From Pseudothermotoga elfii DSM 9442 = NBRC 107921 (lineage in GTDB: Bacteria > Thermotogota > Thermotogae > Thermotogales > DSM-5069): a stretch of 64,000 nucleotides of DNA. Where the stretch lies: assembly GCF_000504085.1 (NCBI RefSeq), contig NC_022792.1:1578001-1642000 (forward strand), given 5' to 3'. The position numbers were made by a program, and so were the translations under genes. The notes under the pieces are model-generated. The model searched no databases. It was given only the letters and a program-made list of their open reading frames with translations, and had not been told where the DNA came from. This document shows positions 1-64,000 of this stretch, piece after piece; within the stretch, counting starts at the first letter, position 1, and each line of letters starts with the position of its first letter.

Positions 1-2
1 AT

Positions 3-521
3 TCAACCTTCATTTTTTTTCACCAGTTTTTCCCTTTCATGAGCACAATCAGCAGTCGAACCTTTTATTTTCTCAATCGCGTGAGGTATTACAGGAAGAA
101 TTATCGATAGATTCTCTTCAACTGCCCGGGGACTACCGGGTAAATTTATTATCAATGTTTTGCCACGAATACCAGCTATTGCTCTTGAAAGCATCCCAAA
201 AGGTGTGTGTACCATAGATTTACTTATCATAGCTATTTCTATTCCATAAATCCTTTTTTCTACAACGGAAATTGTTGCTTCTGGTGTTACATCTCTTGGA
301 GAGAGGCCTGTCCCACCAGTTGTTAGAATAAGGTCAAAGCCAGATTTGCAAAGGTTCAACAGCTCATTTTTAATGTCATCCAGTTCATCAGGTACTATTT
401 TGTAATACATGATGTTTGCATCTATCGTTTTCAGCATTTGCTGGATAATTTTTCCACTTTCATCAATTCTCTCACCCTTGGAAGCCTTATCACTGATTGT
501 TATTACCGCTGATTTGATCAC
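3..521 (-). CDS. mog: Molybdopterin adenylyltransferase (MogA/MoaB family)
   Basis: Predicted to adenylate molybdopterin before metal insertion in molybdenum or tungsten cofactor synthesis, in the cytoplasm. The protein has the family's TTGGTGLSPRDVTPEAT loop near residue 70 and a late NLPGSP motif, and at about 172 residues it has the usual length. The stop codon lies inside the window, so the gene is complete. A GTG at 530 is also in frame, but AGAGGTG at 528-534 sits six bases before the GTG at 521, so I chose 521. It overlaps the 3' end of the moeA fusion gene, so the two are probably translationally coupled. Confidence 0.88.
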   Translation of the reverse strand: MIKSAVITISDKASKGERIDESGKIIQQMLKTIDANIMYYKIVPDELDDIKNELLNLCKSGFDLILTTGGTGLSPRDVTPEATISVVEKRIYGIEIAMISKSMVHTPFGMLSRAIAGIRGKTLIINLPGSPRAVEENLSIILPVIPHAIEKIKGSTADCAHEREKLVKKNEG

Positions 522-2433
522 AATTTTCACCTCTGATTATTTTCCCCACACTTGAAAGATCATACCCCTGATAGATCAAATCACTGTTGCAAAAATTTTT
601 TGAAAGTATCAAATCCATTATTATTTGAAATCTATCATCATTGAAAAATTCTTCCAGAACCAGCAAATCATAATCTTCCCAGATCAGTGGGATAAAATCA
701 AGATCCATTATTTTTGCGGCAAAAGCAATGCCAAGTCCCACATCAGCCATGCCTTTTTTAATCTTCAGAGCAAGATTTATGTGCGTAAACTCTTCGTCTT
801 CATAGCCATTTATCTGTGATGGATCAATTCCAAGCTTTGAGAGATGGTAATCCAGAAGAATTCTCGTTCCCGCAGCTCTCTGCCTGTTGACGAACCTGAT
901 ATCTTTTCTTGTCAGATCAAACAAATTTTCAATTTTCTTTGGATTACCTTTCTGAACTATCAAACCCTGATTTCGCTTGACAAACTTCATCAGGATGTAT
1001 TGGGGAAGGTATCTCTTTAAATATGGTACATTGTACTCGCCAGAAACTGGGTCAAACAAATGTATTCCTCCTATATGGGCACAGTTTTTTGCTACAGCAG
1101 CAACTGCTCCCATACTTCCAGCATTCACGATTGACATATTCAATGAGAAATCTTTTTGTTTCAAAAGATCCGCTATTATGGAAATAAGCGGATCATGGCT
1201 TCCAACAAACAGTATATTTTTATCTATCTCTTCAAGCGACCTGTTCAACCCAACCGTGACCTTATCTCCCTCGTCAAGTAGCTCAACTCCTTTTTGAACC
1301 ACAACAGTGCCGCTCATCTTTGATAAAGCGTCCATACTTGCCGCTCCACGTTTCAACGGAACAAAAACGTATCGATCTTTGATTTTTGCCAGACTTACCC
1401 TTATAAATTCATCTTCTGATATAGAAGAAACCACTCTTCTGAGAGAAGACGCCTCCAGAAACAGGTTTTTCTCCGTTATAATTCTGTATTTCTCATTTAT
1501 CAGGGGCTTAACAATATTCTCGAGGATCACATAGCATGAGCCCGGATATCCAGGAAGACATATGACTGGTTTGTTTCTGATTATTCCAAGGATGGTAGGC
1601 TTGCCAGGTCTCACATTTAACCCGTGCACAACAACTTTTCCAAGCTGCTCTAAAGCATGGTAAGAATAATCAAAAGAGCCGGCCGAAGAACCAGCATTTA
1701 AAAAAATCAAGTCGTATGATTCTACCGCTTTTAATATAGTTTCAGATATGAGATCTAACGAATCCGGAACGACATCATTTACATTGACATCCACATCAAG
1801 TTCCTCAAGATAAGCCTTTATCATAACAGAATTTGTTTCCGGGATCGCTCCAACATCTATTTCATCTTCTGGCTGAACGACTTCCCCACCTGTTGGTATG
1901 ACAATTGCTTTCATTTTTTTAAGCACTTTCACCTCAAAAACCCCGGCTGCCAGAAGAAGTGCTACATCATAAGGTCTGAGTCTATGATATCGAGTAAAAA
2001 TCATGTCCTGTTCACATACATCCTCACCTATTAATCGGACATTATGAAAAGGTGGAATTGATTCAAATATTTGAACATGGTCTTCATCGATTACATGAAC
2101 ATTTTCTATCATTATCACACTGTCAAAAGGTATTTTCATAGGATTACCTGTGTTTATGAATTCAAACTGATTTTTTTGTAAGATTTTTGGTCTTACTTTC
2201 GAAGCACCAGCAGTATCAACGCTTCTCACGGCTATTCCATCCATAGCAGCACTATTGTAAGCTGGTACATTTCTCTTTGCATACACAGCTTCTGCAAGAA
2301 CCCTTCGGGCAGATTTCCTTGTCTGAATTATCTCTGATTCATCAAAGAAAAAACCTCTTTGCTGCAATTCTGCTTTGTATTTTTCAAGCGCATCTGACAC
2401 ATCAAGTTTTTTCAAATATATCTTTCTTTGCAA
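490..2433 (-). CDS. moeA: MoeA molybdopterin molybdenumtransferase fused to a periplasmic-binding-protein-like domain
   Basis: The first 390 or so residues are MoeA, which inserts metal into adenylated molybdopterin. They contain PAYNSAAMDGIAV, PTGGE, an AGSSAGSFDY loop and a CLPGYPGS segment. The last 230 or so residues (from GSHDPLISIIADLL) form a substrate-binding-protein-like domain without signal peptide, as in known MoeA-PBP fusions, perhaps sensing oxyanion or cofactor. I chose the TTG start at 2433 because GGAGGTG (2439-2445) lies five bases before it; the frame is open further, to 2472. It overlaps mog by about 30 bases and is divergent from the radical SAM gene. Confidence 0.88.
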   Translation of the reverse strand: MQRKIYLKKLDVSDALEKYKAELQQRGFFFDESEIIQTRKSARRVLAEAVYAKRNVPAYNSAAMDGIAVRSVDTAGASKVRPKILQKNQFEFINTGNPMKIPFDSVIMIENVHVIDEDHVQIFESIPPFHNVRLIGEDVCEQDMIFTRYHRLRPYDVALLLAAGVFEVKVLKKMKAIVIPTGGEVVQPEDEIDVGAIPETNSVMIKAYLEELDVDVNVNDVVPDSLDLISETILKAVESYDLIFLNAGSSAGSFDYSYHALEQLGKVVVHGLNVRPGKPTILGIIRNKPVICLPGYPGSCYVILENIVKPLINEKYRIITEKNLFLEASSLRRVVSSISEDEFIRVSLAKIKDRYVFVPLKRGAASMDALSKMSGTVVVQKGVELLDEGDKVTVGLNRSLEEIDKNILFVGSHDPLISIIADLLKQKDFSLNMSIVNAGSMGAVAAVAKNCAHIGGIHLFDPVSGEYNVPYLKRYLPQYILMKFVKRNQGLIVQKGNPKKIENLFDLTRKDIRFVNRQRAAGTRILLDYHLSKLGIDPSQINGYEDEEFTHINLALKIKKGMADVGLGIAFAAKIMDLDFIPLIWEDYDLLVLEEFFNDDRFQIIMDLILSKNFCNSDLIYQGYDLSSVGKIIRGENCDQISGNNNQ

Positions 2434-2475
2434 AACCGCACCTCCAATCTTTATGATAGCACTAACTGACAATTG

Positions 2476-2481
2476 TATAAT
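2476..2481 (+). promoter_or_regulatory. Putative -10 box (TATAAT) of the radical SAM gene
   Basis: A perfect TATAAT lies 17 bases before the ATG at 2499, in the short divergent gap with moeA. No convincing -35 hexamer was found. Confidence 0.4.
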
Positions 2482-2498
2482 TTCTCTGAGGAAACATC

Positions 2499-3374
2499 AT
2501 GAGACCTATTTATGAGAAAATCAAGCGAAGAGCTGACATTTTGAAAAGAAGAATGAAAAAATGCAATCTTTGTCCGAGAAAATGTGGTGTAAACAGATTA
2601 AACAACGAAATTGGCGCCTGTAAAACAGGTTATGGGGTTTTTGTTTCAAGCTATGGTCCACATTTTGGCGAAGAAAGTTTTTTGGTGGGTAACGGTGGCT
2701 CCGGAACGATCTTTTTCAGTGGTTGCAACATAACATGCGTTTATTGCCAGAATTGGCAAATAAGTCAGTCCGTCAAAGAAAAGAAAATTTCTGTAGAAAA
2801 ACTGGCAAACATAATGATAGAACTCCAGAAAATGAATTGCCACAACGTGAACCTTGTTAGTCCAACCCACCAGATAGCCTTCATTGTTGAAGCCGTTTCA
2901 ATTGCTGTCGAAAAAGGACTCAAAATTCCTATTGTCTATAACTGTAGTGGTTATGAATCTTTATACACACTTGAATTACTCGAAGGATTAATTGACATAT
3001 ACATGCCAGATTTCAAATACGGGGAAGATTCAATAGCTCTGAAATACTCCGGTATAAAAAATTATGTGGCTCACACCTTTTCTGCATTAAAAGAAATGCA
3101 CAGGCAGGTAGGTGCTTTGAAAATAGAAAACAATTTAGCTGTGCGAGGCGTTTTTGTAAGGCATCTCGTTTTACCGGAAAGATTAACTGCCCTAGAAAAA
3201 ATTTTTCAACTTATATCTTCAATTTCCAGAGATATACCCGTGAATATTATGAGCCAGTATTATCCAGCTTACAAAGCTCATCATTATCCAGAGCTTTCAA
3301 GAAAAATTCACGTTGAAGAATACAACGAAGTTTTTCAAATGGCTAAGGATTTTGGGTTAAAAATAATCGCTTAG
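2499..3374 (+). CDS. Radical SAM protein, PflX/PflA-like (COG1313 type)
   Basis: A 291-residue cytoplasmic radical SAM protein related to pyruvate-formate-lyase-activating enzymes. The SAM-cluster motif is C76-x3-C80-x2-C83 (GCNITCVYC). An N-terminal Cys group (C22, C25, C29, C41) precedes it, as in COG1313 proteins, and could hold a zinc or a second iron-sulfur site. The family activates or modifies a partner protein, but the partner is not known here and no glycyl-radical enzyme lies nearby. An SD of GAGG type precedes the ATG. It stands alone between the divergent moeA gene and the superoxide reductase operon. Confidence 0.8.
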   Translation: MRPIYEKIKRRADILKRRMKKCNLCPRKCGVNRLNNEIGACKTGYGVFVSSYGPHFGEESFLVGNGGSGTIFFSGCNITCVYCQNWQISQSVKEKKISVEKLANIMIELQKMNCHNVNLVSPTHQIAFIVEAVSIAVEKGLKIPIVYNCSGYESLYTLELLEGLIDIYMPDFKYGEDSIALKYSGIKNYVAHTFSALKEMHRQVGALKIENNLAVRGVFVRHLVLPERLTALEKIFQLISSISRDIPVNIMSQYYPAYKAHHYPELSRKIHVEEYNEVFQMAKDFGLKIIA

Positions 3375-3439
3375 CAAAGTAATACCCCGAAAAACTGCCT
3401 GGTTATAAATTATCTAAATAAATGAAATGCTTTTATTTC

Positions 3440-3458
3440 TTAACACCTATGGTGTTAA
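3440..3458. promoter_or_regulatory. Palindromic operator candidate upstream of superoxide reductase
   Basis: TTAACACC TAT GGTGTTAA is a perfect inverted repeat with 8-base arms and a 3-base spacer. It overlaps the probable promoter (TAAAAT at 3456-3461) and ends 24 bases before the start codon. Binding of a redox or peroxide repressor is inferred from gene function only. Confidence 0.5.
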
Positions 3459-3482
3459 AATATATTCAGAGGAGGTGTAATT

Positions 3483-3875
3483 ATGAGTCTATCAGAACGA
3501 ATACAGAGTGCTGACTGGAAGGCAGAAAAACATGTACCTGTAATCGATTGCCCAGACAGTGTTAAAGCAGATGAGCTTTTCGAAGTAAAAGTCTCAATTG
3601 GTAAAGAGATCGCTCATCCAAACACAACAGAACACCACATCAAATGGATCAAAGTTTTCTTTCATCCAGATGGTGAGAAATTCACTTATGATGTTGCTAC
3701 ATTTGAATTCAATGCTCACGGTGAAGCTGTAGCTGGTCCTAACCAGGGATCAGTGTGGACTCACCATGCGGGAAATTTCTGGATGAAAATCAAAAAGTCT
3801 GGAACAATGTATGCCCTTGCTTATTGCAACATTCACGGCCTTTGGGAAAGCAGTAAAAAGATAACTGTAGCATGA
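3483..3875 (+). CDS. Superoxide reductase, neelaredoxin type (class II)
   Basis: Reduces superoxide to hydrogen peroxide without making oxygen, which suits an anaerobe. The catalytic iron ligands are visible: H17 in EKHVP, H45 and H51 in HPNTTEHH, C115 and H118 in CNIHGLW. K16 lies next to the first histidine. There is no N-terminal desulforedoxin domain, so this is the one-centre form, and 130 residues is the expected length. A strong SD (GAGGAGGTG) precedes the ATG. It is followed after 39 bases by a flavodiiron protein, making an oxygen and superoxide defence operon. Confidence 0.95.
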   Translation: MSLSERIQSADWKAEKHVPVIDCPDSVKADELFEVKVSIGKEIAHPNTTEHHIKWIKVFFHPDGEKFTYDVATFEFNAHGEAVAGPNQGSVWTHHAGNFWMKIKKSGTMYALAYCNIHGLWESSKKITVA

Positions 3876-3876
3876 G

Positions 3877-3894
3877 TGCCGGCATTTGCCGGCA
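3877..3894 (+). terminator. Hairpin between superoxide reductase and flavodiiron genes
   Basis: TGCCGGC-ATTT-GCCGGCA forms a 7-bp GC-rich stem directly after the superoxide reductase stop codon. It lacks a T run, so it is more likely a partial terminator or an mRNA-stabilising 3' hairpin that sets the ratio of the two genes. Confidence 0.5.
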
Positions 3895-3914
3895 TTCTGT
3901 AAGGGGGTACACAT

Positions 3915-5117
3915 ATGAGAGCTGTTGAGATAAAACCCGATGTTTACTGGGTAGGCGTTAATGACAGATTCACACATCTTTTTGAAGGTTTCTGGCCTAT
4001 AGGAGAAGAAGGTATATCTTACAACGCGTATCTGCTGAAAGATGAAAAGAATGTTTTGATAGATCTTGCAAAATCTATAAAAACTGATGAATTCTTTGAG
4101 CAAATCGAAGAAATAATTCCAGTATCAAAAATAAATTATGTGGTCATAAATCATATGGAACCAGACCATACAGGTATCTTAACAGTTTTAAAAAAAATAG
4201 CGCCAAACGTGGAGATTCTTATAAGCGAAAAAGGCGCAAATCTTTTGAAGGCTTTTTACCATATAGACAACAAGGTGAGGATTGTCAAAGATCAGCAGGA
4301 GATAAATATAGGGAAAAAAACTTTGAGATTCTATTACACACCTTATGTTCACTGGCCGGAAACAATGATGACTTATGAGATAAACCATAAAATCCTGTTT
4401 TCCTGCGATGGATTTGGAGGGTATGGAGTTCTGAGAGGAACCATATTCGATGATGAATGCAGTGAAAAAGATTTTTACCTTAAAGAGATGCTGAGATACT
4501 ATACCAATATAGTTGCAACATTTTCTCGTCCTGTGCTTAAAGCCATAGAAAAACTAAAATCAGTTCCCATAGAGGTCATCGCACCTTCTCATGGTTTGAT
4601 CTGGCGCAAGCAACCAGATCTGGTCGTAAATTTGTACAAAAAGTGGGCCGAATACGCCTCTCAGCCATCTGAAAAGGGCGTAACATTGCTTTATGGATCT
4701 ATGTATGGAAATACAGAAAGATTCATGAGCAGTGTTCTAAAAGGACTTTCGCAAACAGGAATACCTGTTGAAGTTTTCAATGTTGCTGAAACACATGTGA
4801 GTTATATACTGGCCTCTTTGTGGAAATATAGAGGTGTGATTATTGGAGCTCCGACATACGAAGGATCTCTCTTTCCACCAATGGCAGAGACACTTGAAGT
4901 GTCATCTATCAAGCATGTTCAATTCAAGACAGCCGCGATATTTGGTAGTTATGGCTGGAGTGGAGGTGCCTCAAAGCGCGCTAAGGAAATAGCAGAAGCT
5001 TTGAAATGGCAGATAGTTGATGTTTATGATTTTAATGGTGGACCAACCGAGGAAGATTTAAAGAGGGCAGAAAAACTCGGCTTTGATTTTGCACAGAAGA
5101 TTTTAAACCAGCCATGA
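3915..5117 (+). CDS. Flavodiiron protein (FprA family oxygen/NO reductase)
   Basis: Cytoplasmic four-electron oxygen reductase (or NO reductase). The N-terminal metallo-beta-lactamase-like half has the diiron motif H80-x-E82-x-D84-H85 (NHMEPDHTG). The C-terminal half from about residue 250 is a flavodoxin domain with the FMN loop YGSMYGNTERF and a later FGSYGWSGG segment. The 400-residue length is normal, with no rubredoxin extension. It is in one operon with superoxide reductase and overlaps rnhC by four bases (ATGA). Confidence 0.95.
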   Translation: MRAVEIKPDVYWVGVNDRFTHLFEGFWPIGEEGISYNAYLLKDEKNVLIDLAKSIKTDEFFEQIEEIIPVSKINYVVINHMEPDHTGILTVLKKIAPNVEILISEKGANLLKAFYHIDNKVRIVKDQQEINIGKKTLRFYYTPYVHWPETMMTYEINHKILFSCDGFGGYGVLRGTIFDDECSEKDFYLKEMLRYYTNIVATFSRPVLKAIEKLKSVPIEVIAPSHGLIWRKQPDLVVNLYKKWAEYASQPSEKGVTLLYGSMYGNTERFMSSVLKGLSQTGIPVEVFNVAETHVSYILASLWKYRGVIIGAPTYEGSLFPPMAETLEVSSIKHVQFKTAAIFGSYGWSGGASKRAKEIAEALKWQIVDVYDFNGGPTEEDLKRAEKLGFDFAQKILNQP

Positions 5118-6031
5118 TAGATGACCTAAAAAACAAATTGTTAAAAGCAAATCTGAGAATTGTATCCCAAAAAGAGATTCAGTATGGTATCCAGTTTTTG
5201 ATAGAAAATTGCGGATACCTGAGAATATATTTCAGAAAAAACAAAAGTACAACTGTCGATCTATCTCAAATAAAACCATCGTGTCTTGAGAAAATTAAAC
5301 ATGCATTGGGGGAAGAAAAACCGACATTCGAAACTCTTTTTTGCAAAGACTCAGATCTTTCTATACAGAAGCGCATTCTGGAAAACCTTCCCGCCGATCC
5401 CAAAAATATTTTACCGGCAATAGGATCTGATGAAGTGGGGAAGGGCGATGTTTTTGGTCCTGTTGTGGTTACAGCTGTGTACATTGGTTGCAAAGAGTAT
5501 GTAGCTTTGAAAGATGTGGATATAAAAGATAGTAAATCTATTAACGATCGCAAAATTTTAGAGATTTCGAAAAAAATAAAAAATATCTGCCCTCATGCGA
5601 TTGTTGTCTTTGAGCCTGAAAGATTGAATGAAAAAAAGATAAATATGAACAGATTACTGGAACAAATGCACATAGATGCAATTTCACGAGTTTTAGAAAA
5701 AAGATCATCACTTATAGCTGTATACGACGATTTCGGAGCAAAAAAAGACAGAATGAGGTCAGTTGAACAATTAACCCTGATAGGATTCAAAAATGGTGAA
5801 AGAAACCTTGCTGTAGCTGCAGCATCAATTGTATCGAGGGCAGAATTTTTAAATTGGATAGAAACTCGTTCCAAGTTTTATGAAATGGAGATACCACTTG
5901 GAGCAAGTAATAAAACTATAGAGTTCATCCGCCAGTTTATCAAAAAATATGGCCTGGAAGAACTGAAAAAAATTGCAAAATTGTGTTTTTCAAATGTTAG
6001 AAAGTTTCTTACTTTGGAACAAAATTCATGA
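5114..6031 (+). CDS. rnhC: Ribonuclease HIII
   Basis: Cleaves the RNA strand of RNA/DNA hybrids. The N-terminal 100 or so residues match the TBP-like substrate-binding domain of RNase HIII. The catalytic domain starts with IGSDEVGKGD (Asp, Glu) and carries a further Asp in VYDDFGAKKDR. Its start overlaps the flavodiiron stop. Its 3' end overlaps the convergent peptidase gene by 23 bases, leaving no room for an intergenic terminator. Confidence 0.93.
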   Translation: MIDDLKNKLLKANLRIVSQKEIQYGIQFLIENCGYLRIYFRKNKSTTVDLSQIKPSCLEKIKHALGEEKPTFETLFCKDSDLSIQKRILENLPADPKNILPAIGSDEVGKGDVFGPVVVTAVYIGCKEYVALKDVDIKDSKSINDRKILEISKKIKNICPHAIVVFEPERLNEKKINMNRLLEQMHIDAISRVLEKRSSLIAVYDDFGAKKDRMRSVEQLTLIGFKNGERNLAVAAASIVSRAEFLNWIETRSKFYEMEIPLGASNKTIEFIRQFIKKYGLEELKKIAKLCFSNVRKFLTLEQNS

Positions 6032-7031
6032 GTTCTTCATCAACGACAACGCCATTTTTCACAACAACGGCATCATCAAGAATTATGGTCGAATTAAGAC
6101 AAACCCCATCGCAATGTGACGGAGCTTGATCTTCCATTTTTATATCTGGAATCATATCCTCCCCTATGTATCCGATCCCCCATTCACTGCACCCCCATAC
6201 TCTTTCATCCTCAAGCACATTGCCCGTGAGTTTGGCTCCTGGATTGAAACCAAGCGATATATGAGCTAGTCTGAACATACCTCGATGTTTAAATGATTCA
6301 AGCCATTTTTTAAAAATAATGCTTTCTGTTCCTCCTGAAATTCTTTTTATTTCGCCATTTTCAATAGTGAGCTCCACAGGCTCCCTAAGTATGCCAGCAG
6401 GAGGAACAAGAGATCCATCAAAAACTATTTTACCGTTTATGGATTCAAACACAGGTGACCAGCTAATTTGCCCAGGAAGCATATAAATCCCCGGTAGATT
6501 TGCTTCTCCTGAATCGCATATAACGGGTCTATGTGGATGATTTTCGAAATTTATATCTGTGCCAGCGGCGGTTGTGATTCGAACCTTTCTGGCTTTCGAG
6601 ATTCTCTCTGTTACCTTTTTGAGAAATTCTCTCAATTTTCTCAGATCGAGATCCAGTGTTCTCTGCATCATTTCCGAATTCATACCAACCAGGCACATAT
6701 ATCTAAGATTTTTATTTTTCATGGCCTGTTCATAAACTGTGGAATACAGGAGCCATCTTTCATTAAATTCAATCCATACGTCGCAATGTTCCAGAGCGGC
6801 ACTCAGTGTTCTTAAAGGAAGCTGCGGATCAGCTGCTTTTCCAACACCATCTGGAGCAGGCACGCATATAAGAACAGGTTTCGCACCCATTTCAACAGCT
6901 GCTGCCGCTGTAATCTGAACCACTTGCAAATCTGAAAGTGTGTCATAAGTCAAAACAACTTCTTCGCCTTCTTTGATTTCAAATACATCGTTAATGAGTT
7001 TTTTTGCAGGGCGAATCAATTCAAATCGCAC
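6009..7031 (-). CDS. M29-like aminopeptidase (AmpS/aminopeptidase T-related)
   Basis: A 340-residue protein of the COG2309 group, which includes M29 metallo-aminopeptidases and the related dihydroxypyridine dioxygenase NicX. Visible family features are GEANLPG near residue 170, NGKIVFDGS, NPGAKLTGNVLEDE and the metal-binding type pair H306-x-D308. It is the last gene of the first peptide-transporter operon and overlaps the DUF917 gene by 11 bases. Trimming imported oligopeptides in the cytoplasm is the simplest role, although this subgroup is shorter than classical M29 enzymes and the exact substrate is uncertain. Confidence 0.72.
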   Translation of the reverse strand: MRFELIRPAKKLINDVFEIKEGEEVVLTYDTLSDLQVVQITAAAAVEMGAKPVLICVPAPDGVGKAADPQLPLRTLSAALEHCDVWIEFNERWLLYSTVYEQAMKNKNLRYMCLVGMNSEMMQRTLDLDLRKLREFLKKVTERISKARKVRITTAAGTDINFENHPHRPVICDSGEANLPGIYMLPGQISWSPVFESINGKIVFDGSLVPPAGILREPVELTIENGEIKRISGGTESIIFKKWLESFKHRGMFRLAHISLGFNPGAKLTGNVLEDERVWGCSEWGIGYIGEDMIPDIKMEDQAPSHCDGVCLNSTIILDDAVVVKNGVVVDEELMNFVPK

Positions 7032-8124
7032 TTTTTATTCTCCTCTCAACAGGAATAAAATCTATATCAAAGCCGAAATGTCTTGGCCCAAGTATCTCAA
7101 TAGCCCTTGGACTGCGCCATACTGGCTCTGAGGGAATACCAATAACGCTGACTTTGTCTTTTCTTTTCAGGTGTGGATTCAGTACAGGAGAAGCATCTTC
7201 GGAGTGGACAAGTATTATCAGATCCGGGCTGGTGACATATGGAATGTCGTCAATCCATGAGATCAGATTTTCATTTTTAAACCATATTTTCATAATTCTC
7301 CCTTTATATTTTTCCACACCTTCTATGTACATATCTCCTACTGTAAAACCATCTTCGTCTCGCCAGTTTGCATCTTTCAGGGCAACACCTTTGAATAGCA
7401 CGTACCCACCGGCAGATTTTGCAACCGCTGCAACGGGATCTTCTCCTTTAATCAGAGCTGCCTCGCGAACTTTCGCTATTTTCCATGCTTTTGACAGAGT
7501 GTTTGCTACGATCGACTTTTTCAAGATTTTAGCATCGAGCGGATGAGATGTCACACCTATTCTATTTTCACTTGCCACAGCCACAGATCTGATAATCTCT
7601 TCGGCTTGTTCATCACATGAAATTTCCGGGACTATTATTTTATCCCCAAATTCATTACACAATGAAAATGGAGTCATAGGGATATCATATAAAAAGAAAG
7701 TTGTGTGCTGAACCTCGGGGACTGCACGACCCACGGGATCTGCATTCACAACAGGAATGTTTTTCATAGCAGCCACCTGGAAAGCCACCGCCGTATTTCC
7801 TCCGCCAAGTTCTGTTGGAAAAACACCTGAAATTTTTTTGCCCATGAACTCTTCGAGTATGTTCAAAGATTCCAACACAGGAGACGTAATTTTCCTCGAA
7901 ATTTTCTTTTTTTCTATCATGTCTCTCGGGGAAACTGACCCAACAAAATATGGGCATGCCACCAAATCGCCTTCGTTTAACTCTTCCAAGGAGATCATAT
8001 TAACTTCTGCATTCACTTCTTCAACCATTTTCACACCCTCTTGCAGATCACCGCCGCCGCCAGTACCAAGCAAAGCACATCCAAACAAAATTTGTTTAAT
8101 ATCATCTAAATTAAGTCTAATCAC
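7021..8124 (-). CDS. DUF917 family protein (S-methyl-thiohydantoin desulfurase-like domain)
   Basis: A 367-residue protein that matches the DUF917 (COG3535) pattern: N-terminal glycine-rich turn GTGGGG at residues 20-25, ELGGGNTAVAF, and a C-terminal region rich in beta strands. DUF917 genes often accompany hydantoinase/oxoprolinase-type or peptide-uptake genes. Here it lies between oppF and the M29-like peptidase, so processing of an imported cyclic or modified peptide is a reasonable inference. The enzymatic activity is not established by the sequence. Confidence 0.7.
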   Translation of the reverse strand: MIRLNLDDIKQILFGCALLGTGGGGDLQEGVKMVEEVNAEVNMISLEELNEGDLVACPYFVGSVSPRDMIEKKKISRKITSPVLESLNILEEFMGKKISGVFPTELGGGNTAVAFQVAAMKNIPVVNADPVGRAVPEVQHTTFFLYDIPMTPFSLCNEFGDKIIVPEISCDEQAEEIIRSVAVASENRIGVTSHPLDAKILKKSIVANTLSKAWKIAKVREAALIKGEDPVAAVAKSAGGYVLFKGVALKDANWRDEDGFTVGDMYIEGVEKYKGRIMKIWFKNENLISWIDDIPYVTSPDLIILVHSEDASPVLNPHLKRKDKVSVIGIPSEPVWRSPRAIEILGPRHFGFDIDFIPVERRIKSAI

Positions 8125-8139
8125 ATCCTGTGCCCCCTT

Positions 8140-9096
8140 TCAGCTTTTCCAACAGGCAGAAAATCTATTGTCTTTCACCTGCTTCAAACTCATATCGTGC
8201 TTCGAACAAATATTTTCTGCAATCGGACATCGCGTGCGAAATAAACAGCCAGACAATAACTCAACAGGATCAGATGGTTCTCCCTGAACTCTTGGCCTGA
8301 ACAAAGGAATATTTGGATCTGGAACAAATATCGAGGAAATCAAAATTTCAGTGTACGGGTGAAGTGGATTATCTATCACTTCTTCAGTTGGACCCAGCTC
8401 CATAACCTTTCCGAGATACATCACCATTGTTCTGTGGCTGATACTCCTGACCACAGAAATATCATGGCTAACAAATAGATACGTTAAATCAAACTCATTT
8501 TGCAACTGCATCAAAAGATCTATCACCTGAGCTTGAACAGACACATCTAAGGATGCGGTAGGTTCATCCAAGATGAGAGCTCCGGGCTTTATCGACAGCG
8601 CACGGGCTATAGCAACGCGCTGGCACTGACCTCCACTCAGCTCTCCTGGATACTTGTACATATGTTTTTCATTCAACCCTACACGCTCCAGTAGCTCGAG
8701 AACCATACCTTTTCTGTCAATACTGGAGAATCTGGTATGAACCATTAAAGGCTCACTCACTATTTCGAGAACCTTCATCCTTGGATTTAATGACGTCACA
8801 GGGTCTTGAAAGACCATCTGAATTTTTCTTGAAACCTTCTGTCTGTACTGTTCACCTTTCAAACCGTTTACTTTTACGCCATCAAGGTATATTTCACCGC
8901 TCGTTGGCTGAACCAAACCATTAATGCAGCGAACTAATGTACTTTTTCCACTTCCTGATTCTCCTACTATTGCCAGTGTTTCACCAATTTTCGTGGAAAA
9001 ACTTATTCCATCAACAGCTCTCAAAATTTTCTTTCTTCCCCAGATGCCACTGGATCTGACCAAAAAATACTTTCTCAGATTAACTACCTCAATCAT
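8140..9096 (-). CDS. Oligopeptide ABC transporter ATPase (OppF/DppF type)
   Basis: One of two ATPases energising peptide import. Walker A GESGSGKST lies at residues 45-53, the signature is LSGGQCQRVAIA and Walker B is LILDEPTASLD. The C-terminal Cys-rich tail (SGCLFRTRCPIAENIC) is the Opp/Dpp extension that can bind an iron-sulfur cluster in some homologues. An upstream in-frame codon at 9153 exists, but the ATG at 9096 is preceded by GGTGGTG and starts 8 bases before the oppD stop, so I use 9096. Confidence 0.9.
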   Translation of the reverse strand: MIEVVNLRKYFLVRSSGIWGRKKILRAVDGISFSTKIGETLAIVGESGSGKSTLVRCINGLVQPTSGEIYLDGVKVNGLKGEQYRQKVSRKIQMVFQDPVTSLNPRMKVLEIVSEPLMVHTRFSSIDRKGMVLELLERVGLNEKHMYKYPGELSGGQCQRVAIARALSIKPGALILDEPTASLDVSVQAQVIDLLMQLQNEFDLTYLFVSHDISVVRSISHRTMVMYLGKVMELGPTEEVIDNPLHPYTEILISSIFVPDPNIPLFRPRVQGEPSDPVELLSGCLFRTRCPIAENICSKHDMSLKQVKDNRFSACWKS

Positions 9097-10051
9097 CTCT
9101 GACACCACCACATGCGTGACATGCAACCAGATGTCCTGGTTCAATTTCAACAAGCTCTGGAGATATCTCTGAACAAATTTTGCGGCTTATTCCACATCGG
9201 CTGTGAAACCTGCATTCATTCGAAAAACTATTGAATGACGGAACAGAACCAGCGATTGGCTTCGGTCTGGTTTTCTTTTTTGGATTAAATATGCAACTCA
9301 TAAGACCTGCTGTATACGGATGCAGCGGTTTTTCAAAAATTGTTTTCTTCGGTGCAATTTCAACCATCATCCCGGCGTACATAACCCCAACACGATCAGC
9401 TATCTGAGCAACGATACCCATATCATGTGTGATGAAGAGAATAGAAAGTTGATTTTTTTCCTTTATCTGAGCTATCAGATACAAGATTTGACGCTGCACT
9501 GTCACATCAAGTGCAGTCGTTGGTTCATCGGCTATCAACAATTTTGGTTTGCACGCCAGTGCCATTGCTATCATAATGCGTTGTCTCATGCCACCAGAAA
9601 GTTCATGTGGATAAGATTTAAGAATTCTATCTACGTCGTATAACTGAACCTGTTTCAGCAGCTCTGGCATTTTTAAGCCTGCTTCTTTCTTAGACATATG
9701 CTGCCTCGTTACCAGAATGTCCATTAACTGTTTTTCAACAGTATAAAGTGGGTTTAATGAAGAGGTCGGATCTTGAAAGATCATAGCCACATCTCTTCCA
9801 CGAATCAACTCTACTGTTTTATCGTCTATTTCCGTTCCATTGAAAAAAATCCTCCCCGATCTAATAGCATTTACAGGAAGCAGATTCAAGATAGAAATAG
9901 CTGTCACCGTTTTTCCGCATCCTGTTTCGCCAACCAGCGCAAACACTTCGTTATGGTTGATAGAAAATGAAACATTCTCAAGCACTTTTATCTTTCCACT
10001 GAGTGTTGCAAAAGTCAAAGAATAGCTTTCAAATTCCACAAGTTTTTTCAC
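9089..10051 (-). CDS. Oligopeptide ABC transporter ATPase (OppD/DppD type)
   Basis: The partner ATPase of the downstream OppF-type protein. Walker A is GETGCGKT at residues 41-48, the signature LSGGMRQR and Walker [13 protein letters not shown]. The C-terminal oligopeptide-ABC tail has [14 protein letters not shown] and a final Cys. It starts with GTG, overlapping the permease stop by four bases, and AGGAGGAG stands upstream. At 320 residues it has the usual length. Confidence 0.9.
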
Positions 10052-10917
10052 AGAAAAAATCTCCTCCTGAGCCGCGGATCAAGAATTTCTCTCAAAACAT
10101 CTCCGAGCAAATTAAAACTCATAACGAGTAAAAATATGAACAAGCCAGGAAAAGTTGGAACCCACCAGTAATTCAGAAAGTAATTCTTTCCTTCACTTAT
10201 CATTAATCCCCAGTCTGGAGCTGGTGGCTGGACCCCCAGGCCGAGAAATGACAAAGCAGCTGCCTCCAGTATGGCTGAGCCCATATCCATGGTAGCCTGT
10301 ACCAGAACGGGAGTTACACAATTTGGGAAAATATGCCTGATCATAATCATAAAATTTGAAACACCAGCAGATCGCGCCGCTTCTACGTAAGCGAGCGTTT
10401 TAATCGAAAGCACCTGAGATCTTGATAACCTTGCATACCACGGCCACCAGGTTATCACCAGAGCAAGCACAGCATTACCCAACCCTTTTCCAAGAGTCGA
10501 AGCTATCAACAGAGCCAGCAATAAAGGTGGAAATGCAAGGAAAATGTCGGTAAATCTCATTAACAGATTATCTACAATTCCACCGAAATATCCAGCGGCA
10601 ATGCCGACAATCATTCCTATCAAACCCGAAAACGTCACGACAGTTATACCAACCAGAAGTGATGTTCTGCTGCCGTAGATAATACGGCTGAGTATATCTC
10701 GTCCCATGTGGTCAGTTCCCAGGATATGCTTGCCGCCAGGTGGTTGAAGGCGTTCCGAAAGATTCGGTTCTCCCAGCGCCTGATCTTTATAAGGAGTTAT
10801 AAATGGCGCAAAAATAGCCATGAACAAAGTCAACGCGATTACCACAACTGAAAACAAAGCTGTTGGTTTTTTTAACGCAACTTTCAATACCAGAATGGAA
10901 TCCAAAAATTCCACCAC
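10048..10917 (-). CDS. Peptide ABC transporter permease (OppC/DppC type)
   Basis: Integral membrane subunit with a first transmembrane segment near residues 18-40 and about five more. LGTDHMGRDILSRIIYGSR is the typical DppC periplasmic motif, and EAARSAGVSNFMIMIRHIFPN is the cytoplasmic EAA loop that docks the ATPase. The start is ambiguous: GTG at 10917 or TTG at 10905, which is better spaced from AAGGTGGTG. It lies one base after the upstream permease gene. Confidence 0.9.
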   Translation of the reverse strand: MVEFLDSILVLKVALKKPTALFSVVVIALTLFMAIFAPFITPYKDQALGEPNLSERLQPPGGKHILGTDHMGRDILSRIIYGSRTSLLVGITVVTFSGLIGMIVGIAAGYFGGIVDNLLMRFTDIFLAFPPLLLALLIASTLGKGLGNAVLALVITWWPWYARLSRSQVLSIKTLAYVEAARSAGVSNFMIMIRHIFPNCVTPVLVQATMDMGSAILEAAALSFLGLGVQPPAPDWGLMISEGKNYFLNYWWVPTFPGLFIFLLVMSFNLLGDVLREILDPRLRRRFFL

Positions 10918-10918
10918 C

Positions 10919-11938
10919 TTAATATTTAATTCGCGGATCTATTTTTGCCTGAAGAATATCCACTACGAAATTGATCAGAACATATGTTATCGAAACGACA
11001 AGTGTCACCCCAACGATAGCAGGATAATCCATACTCAATATCGAGTTTGCAGCATATCTTCCAAGCCCCGGCCAGTTGAAAATCAATTCAACCAGAAAAG
11101 CTCCAACAAGCGTATAGGCAAATGAAAGAGCAACAGTCACCATCGCTGGTGCTATGGCATTTTTCAATGCGTATTGAAAATAGATTTTTCTTTTCGGTAT
11201 GCCATAAGCTATGGAAGTTCTTATGTAATTTTCATTCAAGACTTCTATCATCATCGATCTTACCTGTCTTGTTATCAAACCAATGGGATAAACAGATAAG
11301 GTTATTGCAGGAAGAATCAAATGTTTAAGAACGTCTACAAAAGCTGGAATATTCCTATCAATTAAGGTATCGATCAAATAGAAACCTGTAATTTCCTTAA
11401 ACGGATTCGTGAGTGAAACAACAATATCAATCCTATCGGATAATGGTAATATACCAAGATACTTGAAAAATATTAATTGAAGAATCATTCCAAACCAGAA
11501 ACCAGGCAATGAAACTCCTGCTACTGCGAAGATTCGATTTATACTATCGGGTAATTTGTTCTGGTATACTCCAGCATAAACTCCCAGGATAATTCCAATA
11601 ATTATGGCTAAAAATTCTGAAAAAAGAATCAACTCAAAGGTAGCACCAAAGGCTTTGAATATATCCTGTGAGACCGGATTATGCGTTCTTATAGAAATAC
11701 CAAGATCCCCTCGCAAAAGATCTTTGAAAAAATAGAAAAAACGCTCAAATAGGGGCAAATCGAGTTTCAATTTCTCTCTTGCATTCTGGAGAGCACTGTA
11801 GGTTGGATGTGGGCCAACCCACAGTGCAGCAGGATCTGATGGAACAACTGCCGATATTACATAAACAACCAGTATCACGCCAAAAATTACTATGAGAGAA
11901 CTTATCAGTCTTGAAACACTATACCTTAACCAGTTCAC
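10919..11938 (-). CDS. Peptide ABC transporter permease (OppB/DppB type)
   Basis: A 339-residue inner-membrane permease. The first transmembrane helix is at residues 11-31, followed by the long periplasmic region typical of OppB, and the family motifs GDLGISIRTHNPV and TSIAYGIPKRKIYFQYALKNA (EAA-like loop) are present. It starts with GTG after GAGGAAG. It sits 13 bases downstream of the binding-protein gene with no intervening hairpin, unlike the second Opp operon in this window. Confidence 0.9.
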   Translation of the reverse strand: MNWLRYSVSRLISSLIVIFGVILVVYVISAVVPSDPAALWVGPHPTYSALQNAREKLKLDLPLFERFFYFFKDLLRGDLGISIRTHNPVSQDIFKAFGATFELILFSEFLAIIIGIILGVYAGVYQNKLPDSINRIFAVAGVSLPGFWFGMILQLIFFKYLGILPLSDRIDIVVSLTNPFKEITGFYLIDTLIDRNIPAFVDVLKHLILPAITLSVYPIGLITRQVRSMMIEVLNENYIRTSIAYGIPKRKIYFQYALKNAIAPAMVTVALSFAYTLVGAFLVELIFNWPGLGRYAANSILSMDYPAIVGVTLVVSITYVLINFVVDILQAKIDPRIKY

Positions 11939-11951
11939 AGATCAATCTTCC

Positions 11952-13493
11952 TCAGAAATTTGTTTCTAAATTATAGAAAAATACAACATTCGGATAAGCA
12001 GGATTGCTTTCAAATCCTTTTACTGATTTATGAAGCACATAAACCTCATCAATTTGGTATAGCGGAATCGCTGGCATATCTTCTCTGAGTAGAGTTTCAA
12101 CCATTCTGTAAAATTCTTCCGCTTTCTTCAGATTAATGCCTTCTAAGGTGACTGCTCGATCCATAAGTTCATCAACTTTGTCGTTGTAGTAATAAGAGAG
12201 ATTAAACAGAACCTGATCTTCGGTATGGAACATGCTGTATAGAAAATCATACGGTGTCATAACAGTTGGCCACCAGTACATTATGAACATGTCCTGAGCT
12301 TGAGATGGATCACTTCTCGCAAGCGCCCACTGTTGTTCCCAGTTCATTGGTCTGATTTCTGTATCTATGCCAAGTTTCTTCAACGATGACCAAATCAATT
12401 CAGCTGTTTTTTTCTCACCTTCATCACTCTGCATGTAAGTCAGAAGGACTTTGAATGATTTCAGGTTTAACCCAGATTTGCTCAGAAAATTATCCGCTTT
12501 ATTGAGATCCTGTACAAGTGGCTCCAGATGATCTGCATGAGCAACCATGCCTTTGGGTATGATACCATTAGGTCTTGTTCCATAGCCAAGCAAGACATAC
12601 TTCAGGATATCATCGTAAGGAAGAGCATATGCGACTGCTTTTCTGAAATCTTTGTTATTGAACGGAAGTTTTTTCGTGTTAAAAAACAGATAAAGCACCT
12701 GATAACTTGGTTTCTTTTTCACAATTACATTTGGATTATTCTCAAGTTTTTTTAAATCATCGTATATCAAATCTCTCGTGATATGAGCTTTTCCCGAAGT
12801 AACCATCTGTGAACGCAGTGAAGGATCAGGAACAATCTGAATTATGGCATTTTCAAATTTTTTGTTATTCCATCCTCCCCAGTAATCATCAAATTTTTTC
12901 AAAACAATCTGTGTTTTGGGATCATATTTTGCTAACACATAAGGTCCAGACCCGGCTTCATTTCCTGAATTAAACCAATCTGTTATAACCTGATCATTTC
13001 CAATCTGGCTAACTTTCTCGCTAAAGATAAAAGCACCGTATCCTGAAGCAGCTATCAATGGAATATTCGCTGGATATTTTAATTTGAAGACGACAGTGTA
13101 CTTATCTGGCGTCTCAATACTTTCAACACTATCCCAGATGTAAGACGGTCCTCCAGCAAGGTTTATACACCTGTAGATAGAGTATTTTACAGACTGAGAA
13201 GTCAACTCTGTGCCATCATGAAATTTAACATTTTTTCTCAGCTTAAAAACCCACTCTGTTCCAGAATCATTCGATTTCCACTCAGTTGCAAGCACGGGGA
13301 TCAATTTTCCGTCGGCGTACATAGTGAGCGTTTCATAAACGTTGTTTAAAACAACAATTGAGTTGGAGAACTCTGTGCTCGGATCAAGTGTTATCATCTC
13401 AGAACCAAATGCATAGATTACTACACTCTGATTTTGACCAAACAAAAGTATCGAAACAACTAAAACTGTACAAAGCGTAAGAAATTTTCTCAT
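11952..13493 (-). CDS. Peptide-binding protein of ABC transporter (solute-binding family 5)
   Basis: Extracytoplasmic receptor that delivers oligopeptides to the downstream permeases. It has an N-terminal signal peptide (MRKFLTLCTVLVVSILLFGQ) without a lipobox, then the family 5 hallmarks DPSTEFSNSIVVLNNVYETL, WVFKLRKNVKFHDGTELTS and AVAYALPYDDI. The length of 513 residues is typical. AGGGGGTG precedes the ATG at 13493, so I prefer it to the GTG at 13502. A TATAAT-like -10 box on this strand lies at 13524-13529. First gene of a seven-gene operon. Confidence 0.92.
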   Translation of the reverse strand: MRKFLTLCTVLVVSILLFGQNQSVVIYAFGSEMITLDPSTEFSNSIVVLNNVYETLTMYADGKLIPVLATEWKSNDSGTEWVFKLRKNVKFHDGTELTSQSVKYSIYRCINLAGGPSYIWDSVESIETPDKYTVVFKLKYPANIPLIAASGYGAFIFSEKVSQIGNDQVITDWFNSGNEAGSGPYVLAKYDPKTQIVLKKFDDYWGGWNNKKFENAIIQIVPDPSLRSQMVTSGKAHITRDLIYDDLKKLENNPNVIVKKKPSYQVLYLFFNTKKLPFNNKDFRKAVAYALPYDDILKYVLLGYGTRPNGIIPKGMVAHADHLEPLVQDLNKADNFLSKSGLNLKSFKVLLTYMQSDEGEKKTAELIWSSLKKLGIDTEIRPMNWEQQWALARSDPSQAQDMFIMYWWPTVMTPYDFLYSMFHTEDQVLFNLSYYYNDKVDELMDRAVTLEGINLKKAEEFYRMVETLLREDMPAIPLYQIDEVYVLHKSVKGFESNPAYPNVVFFYNLETNF

Positions 13494-13523
13494 AGAAAGC
13501 ACCCCCTTCTTATGTTTTGTTAT

Positions 13524-13529
13524 ATTATA
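13524..13529 (-). promoter_or_regulatory. Putative -10 box of the first peptide transporter operon
   Basis: TATAAT on the minus strand, about 30 bases before the binding-protein start, in the 73-base gap after nth. The -35 region at normal spacing is weak (TATGTA). Confidence 0.4.
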
Positions 13530-13566
13530 CGCTCATCAAATCTACTTACATATTTTCTTTTGAGAT

Positions 13567-14220
13567 TCAATTTTTTCCATTTTCTGAAAATTTGATTGAA
13601 TTAAAATATTCACAACATTTATTCACAGGGCATTCCTGACATTTTGGTTTTCGAGGTAAGCAAACCTTTTTTCCAAATTCCACCATTGCACCATTTATTG
13701 GCCCCCAAAACCTCTTAGGTATTATCTTTGTAAGCCCTTCTTCGGTTTGTTCCGGTGTTTTGGTTTTCACAAAACCAAGTCTGTTTGATATTCTATGTAC
13801 ATGAGTATCAACAGCAAGGGCTGGCTGGCAAAAACAATGATATAAAACAATATTCGCTGTTTTTCTTCCTACACCCGGCAAACTCAACAAATCATGCAGG
13901 TTTGCCGGGATTTTTCCATTGAATTTTTCAACAATGATCTGAGAAACTTTTATTATCCTCTCCGCTTTTTGCCTGTACATACCGGATGCTTTTATCAAAT
14001 CGTAAATTTGAGAAGGTTTTGCCATAGAAAGAGAATAGACATCTGGAAAACTCTCGAAAAGTTTTTTGGATGCTTTATATGTGTTTTCGTCTTTTGTTCG
14101 TTGGCTAAGTATTGTCGCAATAAGTACTCTAAATGGATCTTTTTCAAAAGAAGACCGTGGAAACAGATCTATAATTTTCTTGCACACGAAAATTATCTGT
14201 CTTCTGTTCGTTTCTGCCAC
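13567..14220 (-). CDS. nth: Endonuclease III (DNA glycosylase/AP lyase)
   Basis: Base-excision repair enzyme for oxidised pyrimidines. The helix-hairpin-helix LLSLPGVGRKTAN carries the catalytic Lys, the catalytic Asp is in AVDTHVHRIS, and the C-terminal iron-sulfur loop is C-x6-C-x2-C-x5-C (CLPRKPKCQECPVNKCC). The start is odd: the GTG at 14220 is part of the SD AAGGAGGTG itself. The codon at proper distance (8 bases after GGAGG) is ACG at 14211, and the next ordinary in-frame start is GTG at 14187, which would cut into the first helix. Confidence 0.92.
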   Translation of the reverse strand: MAETNRRQIIFVCKKIIDLFPRSSFEKDPFRVLIATILSQRTKDENTYKASKKLFESFPDVYSLSMAKPSQIYDLIKASGMYRQKAERIIKVSQIIVEKFNGKIPANLHDLLSLPGVGRKTANIVLYHCFCQPALAVDTHVHRISNRLGFVKTKTPEQTEEGLTKIIPKRFWGPINGAMVEFGKKVCLPRKPKCQECPVNKCCEYFNSIKFSENGKN

Positions 14221-14264
14221 CTCCTTGACTATTTATTGTACAATTAAACGAGGAGGTGCAGAAA

Positions 14265-15344
14265 TTGGATAAACTTGAGAGGTTCTTTGACAAAATTGAA
14301 AAAGCGGGTGTTGATGTTGCTTTAATCTACAATGTGGAGTATTCATCAAAGCCATCAACATATTATCTTTCAAATTTCACAGGCTCTTTTAGCGTACTTT
14401 TGATAAACAGAGAAAAGCAGTTCATAATAACAGACTCGAGATACTTTGAACAGGCCAAGCAACAGACAGATTTCAAACTGGTTGAGTTCAGAAATTCGAG
14501 TCTGATCGGCACAATCCATTCTGTTTTAAATCAAGAATTCAAAGCAAAAACCATAGGGCTTGAGTTTCAAAGAATAAGTCATAGCGTCTTCGAAAAACTC
14601 AGCAGCGAAATAGACGCTAAGTTTGTTCCTATAGATTCGATGATTGATAATTTGAGGGAGGTGAAAGATGAAAGAGAAATCGAACTTATAAAAAAGGCTG
14701 TCGAAATAAGTGAAAGGGCATTTTTAAAGACTATAGAGATTATAAAAGATGGTATAACTGAGAAGGATATAGCTGCTGAACTTGAATACAATATGAAAAA
14801 GTCTGGTGCAGATGGAATTGCTTTTGAAACAATCGTTATCTCTGGTCCAAGAACATCTCTTCCCCACGGAAGACCTTCTAACAGGAAGATATCCCTGAAT
14901 GAACCTATTTTGTTTGATTTTGGAGCGTCGTTCAATGGTTACTGTGCGGATATAACGAGAACTATATTTTTCGGAAAACCGGACGACGAATTTAGAAAAG
15001 TTTACCAAACAGTATATGATGCGCAAAGTTTAGCTCTCCAGAATGGTAACTCTCGAATGACAGGAAAGCAACTTGATTTTATAGCAAGAGAACACATCTC
15101 GAAAAATGGCTATGGCCAATACTTTGGTCACGGACTCGGTCATGGAATTGGTATTGAAATTCACGAATCCCCAAGAGTAAGCAGCAGTAATGAAAACCTT
15201 CTGCCTGCCGGCAGTGTTGTTACCATTGAACCGGGAATATACCTTGAAGGGAAGTTCGGCGTTAGAATAGAAGAAGACGTCGTGGTTCGAAGCAATGCTC
15301 TGGAAAAACTGACAAACTTGAAGAGAGAGCTAATTACAATTTAA
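14265..15344 (+). CDS. M24 family Xaa-Pro aminopeptidase (PepQ/PepP-like)
   Basis: Metallopeptidase that removes N-terminal residues before proline. The C-terminal pita-bread domain shows the metal ligands: Asp pair in DFGASFNGYCADITRT, His in GHGLGHGIGIEIHE, Glu in TIEPGIY and Glu in GVRIEEDV. The N-terminal 120 or so residues form the creatinase-like domain. I chose the TTG at 14265 because AGGAGGTG ends six bases before it; GTG at 14256 lies inside that SD. First gene of an operon leading into efp, as in many Firmicutes and Thermotogales. Confidence 0.9.
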   Translation: MDKLERFFDKIEKAGVDVALIYNVEYSSKPSTYYLSNFTGSFSVLLINREKQFIITDSRYFEQAKQQTDFKLVEFRNSSLIGTIHSVLNQEFKAKTIGLEFQRISHSVFEKLSSEIDAKFVPIDSMIDNLREVKDEREIELIKKAVEISERAFLKTIEIIKDGITEKDIAAELEYNMKKSGADGIAFETIVISGPRTSLPHGRPSNRKISLNEPILFDFGASFNGYCADITRTIFFGKPDDEFRKVYQTVYDAQSLALQNGNSRMTGKQLDFIAREHISKNGYGQYFGHGLGHGIGIEIHESPRVSSSNENLLPAGSVVTIEPGIYLEGKFGVRIEEDVVVRSNALEKLTNLKRELITI

Positions 15345-15359
15345 CCTGGAGGTGAAGTC

Positions 15360-15917
15360 ATGGTAGAAGTTGGCGATCTGAAAAAAGGCATGGTAATAAT
15401 GGTAAATGGTGAACCTCATCGTGTTGTTGATGTGAGCAAACACCACATGGCCATGGGAAGAGGTATAATACGGACCAAACTTAAAAGTGTAGTAACTGGA
15501 TTTGTCAAAGACGTGAATTTCAGTAGCGGAGAAAGAGTTGAGGAAGCAAATCTATCATTCAGACAGGCTCAGTTTCTTTACAGCGATGGTGCGCACTACC
15601 ATTTTATGGCACTTGATGATTACGAGCAGTATATTCTCTCAGAAGAAGACTTGCAGGATGCAAAGTGGTATCTTATAGAAAATCTTGAGCTGAGTCTTGT
15701 ATTTCTGGAAGATAAACCCATTGGAGTTCAGTTGCCTAATGTGGTAACCTTAAAAGTTGTCGAAACAGAACCAAGTTTTAAAGGTGATACGGTATCTGGA
15801 GGCGGAAAACCAGCTGTGCTGGAAACCGGTCTGAAGATTAATGTACCATTTTTTGTGGAAACAGGTGAGTTTATAAAAGTTGATACTCGTACTGGAGAGT
15901 ATGTCGAACGCGCATAG
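15360..15917 (+). CDS. efp: Elongation factor P
   Basis: Stimulates peptide bond formation at polyproline stretches on the ribosome. It is 185 residues long with the three beta-barrel domains and the C-terminal signature [17 protein letters not shown] and VDTRTGEYV. The domain I loop that is modified in many species reads MAMGRGIIR, so the tip carries Arg34 rather than Lys. No modification enzyme (EpmA, EarP, YmfI type) was seen nearby. Good SD (GGAGGTG), 15 bases after the peptidase gene. Confidence 0.96.
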
Positions 15918-15928
15918 GAGGTGATTTT

Positions 15929-16267
15929 ATGGAAAACAAAGGCATGGGAAACATAGATATCTCCGATAATGCAATAAGAGAAATTGCCCTGAGGAGCATT
16001 TTCGCTGCATTAGAAGTAACTGATGAAAAAAAACAGAAAAAGATTAGAAAATCACTGCAAATCGATCGATCTCCTGAAGATAACGTGACGATCGGTGTAG
16101 AAATATCAGTTCCATTTGGAAAATCCCTTGTTGAAACTGCCCAGAAAATTATGGAAAGAGTGAAAATGGATATCGAACGAATGACAGACCTCCAAGTTGC
16201 CGCCGTGAACGTAAAAATAGAAGACGTCGAAGAAGGCGAGCAGGAGAAAACAGAAGAGAAGGAGTGA
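15929..16267 (+). CDS. Asp23/Gls24 family protein
   Basis: A small 112-residue acidic protein with an Asp23/Gls24-like core (ISDNAIREIALRS, then VTIGVEISVPFGKSL) and a charged Glu/Lys tail. In Firmicutes, Gls24/Asp23 relatives are envelope-stress or membrane-associated proteins and are commonly encoded between efp and nusB, exactly as here. There is no transmembrane segment. The precise function is unknown. SD AGGAGGTG precedes the ATG. Confidence 0.8.
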   Translation: MENKGMGNIDISDNAIREIALRSIFAALEVTDEKKQKKIRKSLQIDRSPEDNVTIGVEISVPFGKSLVETAQKIMERVKMDIERMTDLQVAAVNVKIEDVEEGEQEKTEEKE

Positions 16268-16276
16268 TCATCACCC

Positions 16277-16699
16277 GTGACTCGTCGCAGCAAAATGAGA
16301 GATTTAGTTTTCAAAGTGATATTCCAGAATGAATTTCGCAACGATTCTATTGAAACAGTTCTTGAAGATATATTGCACATCAGCAAATCTGGTTTAATGA
16401 AAGCAGACATAACAAGGTATGTAAAGGGCATTTACGAGAACCTGCCATCAATAGACGAAAAGATTTCTCTGTGTCTTGAAAACTGGAGTTTACAGAGGCT
16501 TTCTCTGGTGGATAGAAGCATTCTTCGCTTAGCCACTTACGAGCTTTTATACGAATCGGACGTTCCTATCGAAGTTACACTTGATGAAGCTGTGGAAATT
16601 GCAAAAAAATACGGAACTGAGAACAGCAGTAAATTTGTCAACGGAGTTCTTGATAAAGTGGCTAAGTCTTTCGCACCAGAAGAAAAACGGTACATCTAA
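16277..16699 (+). CDS. nusB: Transcription antitermination factor NusB
   Basis: An all-helical RNA-binding protein that acts with NusE on boxA antitermination in rRNA transcripts. Features are MTRRSKMRDLVFKVIFQNEF at the N terminus, LQRLSLVDRSILRLATYELLY, and SSKFVNGVLDKVAK at the C terminus; 140 residues is normal. The start is GTG at 16277, with GGAGTGA about nine bases upstream. Embedded in the efp-fhs operon. Confidence 0.94.
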   Translation: MTRRSKMRDLVFKVIFQNEFRNDSIETVLEDILHISKSGLMKADITRYVKGIYENLPSIDEKISLCLENWSLQRLSLVDRSILRLATYELLYESDVPIEVTLDEAVEIAKKYGTENSSKFVNGVLDKVAKSFAPEEKRYI

Positions 16700-16714
16700 G
16701 GGAGGGAGTTAATC

Positions 16715-18376
16715 ATGCTGAGTGATATAGAAATAGCGCGGTCTGCAAAACTGGAACCAGTAATGAATATTGCAAAGAATTTATCAATACCTGGAGATTT
16801 TTTGAATAGTTATGGTAAATTTATGGCAAAAATCTCTCATAGTTTTCTCAAAAATCTCAACATTCGAAAAGGTAAACTCATTCTGGTAACTGCCATGACA
16901 CCAACGCCTGCCGGAGAAGGTAAGACAACAACAAGCATAGGCCTGTCAATGGCGCTTAATAAAATAGGGCATAGATCCATTGTGACTTTAAGAGAACCGT
17001 CTCTGGGCCCTGTATTTGGCATAAAGGGTGGTGCAGCCGGAGGAGGATATTCTCAAGTTCTTCCAATGGAAGACATAAACCTTCACTTTACGGGGGACAT
17101 TCATGCTGTTGGAACTGCTCATAACCTTATATCAGCTGTTATAGATTCTCACATACGTTTTGGGAACGACCTTGATATCGACTTAACAAAAATAACGTGG
17201 CCAAGAGCAATAGACATGAATGATCGTGCCCTTAGAAACATTGTCATTGCACTTGGTGGACATGCCAATGGTTATCCGAGGGAAGATGGTTTTGTCATAA
17301 CTGCTGCTTCAGAAATAATGGCTATTCTATGTTTATCCAAGGATCTGCAGGACCTCAAAAATCGCGTAGGAAATATTGTTATAGGATGGTCAAAGAATGG
17401 AAAACCAGTGACTGTGCACGAGCTTGGCATAGAAGGGGCAATAGCAGTTATTTTGAAAGATGCCATAAATCCAAACCTCGTTCAAACAATTGAGAATACT
17501 CCCGCTTTCATTCATGGGGGACCATTTGCAAATATTGCACATGGTACTAATTCTATAATTGCAACAAAAATGGCTCTTGGTCTTTCAGATTACGTAGTCA
17601 CAGAAAGCGGATTCGGCTCTGATCTCGGTGCAGAAAAATTCTTTGATTTTGTTTCACCGGCAGCTGATTTGAAGCCATCGGTAGCGGTAATAGTTGCAAC
17701 AGTGAGAGCAATAAAATATCATGGTGGCGTTCCACTGAAAGATTTAGAAAACGAGAACCTCGAGGCAATTAAGAAAGGTATAGAGAATTTGAAGATCCAT
17801 ATCGAAAATATCAAAAAATTCAATGTGCCTGTAGTAGTAGCATTAAACAGATTTGCAACAGATACCGAGCGAGAGCTCAATTTAGTTGTAAACACTGTTG
17901 AGAAACTCGGAGCGAAAATCTCTTTAAACGAGGCCTTTGCAAAAGGTAGTGAAGGAACGATAGATCTGGCAAAAAAGGTAATTGAAGTTGCAGACGAATC
18001 AAAATTCAGCCCCATCTATAAATGGGATTCACCCGTTGAAGAAAAAATAAAAATCCTCGCCACAGAAATATATCGTGCAAAAGATGTCTCATTTTCGAAA
18101 GAAGCTATCACTTCTTTGAAGCAGATTGAAAAAGCTGGTCTATCAAACCTTCCAGTAATAGTTGCAAAAACCCAATACTCGATATCCGACGATCCATCTA
18201 AACTTGGTGCTCCAGATGGTTATGTATTCAACGTCAGGAACTTCAAACTTTCCTCGGGAGCGGGTTTCATTGTTGCCATCAGCGGAGAAATTATGTTGAT
18301 GCCCGGACTTGGAAAAAAACCTAACGCAGTGAACATTGACATTGATGAAAAAGGAAATATCACAGGCCTGTTTTAG
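16715..18376 (+). CDS. fhs: Formate--tetrahydrofolate ligase
   Basis: ATP-dependent formation of 10-formyl-THF from formate. The P-loop is [15 protein letters not shown] at about residues 62-76, followed by [23 protein letters not shown] and [15 protein letters not shown]. The length of 553 residues is typical. It is directly followed by folD, so the pair can interconvert formate and methylene-THF for one-carbon supply. A strong SD (GGGAGGGAG) precedes the ATG. Confidence 0.97.
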
Positions 18377-18387
18377 GAGCTGATTGC

Positions 18388-19209
18388 ATGATTATAGATT
18401 GCAGGTCCATTTCGAAAGAAATTGATGAAGAAACCCTGAAACTTCTAACTATATGCAAGACAAAGCCTAAGCTCGTCAGCTTTACAATTAATCCAGATTC
18501 TGGAACCATATCTTATCTGAAAAGCCAACAAAAAAAAGCCCGATCACTTGGCATAGAATACGAGACAAGGGTGCTTGATTCTGTTGATGATCTGAAATCA
18601 GACATACTGAATGCATCAAAAGATAGTTCTGTTCATGGTATTTTCGTCTCGCACCCTCTGCCTGCAGGGATAAATGAAATGGAAATAGCCAAATTGGTGG
18701 ATCCGGAAAAAGATATAGAAGGAAGAAATCCGCTCAACATGGGATACCTCATATATGGGAAAGAAGATTTTGCACCATGTACTGCAACTGCTGTTGTTCG
18801 AATTTTGACTTCGGTCACCAGCGTAACCGGAAAGCAGGTAGTGATCATAGGCAGGAGCACAACTGTGGGTCAACCAGTAGCAATAATGCTTCTAAGACGT
18901 GATCGAAGTGCAACTGTAACGGTATGCCACAGCAAAACCAGAGACATACCATCGATAACAAAGAAGGCAGACATAATAATTGTTGCAGTTGGGAAAGCAG
19001 GTTTTCTTAAAAAAGATATGGTTAAAGAAGGAGCAGTTGTAATAGATGTTGGAATAAATATTCTCGACGGAAAGATAGCTGGTGATGTTGAACAATCGGT
19101 TCAGGAAATAGCATACTTAACGCCGGTGCCTGGGGGAGTAGGACTTGTCACTACTTCAATACTTATGAACAGAGTTGCTAAAAATGCATCGAGAGGTGAT
19201 AGTAATTGA
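18388..19209 (+). CDS. folD: Bifunctional methylene-THF dehydrogenase/methenyl-THF cyclohydrolase
   Basis: Oxidises methylene-THF and hydrolyses methenyl-THF. The catalytic Lys/Tyr region is in TISYLKSQQKKARSLG, and the Rossmann signature VIIGRSTTVGQPVAIMLL and C-terminal TPVPGGVGLVTTSILM are clear. The 273 residues are slightly short but complete. It starts 12 bases after fhs, and its TGA overlaps the TTG start of trpS (TTGA). Confidence 0.96.
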   Translation: MIIDCRSISKEIDEETLKLLTICKTKPKLVSFTINPDSGTISYLKSQQKKARSLGIEYETRVLDSVDDLKSDILNASKDSSVHGIFVSHPLPAGINEMEIAKLVDPEKDIEGRNPLNMGYLIYGKEDFAPCTATAVVRILTSVTSVTGKQVVIIGRSTTVGQPVAIMLLRRDRSATVTVCHSKTRDIPSITKKADIIIVAVGKAGFLKKDMVKEGAVVIDVGINILDGKIAGDVEQSVQEIAYLTPVPGGVGLVTTSILMNRVAKNASRGDSN

Positions 19210-20192
19210 GGATCTTAAGTGGTGTTAGACCAACGGGCAAACCACATGTTGGTAATTATATAGGTGCGTTGAAAAATTGGAAAAAACTTCAAGAAGAGGG
19301 AAATGAGTGTTTTTATTTTGTTGCAGACTGGCATGCTTTAACCACGGCTTATTCAGAAACTGATGAACTAAAAACTTTCACAAGAGAAGTTATGAGATCT
19401 TTTCTCGCCTGCGGCCTTAATCCGGAAAAATCAATTCTCTTCGTTCAATCTGCCATAAAGGAACATTCTGAACTTGCTCTTTTATTCTCTATGATAGTCC
19501 CCATATCCTGGCTTGAAAGGGTCCCAACATACAAAGAAATGCGCCAACAACTTTCAGATAAAGATCTATCAAATGCAGGATTTCTACTTTATCCAGTTTT
19601 GCAAGCAGCTGATATACTCATGTATCTGGCTGAAGGTGTGCCAGTTGGCGAAGATCAGACTTATCATGTTGAATTAACCAGAGAAATAGCGAGAAGATTC
19701 AATTATATATACGGTGAAACATTTCCAGAACCAAAAACTCTTTTATCGATAATCCCGAAATTACCGGGTACTGATGGCAGAAAAATGAGCAAGAGTTATG
19801 GAAATACAATACCACTTGAAAATACTCTGAGCAACCTTGAAAAATCTATACTGCCAATGATGACTGATCCAGCAAGAAAGAGGAGAACAGATCCTGGAAA
19901 CCCCGAGAAATGCCCCGTGTGGGATTACCATAAAGCTTTTGAGATTAATGACGAAGAAAGCCAATGGGTTATTGAAGGATGTACGAAAGCAAAGATAGGC
20001 TGCATTGATTGCAAAAAGCTGCTCATTAAAAATATGAAGAAGGAACTTGAACCAATCTGGATTGGCTATGCGAAAATAGATTCTGATCCACATTACGTTG
20101 ATGATATTATGGAGGAAGGTAACAAAAAGGCAAGATTTGTTGCTCAAAATACGATGAATCTCGTCCGAGAAAAAATGCATCTCTTATTTTGA
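19206..20192 (+). CDS. trpS: Tryptophanyl-tRNA synthetase
   Basis: Class I synthetase charging tRNA-Trp. The N-terminal SGVRPTGKPHVGNYIGAL contains the HIGH-like element and KMSKSYGN is the KMSKS loop. The 328-residue length is normal. The C-terminal half carries several Cys (CTKAKIGCIDCKK), as in some thermophile TrpRS proteins where an iron-sulfur site has been described. Start codon TTG, overlapping the folD stop. Confidence 0.95.
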   Translation: MRILSGVRPTGKPHVGNYIGALKNWKKLQEEGNECFYFVADWHALTTAYSETDELKTFTREVMRSFLACGLNPEKSILFVQSAIKEHSELALLFSMIVPISWLERVPTYKEMRQQLSDKDLSNAGFLLYPVLQAADILMYLAEGVPVGEDQTYHVELTREIARRFNYIYGETFPEPKTLLSIIPKLPGTDGRKMSKSYGNTIPLENTLSNLEKSILPMMTDPARKRRTDPGNPEKCPVWDYHKAFEINDEESQWVIEGCTKAKIGCIDCKKLLIKNMKKELEPIWIGYAKIDSDPHYVDDIMEEGNKKARFVAQNTMNLVREKMHLLF

Positions 20193-20201
20193 GGTGATCT
20201 T

Positions 20202-20888
20202 CTGGAATTAGTATTTCGTTTGCAGGAATTTGAAGGTCCACTTGATTTACTACTTTACCTGGTCAGAAGGCGCAAAATAAATGTGCGCGAGATTTCTATT
20301 TCGCAGTTAGCAGATGAATTCATTGAACATGTAGAGCAGATGAAAAAGCTCGATCTGAATATCACATCTGATTTTCTCACCACGGCAACGCAACTTATGG
20401 AAATCAAAGCCAGATACATGATACCTGCTCTGAGCGAAAAAGAAGTTAAAGAACTAAAAAAACGCGAAGAAGATATATACAGGAGGCTGGAACTTTATGA
20501 ACAAATAAAGCAACTCAGTGAAGACCTTCAGAATAGAGTTAAAAGTATGGCTGGAAGGAAAGCGGTCCGTCTGGCTGCCCTACCTCAAATAGAACATGAA
20601 AAACTAACCCTTGTCCTTCAATCAGCTTTACAGGAGATCAGCATAAAAAAAGCCGTCTACAAAATTAGAAAACAATCGATGACAGTTGAACAGGCAATGG
20701 AAAATATACTGGAAAATTTGTCAAAAGATCAGGAAATAAATCTCTACGATATTTTAAAAAAAGCCGAAGATCGCTACCAATTGATAATATATTTTCTTGC
20801 TATACTGGAACTCATTTTTTTCAAAAAAATCTCACTTTTTGAGAAAGAGAATGATTTTATCTTGAGGGGGAATGGGTTTGAAGCTTAA
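20202..20888 (+). CDS. scpA: Segregation and condensation protein A
   Basis: Kleisin subunit of the bacterial SMC-ScpAB condensin. The N-terminal EFEGPLDLLLYLVRRRKINVREI is diagnostic, and a winged-helix end follows the helical middle. The first ordinary in-frame start is TTG at 20220 (MQEFEGPLD), which has no SD. The CTG at 20202 stands five bases after GAGGTG and adds MELVFR, restoring the usual N-terminal strand of ScpA. The trpS stop at 20190-20192 is in the same frame, so no other upstream start is possible. Confidence 0.9.
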   Translation: MELVFRLQEFEGPLDLLLYLVRRRKINVREISISQLADEFIEHVEQMKKLDLNITSDFLTTATQLMEIKARYMIPALSEKEVKELKKREEDIYRRLELYEQIKQLSEDLQNRVKSMAGRKAVRLAALPQIEHEKLTLVLQSALQEISIKKAVYKIRKQSMTVEQAMENILENLSKDQEINLYDILKKAEDRYQLIIYFLAILELIFFKKISLFEKENDFILRGNGFEA

Positions 20889-21390
20889 TGCCATAATGGA
20901 GGCACTTATATTTGCATCAAAAGGCATGACAGTACAGCAACTTGCAAAAATAGCAGAAATAACAGAAGAACAGGCTGAAAAGGCTCTTTATGAATTATCC
21001 CGGCACTATGGCGGCGAAGAACATGGCGTGGAGCTTAAGAAGATAGGAGATGTTTATAGGTTCTACACAAAACCTGAATATTCAGAGTTTGTGAAAAAAA
21101 TTGGTAAAACAATTTATTCAAAACTTTCTGCCGCACAGATGGAAATAGTAGCCGCAATAATACTCAACGGTCCTTCAACGGTTCAATCGTTAAATGAAAT
21201 GAGAGGCAAAGATTCTTCTGCCATCGTGAGATTTCTGCACAAATCCGGAATTCTGGTGAGAAAAAGACATGGGAACAGTTATTTATATCAGCTGAGCGAG
21301 AATTTCAAAGACTTTCTCATGATAGAAGAGGTGCTCGAACAATTCGAGCACCTCAAGCAAGCTAAATACGAACCTTCTTCTGAGGCTTGA
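20878..21390 (+). CDS. scpB: Segregation and condensation protein B
   Basis: Winged-helix partner of ScpA in the condensin complex. It has the typical AIMEALIFASKGMTVQQLAKI N terminus and a central AAQMEIVAAIILNGPSTVQSLNEMRG. Two starts are possible: ATG at 20872, too close to GAGGGGG, and TTG at 20878, seven bases after it, which I prefer. It overlaps the end of scpA. Its last codons overlap the convergent NuoF-like gene by 29 bases and contain a perfect 12-bp inverted repeat. Confidence 0.9.
   Translation: MKLNAIMEALIFASKGMTVQQLAKIAEITEEQAEKALYELSRHYGGEEHGVELKKIGDVYRFYTKPEYSEFVKKIGKTIYSKLSAAQMEIVAAIILNGPSTVQSLNEMRGKDSSAIVRFLHKSGILVRKRHGNSYLYQLSENFKDFLMIEEVLEQFEHLKQAKYEPSSEA
21328..21354. 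terminator. Perfect 12-bp inverted repeat in the convergent scpB/NuoF-like overlap
   Basis: GAGGTGCTCGAA-CAA-TTCGAGCACCTC lies inside the last codons of scpB and just past the stop of the minus-strand redox operon. It probably acts as a terminator or 3' end block for the minus transcript (a weak TTCT tract follows on that strand) while also encoding ScpB residues. Confidence 0.55.
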
Positions 21391-22987
21391 CAAAATTACA
21401 GACTCCATGGGGGCATTTCTCAACGCCAACATGGCTCAGAAAATCATGTTCAAAATTGTTTAAAATAGATAGCAAGGGCACGTTTATACTTTGGCCAAGC
21501 CCACAGAGAGAAGCTTCCTGTGTGATAATGGCTATTTTTCTGAGCGTTTCAAGGTCTTCTTCTTTACCCTGGCCCTTACTCATTCTCTCAAGTATTTGCA
21601 CAGATAGTCTTGTGCCTTCTCTACAGGGTGTGCACTTTCCACAAGATTCGTGCTCAAAGAACATCATCGTATTTAATGCCACGTCAACAGGACAGGTATC
21701 TTCCGACATTGCCAGTATGACGCCAGATCCTATGGATACACCATGATTCTTGAAAGAGTCATAGTCAAGCGCTACATCAAGTTTGTCTACACCAACAAAT
21801 GTTCCAGCTGTTCCGCCAGTCTGTACCATGTAAAGTTGCTTGCCGCCAACGAGACCTCCACCAAATCTGTAAATTAAATCACGAACAGTCACGCCCATTG
21901 GGACTTCAACTATTCCACGCCTGACAACATTACCAACAAGCGAGAAAACCTTCGTTCCTGGAGAAGAAGGTGTTCCAAAAGACTTAAACCAGCCCGGGCC
22001 ATTTTGGATAATGGGCGGGATATTCGCAAAAGTTTCAACGTTGTTTATCACAGTCGGTTTGCCAAACAAACCATTTGTTGGTGGATATGGCGGTTTTAAC
22101 CTTGGCCTGCCAGATTTTCCTTCGATCGATTCAAGCAAGGCTGTTTCTTCACCACATATATATGCGCCCGCACCAAGTCTCACAACGAGGTCAAAATCAA
22201 ATCCACTTCCCATTATGTCTTTTCCAAGAAATCCATACTCGTAAGCATCTTTTATCGCTTTCTGGATATTTTCTACAGAACCGTAATACTCACCTCTTAT
22301 ATATATGTATCCCTTAGTTGCTCCAACTGCATAGCCACAAATCACCATCGCTTCAATAACAGAATGTGGATCCCCTTCCATTATCAATCTGTCCTTAAAA
22401 GTACCTGGTTCTCCTTCGTCTGCGTTACATACAACATACTTCTGATCGGCTTGAACTTTCGCTGTCAAATCCCATTTGAGCCCTGTGGGAAAACCGGCAC
22501 CACCTCTACCACGAAGACCAGATTCTTTTACCCAGTCTATTACCTGATTGGGTTTCATTTCTTTCAAGACTCTGTGTAATGCGAAATAACCATCTCGCGC
22601 TATATATTCATCTATGTTCTTTGGGTCTATTAATCCCACGTTCCTCAAAACAATTCTTGTTTCAGCGCTGACTTTTTCTTTTTCAACGACCAATTTCAGT
22701 TTCTCTCTGGGTATTTCTAAAGAGAGCACTGTTCTACCTTTTAAAAGGTGTTCCGTAGCTATTTTTTCTACATCGGAAACTGTATTAACTGAATAATAAA
22801 CATCATCCGGGAAGACAGCCATTACAACTCCCTGAGTATAAACACCCATTGAACCTGTCTCAAGAACATCCACTGTGTCTTTCAGGTTGTATTTTTCCAC
22901 AAGCTCTCTCAAGTAGTTAACAAACTGCCTTGCACCAAGTAAAACACTGTTTGAATCAACTGAAACGAGTACAAGCATAGGTTTCAT
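21362..22987 (-). CDS. NuoF-like NADH-binding subunit, second copy, with degenerate N-terminal domain
   Basis: FMN/NADH-binding flavoprotein of the NuoF/HydB family. The central part is intact: GLRGRGGAGFPTGLKW, CNADEGEPGTFKDR, GAGAYICGEETALLESIEG and the 4Fe-4S ligands SCGKCTPCREGT with SLCGLG. The N-terminal thioredoxin-like domain is present as a fold, but all four [2Fe-2S] cysteines are gone (GSMGVY replaces GCMGAC). The C-terminal two-cluster ferredoxin of the first copy is missing (541 against 599 residues). It overlaps the preceding NuoE-like gene by four bases. Probably an NADH entry module with fewer clusters. Confidence 0.88.
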   Translation of the reverse strand: MKPMLVLVSVDSNSVLLGARQFVNYLRELVEKYNLKDTVDVLETGSMGVYTQGVVMAVFPDDVYYSVNTVSDVEKIATEHLLKGRTVLSLEIPREKLKLVVEKEKVSAETRIVLRNVGLIDPKNIDEYIARDGYFALHRVLKEMKPNQVIDWVKESGLRGRGGAGFPTGLKWDLTAKVQADQKYVVCNADEGEPGTFKDRLIMEGDPHSVIEAMVICGYAVGATKGYIYIRGEYYGSVENIQKAIKDAYEYGFLGKDIMGSGFDFDLVVRLGAGAYICGEETALLESIEGKSGRPRLKPPYPPTNGLFGKPTVINNVETFANIPPIIQNGPGWFKSFGTPSSPGTKVFSLVGNVVRRGIVEVPMGVTVRDLIYRFGGGLVGGKQLYMVQTGGTAGTFVGVDKLDVALDYDSFKNHGVSIGSGVILAMSEDTCPVDVALNTMMFFEHESCGKCTPCREGTRLSVQILERMSKGQGKEEDLETLRKIAIITQEASLCGLGQSINVPLLSILNNFEHDFLSHVGVEKCPHGVCNFVKPQKKVRI

Positions 22988-23472
22988 TGTTTCTCACCAC
23001 CCTGGCGAAGGCTTTCGATAATTTCTCTGATTTTTTTGACAGTAAGATCACCATAATATTGATCATTTATCATGATAACAGGAGCCACGCCACATAGGCC
23101 TAAACAACTTGTAGTTTCAAGCGTGAACAGTCCATCTTCCGTTGTTTCACCAAATTTCACATTGAGCATCTCTTGAATTGCTTTAACAATTTCCCTTCCT
23201 CCCGTGACATGGCATGGTAAATTGACACACACTCTTATGACATACCTTCCAAGTGGCTTCGTAGAGAACATTGTGTAAAAAGTCAGAACTTCATAAACCT
23301 TAGATGGTGGAACATTGAGCTCTTCAGCAACTATTTCAGCTGCTTCCGGGGGTATGTAATTTCCAAAATGATCCTGAATTCGATGCAATATGTTAATGAG
23401 TATATCTCTTTCTTCAAGAGACTGAGAGCTAACCTCTTTGATAAGCGCGCACACCTTCTCACGATCAATCAT
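22984..23472 (-). CDS. NuoE-like [2Fe-2S] subunit, second copy
   Basis: Thioredoxin-like [2Fe-2S] electron carrier of the HydC/NuoE/HndA type. The four ligands C82-x4-C87 and C123-x3-C127 are present. The N-terminal helical bundle precedes them, and the 162-residue length is usual. It has a good SD (AAGGAGG) 15 bases after the first NuoF-like gene and overlaps the second one, so each NuoF copy has its own NuoE partner. Confidence 0.9.
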   Translation of the reverse strand: MIDREKVCALIKEVSSQSLEERDILINILHRIQDHFGNYIPPEAAEIVAEELNVPPSKVYEVLTFYTMFSTKPLGRYVIRVCVNLPCHVTGGREIVKAIQEMLNVKFGETTEDGLFTLETTSCLGLCGVAPVIMINDQYYGDLTVKKIREIIESLRQGGEKQ

Positions 23473-23487
23473 GAAAATGCCTCCTTC

Positions 23488-25287
23488 TTATGGCGATACT
23501 TTGCTTATAGCACCGAACCTGCAAACCTCAATGCAGCTACCACATCTTATACAGATATCGTTGTCTATAACATGAGTCTTTCTGACCTCGCCTGATATAG
23601 CATTCACAGGACAGACTCTCGCGCAAGCTGTGCAGCCAACACATTTTGCAGAATCTATCACGTATCTTATCAAGTTCTTGCATTTTAACGCAGGGCATCT
23701 CTTTTCTTTGACATGTGCTTCATATTCATCGCGATAATACTGTAAAGTGCTCAAAACAGGATTGGGTGCAGTTTGCCCAAGACCACACAATGACGTATCT
23801 TTTATCACATTTGCAAGCCTTTCGAGTTCTTCCAGATCCCTTTCAGTTCCTTCGCCCGAAGTTATCTTATCCAGAATTTTCAGCATCTGTTTTGTACCTT
23901 CTCTGCATGGTGTGCATTTTCCACAGGATTCGTCAACAGTAAACTCCAGGAAAAATCTGGCTACATCAACCATACAATCATCTTCATCCATAACAATCAT
24001 TCCGCCAGATCCCATAATAGCCCCAAGCTTTTGAAGAGATTCGTAATCAACAGGTGTGTCAAAATAATCTGAAGGTATACAACCACCGCTTGGCCCACCT
24101 GTTTGAACTGCTTTGATTTTCTTTCCAGTTGACGAACCTCCACCTATTTCATACAAAAGCTCCTTAAGCGTTATCCCCATGGGAACTTCTACTAAGCCTG
24201 TGTTGGTTATTTTTCCAGCGAGAGCGAAAACCTTGGTACCAGGGGATTTTTCAGTCCCTATACTTCTGAACCAGTCTGCTCCCTTTATTATTATTGGTGG
24301 GATACAGGCAAGCGTTTCAACATTGTTGATCACTGTAGGACATCCCCAAACACCACTTTGAGCTGGATATGGAGGTTTCACCCTCGGTTGACCCCTTTTG
24401 CCTTCAATTGAAGCTATCAAAGCGGTTTCTTCTCCACAAACAAAAGCTCCTGCTCCTATTCTTATCTCAATATCAAAGCCAAAATTGCTATCCATTATAT
24501 TTTCGCCAAGAAAACCGTATTCTTTTGCCTGAGATATTGCTGCATTTAGTCTCTCAATAGCGAGCGGGTATTCCGCACGAACATATATGTATCCTTGATT
24601 TGCTCCTATTGCATAACCAGCTATCGCCATTGCCTCGAGGATTGTGTGGGGGTCACCTTCAAGCACAGATCGATCCATGAACGCTCCTGGATCTCCCTCG
24701 TCTGCGTTGCAGATGATATATTTTTTCTCTCCTTTTGACTTTCTGGTGAGTTCCCATTTGAGTCCGGTTGGAAAGCCTGCACCACCTCTACCACGGAGCC
24801 CACTCTTTTTTACTTCCTCAACAACCTGGTCCGGACTCATATGCTTTAAAACTTTTGCCAGAGCAAAATAGCCATCCCTGGCTATATACTCCTCTATGTT
24901 CATAGGATCTATGTATCCGACATTTCGTGTAGCAATTTTCACCTGTCTTGCAAAAAAAGGCAGCTTTTCGACGGCCTCCGGTACTGTTTCACCTGTAGGC
25001 ATCTTGTAAAGATGTTCTTTGACAATTCTTCCTTTCAAAATGTGTTCCTCTACAATTCTCCTGGCTGCCTGAGGCGTCAATTTTTGATAAAATACGCCTT
25101 CAGGATAAATAACCATCAATGGACCAAGGCTGCACGCACCCATGCACCCGGTTTCAACAACCCTAACAACCTCGCTCAACGCATACTTCTCTATCTCACT
25201 TTCAAGAGCCTGCTTGACACTTTCCTCACCAGCGGAGATACAAGCTCCTCCTGCACAAATAAGTACTGTGGTTGCAGTCAACGGCAC
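23488..25287 (-). CDS. NuoF-like NADH-binding subunit with N- and C-terminal ferredoxin domains (HydB/HndC type)
   Basis: A large iron-sulfur flavoprotein. Residues 1-95 are a thioredoxin-like [2Fe-2S] domain with C11, C16, C48 and C52. The middle has GLRGRGGAGFPTGLKW, CNADEGDPGAFMDR, GAGAFVCGEETALIASIEG and the SCGKCTPCREGT/SLCGLG 4Fe-4S site. The C terminus is a two-[4Fe-4S] ferredoxin (CVGCTACARVCP and CIRCGSCIEVCR). This architecture is that of the beta subunit of bifurcating hydrogenases and related complexes. It starts with GTG after AGAGGTGAT. Confidence 0.93.
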   Translation of the reverse strand: MPLTATTVLICAGGACISAGEESVKQALESEIEKYALSEVVRVVETGCMGACSLGPLMVIYPEGVFYQKLTPQAARRIVEEHILKGRIVKEHLYKMPTGETVPEAVEKLPFFARQVKIATRNVGYIDPMNIEEYIARDGYFALAKVLKHMSPDQVVEEVKKSGLRGRGGAGFPTGLKWELTRKSKGEKKYIICNADEGDPGAFMDRSVLEGDPHTILEAMAIAGYAIGANQGYIYVRAEYPLAIERLNAAISQAKEYGFLGENIMDSNFGFDIEIRIGAGAFVCGEETALIASIEGKRGQPRVKPPYPAQSGVWGCPTVINNVETLACIPPIIIKGADWFRSIGTEKSPGTKVFALAGKITNTGLVEVPMGITLKELLYEIGGGSSTGKKIKAVQTGGPSGGCIPSDYFDTPVDYESLQKLGAIMGSGGMIVMDEDDCMVDVARFFLEFTVDESCGKCTPCREGTKQMLKILDKITSGEGTERDLEELERLANVIKDTSLCGLGQTAPNPVLSTLQYYRDEYEAHVKEKRCPALKCKNLIRYVIDSAKCVGCTACARVCPVNAISGEVRKTHVIDNDICIRCGSCIEVCRFGAISKVSP

Positions 25288-25302
25288 TCAGATCACCTCT
25301 TC

Positions 25303-25680
25303 TTATATTTCCCCTTTTCTAACCAAAAGATCTGTCACGACTTGATTTGACATTATATGAAGCTTGACGATTCTCTTGGCATTCTCTGAATTGACATGTC
25401 CATAAACAACTGGCTCCTGACCCTCAATCCTCACTTCAACGGTTGGTTCTACTTCACAAAGTCCCATGCATCCAGATTGAACAACTGCTATGTCATTAAT
25501 GTTATTCTCATCAAGCGCTTCGACGATCGCTTTCAGAGTATCTTTTGCTCCAGCTGCAATTCCACATGTTCCCATTGCCACTGTGATTTTTCCTCTTTTG
25601 CCTGCATCTCTGAGCTGAAGTTCTTTTATTGCTTTTTCTTTGATCTTCATAAGTTCTTCAAGAGATTTTATTTTGCTCAT
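25303..25680 (-). CDS. HndB-like thioredoxin-fold [2Fe-2S] ferredoxin
   Basis: A small 125-residue protein with an N-terminal charged helix and a thioredoxin-like ferredoxin domain. Only three cysteines fall in the ligand region (C39 in MGTCGIAAGA; C71 and C75 in GCMGLCE), so a fourth ligand is not obvious; HndB-type proteins have the same GTCGIA pattern. It lies between the NuoE-like and NuoF-like genes, giving the same order as hndA-hndB-hndC. ATG start with GGAGGTG, one base after the previous stop. Confidence 0.85.
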   Translation of the reverse strand: MSKIKSLEELMKIKEKAIKELQLRDAGKRGKITVAMGTCGIAAGAKDTLKAIVEALDENNINDIAVVQSGCMGLCEVEPTVEVRIEGQEPVVYGHVNSENAKRIVKLHIMSNQVVTDLLVRKGEI

Positions 25681-26175
25681 CTATTTGTTCACCTCCCTGT
25701 ATTTTTCAATAATCCTCGGAACCATGTCTGGCTTGACTCTTCCATAGAAATCTTTTTCACCGACAAGTACCACCGGAGCCATACTGCAAGCTCCAAGGCA
25801 TCTGACTGCATGTACTGAGAACTGACCATCTTTGGTTGGCTCTTCAGCTGAAGTAGCAAGTTCTTCAAGAAATCTTTCAAATATTCTGTCTGCGCCCTTT
25901 ACGTAACAGGCAGTGCCAAGGCAAACTTTGACCTGCACCTTGCCCTTTGGTCTTGTTGAAAAAAAGTTGTAAAATGTCACGACACCATAAACTTGTGAAA
26001 CAGGAATTTTTAGCATCTCTGCTATGTGATTCTGTACCTCGGGTGAGAGATACCCGAAAAGTTCCTGCGCTTTCTGAAGAACCGAGATGAGCTTGTCTGG
26101 TTTTGCTCCTGTTGAAGCTATGTACTCATCCAACTCTTTGAAGAGACGCTCTCCTGTAGTGCAAGTATCAGGCAA
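25681..26175 (-). CDS. NuoE-like [2Fe-2S] subunit, first copy (HndA type)
   Basis: First gene of the redox operon. The NuoE ligands are C-x4-C in VCLGTACYV and C-x3-C in RCLGACSMAP. About 165 residues. The GTG at 26184 lies inside the SD (AACAGGAGGTG); the TTG at 26175, about eight bases after AGGAGG, is the more likely start. It would pass electrons from the FMN of NuoF to a catalytic subunit that is not encoded in this window. Confidence 0.9.
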   Translation of the reverse strand: MPDTCTTGERLFKELDEYIASTGAKPDKLISVLQKAQELFGYLSPEVQNHIAEMLKIPVSQVYGVVTFYNFFSTRPKGKVQVKVCLGTACYVKGADRIFERFLEELATSAEEPTKDGQFSVHAVRCLGACSMAPVVLVGEKDFYGRVKPDMVPRIIEKYREVNK

Positions 26176-26215
26176 CTGCTTCACCTCCTGTTAATAAATT
26201 CACAAATCTAAGTCG

Positions 26216-26221
26216 ATTATA
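26216..26221 (-). promoter_or_regulatory. Putative -10 box of the NuoE/NuoF redox operon
   Basis: TATAAT on the minus strand about 40 bases before the first NuoE-like start. The -35 hexamer at 17-base spacing is poor (GTGAGT). TTGTGAATTTATTAA downstream resembles one half of a Rex-type site, but no second half was found. Confidence 0.35.
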
Positions 26222-26314
26222 CCATCGTAATCACCAAAACTCACATTCTAAATTCACCTTTGCCTTACAGAAACAATTCTTTTTAGACTATATAATCAAT
26301 ATGTGAAAATAAAG

Positions 26315-26320
26315 TATAAT
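26315..26320 (+). promoter_or_regulatory. Putative -10 box of the glycerol-1-phosphate dehydrogenase-like gene
   Basis: TATAAT ends nine bases before the GTG at 26330 and 18 before the TTG at 26339. Transcription would start near 26327, so the mRNA would have almost no leader. Confidence 0.4.
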
Positions 26321-26338
26321 TAAAGCCAGGTGAAGAAC

Positions 26339-27571
26339 TTGCTCGAACTTTTAGGGAAAAAGATTCAGTGCAATTGTGGAAAAATTCACACGATACCAAG
26401 CGTTAATATTGTATGGGATAGATTCAGCAATACATATTTTTCCAACAAAAAATCCCTATTTGTTGCAGATGAAAATACAACCAATCTATCAAATTTGTCC
26501 GGAAAAAATGTGCTTATCCTTACAGATCCTCGCAGAGTAACGGCAACTGTGGAAAATGTTGATAAAGTTCTGAAAATCTTAGGCAATGAAGATATGATTG
26601 TCTCTATAGGGTCTGGAAGCCTTACAGATATTGCAAAATATGCTGCTTATCTTTCAAAAAAGGAATTTTCCTGTGTTCCAACCGCTCCATCAGTTGATGG
26701 TTACACTTCATCTGCTGCCCCATTGATGGTGAATGGTATCAAACAAACTCTTGACGCAAAAACTCCCAGGACAATTATTCTCGATATTGATATTCTGAGG
26801 AATTGCCCGCTCGATCTTTTAAGAGCTGGCATTGGAGATATCTCAGCAAAAGTGATAGCAAGATTTGACTGGTTATTGTCTCACCATATAACCGGTGAAT
26901 ACATTTGTGATTTTTTCTGGAACAATTTGGAAGATGTGCTGTTTGAATTGTTGAAAGATGTAAATAATATTTTCCAGAGGGAAAAAAATTTCGTCTCAAA
27001 ATTGATGACAGCTCAGTTGATCTCGGGGCTCAACATCACAGTTGCGGGAAATTCAAGGCCTGCATCTGGATCAGAACATCTGATTTCACATTTTCTGGAG
27101 ATGGTTTATGAAGCCCGGGGAGAATTGCCACTGTTCCATGGATTACAGGTTGCTATGGGAACATATATATCCCTTCATGCATATGAAATTTTGTTTGAAG
27201 ATATACCGCTCGAGAAATCCAGCGATAATCTGGAAGAGAAAAAAAGATCCCTGATTCAACTTTTTGGGCCAAAAAAAGCAGAGAATTTCTTGCGGATATA
27301 CAGAAACAAAAATATGGTAAAAATTGCAAATCTGAATAAAATAAAAAAATCACTCGAGAAAACCTATCTGCGGTTTTCTCCGCTGCTTAAAAATGTCTGT
27401 AAAGTTATAGATGTCGGGGAACTTTTTAAAAACTATTCCAGGGATGTTATAAAACAGGCAATTAATCTTTCAAATATGCTGAGGGAAAGATACACGGTGC
27501 TTGATTTTCTTGATTCTTCAGGTATTTTGAAATCCTTTTCTGATTGGATAGTTGAAAAAGCAGGCCGGTGA
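26339..27571 (+). CDS. Glycerol-1-phosphate dehydrogenase family protein (AraM/EgsA-like)
   Basis: A member of the iron-alcohol-dehydrogenase superfamily, closest in pattern to NAD(P)-dependent glycerol-1-phosphate dehydrogenase, which makes the glycerol backbone of archaeal-type ether lipids or of heptaprenylglycerol phosphate in Bacillus. Features are [28 protein letters not shown], Asp in [10 protein letters not shown], and metal-type His in [10 protein letters not shown] and [13 protein letters not shown] at 26330 is an alternative start, but AGGTGA there is a good SD for TTG at 26339. It overlaps the next gene by four bases. Confidence 0.8.
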
Positions 27572-28335
27572 TGATTGTGAATAAGATTTCCAAAAATGCA
27601 AAAATAGGACTGAATGTGAAACTGGGTTTTAATGTCGTTGTGGAAGATAATGTAGTGATTGGCGATGGAACAGTTCTTGGAAATAACGTTGTAATTCACA
27701 AAGAAACAGTTGTTGGGAAAAATTGCGTGATTTCCGACAATACTGTGCTTGGCAAGAAACCTTTCAGATCTTCAATTTCTTCCACAACATTTGAAAAACA
27801 ACTACCCCCTCTGACAATTAAAAACAATGTTACGATAGGCGCTGGTTGTATTCTGTACATTGGTGCAGTTCTTTCTGACAACGTCTTTATAGGAGATCTC
27901 GCAGTTATAAGAGAAGAGGTTGAGATAGGTGACTACACAGTTATTGGAAAAGGAGTGACCATTGAAAATAAATGCAAGGTTGGAAAGTACGTGAAAATAG
28001 AAACAAATGCTTATATAACAGCCTTTTCAGAAATAGAAAGCTACTGTTTCATAGCTCCTGAAGTTACATTCACCAATGATAACTTTCTTGGTCGGACAGA
28101 AGAGAGAAGAAAATACTTCAAAGGTCCTCTTATCAAAAAAGGGGCTCGTATAGGAGCCAACGCAACCATTCTACCAGGCATTGTTATAGGAGAAGATGCC
28201 CTTGTAGCTGCTGGTAGTGTTGTTACGAAAAATGTTCCTGCCAGAAAGATAGTTATTGGCGTCCCGGCCAGAATATGGAAAGATGTTCCAGAAGACCAAT
28301 TACTTGAAAATCAAATTTTTTACAAAGACCAGTGA
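27568..28335 (+). CDS. Left-handed beta-helix (hexapeptide repeat) acyltransferase
   Basis: The 255-residue sequence consists largely of hexapeptide repeats of the (I/V)G-x4 type across residues 8-220 ([42 protein letters not shown]), as in LpxA/LpxD and sugar N- or O-acyltransferases. Acetyl- or acyl-CoA dependent transfer to a nucleotide sugar is likely; the exact acceptor is unknown. It begins at GTG 27568 (ATG 27571 is also possible) overlapping the previous gene, so the two may act in the same lipid or glycan pathway. Confidence 0.8.
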
Positions 28336-28378
28336 TTTTACCACGGAAAGGCTATTTTACCGAGCACAGCTGGTCTTT
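28324..28378 (+). terminator. Possible long-loop terminator of the acyltransferase transcript
   Basis: AAAGACCAG (28324-28332) can pair with CTGGTCTTT (28370-28378), which runs into a T tract. The loop is long (37 bases), and the element overlaps the 3' end of the convergent anmK gene. Confidence 0.3.
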
Positions 28379-29432
28379 TTGCGCCGGTAACAGATGGCAT
28401 ACCTGTGGTAACTCCATTCAAAAATTCATTTGCGAGCAACGCCATGCAGATTGCTTCTCTGGCTTTTGCGAATGTTCTGTTTGGTACAAAAACCCTGTAA
28501 CCAAATCTCATGAGATCTTCCAGCAGCAATTTGTTAAAAGCTCCACCACCGAAAACATATATTCTTTCCACCTCTGGAAGATATCTTTTCATATTTTCAT
28601 GAACGCAGAACGCAGTAAAATAAGTCAGAGTTCTTAAAACATCGAAGCTTCCTTTTTCAATGCCTTCTATAAATCTCTCGTTATACCATTCTCTTCCAGT
28701 AGTTTTCGGTGGTCTTTTATTCAAATATTCCTGATCTCTGCGGATCAATTCATGCAAAATTTTATCGTCTACCTTCCCTCTTCTGGCAAGTTCACCATCT
28801 TTATCAAAAAGTATCCCAAAACTTTCTTTAACATACAAATCTATCAAGCAATTTCCAGGACCTGTATCGAAAGCTAAAACTACATCATTTATGTAAGTAA
28901 TGTTAGCAATTCCTCCTATGTTTAAAACAACTGTATGTGGTCTCTTAAAGAACACCCAGTCAAAATAAGCAGTTATAGGGGCTCCTTCACCACCCAGAGC
29001 AACATCTTTTGTTCTGAAAGAATGAATAACTGGTAGATTTGTCTCTACTGCAATTACATCAGCTTCACCTATTTGCAGAGTTGCTCCATTTTCCGGAAGA
29101 TGATAAACAGTCTGGCCGTGATAGCCTATCGCATCAATTTCCTGGGACAGTTGCTTTAGCATAGCGGCATGAATTCTGGCTATCTCAAAGTTCATGAAAG
29201 TTACATCCTTCACAGTACTTTTTGAAGGATCGTAGGTTTCAATAATCCTCTTTTTGAATGTTTCAGGATAGTCGAAGCTTCTAAAATCCAGCAGCTTGAA
29301 TTTCGTTTCCCTCGATGCCCCATCAAAAGAAACAACGGCGATGTCTAATCCATCTGCACTTGTACCAGACATCAATCCTGCAATAGTTCTTTTTTTCTTA
29401 TCTAAAAGTTTCAAAAAATCGGCCCAGTACAT
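28338..29432 (-). CDS. anmK: Anhydro-N-acetylmuramic acid kinase
   Basis: Opens and phosphorylates 1,6-anhydro-MurNAc to MurNAc-6-phosphate in cell-wall recycling. It has the N-terminal GLMSGTSADGLDIAVVSF, HGQTVYH, NIGGIANIT and FDTGPGNCLID, all hallmarks of AnmK; 364 residues is normal. GGAGGGA precedes the ATG. It is the last gene of the second Opp-type operon, overlapping the beta-lactamase-like gene by 22 bases. No MurQ etherase is next to it. Confidence 0.93.
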   Translation of the reverse strand: MYWADFLKLLDKKKRTIAGLMSGTSADGLDIAVVSFDGASRETKFKLLDFRSFDYPETFKKRIIETYDPSKSTVKDVTFMNFEIARIHAAMLKQLSQEIDAIGYHGQTVYHLPENGATLQIGEADVIAVETNLPVIHSFRTKDVALGGEGAPITAYFDWVFFKRPHTVVLNIGGIANITYINDVVLAFDTGPGNCLIDLYVKESFGILFDKDGELARRGKVDDKILHELIRRDQEYLNKRPPKTTGREWYNERFIEGIEKGSFDVLRTLTYFTAFCVHENMKRYLPEVERIYVFGGGAFNKLLLEDLMRFGYRVFVPNRTFAKAREAICMALLANEFLNGVTTGMPSVTGAKRPAVLGKIAFPW

Positions 29433-30442
29433 TCTATCCCTCCGAACACAGCGTTGTGAAGCAATATTCTGATTCTCGTAATTTCATCTTCGTGCCTCTT
29501 TATGAATCCTTTGTTTGTCAAGAAAATTACAAACAGACCGTCTTCTCTGCACCAAATAGTTGTTCCTGTAAACCCACTGTGACCGAAAGCTTTTTCAGAA
29601 AGCATATCTCCGCTGCTCGTACCACTTGTCGGGCACATCCAGCCTATGTGTCTTTTGCCCTCGCCTACCTCAACAATTTTCTGGGTAAATAATGAAACTA
29701 CGTTCATAGGAACTATCTTACCTGATAACAAAGAATCCATGAAAATATATAAATCTTCCACACTGGAAAACAATCCAGCATTACCACTTACACCACCCAT
29801 GTAATATGCAAGTTCATCGTCAGGCATACCAATCAATCTTTTACCGTCTCTGATCGATGTTGGGGCTATGTTTTCGTGAAATCCTGGGGAAAATCTGGTA
29901 ATCTTCATTCCAAGGGAATCAAAAATACCATATACAAATTTATCAAACGGCATTTCCACAACTTTTTCAACTATCGCCATCAATGTTATAAAATTCAAGC
30001 AGGAGTAAACTATTCTTTTCCCCGGCTCGCTGACAGGTTGAATCCTTATTATTTCTTCAAGAAGTTCTCTTCCATTCAAAAATCTCCATAAATCGGAGTA
30101 TGGCTGCATGCCAGATGTGTGTGTCAAAAATTGAAAAATTGTTATATCTCCCTTTGGCTTTTCAACATTCAAAAACCTTCCGGCTGTATCACTCAAATGA
30201 AGGAATCCATCAGCGAAAAGTTTCATAACAGCTGTTGTAGTTGCAACAACTTTTGTCACACTCGCAAGATCATAGATCGTATCAATTTTCGTTTTTCTTT
30301 CAAAATCCAGTGTCCCATATGCATTTTTATAAAGTATTTCGCCTGGTCTTGCTATCAACACAACACATCCGGGGTAAATTTTGTTCAAACCAGATTCAAC
30401 GATTCTATCAACATTTCGAAAAACGCGCTGTAATTCACCCAT
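29411..30442 (-). CDS. Serine beta-lactamase/esterase family hydrolase (class C-like)
   Basis: About 343 residues with the penicillin-binding/class C fold: nucleophile motif S61-x2-K64 (DLASVTKV), a Tyr motif at about residue 146 that reads YSC rather than YSN, and a C-terminal HSG triad near residue 290 (FGHSGFTGT). There is no signal peptide, so it is predicted to be cytoplasmic. Relatives are esterases, D-aminopeptidases or amidases. Given its place between oppF and anmK, hydrolysis of an imported muropeptide is likely. The ATG at 30442 has GAGGTG upstream and is preferred to 30457. Confidence 0.82.
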   Translation of the reverse strand: MGELQRVFRNVDRIVESGLNKIYPGCVVLIARPGEILYKNAYGTLDFERKTKIDTIYDLASVTKVVATTTAVMKLFADGFLHLSDTAGRFLNVEKPKGDITIFQFLTHTSGMQPYSDLWRFLNGRELLEEIIRIQPVSEPGKRIVYSCLNFITLMAIVEKVVEMPFDKFVYGIFDSLGMKITRFSPGFHENIAPTSIRDGKRLIGMPDDELAYYMGGVSGNAGLFSSVEDLYIFMDSLLSGKIVPMNVVSLFTQKIVEVGEGKRHIGWMCPTSGTSSGDMLSEKAFGHSGFTGTTIWCREDGLFVIFLTNKGFIKRHEDEITRIRILLHNAVFGGIECTGPIF

Positions 30443-30446
30443 TTTT

Positions 30447-31415
30447 TCACACCTCACCTATAAAACATGCAACTTTGTGTTGATTATTTCCGAGTAATAC
30501 TGGTTTTTCTTTCTCACATCGCTCAATTTTAACCGGGCATCTTGTAGAAAATGGACATCCTTCAGGTGGATTAACAGGACTTGGTGGTTCACCTGAGAGT
30601 TTTATTCTGGACAGCCTTTTTTCTTCCGGATTCCAGCTTGGTGTAGATTCCATCAATGCTTTCGTATAAGGATGAACCGGATTTTCAAAAACTTCTCTTG
30701 CTTCTCCACACTCAACCACATTCCCTAAGTACATAACTATCAATCTATCGCTCATGTGATATACCACATCAAGGTTGTGTGATATGAATAAATAAGACAT
30801 TTTATATTCCTCTCTCAACTGTTGAAGCAAATTTATTATCTGACTCTGGACAGATATATCAAGCGCCGAGGTTGGTTCATCGCATATTATTAGCTTTGGC
30901 TTGAGTGCTATGGCGCGTGCTATAGCTATTCTCTGGCGTTGACCACCCGAAAACTCGTGTGGATATCTGGAAAGGTACTCTCCATGCAACCCAACCTTTG
31001 AAAGCAATTCCCGTATGTATTCTTCCTGCTCTTTTTTAGAAGAAAAAACATTATGCGCTTCTAACGGTTCTTTAACAACATCTGCAATAGTCATTCTTGG
31101 ATCAAGTGAGTTGAATGGATCTTGAAAGATCATCTGAACACTCCGCCTGAAAGTCTTTTCAATCTGTCTTGGTAATTTTTTCGAAATATCGACCCCGGAA
31201 AAATTTATCTCACCGGCAGTGGGTTGAAGAATCTTTGCAACAACTCTACCAAGTGTGGTTTTCCCGCAGCCAGATTCACCCACAACACCAACTGTCTCGT
31301 TTTCACATATCTCAAGATCTATTTCTTCAAGCGCTCTTACCCATCCACTGATTTGCAAAAATACCCCGGATCTTATTGGAAAATATTTTTTCACTTTTTT
31401 CAAGGAAATGATCAC
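30447..31415 (-). CDS. Oligopeptide ABC transporter ATPase (OppF type), second operon
   Basis: Walker A GESGCGKT lies at residues 46-53, the signature is FSGGQRQRIAIA and Walker B LIICDEPTSALD. The C-terminal CPFSTRCPVKIERC plus a final Cys matches the oligopeptide ATPase tail. GTG start overlapping oppD by four bases, AAGGAG upstream. Pairs with the upstream OppD-type ATPase. Confidence 0.92.
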   Translation of the reverse strand: MIISLKKVKKYFPIRSGVFLQISGWVRALEEIDLEICENETVGVVGESGCGKTTLGRVVAKILQPTAGEINFSGVDISKKLPRQIEKTFRRSVQMIFQDPFNSLDPRMTIADVVKEPLEAHNVFSSKKEQEEYIRELLSKVGLHGEYLSRYPHEFSGGQRQRIAIARAIALKPKLIICDEPTSALDISVQSQIINLLQQLREEYKMSYLFISHNLDVVYHMSDRLIVMYLGNVVECGEAREVFENPVHPYTKALMESTPSWNPEEKRLSRIKLSGEPPSPVNPPEGCPFSTRCPVKIERCEKEKPVLLGNNQHKVACFIGEV

Positions 31416-32386
31416 TTTTCATCGCTCCTTGCATACAACCAGCACGAAACACCCGTTCCGTCAATGAAAAATTCAGGTGGTTCCTGCTCTATGCATACAT
31501 TTTTCGCATACTCACATCTCGGGTGAAATCTACAACCTTTCGGAAAATTTGTAGCACTTGGGACGTAGCCGGGCACATATGGCAGCAATTTTCCTTTGTA
31601 CTCTCTTCTAACGCGGGATCGCAATAAACCTTTGGTGTAAGGATGTTTTGGACTTTTAAAAATTTGTTCGACTGTCGCACGTTCTACTATTTTTCCAGCG
31701 TACATAACATGCACTCTGTTTGCCAATTCTGCGACAACCCCAAGATCATGGGTTATAAAAATTACAGATGTTCTATAAGTGCTTTGAAGGTCCCTAAAAA
31801 GGTTTAGAACCTGGGCCTGAATAGTGACGTCCAGAGCCGTAGTTGGCTCATCTGCTATCAATACATCTGGATTTGTCAACAATGCCATGGCTATCATTAT
31901 TCTCTGGAGCATCCCTCCGCTCATCTCGTGTGGATACTCATCGAATCTTTTTTCTGCGAGGGGTATCTGTACTTTTTTGAGCATATCTATACAAAGTTGT
32001 CTGGCTTGATCTGGATTGCAATTAAGATGTGCCATGGCAACTTCCATCATTTGTTTTCCAACTGTGTAAAGAGGATCGAAAGAAGACATGGGTTCCTGAA
32101 AAATCATCGAAATCTTTTTTCCTCTGATTTTTCTGTATTCTTCGTTAGAAAGTTTCAACAAATCTATTTCACCATATCTGATACTTCCCTGCACGATTGC
32201 AGGTGGGCATTTAATAAGGCCAAGTATAGTCATAACTGTGACAGATTTTCCACAACCAGATTCTCCAACCAAAGCAAGTACTTCTGCCTCATTTAAGTGA
32301 AATGAGATTCCATCCACAGCTTTCACGATTCCATCAGGTGTTCTGAAATACGTCTTTAAATTTTCAATCTGCAGAATTTTCTTCAT
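31412..32386 (-). CDS. Oligopeptide ABC transporter ATPase (OppD type), second operon
   Basis: Walker A GESGCGKS at residues 41-48, signature MSGGMLQRIMIA and Walker [13 protein letters not shown]. The tail is CRFHPRCEYAKNVC. The ATG overlaps the permease stop by four bases. The 324-residue length is normal. Together with the OppF-type partner it energises the uptake system discussed as muropeptide import. Confidence 0.92.
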   Translation of the reverse strand: MKKILQIENLKTYFRTPDGIVKAVDGISFHLNEAEVLALVGESGCGKSVTVMTILGLIKCPPAIVQGSIRYGEIDLLKLSNEEYRKIRGKKISMIFQEPMSSFDPLYTVGKQMMEVAMAHLNCNPDQARQLCIDMLKKVQIPLAEKRFDEYPHEMSGGMLQRIMIAMALLTNPDVLIADEPTTALDVTIQAQVLNLFRDLQSTYRTSVIFITHDLGVVAELANRVHVMYAGKIVERATVEQIFKSPKHPYTKGLLRSRVRREYKGKLLPYVPGYVPSATNFPKGCRFHPRCEYAKNVCIEQEPPEFFIDGTGVSCWLYARSDEK

Positions 32387-33468
32387 ATTTTTTCAACCAC
32401 CCTGTATGGATCAAGTGCATCTCTGAGCGCATCTCCAACAAAATTGAAGGCAAGAACAGAAATCATTATAAAAATACCCGGTATTAAAAGCCACGGGCTT
32501 GTCGATAAAGTTGAAAGAGATTGAGCCTGCTTTAGTAAGAGTCCCCAGCTTGTCATTGGCTCTTTTATACCAAGCCCAAGAAAACTTATCGCACTTTCAC
32601 CAAGAATCATTCCAGGTATGGAAAGGGTTGAAACAACTATGAGATAACTCATTATGTTTGGAATAAGATGTCTTGTTATAATTTTGAAATCGGATACCCC
32701 TGCAACTTTGGCTGCCAAAACAAATTCTTTTTCTCTCAAACTAAGCACCATCCCTCTTACCACTCTTGCAACTCCCATCCACCCGATGAGGGACAGAACC
32801 ACTACTATACCAAAATACACCCACGTACTCGGCCAGCTTGGAGGAAGAATTACTGCAAGCGCAAGCCAGAGAGGTATCCTTGGAAAAGATCTGAGTAATT
32901 CTATAAATCTCTGTATCAGAACATCTATCCATCCGCCATAGTAGCCAGATATGGCACCCATAATAGCCCCGATTACAACACTTATAAGTGTTCCAACAAG
33001 GCCAACAGTGAGTGATACTCTACCACCCATCAAAACTCTTGAAAAAAGATCTCTGCCAAATCTATCAGCACCGAAGAGCAAGAGCATCGCTTCAGATGAA
33101 CTTGCTTGAATGCCAAAAAGATGAATATCTGTTTCAAATAGCCCCCAAAATCTGTATTTTTCACCACGGACGAAGAATTTTATCGGATAAATCTTTGTTT
33201 TATCCTCTTCATATCTAACCATAAAAGTTACAGGATCTCTTGTTTTTTTCAAACCGTAAATGAAAGGTGATCTTAACTCTCCATTGTGGATTATTCGTAT
33301 CCTTGTTACAGGAGCGTTTGTGAATCTACTGTGTGTTTCTTTGTAATTGTATGGGGAAATGAAATCAGCAAATATAACAAGCAAATACATCACAATCAAA
33401 ATCCAGAAACCTATCACGCCGAGTTTATGTTTTTTAAATTGAGAAAGTACTCTTTTCCACGTTGTCAT
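32383..33468 (-). CDS. Peptide ABC transporter permease (DppC type) with enlarged periplasmic loop
   Basis: Inner-membrane subunit of 361 residues, about 70 longer than the OppC of the first operon. The extra length is an extracytoplasmic insert of about 90 residues between the first transmembrane helix (residues 17-36) and FGADRFGRDLFSRVLMGGR; a variant of this kind occurs in a subset of DppC proteins. The EAA-type loop is KVAGVSDFKIITRHLIPN. It overlaps the downstream oppD by four bases. Confidence 0.9.
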   Translation of the reverse strand: MTTWKRVLSQFKKHKLGVIGFWILIVMYLLVIFADFISPYNYKETHSRFTNAPVTRIRIIHNGELRSPFIYGLKKTRDPVTFMVRYEEDKTKIYPIKFFVRGEKYRFWGLFETDIHLFGIQASSSEAMLLLFGADRFGRDLFSRVLMGGRVSLTVGLVGTLISVVIGAIMGAISGYYGGWIDVLIQRFIELLRSFPRIPLWLALAVILPPSWPSTWVYFGIVVVLSLIGWMGVARVVRGMVLSLREKEFVLAAKVAGVSDFKIITRHLIPNIMSYLIVVSTLSIPGMILGESAISFLGLGIKEPMTSWGLLLKQAQSLSTLSTSPWLLIPGIFIMISVLAFNFVGDALRDALDPYRVVEKI

Positions 33469-33480
33469 GCAGTTTTCACC

Positions 33481-34449
33481 TCAACTAACCCTGATACGCG
33501 GGTCAAGTACTGCAAGGGCAATATCCGCTAATAGATTTCCAATTTGGGTTATCAGTGCTATAAACATCAAAAATGTCATAACGAGATACTGATCATGATT
33601 TAACAGCGCGTTGTAAAAAAATGGACCAATCGTAGGCAGGTTCAAAACAATAGAAGCAATTATTGTGCCGCTGAATATATTAGGCAATTCCATGCCAGCG
33701 ATACTGACAAGTGGGTTCAGCGCATTTTTGATAATATGCCTTTTCACAACTTTCTCACTTAATCCCCTTGCTCTCAGTGATGTGACAAAGGGTGATCCCA
33801 TTATGTCAAGCATGTTTCCTCTCATTATTCTCATCAAACCAGCAAGCCCACTGACCCCCACGACGATTACTGGAAGCCAGATGTGGTTGAGTAAATCCAC
33901 AAATTTTTCCCAGCTCCATGGAGCACCTATAAATTGTGGGGAAAAAAGCCCGCCAACTGCTGTGCCGCCTACTTTGAGTATCAGGTACATCAAAACAAGC
34001 GCCATGAAAAACTCAGGTATAGAAAGACCTATGAAACCCACAACGGTTAAGGTATAATCGCCAGCAGTGTAGGGATGAAATGCAGAATAGATCCCCATTG
34101 GAATTGCTATCAACCATTGAAAAACTATGGTAAACAAGGCTATTGCAACTGTCCATCCAAGTCTTTCCCATATTAACTCAACAACAGGTCTTTGATAAGA
34201 AAAAGAATAACCAAAATCACCTTTCAACACAATATTTTTTATCCACATAAAATATCTTTCATATGCAGGTTTATCAAGTCCAAGTTCTTTTCGCAGAGAC
34301 TCTATCTGTTCAGGTGATATCCTCGGATTTTCAAGATACTGAGACAGAAAATCCCCAGGTTGTAATTCCGTCACAACAAAACACACAATAGATATTAAAA
34401 ACATCATTGGAATCATTATCAATACTCTCCTGAGAATGAATGACCACAT
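33481..34449 (-). CDS. Peptide ABC transporter permease (DppB type), second operon
   Basis: A 322-residue membrane subunit with its first helix at residues 5-28, QRPVVELIWERLGWT after the periplasmic region, and SLRARGLSEKVVKRHIIKNA as the EAA-type loop. It is separated from the binding-protein gene by a strong hairpin with a T run, so it is expected to be expressed below the receptor. GGAGG lies before the ATG. Confidence 0.9.
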   Translation of the reverse strand: MWSFILRRVLIMIPMMFLISIVCFVVTELQPGDFLSQYLENPRISPEQIESLRKELGLDKPAYERYFMWIKNIVLKGDFGYSFSYQRPVVELIWERLGWTVAIALFTIVFQWLIAIPMGIYSAFHPYTAGDYTLTVVGFIGLSIPEFFMALVLMYLILKVGGTAVGGLFSPQFIGAPWSWEKFVDLLNHIWLPVIVVGVSGLAGLMRIMRGNMLDIMGSPFVTSLRARGLSEKVVKRHIIKNALNPLVSIAGMELPNIFSGTIIASIVLNLPTIGPFFYNALLNHDQYLVMTFLMFIALITQIGNLLADIALAVLDPRIRVS

Positions 34450-34461
34450 GACAAGTCCTCC

Positions 34462-34491
34462 AAAAAAGCTTCCCCCGACCCGGGGGAAGCT
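34462..34491 (-). terminator. Intra-operon terminator/attenuator after the second peptide-binding protein
   Basis: On the minus strand an 11-bp GC-rich stem (AGCTTCCCCCG / CGGGGGAAGCT, 3-base loop) is followed by TTTTTT. It lies between the binding-protein stop and the permease start, the usual device for making more receptor than transporter. Confidence 0.85.
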
Positions 34492-34494
34492 ATC

Positions 34495-36267
34495 TTATTT
34501 CCTGTATGCAGTCCAGACAGTGAACACTATCATTCCTTCATCTGTAAGGCCTGCATTTCCAAGGGTGTTGTTTATACCCCATATGTTCATGCCCTTGCAA
34601 ACGAATATTACAGGAAGATATACATGATAAAGTTCCTGCCATTCGTCGTAATACACTTTTCTTTTTGCTGGATCCATCTCAACCTGACCTTTTTCAAACA
34701 GTTCCCAGATTCTCTTTTCCCAATCGAACATGTTCTCGAAAACAGGCTGTGGTGGTGTTTTTGTCTTATCCATCGTTGAGTAGTGCCAGTAATAGAGTTG
34801 TGTTCCTGGTTGCCATATCGCTTTTCTTAGCTGCGGATCTGGCTGGTTACCAAATGCCCTGACACCAGCTTGGAAATTGCCAGCACCAAACATTTGTCCA
34901 ACCAGAGAAGAATCCAGTATCTGTAAATTCACCTTTATTCCGATTTTTTCGAGATCCTGAGCAAATATAACTGCAACATCCTGATACTCTTGTGGAGAAC
35001 TCTGCACAAGCAGGTTAAATTCTACTCTTTTACCATTCGAAAACAGTCTATAACCATCTTTATCTTTCTTATTCAAACCAATTTTGTCAAGCAACTCGTT
35101 GGCCTTTTTCAAATCATAAGGTCTGAGAAGTTCCTCGATTTTTGGATTATAAAAAGCTTTGTTTGAAGGAAGCATCAATCCCGCATCTGGTATCGCAAGT
35201 CCAGCGAAAACTTCATCTATAATTCTTTCTCTGTTCAGAGCATATTCCATGGCTTCTCTAAATTCAAGCGTTCTAAAAAGTTCTCTGAGCTGTGGATCAT
35301 CTACATCAAAATTAAACGAGATGTGTATAGGGCTTGGAGTGGCCTGGTTTGGTTGAGTTGCATAAACTTTATACGGTGCTTTGCCTGTGAGCTCTTGCTG
35401 TTTCAACATTGGATAATCTTTCGATGAGATCGCCATAAAATCGATCTCTCCTGCCATGAATTTCGCAAGTCTGACTTCCGCATCTCTTACAATCAGATAT
35501 TCAACCCTGTCAAAGTATGGCAATCTGTTTCCAAATCTGTCAACTTTCCAGTAATATGGATTTCTTTCCAAAACGATTTTTTGGTCGGTGATAACCTGCG
35601 AGAGCTTATAAGGACCATTAACAACTATCTCTTTTGGATCTGTATTGGACAACCACAGTTTGTTTACCGAACCAAGATCGTTCTTGTCAATCAAAGGTTC
35701 AAGTTTATGCTTCGGATAAATATACACATGCGACAACACTGTGAAAAATGGACCATAGGAGGAAGGTAAAATCGCTTTCACGGTCTTATCATCAATCTTT
35801 TGCCAGATTATAGGTTTGTTCTCACCTTTTTCATCAGGTATGGTGAATCTGGCAACAGAGTTTCCGCGTGCGTAGCTATTCATCACGAAATACTCAAAGG
35901 TGAATATTACATCATCTGACGTGATTGCTGTGCCATCAGACCAGTAAGCCTCTCTGATTTTGAATGTAACCTCCCTGCCATCTTCTGACACAGTCCAGGA
36001 TTTTGCCAGAGCAGGTCTGATCTCGTTCGTCACAGGATGCATTTCTACAAGCGTAGAAAACATTGGTCCCATAACTACCGTATATGCAGCAGAATCAAGT
36101 GTTCCATAAAGCAAAAAAGATTCAGGTGTGGATGATAAAGCAAGCCTCAAGGTGCCTCCAATTTCTGGATTTGAATCTGGTGTGAGAACCGCATCTTCGA
36201 CAAAGTACTCGGTAGCCATTAGAAGAACAGCACATAACAATAACAGAAAAATGAAGACCCTTTTCAT
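34495..36267 (-). CDS. Extracellular solute-binding protein family 5 (peptide/muropeptide receptor)
   Basis: About 590 residues with a clear signal peptide (MKRVFIFLLLLCAVLLMATE) and family 5 features such as ALAKSWTVSEDGREVTFKIR, YWSDGTAITSDDV and AMEYALNRERIIDEVFAG. It is larger than the first operon's receptor. The ATG at 36267 has GGGAGGTG upstream; the in-frame codon at 36333 would place 22 residues before the signal peptide and is rejected. First gene of an operon ending with a beta-lactamase-like protein and AnmK, hence a possible muropeptide ligand. Confidence 0.92.
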   Translation of the reverse strand: MKRVFIFLLLLCAVLLMATEYFVEDAVLTPDSNPEIGGTLRLALSSTPESFLLYGTLDSAAYTVVMGPMFSTLVEMHPVTNEIRPALAKSWTVSEDGREVTFKIREAYWSDGTAITSDDVIFTFEYFVMNSYARGNSVARFTIPDEKGENKPIIWQKIDDKTVKAILPSSYGPFFTVLSHVYIYPKHKLEPLIDKNDLGSVNKLWLSNTDPKEIVVNGPYKLSQVITDQKIVLERNPYYWKVDRFGNRLPYFDRVEYLIVRDAEVRLAKFMAGEIDFMAISSKDYPMLKQQELTGKAPYKVYATQPNQATPSPIHISFNFDVDDPQLRELFRTLEFREAMEYALNRERIIDEVFAGLAIPDAGLMLPSNKAFYNPKIEELLRPYDLKKANELLDKIGLNKKDKDGYRLFSNGKRVEFNLLVQSSPQEYQDVAVIFAQDLEKIGIKVNLQILDSSLVGQMFGAGNFQAGVRAFGNQPDPQLRKAIWQPGTQLYYWHYSTMDKTKTPPQPVFENMFDWEKRIWELFEKGQVEMDPAKRKVYYDEWQELYHVYLPVIFVCKGMNIWGINNTLGNAGLTDEGMIVFTVWTAYRK

Positions 36268-36322
36268 GAGGAACACCTCCCAGAAATAATGTATTGATAA
36301 TAATACTAATTTTCCCAGAAGG

Positions 36323-36328
36323 TATAAT
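36323..36328 (+). promoter_or_regulatory. Putative -10 box of the BadF-type kinase gene
   Basis: TATAAT lies 38 bases before the ATG at 36367, in the divergent 99-base gap with the second Opp operon. Minus-strand -10 candidates (TATTAT) lie a few bases away, so the two promoters probably overlap. Confidence 0.45.
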
Positions 36329-36366
36329 ATCACAGAAGAAAGAAATAATCAAATGGAGGAGATAAC

Positions 36367-37221
36367 ATGAAAATACTTTCGATCGAAGGCGGAGGAACAA
36401 CTTTAAAGGTGACCCTCGTGAGAAATGGAGAGGTTCTTCAAAGAGCTACTTTCAGCAAAGGAACGAACCTTTCTGCAATTTCAGAAAAGCAACTTGAGGA
36501 AACTATAGCAGAAGTTGCAGGCTGGTCAGGAGAGGTTGACGAGATAAGGGCAGCATTTTCTGGCGCTGGAAGTGAGGAAAGAAAAAAAATCCTGCTTGCG
36601 GTTTTGAATAAATGCTTTCCCAATGCTAAAATAAGGATCTTCACAGATGCTGAAGCAGCCCTCTGGGCATGTTACGAAGGGAAGCCTGTAACCGTAGTCA
36701 TAGCTGGTACAGGATCAATTGTCATGGGAATAGACAGCAGTAAAAATATCTTCAGGGCAGGAGGATGGGGACATTTGTTTGATGACGAAGGAGGAGGATT
36801 CAGTATAGTTTGCAAGTTGATTAGACAGGCGTTGAATTACAGAGACGAGCTCATAGATTACGATCCAATTTTTGATCAACTATTGAGTTTCTACGGAGCA
36901 AAAAAAATAGAAGATCTTGTGGAGCTTCAAAGATACAATGATTTCAAGCAAAAAATAGCCTCTTTCACAAAGCACATGAAGCTAACTCCGCTATCAAAAA
37001 AAATCATAGAAGAAGAAATAGAGGTCCTCGCCAAAAGGACCTTCCACATAATCTCAAAAGTGAATTCCAAAAAGCTTTATGTACATGGAGGCATGTTCAG
37101 TATGGATTACTTCTATCAAAATTTTGCTGATCATTTTAAAAATATAGAAACCCGCAAAATCGAAAGAGATATCGATTTGCTACTCGCCGTCAAGTCTCAT
37201 TTTTTACTGGGAAGCTATTAA
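36367..37221 (+). CDS. BadF/BadG-type ATPase, probable amino-sugar kinase
   Basis: A 284-residue ASKHA-fold kinase. The phosphate-1 motif is SIEGGGTTLKVTLVRNG, then SGAGSEERKK, and the adenosine region AGTGSIVMGIDSSKNIFRAGGWGHLFDDEGGGF, as in N-acetylglucosamine and MurNAc/GlcNAc kinases of this family. It is divergent from the Opp/AnmK operon and shares the promoter gap, so phosphorylation of an amino sugar from imported cell-wall material is a good inference. A second family member is encoded at 52296-53243. Confidence 0.82.
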   Translation: MKILSIEGGGTTLKVTLVRNGEVLQRATFSKGTNLSAISEKQLEETIAEVAGWSGEVDEIRAAFSGAGSEERKKILLAVLNKCFPNAKIRIFTDAEAALWACYEGKPVTVVIAGTGSIVMGIDSSKNIFRAGGWGHLFDDEGGGFSIVCKLIRQALNYRDELIDYDPIFDQLLSFYGAKKIEDLVELQRYNDFKQKIASFTKHMKLTPLSKKIIEEEIEVLAKRTFHIISKVNSKKLYVHGGMFSMDYFYQNFADHFKNIETRKIERDIDLLLAVKSHFLLGSY

Positions 37222-37237
37222 TTCAATATATGTTCTG

Positions 37238-37479
37238 AAAAATTTCAACAAAGATTCTGCAGTTCATCTCCATCTTCTGTGAGGATGAATAGCAGTTGAT
37301 GAATATCTGGTTCGGTATACAATAAAAGCAGGGCAGGAATAGCCCATTCACGCCTGTAGAGATTGGACCTCTACAATTGGAAACACAGCCCTGGTAGCAA
37401 GCCTGGCCAGTGAAACAGGAAACCTCCACCTCCTTAGGTGGATGGTAAAGCTGTGAAAATCTTTGTCAGTGAAATTTTT
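37238..37479. ncRNA. Putative structured RNA of unknown class
   Basis: This 242-base stretch between two convergent genes is closed by a long helix: 37238-37256 pairs with 37458-37479 as 10 plus 9 bp, with a CAG bulge. Inside are several hairpins: TTCATC/GATGAA (37263-37289), GGGC/GCCC (37331-37345), GTAGAG/CTCTAC (37356-37374), CCTG/CAGG (37402-37419) and TCCACCT/AGGTGGA (37425-37442). CACAGC (37384-37389) pairs with GCTGTG (37450-37455) around the last two. The transcribed strand cannot be decided; T runs occur at both ends. SRP, RNase P, tmRNA and common riboswitch signatures were not found. A 68-codon Cys-rich reading frame on the minus strand covers the same bases. Confidence 0.55.
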
Positions 37480-37508
37480 TGATATCAATTCAAAATTGTA
37501 AGCAAATA

Positions 37509-38954
37509 TTATTTGAACGCCAGCTTTTGCACTATGAATTTCAATTTTTCGCCGTTTTCAAAGTTCTGGATCAATTCATGCAACATATCTCCTTCAGCAC
37601 TGTTTATTGTATACTGAATAAAAGAAAGATCAATGTTTTCAAAAACAACAGAGGCATCATGTTGAACAGTATTTTTTATTATTTTCTCTTTCTCTTTTAG
37701 AACTCTCAAATCCTGCATTTTTCTGTTCTGCATAAATGTTCCACGCTTTGGGATAAATGGATTTGCAGAGATTTTTACTCTGTAGCCCATGCGCTTTGCT
37801 TTCCTGACGAACCATCCGATTTTCTTCAAATCAGACTCTTCTTCCTCGTCAAATCCATACATGAAATACATTTTAACTTCTCTGAAACCAGCCTCGGAAG
37901 CTACTACTAATGCGCTTTCTATCTGCTGGTCAGTGAAGTTCTTTCCAAGAATTTTCCTTATCTTTTCACTTGCAGATTCCGGAGCAATCGTGAAAGCATG
38001 TTGACTGCGCTTCAAGAAACTGACGAATCGCTTACTCAATCTGTCAAGCCTTAGAGAAGAAACAGACACTTTTATACTATTTTTTTCGAGCCAAGATAAC
38101 ATTTCTTCGAGCCACGGGTAATCTGTCACATTTGATGCAATCAATCCGACAGAACAGGTTTCTGTATGCATGATTAGCCTCTTTAAAGTTTCTATATTAA
38201 GAAACCTTGCCGGCTTTCTCAAAGCGCCCATCATGCAAAAATTACAATTCCATACACATCCACGTTCTATTTCGATGAGCAATCTATTTTTGAATTCTCC
38301 GTGCGAGAAAATAATCGGACTGGCTGGAATGGTAAGATTCAAATCGCTTATTTTTGAGATTTCTGACTCCTTTTTTCTTAAAACAGGCACAGATGCAAAA
38401 TGAAGCTCAGCCATTTTCTCAACCAATTTTTCGCGTGAAATATATTCGAGAACTGAGTCCAAATTTTCAACCATTGGTTCAAAATCACCGTGAAGAATCA
38501 CATCTGCAATAATATCAAACACAGGGAGTTTCGTATATGTCAAAGCGCCACCAAAAACTACCAGAGGGTCAAATGGTCTTCTATCTATATTTCGTATTGG
38601 AACAGATTTCTTTTTAAGGATTGAAATAATATTCAACAAATCGTTTTCAAAGTTCACCGCAAAAGCCCATATTGGAAACTCGTCGAGTGGTGTCAGAGAA
38701 TCTATAGAATAGAATTTAACGAAATCATCATGATAAAAGAATCTTTCACATCTAACATTTTCAATTTTATTGAACAGTTTCCAAACTATGTTAAATCCGA
38801 GACTTGAAGACAGGACATTATACGAATTTGGAAAAATTAGGGCAACCCTCAGGTCGCCCTTCAAATCAATTTTTTCAACATTCTTTTCACTCAGTTTAAA
38901 CTTTCTGACAATGTCAAACTCGCGAAAAGATTTACTATCACGTGGTCTTCTCAA
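37509..38954 (-). CDS. B12-binding-type radical SAM protein (uncharacterised)
   Basis: About 481 residues. The N-terminal 180 or so resemble a cobalamin-binding Rossmann domain (RVALIFPNSYNVLSSSLGFNIVWKL) without a DxHxxG motif. The radical SAM core has CVWNCNFC (C-x3-C-x2-C) in the middle, then FTIAPESASEKIRKILGKN, a motif of the elongator/methylthiotransferase-like HemN-B12 subgroup. The substrate is unknown. The TTG at 38954 lies six bases after CAGGAGGA and is preferred to the far upstream codon at 39026. It overlaps the thioesterase gene by 17 bases. Confidence 0.82.
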   Translation of the reverse strand: MRRPRDSKSFREFDIVRKFKLSEKNVEKIDLKGDLRVALIFPNSYNVLSSSLGFNIVWKLFNKIENVRCERFFYHDDFVKFYSIDSLTPLDEFPIWAFAVNFENDLLNIISILKKKSVPIRNIDRRPFDPLVVFGGALTYTKLPVFDIIADVILHGDFEPMVENLDSVLEYISREKLVEKMAELHFASVPVLRKKESEISKISDLNLTIPASPIIFSHGEFKNRLLIEIERGCVWNCNFCMMGALRKPARFLNIETLKRLIMHTETCSVGLIASNVTDYPWLEEMLSWLEKNSIKVSVSSLRLDRLSKRFVSFLKRSQHAFTIAPESASEKIRKILGKNFTDQQIESALVVASEAGFREVKMYFMYGFDEEEESDLKKIGWFVRKAKRMGYRVKISANPFIPKRGTFMQNRKMQDLRVLKEKEKIIKNTVQHDASVVFENIDLSFIQYTINSAEGDMLHELIQNFENGEKLKFIVQKLAFK

Positions 38955-39339
38955 TAGAAATCCTCCTGAGGTAGTTTCTTGACACAACTGCTCTGACAAA
39001 CTCCATTTCCAGGACCTTTGATTCACCTTTCATAATAACTCCCCGCATCTTTATTCTGTTATCCTGTATGTCAATCACTTTCACGCCAACTGCAAGTCGT
39101 TCTGAGACGTGAACTGGTGAAATATGTCTTACATCTGCAGCTATAACAACAGACACCTCGTTTTCATCGAGAAATGGTTGAATCATTTCATAAGCAACAT
39201 GAAACACTAAAGCACTAAGTCCAGAAGTACTGGCATAAGAAAACATTGCCATCTCCTGATCTTCATTCCACAGGCAGGATTCGTCAACAACTCTTTCAAC
39301 TGTCTTGCTCTGACCCCGCAGCAGCTCTAAGTTTGTCAT
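38938..39339 (-). CDS. Hotdog-fold acyl-CoA thioesterase-like protein
   Basis: 133 residues with a single hotdog domain: YASTSGLSALVFHVAYEMIQPFLDENEVSVV, then AADVRHISPVHVSERLAVGVKV, similar to the fluoroacetyl-CoA thioesterase FlK group. The substrate cannot be assigned. It overlaps the 3' end of ftsH by 44 bases and the next gene by 17, so these genes are tightly coupled in one transcript. Confidence 0.75.
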   Translation of the reverse strand: MTNLELLRGQSKTVERVVDESCLWNEDQEMAMFSYASTSGLSALVFHVAYEMIQPFLDENEVSVVIAADVRHISPVHVSERLAVGVKVIDIQDNRIKMRGVIMKGESKVLEMEFVRAVVSRNYLRRISIEKTT

Positions 39340-41176
39340 GGTTCACCATCTCCTCGCCAAGTTCAGTTTTGAGGATTTTTCTCAATTCTTCACCTTCAAG
39401 CACTTCTCTTTCAAGTAAGAGCTCTACCAGCTCATCAAGTTGTTTATGATATTTTGTGAGTATCTCCTTGGCTCTATCGTAGCTTTCCGTAACAATTTTT
39501 CTAACTTCCTCATCTATCTCACTTGCAACTTCTTCACTATAATTGCGCATCCTTGTCAGTTCTTTTCCAAGAAATATTTCCTGTTCGGTCTTTCCCCATG
39601 AAAGCGGACCAAGTTTATCACTCATGCCAAATTGGCAAACCATTCTTCTTGCGAGTTCTGTCGCTCTTTCAATATCTGAAGCTGCTCCAGTTGTGACCTC
39701 TTGAAAGATCAATTCCTCCGCAGCTCGGCCACCAAGTAAACCTGTTATCTGATCAAGCAACTCCTGCTTAGTAACAAGATATCGATCTTCAGCCGGTAAT
39801 TGAAGTGTATAACCCAGAGCACGATAACCCCTAGGAATGATAGATATTCTATGGACTGGATCAGCATTCGGCAACAAGCTCGAAACAATTGCATGACCAA
39901 CTTCGTGGTAAGCAACTATCCTTTTTTCTCTGGGACTTATAACCCGAGATTTTCTCGCTGGACCAGCGATAACTCTATCTATTGCCTCTTCAAAATCCTC
40001 CATCTTTATTTTATCTCTTCCATTTCTTGCTGCGAGCAAAGCTGCTTCGTTAACCAGATTCTCAAGATCTGCTCCCACAAAACCTGTTGTTCTCTGTGCA
40101 AGAACTCTTATATCCACATCTTCAGCAATAGGTTTATTTCTCGCGTGAATTTTCAGAATCTCTTCTCTTCCTCTGACATCCGGAGTATCAAGCACAACTT
40201 TCTTATCGAATCTCCCAGGTCTGAGCAAAGCCGGATCGAGTATATCCGGTCTGTTTGTCGCAGCCATAACTACTATACCCTGCCGAACATCAAAGCCATC
40301 CATTTCAACTAAAAGCTGGTTAAGAGTTTGTTCCCTCTCATCATGTCCTCCGCCAAGTCCAGCGCCCCTGTGTCTACCAACTGCATCTATTTCGTCTATA
40401 AAAACTATGCAGGGAGCATTTGCTTTTGCCTGGTTGAACAGATCCCTCACGCGTGCAGCGCCAACACCGACGAATAATTCGACAAAATCAGAACCACTTA
40501 TGTGAAAAAACGGTACATTTGCTTCACCGGCAACTGCCCTTGCAAGTAGAGTTTTTCCGGTACCAGGGGGCCCAACAAGCAAAATTCCCTTTGGCATTCG
40601 GGCGCCAATTTTTGAAAATCTACCCGGATCTTTCAGAAACAAAACTGTTTCCTTCAATTCTTCAACCGCTTCATCTACCCCGGCTACATCTTTGAAAGTT
40701 ACACGTGCCTGACCAGGTCTGTTCATCTGAGCCCTGCTTTTCGTGAAGGTGAAAGCCTGATTGTTTCTGCCCGAAATAGTTCTCATCATGAAGAAGAACA
40801 TAAACAGAAGAAAACCTATGAATATGACATTTCCTATAACATTCACCCAGAAAGAACTGCTCACACCCTTTTCACCAGTTACTCTCACACCCTTTTCACT
40901 GAGAACTTTTATGGTTTCTGAATCCTGCATAAACCACGGTGCGTATATTTCATAATATTCTCCTCTTTTTGTCGTTACTCTGAGTATTCCATCGTCTCTC
41001 ACAACAACTTCTGCTATTCTGGTTGGTTCTTCATAAGCCATCTGAATAAAATCGCTGAAGCTCATCTTTGAAGGTGCTGATGTGTCAAAATAAAAAGATC
41101 GAACCAGCCAAAATAATGACAGGATAACAAGTGCAGCAAATATCAAAGATATATAATTTGGTCGATTTCCATTCAA
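39296..41176 (-). CDS. ftsH: ATP-dependent zinc metalloprotease FtsH
   Basis: Membrane-anchored AAA+ protease for quality control. Two N-terminal transmembrane helices (residues 9-28 and about 112-133) flank an extracytoplasmic domain. Walker A is GPPGTGKT at 202-209, Walker [12 protein letters not shown], and the zinc site H424-E425-x2-H428 reads HEVGH instead of the common HEAGH. The 626-residue length is normal. Its start overlaps the tilS stop by four bases, a common gene pairing. Confidence 0.97.
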
Positions 41177-42516
41177 ACCATTTTCCTCCTTTCGTCCTTT
41201 CTCAATTCAAGTATACAACTGTATGGATTTTGCAGCAAATTTAAAACAAGAGAATCTTCTTTCCTTTCTTTGAAGCATCTGTCTACGTATACATATGGAA
41301 CCCAGATTATTCGATCTATAGTACACACAACTGGCATTTCATCTCTCAAAAATGCAGGGATTTTCGAATCAATCATCATATCTTTCATTTTTACACCTGC
41401 TATTTTTTCACCAGCTTTTCTTTTCCTGATACAGACACCTCCTTGATCATGAATAAAAACATACTCATTTGATTTTACCTCACTGGAAAGCTCAAAAGTC
41501 CAGTCATTGAATTTGTAAACACCTGGTTTGCCTACTTTCAAGATATTCATAAATTTGCACTTTTTTTCAATGCTGAAAAAATCGAAACCTTTTTTAATCG
41601 CTATATCTTCAGATAAATCAATACTCCACGAATTTTCATTAAGCTTGGAAACTACAAGCTGTATTTGCCTGTAGTTCAAATCAACATTCATTTGACCAGC
41701 ACAATATTTCACCAGTTCAATTATCTCGAATTCATCCATATCTTTTGAGTCGAAAATTATTCGCTTTCCACATCTGAATATTCTCTCAGAATACTTTTTG
41801 ATAAGCCTTTTCACATGATTTTCGAGCATCATACCAGAAAAATGCACCTGTGAAAATGCATTTTCAAGATCGCTGTTAAGCAACTTTAAAGCTGGAACAA
41901 TGCGGTGTCTTATATAATTTCTACTGTATTTGAGGTTAAAATTGGTTTCATCTTGCACATATGGAATATTGTTTCTCTTTATGTATGCCTCTATTTGCTC
42001 CCTTTTAAAATATAAAAGTGGTCTTATTTTGTTTTCATCTTTAAGTTTCATACACACAATTCCAGACAGGCCCGTACCTCGAACAATTCTGTAGAGAATA
42101 GTTTCAACCAGATCATTCAAATTATGCGCCAGCGCAATCAAATCTATCCCATTTTCATGGGCAATCCTGTTTAAGAACGTATATCTCGCAGCTCTTGCCC
42201 CCTCTTCGATTCCTATTTTCCTATCTGCACAAAATTTTGGCACATCAAAGCGTTCAACAAAGATTTTAACTCCTGCTTTTTTACAATAAGAATAAACAAA
42301 TTGCTCATCTCTGATAGCGTTTTCTCTTATCATATGGTTCAAATGAGCTGCGAATATTTCGCAGTTGAGCTTTTGTCGAAGTTTCAGTAAGATGTTCAGG
42401 AGGCTCATCGAATCCATTCCGCCAGAGAGGGCAACCAATACTTTGTGGCCGGGAAAGATCAGATGATGAGTCTGAATGGTCTTCAACACACTAAATTCAA
42501 ATTCATCGAGAGGCAC
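41173..42516 (-). CDS. tilS: tRNA(Ile)-lysidine synthase
   Basis: Modifies C34 of the CAU-anticodon tRNA-Ile2 to lysidine so that it reads AUA. The PP-loop is SGGMDS at residues 31-36. The N-terminal N-type ATP pyrophosphatase domain is followed by the TilS middle and C-terminal domains. The start is GTG with AAGGTG five bases upstream. It lies just downstream of a tRNA-Thr gene. A CAU tRNA that could be its substrate is at 47575. Confidence 0.93.
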   Translation of the reverse strand: MPLDEFEFSVLKTIQTHHLIFPGHKVLVALSGGMDSMSLLNILLKLRQKLNCEIFAAHLNHMIRENAIRDEQFVYSYCKKAGVKIFVERFDVPKFCADRKIGIEEGARAARYTFLNRIAHENGIDLIALAHNLNDLVETILYRIVRGTGLSGIVCMKLKDENKIRPLLYFKREQIEAYIKRNNIPYVQDETNFNLKYSRNYIRHRIVPALKLLNSDLENAFSQVHFSGMMLENHVKRLIKKYSERIFRCGKRIIFDSKDMDEFEIIELVKYCAGQMNVDLNYRQIQLVVSKLNENSWSIDLSEDIAIKKGFDFFSIEKKCKFMNILKVGKPGVYKFNDWTFELSSEVKSNEYVFIHDQGGVCIRKRKAGEKIAGVKMKDMMIDSKIPAFLRDEMPVVCTIDRIIWVPYVYVDRCFKERKEDSLVLNLLQNPYSCILELRKDERRKMV

Positions 42517-42542
42517 GACAGCACCTTCTAAATCCAGATATC

Positions 42543-42618
42543 TGGAGCCAGCGAAGGGACTCGAACCCCCAACCTACGCATTACGAATGCGCCGCTCTGC
42601 CGGTTGAGCTACGCTGGC
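42543..42618 (-). tRNA. tRNA-Thr (anticodon CGT)
   Basis: Complete cloverleaf on the minus strand: acceptor GCCAGCG/CGCTGGC, D stem GCTC/GAGC, anticodon loop TTCGTAA with anticodon CGT reading ACG, T loop TTCGAGT, discriminator T and an encoded CCA. Length 76 bases. Confidence 0.95.
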
Positions 42619-42638
42619 TCGCCAATTTCCACAATGAC

Positions 42639-42667
42639 ATTATACAAACACAGTGCCAAAAAATCAA
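42639..42667 (-). promoter_or_regulatory. Promoter of tRNA-Thr
   Basis: Minus-strand TTGATT and TATAAT are separated by 17 bases, ending about 20 bases before the mature tRNA 5' end. Confidence 0.7.
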
Positions 42668-42751
42668 GTATTGATCTTTCACTCCAGAAATAATGTACTG
42701 AACGAAAAGATGTTGTTGATATATACTCTTAATAAAGACGGAGGTGAAATA

Positions 42752-44500
42752 ATGAATACCTTGAGGGTTGGATTGGCTCAGATCAACTCTACTGTGGGTG
42801 ATATAGAGGGAAATGTTGAGAAAATCCTTGAAAAACTCGAACTGGCTCAGCAATTTTCAGTAGATGTTGTTGCCTTCCCCGAGCTTGTCATAACAGGTTA
42901 TCCACCAGAAGACTTACTTTTCAAAAGACATTTCATAGATCAGAACAAAAAAGCACTGGAAAAAATAGCAAAGTACGTTCCAAAATCCATGATAGCCGTC
43001 GTAGGCTTTGTAGATGAAAACAGCGATATTTTTAACGCCGCTGCTGTGCTTAATAATGGTAGTATTGTTGCAGTATATCGAAAAAATTATCTACCAAATT
43101 ATGGTGTTTTCGACGAATTCCGGTATTTTCAACATGGTGACAAAGCTTTAGTGATATCTTTTTGCAATGCTCGCATCGGCGTGACCATCTGCGAAGATAT
43201 ATGGTATCCGGGTGGACCAGCTCGAATAGAGGCCCTGCTTGGTGATGCTCATCTGTTGTTGAATATTTCATCTTCACCATATCATTCTGGAAAACTTTCT
43301 TGGAAAGAAAGAATGCTTGCTGTGCGTGCCAATGATAACCTTGCTGCTATCGCATATGTCAACCTTGTTGGTGGACAGGATGAACTTATTTTCGATGGAG
43401 CAAGCTTAATAGTAAATGAACAGGGAGAAATCATATCAAGGGCAAAGCAATTTGAGGAAGATTTCTTAATCGGTGATATCGATCTGGTTGGTATCGAAAG
43501 ATCAAGGCTCCATGATCCAAGAAGGAGACAGGACAAGCGCGTTTGGTCTCAAGAAATTGCCAAACTCAACATAGTAAATATACCATTTGAACCGATTGAA
43601 AATAAACCTGATATCAAAAGCCGCATCGAGAATCCCTTACCAAGAGTTGCTGAAGTTTATCACGCTCTGGTCCTTGGAACCAGAGACTATCTCAAAAAAA
43701 ATGGCATAAAAAATGTTGTGATTGGTTTAAGCGGAGGCATTGACAGCGCTCTAACTTGTTGTATAGCTGTTGATGCCCTGGGGCCAGATCATGTTACAGG
43801 CGTTTCTATGCCGGGTCCATATTCATCCACACACAGCCTCGAGGATGCCGAGCTTCTTGCAAAAAACCTTAACATACGCTATCTTGTTATACCCATAAAT
43901 GAAATTTACGAAACTTTCCTGAAATCCTTGAAGCCAGTTTTCGGTGATTTACCTTTCGATGTGGCCGAAGAGAATATACAAGCTCGCATTCGAGGTGTAA
44001 TATTGATGGCATTATCCAACAAATTTGGATGGCTTGTATTGACAACTGGTAACAAAAGTGAAAGCAGCACAGGCTACTGCACGCTCTATGGAGATACAGC
44101 AGGGGGTTTTGCGGTTTTAAAAGATGTTTATAAAACTCTTGTTTACGAGTTATCTGAATATGTTAATCAGAAAGCCCAGAAAGAAATTATTCCGCAAAGA
44201 GTTTTTGAAAAACCGCCAAGCGCTGAACTCAGATTTGGGCAGGTGGATCAGGACAAATTGCCACCATATCCGCTGCTTGATTCAATCTTAAAAGCGTATG
44301 TTGAAGACGATCGAAGTGTTTCGGAAATTGTACCAGCAGGATATGACGAGACGACTGTGAGAAAGGTAGCCTGGATGGTCGACAGCAGTGAATACAAACG
44401 AAGGCAATTAGCACCCGGACCAAAAATAACTTACAGAGCTTTTGGAAAAGACCGGCGATTACCGATAACAAACCAGTTCCGCGAATGGGAGGACAAATAA
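42752..44500 (+). CDS. nadE: Glutamine-dependent NAD+ synthetase
   Basis: Amidates nicotinate adenine dinucleotide. The N-terminal nitrilase-type glutaminase has the Glu (AFPELVITGYPPEDL), Lys (YRKNYLPNYGVFDEFRYF) and Cys (VTICEDIWYPGG) triad. The C-terminal synthetase carries the PP-loop GLSGGIDSAL and the KSESSTGYCTLYGD region. About 582 residues. The ATG at 42752 has GGAGGTGAAAT upstream; the in-frame codon at 42653 would add 33 non-conserved residues and is rejected. Confidence 0.96.
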   Translation: MNTLRVGLAQINSTVGDIEGNVEKILEKLELAQQFSVDVVAFPELVITGYPPEDLLFKRHFIDQNKKALEKIAKYVPKSMIAVVGFVDENSDIFNAAAVLNNGSIVAVYRKNYLPNYGVFDEFRYFQHGDKALVISFCNARIGVTICEDIWYPGGPARIEALLGDAHLLLNISSSPYHSGKLSWKERMLAVRANDNLAAIAYVNLVGGQDELIFDGASLIVNEQGEIISRAKQFEEDFLIGDIDLVGIERSRLHDPRRRQDKRVWSQEIAKLNIVNIPFEPIENKPDIKSRIENPLPRVAEVYHALVLGTRDYLKKNGIKNVVIGLSGGIDSALTCCIAVDALGPDHVTGVSMPGPYSSTHSLEDAELLAKNLNIRYLVIPINEIYETFLKSLKPVFGDLPFDVAEENIQARIRGVILMALSNKFGWLVLTTGNKSESSTGYCTLYGDTAGGFAVLKDVYKTLVYELSEYVNQKAQKEIIPQRVFEKPPSAELRFGQVDQDKLPPYPLLDSILKAYVEDDRSVSEIVPAGYDETTVRKVAWMVDSSEYKRRQLAPGPKITYRAFGKDRRLPITNQFREWEDK

Positions 44501-44527
44501 GGGCGACAGAGGTCGCCCTATTGTTTT
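44501..44527 (+). terminator. Terminator of nadE
   Basis: GGGCGAC-AGAG-GTCGCCC (7-bp GC stem) directly after the stop, followed by TATTGTTTT. The opposite strand also has a TTATTT tract, so it may serve the convergent tldE gene as well. Confidence 0.85.
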
Positions 44528-45857
44528 AAGCCGTTTTGGAAGTAAAGTTGAAATTTCTTACTTTCATGAAAGGAGCAACTGCCGGGAAATACTCCCCGCT
44601 TGTTGATTCTATTTGCTTTGATATTGCCTCAATGTTTTGAGTAAACTCAAAGAATTTGACGTTAAATCTCATGTTTTTAACAGCCCTGGTAAGCTGCCCA
44701 TTTTCTATGAGGAATGTCCCATCTCTTGTCATTCCAGTGAACATGGCTTCATACGGATCCACAACGTTCATATAATGGAATCTGTTTATGTATATTCCTT
44801 CTTTCGTTTGCGCAATCATATCTTCCAGCGAACTGTCACCACCCTCAACAACAAGATTAACTGGCATGGCAAAATCCATATCTTCAAGTGAAATCGTGTG
44901 CCCTGTAGGGCTTTTGCCGAATCTCAGAGCAGCCCCATGTGAATAAAACACATTCTTGAAAATACCATTTTCAATAACAGGTGTCTTTTCTCTCTTTTTG
45001 CCACACAGATCATACGCAAATGGTATTTGTACAGGATGAAAAGGATCATCGTAAACATTCAAATCATCTGGACCAATCTTCTGCCCCAGAAATCTTGTTG
45101 ATGGACTCATTTTAAGTTCGTGCATATACCCATTTGTGCACACATAGGAGAAATAAAAGAAAAGATCAGCCACCGCTTCAGGGCCAAGTATAACCGTATA
45201 AAGCCCTGGTTCAATCTCAATGGATTCACCAGACATCTTTGCAAACTCAACCGCTCTCTGAGCCTTTTTTTCAACATCGAGATCGGCAATATTTTTTGCC
45301 GAAGAAGAAACGTATCCACTAGCAGAATCTTTTACAGCTACAAAATTAAAACTAAAACTTGAGTAAGCATGATAGATAAACATCCCATTCGAAGATATGA
45401 CCGAATTTTCCGTTACATTGTCACTCACATAGCCAAAAGCTTGAATATCTTCACCGCAAGCATGAAGAATTTTATCAAAGATAGAAGCCCGCATTTCGGG
45501 AGAAAAGTTTTTTGCATCTTCTGTAACATTGTCTAATGGATAACCTATCGTTGGCTCCGGGAGCTTAAATTGATAATCCAGAGGCGTTGAACTTTCAAGC
45601 ATTCCTTGAAGTTTTTCTTTGATAGATCTCAAGCCTGATGTGGTTAAATCGTTGCTTGTGGCAATCGCAACTTTATTATCTTTTGTGGCAAGGACGCTCA
45701 CATTATTCTTTCTTTCAAAAACATTCTGATGGATTCTACTGTTTGCAAATCTGGTCAGAGCCGACTCGACATTCGAAATGACAGCAAGAAATTTAATATC
45801 GACAAAATGTTCATTCATCAATCTAAAGAAATTTCTGTAAAAATTTTCCCCTCTCAT
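44526..45857 (-). CDS. tldE: TldE/PmbA-type subunit of the TldD-TldE protease
   Basis: 443 residues of the modulator-of-gyrase family. It lacks the HExxxH zinc motif of its partner but has the family ends (YTVILGPEAVADLFFYFS, SGEYFPAVAPFMKVRNF). TldE pairs with TldD to degrade unfolded or flexible peptides and is known to mature some ribosomal peptides. It overlaps tldD by four bases (ATGA), which fits a heterodimer made in equal amounts. Confidence 0.9.
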   Translation of the reverse strand: MRGENFYRNFFRLMNEHFVDIKFLAVISNVESALTRFANSRIHQNVFERKNNVSVLATKDNKVAIATSNDLTTSGLRSIKEKLQGMLESSTPLDYQFKLPEPTIGYPLDNVTEDAKNFSPEMRASIFDKILHACGEDIQAFGYVSDNVTENSVISSNGMFIYHAYSSFSFNFVAVKDSASGYVSSSAKNIADLDVEKKAQRAVEFAKMSGESIEIEPGLYTVILGPEAVADLFFYFSYVCTNGYMHELKMSPSTRFLGQKIGPDDLNVYDDPFHPVQIPFAYDLCGKKREKTPVIENGIFKNVFYSHGAALRFGKSPTGHTISLEDMDFAMPVNLVVEGGDSSLEDMIAQTKEGIYINRFHYMNVVDPYEAMFTGMTRDGTFLIENGQLTRAVKNMRFNVKFFEFTQNIEAISKQIESTSGEYFPAVAPFMKVRNFNFTSKTA

Positions 45858-47299
45858 TTTCGAACACCTACCTTTATTTTTCTAAATCTTGCAGGCGATG
45901 TTCCGTGGCCAACATGCATAACCTGCATTGGTTGACCTTTACCGCAATTTGGTACACCCCAAACGTGCCAAAAATCCTCATTGGCCACTCCGTCGCATTT
46001 ATTCCAGAACTGCGGCGTTATATCGTAATATACTGGATTTTTGAAAATTCTCCCGGTAAGCTTACCCGATTTTATTTCATAGGCAATTTCTGTAGCAAAT
46101 TGAAAATTCAATCTCAGATCATCTATCGACCAGCTTTTGTTTGTATCCAGCAGAAATCCATAATCAATACCGGAAATGAGTTCTTCCAGCGTGTATTTTC
46201 CTGGCATCAGATTTATATTTGTCATCCTTATTATAGGTAAATGAGACCAGCTATCAGCTCTTGCTGCACCGTTAGATCTCAATCCTATCTCTGCCGCAGT
46301 CTGTCTATCCATCAAATAACCAACAAAAAGCCCATTTTTCACTATATATGATCTCTGTGCTTCAACACCCTCATCATCATAACCGAAACTACCAAGTCCA
46401 CCTGGAATAGTTGCATCAGCAGTAATTGTGACATAATCACTACCATACCTCAGTTTATTCAATTTCTCAAGGCTCAGAAAACTCCCGCCAGCAAAACTCA
46501 ACTCTGAACCCATGACTCTGTCAAGCTCTACAGGGTGGCCACAGGATTCATGTACCTGCAGGGCAAGCTGATTTCCGCTGATCACCACGTCATATTCCCC
46601 CGGCTCTATCTCCGGCGCATTCACAAGTTCGACAGCTTCACGGGCAATCTTTGGTGCATGTTCAATCAAATTCATTTTCTGTATAAACTCCCAGCCTTTT
46701 GTTGAATGATCTCCACCAAAGCTTGTTGGATACGACCTTGCTTGAAAACCTCCTTCGCCTATTGCCTGGGCAGAAATACCTGCTCCGGAAATAACTATCT
46801 CCTGTTCAATTACAGAACCTTCGCTACTCACGAACAATTTCCTGATCTTCTTGAAAAACATTGATCCCGTCGCCCTAATCACGCCTTCAATTTCTTTCGC
46901 TTTTAAGGTGGCATGCCTGAGAAGTTCAATTTTCTCTTTTTCAGAAATTTCAAAAGGATCTTTCTCATAAGGAGATCTAAATTTATCTTTGTGCACAGGT
47001 TCCTCGGCAAGCTTTACCTCTTTATTAGCGCGTTTGTTCGAAGCTTCGGCTATTTCCAAAGCTTCATCCGCTATTCGCTCGAGCGCAGAATCTCCTCGCT
47101 CATCAGTAGCAGCGAATCCCCATCCGTTTTTTAGTAGTGCTTTAACACCTGTTCCTGCGCTGAAATTGTTAGTCAATGTTTTCAGAGTTCCATTTTCAAC
47201 AAAAATTTCCTGCTGAAGATGCTCTTCATACCTTGCATCCGCATATCTCGCCCCCTTGTTTGTGAGATATTGCAGAATTTTCTGTAGTTTTTCTTGCAC
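45854..47299 (-). CDS. tldD: TldD metalloprotease subunit
   Basis: Catalytic subunit of the TldD-TldE protease. The zinc motif HESCGH (H250, E251, H255) is intact, followed by PVELDRVMGSE. The 481-residue length is normal. GTG start with GGAGGGAGG upstream. No obvious peptide precursor or modification enzyme lies next to it, so a housekeeping proteolytic role is likely. Confidence 0.93.
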   Translation of the reverse strand: MQEKLQKILQYLTNKGARYADARYEEHLQQEIFVENGTLKTLTNNFSAGTGVKALLKNGWGFAATDERGDSALERIADEALEIAEASNKRANKEVKLAEEPVHKDKFRSPYEKDPFEISEKEKIELLRHATLKAKEIEGVIRATGSMFFKKIRKLFVSSEGSVIEQEIVISGAGISAQAIGEGGFQARSYPTSFGGDHSTKGWEFIQKMNLIEHAPKIAREAVELVNAPEIEPGEYDVVISGNQLALQVHESCGHPVELDRVMGSELSFAGGSFLSLEKLNKLRYGSDYVTITADATIPGGLGSFGYDDEGVEAQRSYIVKNGLFVGYLMDRQTAAEIGLRSNGAARADSWSHLPIIRMTNINLMPGKYTLEELISGIDYGFLLDTNKSWSIDDLRLNFQFATEIAYEIKSGKLTGRIFKNPVYYDITPQFWNKCDGVANEDFWHVWGVPNCGKGQPMQVMHVGHGTSPARFRKIKVGVRK

Positions 47300-47325
47300 A
47301 ATCTAACCTCCCTCCGTAAACTGAA

Positions 47326-47348
47326 GAGCAGGGATTTATTCCCTGCTC
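47326..47348. terminator. Hairpin at the 3' end of the small protein gene
   Basis: GAGCAGGGA-TTTAT-TCCCTGCTC is a perfect 9-bp stem overlapping the stop region of the minus-strand small ORF. The T run (TTTT) follows on the plus strand; on the minus strand the tract is weak. Confidence 0.55.
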
Positions 47349-47494
47349 TTTTCCGCTTTCATTATAACGCTTATTGCTTCTTCTATACTTTTTGCATCAA
47401 CCTTCTGGCCCGATTTGAGAACCATCAGAGCTGCTTTAATTACTACAATTCTGGGATAACGCTTCAGAAGTTTTCTAACCGGGTCAAGCTTCAT
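47336..47494 (-). CDS. Small conserved-looking protein of unknown function
   Basis: A short, basic, helix-rich protein of 52 residues (MKLDPVRKLLKRYPRIVVIK at the N terminus), without recognisable domain or membrane segment. ATG at 47494 has GGAG nine bases upstream; an ATG at 47521 in the same frame would give 61 residues. The frame continues open into the antisense of the CAU tRNA gene, but that part is an artefact. Whether it is expressed is uncertain: its promoter would have to lie in or near the tRNA promoter region. Confidence 0.5.
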   Translation of the reverse strand: MKLDPVRKLLKRYPRIVVIKAALMVLKSGQKVDAKSIEEAISVIMKAEKSRE

Positions 47495-47532
47495 TACGTT
47501 GGTCTCCAAGGCAATCACCATCCTAAAAGCCC

Positions 47533-47561
47533 TTGACACCTTTAAGGGCTGGATGTATAAT
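47533..47561 (+). promoter_or_regulatory. Consensus promoter of the CAU-anticodon tRNA
   Basis: Perfect TTGACA (47533-47538), 17-base spacer and perfect TATAAT (47556-47561), 13 bases before the mature tRNA start. An inverted repeat AGCCCTT/AAGGGCT spans the -35 region. Confidence 0.9.
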
Positions 47562-47574
47562 GAACAGTGGTTGT

Positions 47575-47650
47575 GGGCTCGTAGCTCAACTGGTAGAGCG
47601 CCCGGCTCATAACCGGGCGGTCGGTGGTTCGAGTCCACCCGAGCCCACCA
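47575..47650 (+). tRNA. tRNA with CAT anticodon (elongator Met or Ile2)
   Basis: Cloverleaf with acceptor GGGCTCG/CGAGCCC, D stem GCTC/GAGC, anticodon stem CCCGG/CCGGG, anticodon loop CTCATAA, T loop TTCGAGT and encoded CCA. A paired G1-C72 and the absence of three consecutive G-C pairs in initiator position exclude initiator tRNA. The CTCATAA loop fits both elongator tRNA-Met and the TilS substrate tRNA-Ile2, so identity is left open. Confidence 0.93.
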
Positions 47651-47651
47651 C

Positions 47652-47675
47652 GGGAGCTTCGGCTCCCTTTTATTT
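47652..47675 (+). terminator. Terminator of the CAU tRNA
   Basis: GGGAGC-TTCG-GCTCCC followed by TTTTATTTTA, directly after the CCA end. Confidence 0.95.
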
Positions 47676-47759
47676 TACCATTAATTTCGATTTTTGTAAA
47701 GTTAACACGTCATTATAAAATATCTTCTGTGTTGAAAAGAAACAGGGAGGTTAAACTCA

Positions 47760-49148
47760 ACGAGCAGAGAGTCTATCGATCCAGAGCCAAGTAATCCATC
47801 TCAAATAAATGATAATGATAAAGAGAAAATCAACCTGGCTCTGAAGATCTCTATTTTCGAAGGGACCTTAGCAGTTTTTATAAATCAGCTTTTTGGTGGA
47901 GTTTACCTGACCGGTTATTTTCTATGGATGGGAGCTTCTCCATTTTTGATAGGTTTGTTTGGCTCTATTCCTTCACTTGCAAGCGCTCTTCAAATACTCC
48001 CTCTTCTTTTTGCCCACAGGTTAAACTCAAGAAAACAATTGATCGTTCCCTTAATGTGGATTGCAAGGACTGGTATAGCAACTTTTGCACTTTTCCCTAT
48101 TCTCAAAGGAGGTTTATTTCTTTCTTACGCCATGTACATGTACATCCAGATAGCAGGTGCAATATCTTCACCGCTCTGGCAGAGTTGGATGGCCGATCTC
48201 GTACCTAAGCACTCTATAGGCAGTTATTTTGGGCTCAGAAATTTTGTTCTTGGAGTAGTACAGATACCAGCAATGTTTATAGCTGGTATTGTTCTGGATG
48301 CGCTGGGAGAAAACACAAAAGGATTCAGTGTTCTATTTTTACTTGCCGGTCTGGCAGGTTTTCTGAACGGATATCTTCTGAAAATTCAGCATGAACCTGT
48401 ATACAGAATTCGAGAAAGCTCTATTGGCCCTATGACCTCATTTAAACTCCTTATGCATAATAAGCAATTCAAAAATCTCATGTTGAGCTTTGCTATCTGG
48501 TATTTTGCTGTTGGCTTTGGTTCAGTCTATATAAATGTTATGCTGCTCAAAGAAATTCAATTTAGCTACCTTCAGGTAAGTATTTTAAATGCTGTTGCAA
48601 TGTTTATCGGCACGCTGTTTCAACCATTCTGGGGAAAAGCAGGTGACAAATACGGTTTTCAAAATTTTCTGAAAATGTGCATCTGGGTTCAGGCTTTTTT
48701 GATTCTTTTCTGGGGTCTGACTCCAAAATCTTTTCTTTATGTATTCTTGCTGCAAATATTTATCGGCATTTTCGTAACTGCTGGTTCAAGTCAGCTTATT
48801 TTTTATACATTAATGTACATCGCGCCAGCTGATCTAAGAACTGAGGCATTTTCCATTTTCAACAGTTTTTCTAACATTGCTCTGACGCTTGGTTCTCTGA
48901 TCTCTGGAATTATCGTGTCTTCTCTTTCAAATTTTGGCTTTAAGGTCTTCTATCTGGATGTTACCTCCATCAGGTTGACTATGTTTATCTCATTTTGCCT
49001 CCGGATTCTCGCAGCATATACAATGTCCAAAGCAGATCTTGGATCAGCAAGAAAAGTTCCTTTCTTTGAGCTGGTACGAGAATCTTTCACAACAGCTATC
49101 ATTCCGTGGATGAGAAGCTGGACGAATATCTGGAGAAAAAGCAAATGA
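47760..49148 (+). CDS. MFS transporter without a canonical start codon
   Basis: Major facilitator superfamily protein of about 460 residues with roughly 12 hydrophobic segments. The first ATG in frame (47928) would remove most of transmembrane helix 1 (ISIFEGTLAVFINQLFGGVYL). The frame is open back to 47736, after a TGA at 47733, but contains no ATG, GTG or TTG before 47928. GGGAGG at 47745-47750 stands nine bases before an in-frame ACG at 47760, my best start; CTG at 47835 or a sequence error are alternatives. The substrate is unknown. It is a lone gene after the tRNA terminator. Confidence 0.75.
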   Translation, partial: TSRESIDPEPSNPSQINDNDKEKINLALKISIFEGTLAVFINQLFGGVYLTGYFLWMGASPFLIGLFGSIPSLASALQILPLLFAHRLNSRKQLIVPLMWIARTGIATFALFPILKGGLFLSYAMYMYIQIAGAISSPLWQSWMADLVPKHSIGSYFGLRNFVLGVVQIPAMFIAGIVLDALGENTKGFSVLFLLAGLAGFLNGYLLKIQHEPVYRIRESSIGPMTSFKLLMHNKQFKNLMLSFAIWYFAVGFGSVYINVMLLKEIQFSYLQVSILNAVAMFIGTLFQPFWGKAGDKYGFQNFLKMCIWVQAFLILFWGLTPKSFLYVFLLQIFIGIFVTAGSSQLIFYTLMYIAPADLRTEAFSIFNSFSNIALTLGSLISGIIVSSLSNFGFKVFYLDVTSIRLTMFISFCLRILAAYTMSKADLGSARKVPFFELVRESFTTAIIPWMRSWTNIWRKSK

Positions 49149-49494
49149 ATCGTTTCAAAATAGAAAAAAGCGCCGAAATTGGCTTTAGAAGATAGTTTCT
49201 ACCTTGTGAATTTTTGCACTTTACAATCTTTCTTATCTGACAAGGATTATTCATATTTTCTCTTAAAAAATACTGTTTTGACAGGCTTTTTTGATATTTT
49301 TCAATTTTGACACTTCCGTATATTATATTATGGAAGGCGCCTACCAGGTCCTGGTAAATACCATAGAACCGTACATTGGGATAGGTCTAATCCGTCGTAA
49401 GCCTCCTCATCGAATGGCTTCATAATAATATTTAATTTTTTTCTAATGACCCTCGTTGTATAATAAGCCATCCAATTATAAGGAGGCGATAGGT
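49149..49494. other. 346-base intergenic region with a run of small stem-loops
   Basis: No gene was recognised. It holds two TTGACA boxes (49278-49283 and 49307-49312), neither with a well-spaced -10. A cluster of inverted repeats follows at 49335-49420: AGGCGCCT, TACCAG/CTGGTA, GGAT/ATCC and AAGCC/GGCTT. An A/T tract follows, and a TATAAT near 49460 could serve the next gene. It may be a leader or small RNA, or remnant DNA. Confidence 0.35.
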
Positions 49495-50013
49495 ATGGGT
49501 AAAGTTTTTGTGATAACACTTGTTTTGTTCAGCACCTTAATTTTTGCACAGACACAACTTCAGCCAATTAAGCCAAATATTCCTTTTATTCCGCAACTGC
49601 CAACCACTGTTCAAGAGAGCGATTTACTTGGCCGTTATGGTTCTGTCTGGAAAATTTTCTGGGATGGTTGGGAAGGAACCTTGGTATTTCAAAAAGATGG
49701 AAAAGGATATATAGAAGATGAAAACAGAAATAAATATAACCTTACTTACACTATTCTTCGCAATCCTCAGGACAGTATATCAAGTATGACAGGCCCTGGT
49801 TATACTGGAAAGAAAACTAACCTCGGCCACCGAGTAGTTTTCTTTGTTGATTTTGCAAATACACCAAACAATCAACAAGATGACCAAAGATTCGATGGGT
49901 ATATATTCACCCAGACTCTCAAGACAATGAAAAGAGCAATCGCAGGAATTACATGGTGGGATAACATACCATTTGGATTTTACGCAACTTACTGGTACGA
50001 TATACCGGGATGA
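49495..50013 (+). CDS. Secreted protein of unknown function
   Basis: 172 residues with a signal peptide (MGKVFVITLVLFSTLIFAQT) and a mature part rich in Trp, Tyr and Gly (WKIFWDGWEGTLVFQKDGKGY), suggesting a small extracytoplasmic beta-sheet protein. I recognise no family. The ATG at 49495 has AAGGAGGCGAT upstream; the frame upstream of it lacks protein character. Monocistronic: intergenic DNA before it and a strong terminator after it. Confidence 0.75.
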   Translation: MGKVFVITLVLFSTLIFAQTQLQPIKPNIPFIPQLPTTVQESDLLGRYGSVWKIFWDGWEGTLVFQKDGKGYIEDENRNKYNLTYTILRNPQDSISSMTGPGYTGKKTNLGHRVVFFVDFANTPNNQQDDQRFDGYIFTQTLKTMKRAIAGITWWDNIPFGFYATYWYDIPG

Positions 50014-50043
50014 AAAAGCGGGCATTAAGCCCGCTTTTATTTT
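50014..50043 (+). terminator. Terminator of the secreted-protein gene
   Basis: AAAAGCGGGC-ATTAA-GCCCGCTTTT stem followed by ATTTTA, directly after the stop codon. Confidence 0.93.
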
Positions 50044-50321
50044 ACAAACTCACTGGCATTACTGGAACATCTTCTGGTACGATCAACTTTGCCTTTGCAA
50101 ATGAGTCGAGTAGCATGGCGTCAAAGATCAGCAAAATGAGATTTGGAAAGATAAACATAGGTACAGTTTTGAAAACAGTTTACGTGAAGAAGATAAGAGA
50201 GATATTGCAAAACAAACCGGAGTTGAAAGACCAAATTATACTGTTAAAAGACGCATCTTGTGCTGTAACTGAAATGGTCAAACACAAGATAAAGTTGCTC
50301 AACAGTAATCAGAGAATATGA
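50044..50321 (+). pseudogene. Remnant of a class II (fructose/tagatose-bisphosphate) aldolase, 3' end only
   Basis: The frame encodes LTGITGTSSGTI, then FGKINIGT, then a long helix ending AVTEMVKHKIKLLNSNQRI. This follows the C-terminal order of class II aldolases of the FbaA/GatY/KbaY type (glycine-rich HGGTGIP-like loop, KINVATEL-like strand, VVxxKIxxxGSAxRI end). The catalytic N-terminal two thirds are absent and the segment between the loop and the strand is scrambled. The only upstream start is inside the preceding terminator, with no SD, so it is a decayed gene. Its own terminator remains at 50344. Confidence 0.65.
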
Positions 50322-50343
50322 AATATTGTCGTAATACAACCAC

Positions 50344-50377
50344 CCTGATCAGTTTTGAGTTCTGGTCAGGATTTTTT
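50344..50377 (+). terminator. Terminator after the aldolase remnant
   Basis: CCTGATCAG and CTGGTCAGG pair over 9 bp (one G-T) around a 9-base loop and are followed by ATTTTTT. It is 22 bases after the remnant's stop codon. Confidence 0.8.
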
Positions 50378-50416
50378 CAGTGGTTATTTTTGCATGAATA
50401 TATAACAATGAAACAC

Positions 50417-52246
50417 TCAAAGATATTTTGATATCTGAGACAGTTTTTCTACACTGTAGTTTAAACCACCTTCTCTGTTTAAGATAGGCCAGAGAGTTCT
50501 GTACTGTTCAGTTATCTGTTCTAATTTTTGCTTTAGGTAGGTTTTTCTCTCCTCTGGTATCAACGAGATATTTCCATTCTGCTTTATAAGTATCAATGAT
50601 TCCATCCCCAAGGCTAACATTTCAGCATTATTAATGATCTGCAAAATGGTGAGCTTTTCAGATTCAGATTTTGTTTCTGCCATAAATTCAGATAAATTAT
50701 GAACAGTCGTGTTTACAATTTCTATTGCATCCTCGGTATTTTTAATGTCTTCATCATCGATTTCGTTCAAGTATTTCGATATTCTGTGTGGAAATACGAG
50801 TGATATGAAGTATGGACTTGTATTGTGCAATTTGAGTTTTATGCGCTTGTAAATTGTACCAAGATTGTAGACTGATTCTGCTATGGAAAGCCTTGTTTTG
50901 AACACATGAGTGTTAATTTTTTTCAGTAATTCATCATCCATCAAATTCTCCGATAGGTTCCAACCCAATGATGCTGCATAACCAAGGCTTATCATAGAAA
51001 ATGGGAGGTGTTGATGATGACCATTATCACCCCAATCTGTTAATAAAAAACCAATAGAATTGTACTTTTTGCCATTTACCAAGGCGTTTTTGATATTTGC
51101 AAGAGCATTATCGCTCCTACCGGTGAAAGAATCCCAGGTAGAAGTACCTGGGCAAACATAAAACGCCACACCTTTGGTTGCAAATAATTTGCATTCCTCA
51201 TCGTATGGATGATCACCTTCGTAACCCCAGAGCAATGCAATTGTGTTATCTGGTAACTGTGCCACAAGTTCTGGGTAATTCTTTATGATATCCCCCCAAA
51301 ACATCACAGTTTTGCCATGTCTGTTCAATATTTGATGGATTTTTAGCAGAAAATCGAGATATACCCTTCCTTTTCCATATTTTTCACACAATTCTTTTGA
51401 TTTTCCCAAGCCAAGATCGTACGTTTCATCGGCTCCGATATTAACCTTGGTACTTGTAAAGTTGGGAAGAAGTTCGTCAAACAGTTCACTCAAGAAATTC
51501 AATGTTTCTGGTACGGCTGGAGAGAGAGAAAACGGTCCGTACTTTTCTCCCCAAGGAGTTATGAAACCATCTGGACATTCCGCGAGATATTTGTATTGAT
51601 CGTGTTTAAGCCATTTACCGAGATGCCCGAATGAATTTTGGTTTGGGACAAGTTCGATAAATCTTTCTCTGCAATAATTATCTAGTTCTTGTATTTCTTC
51701 TGAGGTAAGTGGTGTATAATCTCTCCAAACTAATTCATGCTTACTGTAAGCAAATGTGTGTTCTGTATAGAGTTGAAATTGGTTGTATTTGAGTTCAGCC
51801 AATATGTCTACTATTTTTTTTAATGTGTCCATATTTGGTATCCTATCTCTGCTTATATCCAACATAAATCCACGATTCTCGAAATCTGGTTCATCTTCTA
51901 TGATCATCGTGGGTATTCTACATTCATATTCTCTCATTAATTGAATTAGAGATTGCAGGCTGTAGAAAATACCTTGAGTCGTTTTTGCCATCAAAACGAT
52001 TCCATTGGGTGTTATTTTGATTTTATAACCCTGTGAATGTGATACCATGTTTGGATTCAAGATGATTTTTATCGTTGTAGATTTATCGTTAAAACCTGTG
52101 AGTAAGAATCTTTTCCCGTATCTGGTCAGCTCATCTTTTAAAAATGCAGCAAGTTTAAAGGATTCTGGCAGGGTGAAAATCTTACCTTCAACTGGAATTT
52201 CAAAAATATCGTTTAGTATAGTGATTTTCTTCGGACGAGGTAGCAT
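50417..52246 (-). CDS. GH20-type beta-N-acetylhexosaminidase
   Basis: Removes terminal N-acetylglucosamine or N-acetylgalactosamine. The N-terminal 110 or so residues are the small GH20 alpha/beta domain. The barrel has FENRGFMLDISRDR, the substrate-assisted Asp-Glu pair D273-E274 in NIGADETYD, and TDWGDNGHHQ. There is no signal peptide, so it acts inside the cell on imported oligosaccharide. About 609 residues. GGAGATTGGG precedes the ATG at 52246, preferred to 52282. Last gene of the amino-sugar operon. Confidence 0.85.
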   Translation of the reverse strand: MLPRPKKITILNDIFEIPVEGKIFTLPESFKLAAFLKDELTRYGKRFLLTGFNDKSTTIKIILNPNMVSHSQGYKIKITPNGIVLMAKTTQGIFYSLQSLIQLMREYECRIPTMIIEDEPDFENRGFMLDISRDRIPNMDTLKKIVDILAELKYNQFQLYTEHTFAYSKHELVWRDYTPLTSEEIQELDNYCRERFIELVPNQNSFGHLGKWLKHDQYKYLAECPDGFITPWGEKYGPFSLSPAVPETLNFLSELFDELLPNFTSTKVNIGADETYDLGLGKSKELCEKYGKGRVYLDFLLKIHQILNRHGKTVMFWGDIIKNYPELVAQLPDNTIALLWGYEGDHPYDEECKLFATKGVAFYVCPGTSTWDSFTGRSDNALANIKNALVNGKKYNSIGFLLTDWGDNGHHQHLPFSMISLGYAASLGWNLSENLMDDELLKKINTHVFKTRLSIAESVYNLGTIYKRIKLKLHNTSPYFISLVFPHRISKYLNEIDDEDIKNTEDAIEIVNTTVHNLSEFMAETKSESEKLTILQIINNAEMLALGMESLILIKQNGNISLIPEERKTYLKQKLEQITEQYRTLWPILNREGGLNYSVEKLSQISKYL

Positions 52247-52295
52247 ATCCCAATCTCCTTTCCTTCGCATACAAGTATTCAAATTTATGCGTGAT

Positions 52296-53243
52296 TTAAT
52301 TGTTCCTAAACTGATCTCTCAAATTCTGGACAACCTCATTTTTGACTGAAGATATTAGCTTTATTGCCATCATCAGCGCTCCGCCAACGGGAGGGAGATA
52401 TGGTTCTTGAAGTGAGATACCAAAATTTCTTTTCACAGATTCCTGTACAGAATTGAAAAAATATGGTTCTTCAAAAAGCCCTCCGGTATAAGATAGAAAG
52501 TCGCTGTGAATCGATTTTAAAATGGATTCAGTGGCGTTAATGAGTTCTTCAACACTCCTTTGTACAATCATTCTGGCTACATGATCATTCTCACGAGCAC
52601 ATTTCAGAACAAACGGTGCAAAAGAAGCAAGATGACTTTTGGGATGTTTGTCAACATAGAAATATCTCAATACATCGTCTACGCAATGAAGGTTTAGGAT
52701 TTCTTCTACATACTGTACAAGGTCGGTAAATTCACCTCTGTTTTCCCAGTATCTCATTACTTCTTTAACGGCTTCAAAGGCTATTCCATAGGCGCTCCAT
52801 ATGTCACCTATTATGTGGCCCCATCCTCCTGCTCTATAAATATTACCATTTTCATCTATACCAACGATCATTGAACCAGTGCCAGCAACGATTATTGCAC
52901 CGGATTTTCTAATATGTCCCAATGAGCCCATTAAGGCAATTAAACAATCATTCACAACCATAAGCTTTCTTGCGGGTATAACTGACTTCATCAGTTCACA
53001 TAATTTATCGCAACTTTTTTTGGAAAAACCCGCTCCAGATAGTCCAAGAACACATGCATCTACTTCATTTGAGTTTTGTTTCATGTTTTTCAAGCATTCT
53101 GAGATAGTTTCCATCAGTTTCTCAATTCCTATGTCAAGATGGTTTCCTGGTCCTCCTGAAACGGAAGAGATTATTATCCCGTTTTCATCACATAAGGCTA
53201 GTCGAGTTTTAGTTCCACCAGCATCTACTCCAAGAAATCTCAT
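52296..53243 (-). CDS. BadF/BadG-type N-acetylglucosamine kinase-like protein
   Basis: 315 residues. The phosphate-1 motif is GVDAGGTKTRLALCDENG, followed by GLSGAGFSKKSC and VAGTGSMIVGIDENGNIYRAGGWGHIIGDIWSAYGI, typical of GlcNAc kinase in the BadF/BadG family. It would phosphorylate the monosaccharide released by the neighbouring GH20 enzyme. ATG with CAGGAGGTAT upstream. It is related to but distinct from the kinase at 36367. Confidence 0.85.
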   Translation of the reverse strand: MRFLGVDAGGTKTRLALCDENGIIISSVSGGPGNHLDIGIEKLMETISECLKNMKQNSNEVDACVLGLSGAGFSKKSCDKLCELMKSVIPARKLMVVNDCLIALMGSLGHIRKSGAIIVAGTGSMIVGIDENGNIYRAGGWGHIIGDIWSAYGIAFEAVKEVMRYWENRGEFTDLVQYVEEILNLHCVDDVLRYFYVDKHPKSHLASFAPFVLKCARENDHVARMIVQRSVEELINATESILKSIHSDFLSYTGGLFEEPYFFNSVQESVKRNFGISLQEPYLPPVGGALMMAIKLISSVKNEVVQNLRDQFRNN

Positions 53244-53262
53244 TTTTATACCTCCTGGTATT

Positions 53263-54384
53263 TTACAGACACATCAATTCGTAAGATATTAAAGATAATA
53301 ATTTGTCCTCAGTATCTTCTGCATAAGGAGATGCGAACCATTCATAGCCACTTTTCACACTCTTTGGTACTACATATGAAGCAGGAGAATTCGCATAACA
53401 TACTATAAAGGTAAATTTAGCTATTGACGAAACGAGATTGCAGAATCCAAAGAATAATTCGAAAGGGACAAAAATAAATTTAAGTGAGTCGATCACGAGA
53501 AAAGATATTGTGATTTTTTCCTTCTTTGGTAGTTGGCCACGTTGCTTGAGTAACATTACACCTGGTAAATCTCTTTCATTTAATGAGGTTTCTTCAATAT
53601 TCTTTTCGACGTTTTCTATCTCAAACTCAATTTCTTTCAGTGAAAACTTTTCTGGTACGCAGGTTTGATACACAACATATGGGGTATATTGTTCAAGAAA
53701 GATATCTGATAATCTCTCAATTTCTGCAAATGATCTTTCCTTTCTTGTTTTGTGTGTGCTTAAATCACCACAGCAGGAATTAAGAAAAACAACTGGGTAC
53801 CCATCTTTCATTTGCAATTTTCTTCTTATTGCTCCAGCTATGTCACTCGAATATAGTAAATTTTCTGGGCCAAGAATAGTGGGGTGACAGGGGAATAATG
53901 TTATTGAGAATCTTTGCCTTGCAGTTTCAAATTCAATTAAATTGGCAGGTACTGTCGTACTATCCTGTTTGTCTCTAAAATCACAAATGCCGGACACCTC
54001 GGATTGTTTTACAACCAACTTGTTCAGGTTAGCCGAATTTTGCTTTGCCTTGACTAAGGCCTCCCTTGCTGATGATTCAAGAATATCCTTAACAAGACCC
54101 GGTTTGGGTCCAGAATGCGTGTGAGTAGCAATAGGTATGAGTTTTATATTATCTATTTGTTTTGGAAATGTTTTTGGAACTGTGAGCAGATCGAATACCA
54201 ATATTGCCATTTCAGTTTCATTCTCGCTCAAATAAATGCAGAATAGTTGTAATGGATCATGATAGTCTGCAGAAACTCCTTTTCTAAGGATATAACCAGC
54301 CATTTCCAACCCTTTTGGGAAAGAAAGATCCATACTTGAAATACCAACTTTTATCACACGATCACATCCTAACGATTTTTTCAT
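53263..54384 (-). CDS. Neutral/alkaline ceramidase-like protein (N-terminal domain only)
   Basis: 373 residues with a fold pattern of neutral ceramidases: N-terminal KVGISSMDLSFPKGLEMAGY, a metal-type THTHSGPKPG motif, and a central FPCHPTILG and NSCCGDLSTHK. It is much shorter than full ceramidases and has no signal peptide, so amide hydrolysis inside the cell is possible but the substrate is open. The ATG at 54384 overlaps the permease stop by four bases; the longer frame to 54492 lies within the permease gene and is rejected. Confidence 0.65.
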   Translation of the reverse strand: MKKSLGCDRVIKVGISSMDLSFPKGLEMAGYILRKGVSADYHDPLQLFCIYLSENETEMAILVFDLLTVPKTFPKQIDNIKLIPIATHTHSGPKPGLVKDILESSAREALVKAKQNSANLNKLVVKQSEVSGICDFRDKQDSTTVPANLIEFETARQRFSITLFPCHPTILGPENLLYSSDIAGAIRRKLQMKDGYPVVFLNSCCGDLSTHKTRKERSFAEIERLSDIFLEQYTPYVVYQTCVPEKFSLKEIEFEIENVEKNIEETSLNERDLPGVMLLKQRGQLPKKEKITISFLVIDSLKFIFVPFELFFGFCNLVSSIAKFTFIVCYANSPASYVVPKSVKSGYEWFASPYAEDTEDKLLSLISYELMCL

Positions 54385-55220
54385 CCCTTTAGGCCACCGC
54401 TTAGTCCTTCTACATACCATTTTTGACACATCAAGAAAACGATCAAAATCGGTATAGTTGCTACAACCATTCCTGCACACAATAGACCCCATCTTGTAAT
54501 ATTATGACCTCTAAACATAGCGAGTCCTAAATTGATTGGCATCTTCGAATAATCTTGGATTACCAACAATGGCCAGAAAAATTGACCCCACGACCACAGA
54601 ACTTTGAAGACTATCATGGTTGCAATGGTTGGTTTCACCATTGGCAACATGATTCTCCAGTAAATGAAGAAATCATTTGCACCGTCAACTCTGGCTGCTT
54701 GTTCAAAATCAAGCGGAATAGATAGAAAAGCCTGTCTGAACATGAATACGCCAAATCCACTTGCTGTGAAAGGAACTATAAGTGATGACAACGAGTCGTA
54801 CATACCCATGCGGATAACTATTATATACATCGGTATTGCAACTGTATAGAACGGTATCATTAGTGTTGACAAAGCCAGCCAAAAAAGTATCTTCTTTCCC
54901 CAAAAGTTTTTCCGCGCTAAAGCGTACCCAGCCATAGAATCAAATAAAATGCTCACAATTGTCACTGTTATCGCTACAAATAAACTATTCAAAAGCATAG
55001 TGCCAAGGGTAACATCTTCATCTATCACCCTTGGATAGTTCCATGCGGCACTGTAATTATCAAAAGTGATTGCTCTTGGCATGAATGAATAAGATTCTAT
55101 ACCTGTATCTGGTTCTATAGATCTTACAATTACCCATAAAAGCGGTAGAAGTGTAAAGGCGCATGCGGGTATAACAAGAATATATTTAACCAACAACGCC
55201 CATCGATTTTGTCTTCTCAC
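54381..55220 (-). CDS. Sugar ABC transporter permease, CUT1 family (MalG type)
   Basis: About 279 residues, six transmembrane segments, with the EAA loop EQAARVDGANDFFIYWRIMLPMVKP that docks an ATPase. The GTG at 55220 lies eight bases after AGGAG and is preferred to 55229. It pairs with the upstream MalF-type permease. No ATPase gene is in the operon, so a shared MsmK-like ATPase elsewhere in the genome is expected. Confidence 0.92.
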   Translation of the reverse strand: MRRQNRWALLVKYILVIPACAFTLLPLLWVIVRSIEPDTGIESYSFMPRAITFDNYSAAWNYPRVIDEDVTLGTMLLNSLFVAITVTIVSILFDSMAGYALARKNFWGKKILFWLALSTLMIPFYTVAIPMYIIVIRMGMYDSLSSLIVPFTASGFGVFMFRQAFLSIPLDFEQAARVDGANDFFIYWRIMLPMVKPTIATMIVFKVLWSWGQFFWPLLVIQDYSKMPINLGLAMFRGHNITRWGLLCAGMVVATIPILIVFLMCQKWYVEGLSGGLKG

Positions 55221-55231
55221 AGATCTCACTC

Positions 55232-56113
55232 CTAAAAAATAAGGTCTTCCCTACCGATTTTTCTTTGAATGAAAGTTAATACCATGATGATAATGAGTAA
55301 TATAACACTGATTGCTGATGCATAACCCATTTGAAATTCGCTGAATCCTTTTGTGTACAGATAATTAACTATTGTTGTTGTTGAATACCCTGGTCCTCCA
55401 CCTGTCATTATGTAGATGGGTGTGAAAACTTGGAAAGAATTTATCAATGAGGTTGTGATCACAAAAAAAGTGGTCGGCCTCAAGAGTGGTAAAGTTATCT
55501 TAAATGTGATTTGCCACTTCGAAGCACCGTCCAGCGCTGCTGCTTCATAGAGTTCATCTGGGATATTTTGAAGTCCAGCCAGAAAGATGAGCATTCTGTA
55601 TCCAAATCCACTCCAGATAAGGACTATACCAACAGCAATCAAAGCATATCTGTAATCACTTAGCCACTCTATGGGCTTCAAATGTAACGTGACCAGCAGT
55701 TTGTTTGCTATGCCTGTCGTACTTGAAGAAAAGATCAGTGACCATATTATGCTCACAACCACCATTGAAATAATATTTGGAATAAACAAAGCAAGTCTGA
55801 AGAAATTTCTACCTTTAAATGGTTTGTTCAACAAAAGAGCAAAGATGAGTCCCAAGATGGTGTTACCAGGAACATATAAAATCGTGAAGTACAGAGTATT
55901 AAGAATGGATCTAAGAAATACTTGATCTTTCAACAATTTAGTATAATTTTTCAATCCAACAAATTCCGCAGAATTAAATGTTATTATACTGAATTCTTTG
56001 AAGCTCAAAATTACCACCCATACAATGGGGATAAAGAGAAAAACAGTAAAAACAATATATGCAGGTGCACAAAAAGTATAAGCGATCAGATTTTCTCTCA
56101 ATTTTTTTCTCAC
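55232..56113 (-). CDS. Sugar ABC transporter permease, CUT1 family (MalF/UgpA type)
   Basis: About 293 residues with a cytoplasmic N terminus, six transmembrane segments and the EAA loop ELYEAAALDGASKWQITFKI. Two GTG codons are possible; 56113 has GAGGTG nine bases upstream, while the one at 56125 is part of that SD. A hairpin (56167-56182) separates it from the binding-protein gene. Confidence 0.92.
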   Translation of the reverse strand: MRKKLRENLIAYTFCAPAYIVFTVFLFIPIVWVVILSFKEFSIITFNSAEFVGLKNYTKLLKDQVFLRSILNTLYFTILYVPGNTILGLIFALLLNKPFKGRNFFRLALFIPNIISMVVVSIIWSLIFSSSTTGIANKLLVTLHLKPIEWLSDYRYALIAVGIVLIWSGFGYRMLIFLAGLQNIPDELYEAAALDGASKWQITFKITLPLLRPTTFFVITTSLINSFQVFTPIYIMTGGGPGYSTTTIVNYLYTKGFSEFQMGYASAISVILLIIIMVLTFIQRKIGREDLIF

Positions 56114-56166
56114 TTCTATTATCACCTCATAGGCTTTCCAGCAGGCTTGTACTAATCAAAACAAGA

Positions 56167-56182
56167 GAAGGCCGAAGCCTTC
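56167..56182 (-). terminator. Intra-operon attenuator after the sugar-binding protein
   Basis: On the minus strand GAAGGC-TTCG-GCCTTC is followed by TCTTGTTTTG. It should reduce expression of the permeases relative to the receptor, like the hairpin in the second Opp operon. Confidence 0.65.
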
Positions 56183-56192
56183 CCTCGATTTT

Positions 56193-57464
56193 TCACCAAG
56201 TGTAACCTTTATCTTTCAAATGTGACTCAAGTTCTTTTTGTGCCCTTTCTAATCCGCTTTCTAACGATATTTTGTCGGAAAGTACATCTTGGATTGCTGC
56301 TCTTATTATTCTTGTGAAAGCAGAATATTCTGGATGTTCAACCCATGGTCTCGAATCAGACATCTGTTCATCGAAAGCCTTCATTATTTCATCGTCGGCA
56401 ACATACAATTCAGCAGAATCTGACCTTGAAGGAATAAATCCCGCAACATTACAATATTCCAGCATATTTTCTTTGCTGCATAACCACATTAAAAGTTTTG
56501 CTGCCTCTTCTTTGTGTTTTGCAGATGAGGGTATGACAAACACATCGGCACCGTAATAGGAAGTTTTTTTACCAGTCTCTGGGTTGGTTGGCAATACAAC
56601 AGCACCAACTTTGTCACCGAGTTCTTTTCTCAATGCTGTCCCTGCATCACCTGTATCGATGTACATTGCTACTTGACCAGCTACAAGCTGTCGACGAACA
56701 TCAGCCAGATTAGCATTCACAGCTCCTGGTTGAACGACTTTGTATGTTTTGAACAAATCTACAAAAAATTTTGCACCCTTCCGAAATGCGTCAGTTGTAA
56801 TAGCTGGGGCGCCATTCTCGTTTATCATATGTCCACCAGCTTGCCATACCCAAATCATCAATTGATATGCGTACTGAGCAGATGCCCCAAAACCATACAC
56901 ATCAATTTGCCCATCGTTGTCTCTATCAAAGGTCAAGCGTTTTGCATATTCAAGAAAATCATTCCAAGTCCAGTTGGGTGATGGTTCTGGTAACCCTCTT
57001 TCTGCAAGAATATCTTTCCTGTAAAGGACAACACGTGTATGACAAAAATATGGGATACCTACAATTTTTCCACTCATTTCTTTTGGTTTGTTCATTTTGT
57101 AAGTGCTTCCTAAAAGGACTGATTCCGGGAAAGCCTTTAGAAAATCTTGCGGTAAATACTTCTCAAGAGGTTCGATCGATTTCGACCAAGCTAATGCATG
57201 TTCACGTGGTGATCCTACTTTTGCCAGATCTGGTGCCTTACCTGACATTATTGCAACATCGAGTTTTGTGTGTGGATCTTCTGCCCACGGAATTACCACT
57301 AAGTTGACTTTAATACCTGTAGCTTCCTCAAATGCCTTTATATGTTTCTTTACGACCGGAAGGTCGAGTTGTGGGTCTCCCCCGGCAAACCAAAACGTCA
57401 CTTCGGTTGCTAAACAGATCGTTAAGGTCAGGAACACTACCGATAAAACAAAAAGCTTTCTCAT
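56193..57464 (-). CDS. Sugar ABC transporter substrate-binding protein (CUT1, family 1)
   Basis: 423 residues with a signal peptide (MRKLFVLSVVFLTLTICLAT) and family 1 features such as FEEATGIKVNLVVIPW, YKVVQPGAVNANLADVRRQLVAGQVAM and SSAKHKEEAAKLLMWL. It has no lipobox. GGGAGG precedes the ATG. Probably binds the oligosaccharide handled by the operon's hydrolases; the ligand is inferred from context (N-acetylhexosamine-containing). Confidence 0.92.
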   Translation of the reverse strand: MRKLFVLSVVFLTLTICLATEVTFWFAGGDPQLDLPVVKKHIKAFEEATGIKVNLVVIPWAEDPHTKLDVAIMSGKAPDLAKVGSPREHALAWSKSIEPLEKYLPQDFLKAFPESVLLGSTYKMNKPKEMSGKIVGIPYFCHTRVVLYRKDILAERGLPEPSPNWTWNDFLEYAKRLTFDRDNDGQIDVYGFGASAQYAYQLMIWVWQAGGHMINENGAPAITTDAFRKGAKFFVDLFKTYKVVQPGAVNANLADVRRQLVAGQVAMYIDTGDAGTALRKELGDKVGAVVLPTNPETGKKTSYYGADVFVIPSSAKHKEEAAKLLMWLCSKENMLEYCNVAGFIPSRSDSAELYVADDEIMKAFDEQMSDSRPWVEHPEYSAFTRIIRAAIQDVLSDKISLESGLERAQKELESHLKDKGYTW

Positions 57465-57512
57465 AACAAAACCTCCCTTCTACCTTTTGGCAAATAACTC
57501 AGAAATCCTTTT

Positions 57513-58634
57513 TCAATTCATGCATCTGCTTAAGAAAAATCTCATTTCTTCGTTTTTGAATACTTCATGAAATGCAAAAATGCATACACCATCTGCTCCA
57601 GAATTCTGTGCAATTTTAATTGTTTCAACAACCTCATGTGCTCTTATATTGTTGTGTGCTTGAATTCCGATCACTACTCTTGATTTACCCATAGCTATCT
57701 TGTGAGTTGTCTTAGTTATGTCTTCGATCCATGAATTTGATCTGTTAAAATCTTGATGATAAGCCATGGGTAACATGAGATCACATAATTCTGCAAAATC
57801 TTGATATCTTTGTCCACAATGTATTAACGCAAAATTTCTTTCACTTGGGTTTGGATCACCTCCTTCTGGAATAAGAGCCGCACTAAATGTAGTAGAATTT
57901 CTCATGTTCTTGATTAGTTGTGATATTGCTTGCGTGAAATCTTTGATGTCATTAGCCCTTAACTCTGTCCATTTAAGAACGTCAGGATCTCCATGTTCGA
58001 ATGCATCCAGAAAGCCTCGACCATCTTCGTTTCTGCCCCAGGTTTGAATCGCTTTTTTAAGGAGTTTTTCAACATCTAAACCAAAAGTGCGTAATTTGTG
58101 AATTTGGGAAGGTCCCCATCCCCATGCGCCATTGGGATATCTTATATAATCTAAATGAATTCCTTCGGGTTCGTAATCATTTACAACTTCTTTGATCAAA
58201 GAAAAAAGATATTCCTTGTAATTCTGATCGGTTGTGAAATCTATAACAGATGTTGATACTCTGAAACAAGTGTGTTCACCCAATCTATACTCGTGAGACA
58301 GTTCTTCAAGTGGTATCCCCCACATGCCAGAGCTGGGGTTTAACTGAAGATAAGATCTATCTTGTGACACAATAAACCAAGCATGGAGTCTTATGTTCAA
58401 CTTTTTGCATATTTCTGAAGCTTTTGGCAAGACCACATTATTCTTTGAAACGCTTATGGCAATTTTAGAAGGCCAATACACCTTCCCTGTAGTTCCTTTC
58501 ACAAGAAGAAATAAGTCTGTGAAACCCATCTCTTTCGAATCTTTGATAGCTTTCTCCACGCCATACTCTGATAACGATGAACTCCAGGACCAGATACCTT
58601 TTACATAACCTTGAAGGTTTTCACTCATACCCAA
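57513..58634 (-). CDS. DUF187/GHL10-like glycoside hydrolase, cytoplasmic paralogue
   Basis: 373 residues forming a TIM-barrel-like protein. The hallmark HLDYIRYP is at residues 160-167, preceded by LFLLVKGTTGKVYWPS and LHAWFIVSQD, and followed by TFSAALIPEGGD and LMLPMAYHQDF. This pattern fits the GHL10 (DUF187, YngK-like) glycosyl-hydrolase-like group. There is no signal peptide. Its close paralogue at 59474 is a lipoprotein, so the pair may act outside and inside on the same glycan. The substrate is unknown. Confidence 0.72.
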   Translation of the reverse strand: MGMSENLQGYVKGIWSWSSSLSEYGVEKAIKDSKEMGFTDLFLLVKGTTGKVYWPSKIAISVSKNNVVLPKASEICKKLNIRLHAWFIVSQDRSYLQLNPSSGMWGIPLEELSHEYRLGEHTCFRVSTSVIDFTTDQNYKEYLFSLIKEVVNDYEPEGIHLDYIRYPNGAWGWGPSQIHKLRTFGLDVEKLLKKAIQTWGRNEDGRGFLDAFEHGDPDVLKWTELRANDIKDFTQAISQLIKNMRNSTTFSAALIPEGGDPNPSERNFALIHCGQRYQDFAELCDLMLPMAYHQDFNRSNSWIEDITKTTHKIAMGKSRVVIGIQAHNNIRAHEVVETIKIAQNSGADGVCIFAFHEVFKNEEMRFFLSRCMN

Positions 58635-58655
58635 TACACCCTTTGAAGATTTGGC

Positions 58656-59417
58656 TCAGAGCATTGGAATATACTTTCTATACTTTTCCACCAATAATGC
58701 ATTTACTTCATCTCCTTGCGGTACATTCGCACTGAGAAATACGGGAGGTTCTACTCCATCTTTTTCAAAAAGTTTGACGATCTCAGCCATGACGGAATTT
58801 ATGATGAATGCGCCGCATATCGTTGAAAGTGGTCCAACGGTAATATCGTTCATTTTCAAAGATGCATCTCCGTATGGAACATGATTGTCAATGGTTAAAT
58901 CAGCGACTTCGTACAATTTTTTACCTAACTCGTTTCTCGCAGTTACGTTCTTTGAATGCTCAACAGATGTGACTGCTGCTACGTATGCACCTATTTTCTT
59001 GGTACTTTCAGCAAATGTTACAACGACAGAATTTGAGCCAGAATTGGAAAACACGACAACCACATCGCGAGAAGAAATGGGTAGATCAGAAGCTATTGCT
59101 TCTCCAATACCATCTATTCTTTCAAGTTTTGAGCTCAATACAGCCCTTTCATGAAGCATTAGTGAACCAATCAACACAGGATATACTGGTGCTATTCCAC
59201 CAGCACGATAGAAAATTTCTTCCACAAGTATATGAGAATGTCCAGTACCAAAAGCATAGATGAGTCCATTGGATTTAATTGCTTTGTATGCTTTTTCTGC
59301 AAGAATTTTGATCTTGTTTGTTTCTTTTTCAACGATTTGTTGAAGACTGATGTTGATCTTTTGATAATATTGATCAATTAAACTCACAGCATCGTGCTTT
59401 GAAAATTCGTTTGTCAC
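58656..59417 (-). CDS. SIS-domain sugar-phosphate protein (UPF0309 type)
   Basis: About 253 residues. The SIS phosphosugar fold shows FGTGHSHILVEEIFYRAGG, then VVVFSNSGSNSVVVTFAE. The C-terminal region VPYGDASLKMNDITVGPLST is typical of the uncharacterised UPF0309 group. It may isomerise or cleave a phosphorylated amino sugar. GTG at 59417 has AGGAGGG eight bases upstream; the codon at 59477 would overlap the previous gene and is rejected. Confidence 0.8.
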   Translation of the reverse strand: MTNEFSKHDAVSLIDQYYQKINISLQQIVEKETNKIKILAEKAYKAIKSNGLIYAFGTGHSHILVEEIFYRAGGIAPVYPVLIGSLMLHERAVLSSKLERIDGIGEAIASDLPISSRDVVVVFSNSGSNSVVVTFAESTKKIGAYVAAVTSVEHSKNVTARNELGKKLYEVADLTIDNHVPYGDASLKMNDITVGPLSTICGAFIINSVMAEIVKLFEKDGVEPPVFLSANVPQGDEVNALLVEKYRKYIPML

Positions 59418-59473
59418 AAAAAATTCCCTCCTTGTACTCAATGAATGAACATATTCTGCAATACAGCTATGCC

Positions 59474-61156
59474 TCACTTGAATTCCTTGAAAATATTTCT
59501 GAGTGGTTCTTCTCTTTCAGTGTTGAGAATTGTCCCTGCCCTGAAGATACATATGCCTTCGGCATTTTTATCAATACAATCATCAACAATTTGTGCAAGT
59601 TCATCCCCTGTTACTGGAGAATATCCTTGAAGTCCCAAGACAAGTTTGGTATTCATTTGAATCTGTTGTCTTGCTCCAGTGAAGATCTCTCCCGTAATCC
59701 AGGATGAATCCTTACCATAATCTCTGTGATAAGCCATGGGTATGATCATTTCACAATCGTCTGAAAAAATCGCATAATTCTGACCATAATGAACTAATCC
59801 AAAGGCTTTCTCAGTACTATCGAGACTTGCAGGTTCTGGCATTAGAGCGGCGCTGATTATTATGTCTGGTTTTACTTGTTTGGCACAACTGGATAAGTCT
59901 TGAAGAAAATTCTGGACATTTCTTGACCTGATTTCAACCCATTTTGTAACTGTCGCATCTCCGCTAATGTATGCATTTACGAAAGACTGGTTATCGCCAT
60001 TTGTTCCCCATGTTTGAATAGCCAAATTCTTGAGATACTGAATATCCGAATCATTAAGGCCATTTTCCATAGCTGTTTGGATTTCTATTGGCCCCCAACC
60101 CCAAGCACCCGTTGGGTATCTTATGTAATCAAAGTGCAGTCCATCTGGCCTATAATTCTCTATGACTTCGCGTATGAGTGATTTCATATACTCTTTGTAT
60201 TCATCAAAACCAACAAAATCTACAGTTTTTCCTGCTCTTTGAGGATCCCCATCCACTGTTTTTGGAATTCCGTACATCTTGCTCTCTGGATAAGTTGAGG
60301 TGAATGCCTGATCTTGGTTGCAGACAAACCACATGTGTAACCTTAAGCCGCTTGTTCTACAAAATTCCGATGCTCTGGGCAGAACAGTTGTGTCTGATGA
60401 AAAACCCAACGCAATTTGAGATGGCCAGTTAACTGTACCAGAGGTTCCTTTAACAAGGAGTAATATATCGGTGAAGCCGACCTCTTTAAGATGTTGTAGA
60501 GTATTTTCAACTCCAAGATTAGCAAGTGTGCTTCCCCAGACCCATACTGCCTTTATCTTGGCAGGCCATGAAAAGGGTAACAAGGCTTTTGATAAAATTA
60601 CATCGTTTGGCAATTTCCCAGTATCAGAAAATTCCTTCAAAGTCTTTGACGCTGTTGCGATGAAGACATCGATTGACATTTTCTTTTGTGATCCATTAAT
60701 ACTTATTGGAATAGCACTTGGTAGGGTTTTGGTTTTTTCAACTTCATTTACAAACCATGACAGGGCAGTATGGAAATCCGACATTGTACACGTTGATGAT
60801 GTACTTTCAAGTTCAAAATCTCCAGCTTCAAAATTCGATGGTAAAATAATTTGGATATATGGCACACCACTTGGTCTCTTGTTAGAATTAAGCAATTCAA
60901 CAGTGTATTTGGCCATAATATACGATGCGTCGTTTAGGTTTACGTTGTCCGAGACCTTTCCTTTGGCTTGCCATACCTTTTCACATGCTTCTGGTAACCT
61001 TTGATACATGTCAACTTGCTCAGCTATAGTTTCTGCTAACATCAATACATCATCACTTGCAAATGTTTCTTGAAGCTTATTATTAGCAATTACAAAACAA
61101 CCAGTTAATACAAATGCCGATAACCCCACAGCAATCAATATTAGACCCTTCTTCAT
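59474..61156 (-). CDS. DUF187/GHL10-like glycoside hydrolase lipoprotein
   Basis: 560 residues starting with a lipoprotein signal (MKKGLILIAVGLSAFVLTGC, lipobox Cys20), so it is anchored outside the cytoplasmic membrane. Residues of about 30-195 form a helical domain that I do not recognise; from VWVWGSTLANLGVENTL onward it parallels the cytoplasmic paralogue, including FDYIRYPTGAWGWG and MIIPMAYHRDYG. Probably cuts a polymer before transport. The short gap to the next gene (56 bases) keeps it within the operon. Confidence 0.75.
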   Translation of the reverse strand: MKKGLILIAVGLSAFVLTGCFVIANNKLQETFASDDVLMLAETIAEQVDMYQRLPEACEKVWQAKGKVSDNVNLNDASYIMAKYTVELLNSNKRPSGVPYIQIILPSNFEAGDFELESTSSTCTMSDFHTALSWFVNEVEKTKTLPSAIPISINGSQKKMSIDVFIATASKTLKEFSDTGKLPNDVILSKALLPFSWPAKIKAVWVWGSTLANLGVENTLQHLKEVGFTDILLLVKGTSGTVNWPSQIALGFSSDTTVLPRASEFCRTSGLRLHMWFVCNQDQAFTSTYPESKMYGIPKTVDGDPQRAGKTVDFVGFDEYKEYMKSLIREVIENYRPDGLHFDYIRYPTGAWGWGPIEIQTAMENGLNDSDIQYLKNLAIQTWGTNGDNQSFVNAYISGDATVTKWVEIRSRNVQNFLQDLSSCAKQVKPDIIISAALMPEPASLDSTEKAFGLVHYGQNYAIFSDDCEMIIPMAYHRDYGKDSSWITGEIFTGARQQIQMNTKLVLGLQGYSPVTGDELAQIVDDCIDKNAEGICIFRAGTILNTEREEPLRNIFKEFK

Positions 61157-61177
61157 ACTATCCCTCCCACCAAAAAA

Positions 61178-62173
61178 TCACGTATTTTTCTTGAAACTGT
61201 GATTCAGAATAACTGTTCTGGATAGATTTCTTGGCTGGTCTGGATTTAAACCCTTACACTTGGCGATAAATAAGCCTAAAAGTTGTGCAAAAATAACTTG
61301 TATAAATGCATCACGCCCGTCCTCAGCAATTGGTGAACGGCAAATGGTTGAGGCTCCAAGCTCTCTCATCTCGCCCAGCAAATTCATTTCTTCTTTTTCG
61401 CTCTGGCCTGATGAATACAGGACGATAACTGTGTCATTAGTTACGAGTGCCTTTGGGCCATGCCTGTATTCAAGGGAGGAAAAGGCTTCCGCCATACTGA
61501 GGGACATTTCCTGTAATTTCAATGCAGATTCTCTTGCTATACCCTCATATATCCCAGAGCCAAGAAAAACGTAATGATTGGCTTTAAACAAAGTTTGGTC
61601 TTCTCCCAGTTGACATAACTCACTGACAAAATCGCTTGAATCATTAATAAGTCGATCATATTTTGGTTCTTTACCAGAAAGTTTGTCGCTAACAAAAAAT
61701 AGACTCAACAACATGCAACTGAATGATTTAGTCATAACTACTGACTTTTCTTCTAATGGTAGAGATAAACATAAATCACATACTTTTTGAAGATCACTTT
61801 TTCCATCGAGTGTGATTCCGAACGTCTTTATGCCAATTTTGTTTAACTTTTCTGCCGCGACCACGGTTTCTGTTGTATTACCTGAACGAGAGATCATCAC
61901 GGCTGAGTATTTGAGTTTTGTGCTGATCATTGATTTCATATCAGATAACAATAATTCACCACTTGGAATTGCTTTTGTTTCTATGCCAGTGACACGAGAG
62001 AAATATTTACAAGCCGAGATGCCTAAGTAGTACGATGAACCACAACCAACAAAATAAACTACATCACTGTCAGTGAGAAAATATGGGAAAGAAGATGTTG
62101 GTAGTTGATTCAAATATGAAAGTACTTTTTTGAATTCACCAGGTTGACTGAGTATTTCCTCTTTTGTGTACAA
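61178..62173 (-). CDS. SIS-domain aminosugar isomerase/deaminase (AgaS/GlmS C-terminal-like)
   Basis: 331 residues with two SIS modules: FVGCGSSYYLGISACKYF and MISRSGNTTETVVAAEKL in the first, and MAEAFSSLEYRHGP in the second, as in GlmS isomerase domains, FrlB and AgaS. Without a glutaminase domain, a catabolic deaminase or isomerase role on GlcN-6-P or GalN-6-P is likely, in place of NagB, which is not seen here. Second gene of the operon, 27 bases after deoR. Confidence 0.82.
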   Translation of the reverse strand: MYTKEEILSQPGEFKKVLSYLNQLPTSSFPYFLTDSDVVYFVGCGSSYYLGISACKYFSRVTGIETKAIPSGELLLSDMKSMISTKLKYSAVMISRSGNTTETVVAAEKLNKIGIKTFGITLDGKSDLQKVCDLCLSLPLEEKSVVMTKSFSCMLLSLFFVSDKLSGKEPKYDRLINDSSDFVSELCQLGEDQTLFKANHYVFLGSGIYEGIARESALKLQEMSLSMAEAFSSLEYRHGPKALVTNDTVIVLYSSGQSEKEEMNLLGEMRELGASTICRSPIAEDGRDAFIQVIFAQLLGLFIAKCKGLNPDQPRNLSRTVILNHSFKKNT

Positions 62174-62200
62174 TCTGCCATCACCTCTTTGGTCAAAAAA

Positions 62201-62968
62201 TTAAGCGATTATTACATTTATTCCAATGGATCTAAATTTTCTGGCCTGCTCTTGATCGATGCCATTGTCAGTAACAAGTACATTGACTTTCTCTATATTG
62301 CATATTTTGTAAGGTGCCACCTGATTTATCTTTGTGCTGTCAACAACTAAAATCACAGTTTTTGATTTTTGAATTATTAACTCAGCGAGGTTTCTTTCTT
62401 CAAAATCAGCAACAGTTACGCCTGATTCAAGCCCCACCCCACTTGCTCCAAGTACATAGCAATCAAAATACAAATTTTCGAATAGCTTTGATGCATATTC
62501 GCCAACGCATTCAAATGATCCATGACGTACAATTCCACCTGAATGTATTAGATTAAAGGTTTTACTCAAGTTTATGACAGCCCAAGCAGTTGTTATTGAA
62601 TTTGTTGCTATATTCAAAGAATGAATTGAGCTGCTTTCCAAAGCTTTGATGACGTAATAAACTGTTGTACCGCCACCAACTGCAATTGTCTGTCCATTCT
62701 TGAAAAACTCTACAACCTTTTTTGCTATGCGCTGTTTTTCATCTTTCCGAATGTCTAAATTCTTGAAAAACGGAGAATCACCTGTTATGGTTTTAAGAAC
62801 AGCGCCACCTCGTGTCCTTTCAACCAAACCCTGGGATTCCAGGATATCAAGATCGCGTCGAGCAGTTATTACGGATATATCAAAGGATTTGCAAATATCA
62901 TTAATGCCTATCTGACCGTATTGCCTTAATGTGGTTAGGATCGCTTTCAGTCGTTCTTGCCGGCCCAC
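62201..62968 (-). CDS. DeoR-family transcriptional regulator of the amino-sugar operon
   Basis: 255 residues. The N-terminal helix-turn-helix (YGQIGINDICKSFDISVITA, then RRDLDILESQGLVERTRGGAVL) is followed by the phosphosugar-sensing domain (VGGGTTVYYVIKAL, and a late LVVDSTKINQVAPYKI). Repressors of this family release DNA when a phosphosugar binds. It is the promoter-proximal gene of an eleven-gene operon and probably controls its own promoter, which overlaps GATCAT repeats. Confidence 0.9.
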   Translation of the reverse strand: MGRQERLKAILTTLRQYGQIGINDICKSFDISVITARRDLDILESQGLVERTRGGAVLKTITGDSPFFKNLDIRKDEKQRIAKKVVEFFKNGQTIAVGGGTTVYYVIKALESSSIHSLNIATNSITTAWAVINLSKTFNLIHSGGIVRHGSFECVGEYASKLFENLYFDCYVLGASGVGLESGVTVADFEERNLAELIIQKSKTVILVVDSTKINQVAPYKICNIEKVNVLVTDNGIDQEQARKFRSIGINVIIA

Positions 62969-62990
62969 CGGATCACTCCCTTCCTATTTC

Positions 62991-63038
62991 GATCATAATC
63001 GATCATTTATATATCATCTTTTATAACTATATATGATC
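62991..63038 (-). promoter_or_regulatory. GATCAT-type operator repeats of the DeoR-controlled operon
   Basis: GATCAT occurs at 62991 and 63001 as direct repeats and as its inverse ATGATC at 63033-63038. GATCATTTATATA (63001-63013) and TATATATGATC (63028-63038) form an imperfect inverted repeat covering the -10 region. Assignment to the adjacent DeoR protein is inferred. Confidence 0.5.
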
Positions 63039-63055
63039 CATAATGATAATATCAA
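63026..63055 (-). promoter_or_regulatory. Promoter of the amino-sugar operon
   Basis: Minus-strand TTGATA and TATAGT separated by 18 bases, about 60 bases before the deoR start codon and overlapping the GATCAT repeats. Confidence 0.55.
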
Positions 63056-63232
63056 TAGTCGCTTTTGTTGATTTTTGTACCTTGAAGTGAAAAAATGACA
63101 GTTGTTCGTTCTTTTCACCTGGGTTCTCAAGATTACTTGGCTTTTCGTGAGTTTTCTGGGGTTTTTGAGTGATAGGTTGGATGCAAAACAGTTTGAGGAT
63201 TTAACAAACAGTATAAAAATTTGGAGATAACA
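63056..63232. other. Intergenic stretch, possibly with a decayed coding fragment
   Basis: No gene recognised. Two short plus-strand frames can be read with a frameshift between them (SFHLGSQDYLAFREFSGVF, then LSDRLDAKQFEDLTNSIKIW). They have protein-like composition but no start with SD and no family match that I can name. Confidence 0.25.
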
Positions 63233-63823
63233 TTAGTTTGTCAAAAAATCAATAGTTTTTTCCAATATTTCCAAAGTCTTGCGATCTTTCAACACGAATT
63301 CAAAACCATGATCGCCCTTCGGGTGCAACAACAATTTCGCTGTACATCCTTTTTGTCTGAGTTTTTTGAACATCTTTACAGAACTCACATATGGAACAAC
63401 AGAATCTTTCATTCCATGGGCGAGTAGAATCTTAGGAGATGCTGGTGTTACATAGTTTATTGGAGAGTATTTTTCGTAAATATCCTTAGACTTATTTGGC
63501 AATCTCTTGATCGTTGCCGTAACAGAGAATCGTGCAAAGATTGATTCAGATCTCCATATGTCCATGAGATCACATGGAGTGTAGTAAGCTACTATTTTGT
63601 CAACAAGATTCATATACCTCAAGCCAGTTAAAAGGGCAAGGAGGCCTCCAGCAGACAAGCCCATCAAGGCAAATTGGTTTTTGGAGAGATTGTCGATCTT
63701 TTTTTTCAAAAACAATATAGCGTTGGAAAGCTCTTCGAGCAATTTTTCTATCTCTTGAATATAACCTCTGCTGTATCCTATTGCTGCCACAATGAATCCC
63801 TGTGACACCAAAAATAACGCCAA
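63233..63823 (-). pseudogene. 5'-truncated alpha/beta hydrolase
   Basis: 196 residues of an alpha/beta hydrolase related to dienelactone hydrolase or prolyl-oligopeptidase-type esterases. The nucleophile elbow GLSAGG, an Asp in HGMKDSVVPY and a His in HPKGDHGFEF are present. The family's N-terminal strands and the HGGG oxyanion loop are missing: the frame begins at LVSQGFIVAAIGY, with a stop (TAG) six codons upstream of the TTG at 63823 and no SD. The bases beyond, up to the window end, do not encode the lost part in any frame that I can see. Likely a truncated pseudogene. Confidence 0.6.
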
Positions 63824-64000
63824 GATCGAATAATAAATCTACCAAAGTTTTTAAACCAATGGAGAACAAATTATCAGAGAGAAATTAAAAATTAAATATG
63901 AGAGTTTTTTGAGAATATATCTTAAAAACAGTAAACAAATGAGTAGGAAAAAATTATAGACCAAAAACATACCAGAAAGCGCAAATTGATTCAAAACTAG
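63824..64000. other. AT-rich end of window without recognised gene
   Basis: I see no coding or RNA feature here; the stretch is strongly AT-rich. Confidence 0.4.

Follow-up and report, generated by a model that had tools for sequence, protein, structure and literature searches.

A probable TnpB-less IS200/IS605 mini-element with an omegaRNA scaffold between convergent genes of Pseudothermotoga elfii

Related elements and anatomy of the locus

Remnants of IS200/IS605 transposons that have lost their transposase have been described before. A PATE-like element of Halanaerobium hydrogeniformans, approximately 271 nt long and located beside intact IS605 copies, lacks tnpA and is described as a left-end (LE) hairpin fused to the tnpB 3' end plus the complete right end (RE) (PMC7290912, section 3.8). 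On Borrelia plasmids, free-standing IS605 stem-loops likewise persist without a transposase (PMC2775950). In the IS200/IS605 TnpB system, the reRNA or omegaRNA has a scaffold formed by the tnpB 3' end and the RE, which ends at the transposon border and is followed by a guide derived from the flank (PMC8612924, PMC10278001).

The intergenic stretch 37238-37479 of the window (the whole 64,000-nt stretch of P. elfii DNA analyzed here) combines these parts. Positions 37249-37453 are very probably a decayed copy of a ~205-bp TnpB-less, non-autonomous IS200/IS605 mini-element (PATE/MITE), which consists of an LE hairpin, the degenerate relic of a tnpA promoter, and a 126-nt omegaRNA (reRNA) scaffold that is also the right end (Table 1). 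These positions therefore hold a mobile-element leftover of a kind already known, and no new large structured RNA class, since an element of the same anatomy has been presented for H. hydrogeniformans (PMC7290912, section 3.8). That element is described there as DNA and not analyzed as RNA, whereas the present analysis covered several copies, covariation within the scaffold, and retained promoter sequence. The Borrelia stem-loops are short (PMC2775950), whereas the element in the window comprises an LE and a complete omegaRNA. Unlike the reRNA/omegaRNA of IS200/IS605 (PMC8612924, PMC10278001), the window copy has neither a nuclease gene in cis nor the terminal TTCAC.

Table 1. Features of the stretch between the two convergent genes, in window coordinates.
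Feature	Position	Strand	Basis or remark
Whole TnpB-less IS200/IS605-derived mini-element (very probable)	37249..37453	+	Two dispersed siblings; left boundary approximate, right terminus diverged
Closing helix, left arm (flank and first LE bases)	37238..37256	+	Absent in siblings; outside the conserved RNA
LE imperfect hairpin, type read by TnpA Y1 transposase	37257..37295	+	Conserved in both siblings; homologue in parent
Degenerate sigma-70 promoter TTGATG-16-TACAAT from the parent's tnpA promoter	37296..37323	+	Aligned with parent
TnpB omegaRNA (reRNA) scaffold = transposon right end	37328..37453	+	Covariance model match
omegaRNA helix 1 (GGGC...GCCC)	37331..37345	+	Family consensus structure; both-side changes at 6/6 pairs
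omegaRNA multibranch closed by CCTGT/ACAGG	37352..37419	+	Helices 2-4; both-side changes at 20/23 pairs
RE hairpin CCTCCACCTCCTTAGGTGGATGG	37423..37445	+	Aligns with the RE hairpins at tnpB loci
Degraded RE terminus TAAAGCTGTG	37446..37455	+	Alignment; both siblings, the parent, and almost every related right end have ...TTCAC
Flanking bases, putative guide if an omegaRNA is made	37456..37475	+	Analogy with reRNA anatomy (PMC8612924, PMC10278001)
Closing helix, right arm, wholly downstream of RE	37458..37479	+	Possibly host terminator of the convergent genes (inference)

The stretch lies between a BadF-type kinase gene (36367-37221, plus strand) and a radical-SAM gene (37509-39026, minus strand), a convergent arrangement that the earlier note had read correctly. 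Searching this genome with the DNA of the stretch recovered two further near-complete copies, at G000:C1:1531083 (80% identical) and 1341818 (83%), with different flanks, such that three dispersed copies (the window copy and the siblings L002 and L003) are surrounded by unrelated sequences. It also matched in part where a tnpB gene ends (1483105), and in two relatives the tnpB 3' ends gave comparable matches. Other relatives and position 1961483 gave matches with E above 0.001, which were taken as chance or coding. An empty site was sought in genomes of the same genus and family and none was found, synteny downstream of the kinase gene being absent there.

The tnpB gene at 1483105 belongs to the one intact tnpA-tnpB element of the genome, whose right end matches the mini-element and which is regarded as the parent. 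Pfam identifies its products as a Y1 transposase (PF01797, Y1_Tnp) and a TnpB protein (PF01385, OrfB_IS605, and PF07282, TNB domain); the intact Y1_Tnp gene occupies G000:C1:1481632-1481994, and its product is the putative mobilizing enzyme. The LE hairpin of the window is homologous to that of the parent at L073:1519-1542, and the hairpin together with the sequence up to the scaffold aligns with the parent LE at a quality reached by 1 in 5000 shuffles. Neither tnpA nor tnpB lies between the LE hairpin and the RE of the mini-element, and no TnpB-coding match was found in the window. Both genes having been deleted, 4 bases now separate the promoter from the scaffold downstream. In the parent, the tnpA promoter (TTGACA-16-TATAAT) matches the consensus at 12/12 positions and its homologue in the window at 9/12, although the window hexamers alone are not significant against shuffles (p_shuf 0.26). 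Mean promoter scores are 8.75/12 in TnpB-less copies versus 7.70/12 in tnpB-linked copies.

Immediately before the intact tnpA-tnpB element, two copies of the same LE-type hairpin enclose a broken minus-strand HNH-endonuclease gene (within L073:600-1560, G000:C1:1480600-1481560; HNH at L073:973-1422). This gene is perhaps an IscB/IshB remnant, the IscB identity being an interpretation with no Pfam result behind it.

The omegaRNA scaffold and its decay

A covariance model (R1) was built from eight tnpB-linked right ends, namely those of the parent element, two Thermotogae relatives, Caldanaerobacter, and two Caldicoprobacter species, and the window copy and all TnpB-less copies were excluded from training. 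Searched against the 64-kb window, R1 gave 37328-37453 on the plus strand as its sole match (69.9 bits, E=4.6e-15), covering the whole model (positions 1-127). Across the genome, the three best places were the parent (109.8 bits), L002 (91.4), and the window copy (69.9). A second TnpB-less type came next with its two copies (51.5 and 44.1), and L003, the truncated sibling, scored 31.1. In a survey with R1, the RNA was present in 37 of the 103 genomes of the class.

The alignment of 41 family members points in the same direction. Under the family fold, 92.6% of the cells are paired versus 29-45% when the structure is slid along the alignment, compensatory changes on both sides occur at 29 of the 32 pairs, and the covariation score is 0.382 versus 0.141 in shuffled and at most 0.082 in slid alignments, where the slid control overstates the contrast somewhat because the alignment was fitted to the structure. 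Column by column, the window from GCAGGGCAGG to the GGTGGATGG hairpin tracks the tnpB right ends, including GCCTGTRGAGATTGGACCTCTAC and GGTAGCAAGYCTGG. The R1 match and the family covariation thus identify the RNA component of the stretch as a TnpB omegaRNA/reRNA scaffold that shares both its sequence and its fold with the right ends linked to tnpB. The proposal of the earlier note that a structured RNA is encoded here is borne out, and the RNA lies on the plus strand.

Whether the window copy still works is a separate matter. The most likely reading of the sequence is that it is a decayed, omegaRNA-derived sequence with no present activity, because the TTCAC terminus and two scaffold bases (a 2-nt deletion after helix 1) have been lost and the promoter is weak. 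In L002 an intact border is followed by the guide, whereas in the window copy the terminal TTCAC is replaced, and L002 appears to be the better candidate for activity. It is accordingly unlikely that the window copy is a functional, trans-acting omegaRNA gene still guiding the single cognate-type TnpB of the genome. Such a gene would be consistent with the recognizable scaffold (69.9 bits), the promoter remnant in register with that of the parent, and the cognate-type TnpB itself; against it stand the damage to the terminus and scaffold and a left border of TTCAA, unlike the TTGAC and TTGAT of the siblings, although neither the exact left boundary nor the target motif is certain. The first 16 nt of the putative guide match exactly nowhere else in the genome, and at two mismatches they match 7 genome places, on the other strand, versus 1 for a backwards-pattern control.

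The closing helix and alternative explanations

The earlier note had described a large RNA closed by a 19-bp helix and containing many small stems. The closing helix, with a 3-nt bulge, is present in the sequence, as are the CACAGC/GCTGTG pair (37384-37389 / 37450-37455) and the small stems. The claim that the stems exceed chance held in part: the 242 nt fold more stably than dinucleotide shuffles on both strands (z -3.97), but without the closing helix z is an unremarkable -1.78, so that the excess stability is due to that helix. The fold z-scores of the siblings are +0.08 and +1.46. When conservation of the helices was examined in L002 and L003, both the closing helix and the CACAGC/GCTGTG helix were absent from each sibling, and the GCTGTG arm is confined to the window copy, at the position where the TTCAC terminus is expected. 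Pairing between the two flanks is as good in 0.55% of shuffles for the window copy versus 71% and 55% for L002 and L003; the duplex beats shuffles in the window and not in the siblings, and is therefore locus-specific. Its arms form a 19-bp imperfect inverted repeat that flanks only the window copy, the left arm entering the LE and the right arm lying beyond the RE.

One account of these arms has the element co-opted by the host, either to terminate transcription of both the kinase and the radical-SAM gene or to act on the stability of their RNA, and takes the closing helix for a host terminator that served as the insertion target. Arms bearing an A-tract and a T-tract do flank the element between the convergent genes, and the flank duplex is better than 99.5% of shuffles. 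However, no canonical terminator was found on the plus strand, both arms are rich in A and T, and the left one holds 7-8 LE bases, which would be unexpected in a host terminator, such that this account has only a small chance of being correct. As to where the helix came from, a former host terminator and a template-switch duplication are both guesses.

A new large structured RNA class, closed by the 19-bp helix and unconnected to transposons, is very improbable. The low fold z-score would agree with it, and an Rfam scan, as the earlier note had anticipated, returned no family at the gathering score and only chance matches at permissive thresholds. However, 126 of the 242 nt are TnpB omegaRNA and most of the remainder is LE, neither enclosing helix recurs in the siblings, and most of the folding signal disappears with the closing helix. 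The conserved RNA is the omegaRNA, at about 37328-37453 plus a flank-encoded guide, in place of the large closed structure. The apparent orphan structured RNA is thus a transposon guide-RNA scaffold that Rfam overlooked here, and a covariance model of the kind used can separate such transposon remnants from genuine new RNA classes.

The 68-codon minus-strand frame (GTG start, eight cysteines) that the earlier note gave as an alternative does exist, yet a gene for a cysteine-rich peptide can practically be dismissed, as the frame has no Pfam match, carries an in-frame stop in L002 and stops or frame shifts in L003, and lies in sequence already explained as LE and omegaRNA on the opposite strand.

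TnpB-less elements and a possible role in trans

The anatomy of the mini-element suggests how it may have arisen. An internal deletion would have removed tnpA and nearly all of tnpB, sparing the LE hairpin, the region of the tnpA promoter, and the complete omegaRNA/right end, and TnpA of the parent could have mobilized the product in trans as single-stranded DNA. With the promoter directly before the scaffold, copies with an intact right end could transcribe an omegaRNA from the former tnpA promoter, with flanking chromosomal sequence as the 3' guide. This RNA would load TnpB of the parent in trans, and cutting of the empty site would lead to the element being kept, a retention model described for TnpB in cis (PMC8612924). 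Searches of the open-access literature found no account of omegaRNA mini-elements that lack TnpB and act in trans, and no priority is claimed.

A distant Thermotogae genome (G070) shares this TnpB-less design, with copies at different loci that are 99% identical over 228 bp. Its elements, at L103:1399-1627, L103:2568-2751, L136:900-1127, and L138, are up to 99% identical and have different flanking guides; the aligned copies include the LE, TATAAT, an intact scaffold, and the TTCAC terminus. This genome also carries two tnpB-bearing copies and Y1 transposase genes. Near-identity at different loci suggests that mini-elements of this type are, or recently were, mobile, and they may supply omegaRNAs in trans. 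A broader but tentative possibility is that TnpB-less promoter-omegaRNA mini-elements form a recurrent mobile class of Thermotogae that parasitizes resident TnpB in trans; the window copy would then be one of its ageing members. If this were the case, each mini-element copy would make its own guide and be retained without the cost of a nuclease gene. In other Thermotogae, TnpB-less copies that retain an intact scaffold make both trans guide supply and transposon retention testable.

Further apparent TnpB-less cases were observed at L110, L120, and L104, the upstream sequence available for L104 being short. A second TnpB-less, omegaRNA-like type of ~172 nt is present in P. elfii at L094:1423-1594 and L095:1500-1673 (G000:C1:2042115 and 848639); its two copies are 86% identical, and one adjoins an apparent 5S rRNA gene. 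Sequences related to this second type follow tnpB fragments in another genome (G006). In the same genome (L075:540-2404), a long CRISPR-like array with the repeat GTTTGAACCCTACCTATAAGGAATGGAAAC abuts a decayed tnpB with a well-preserved omegaRNA.
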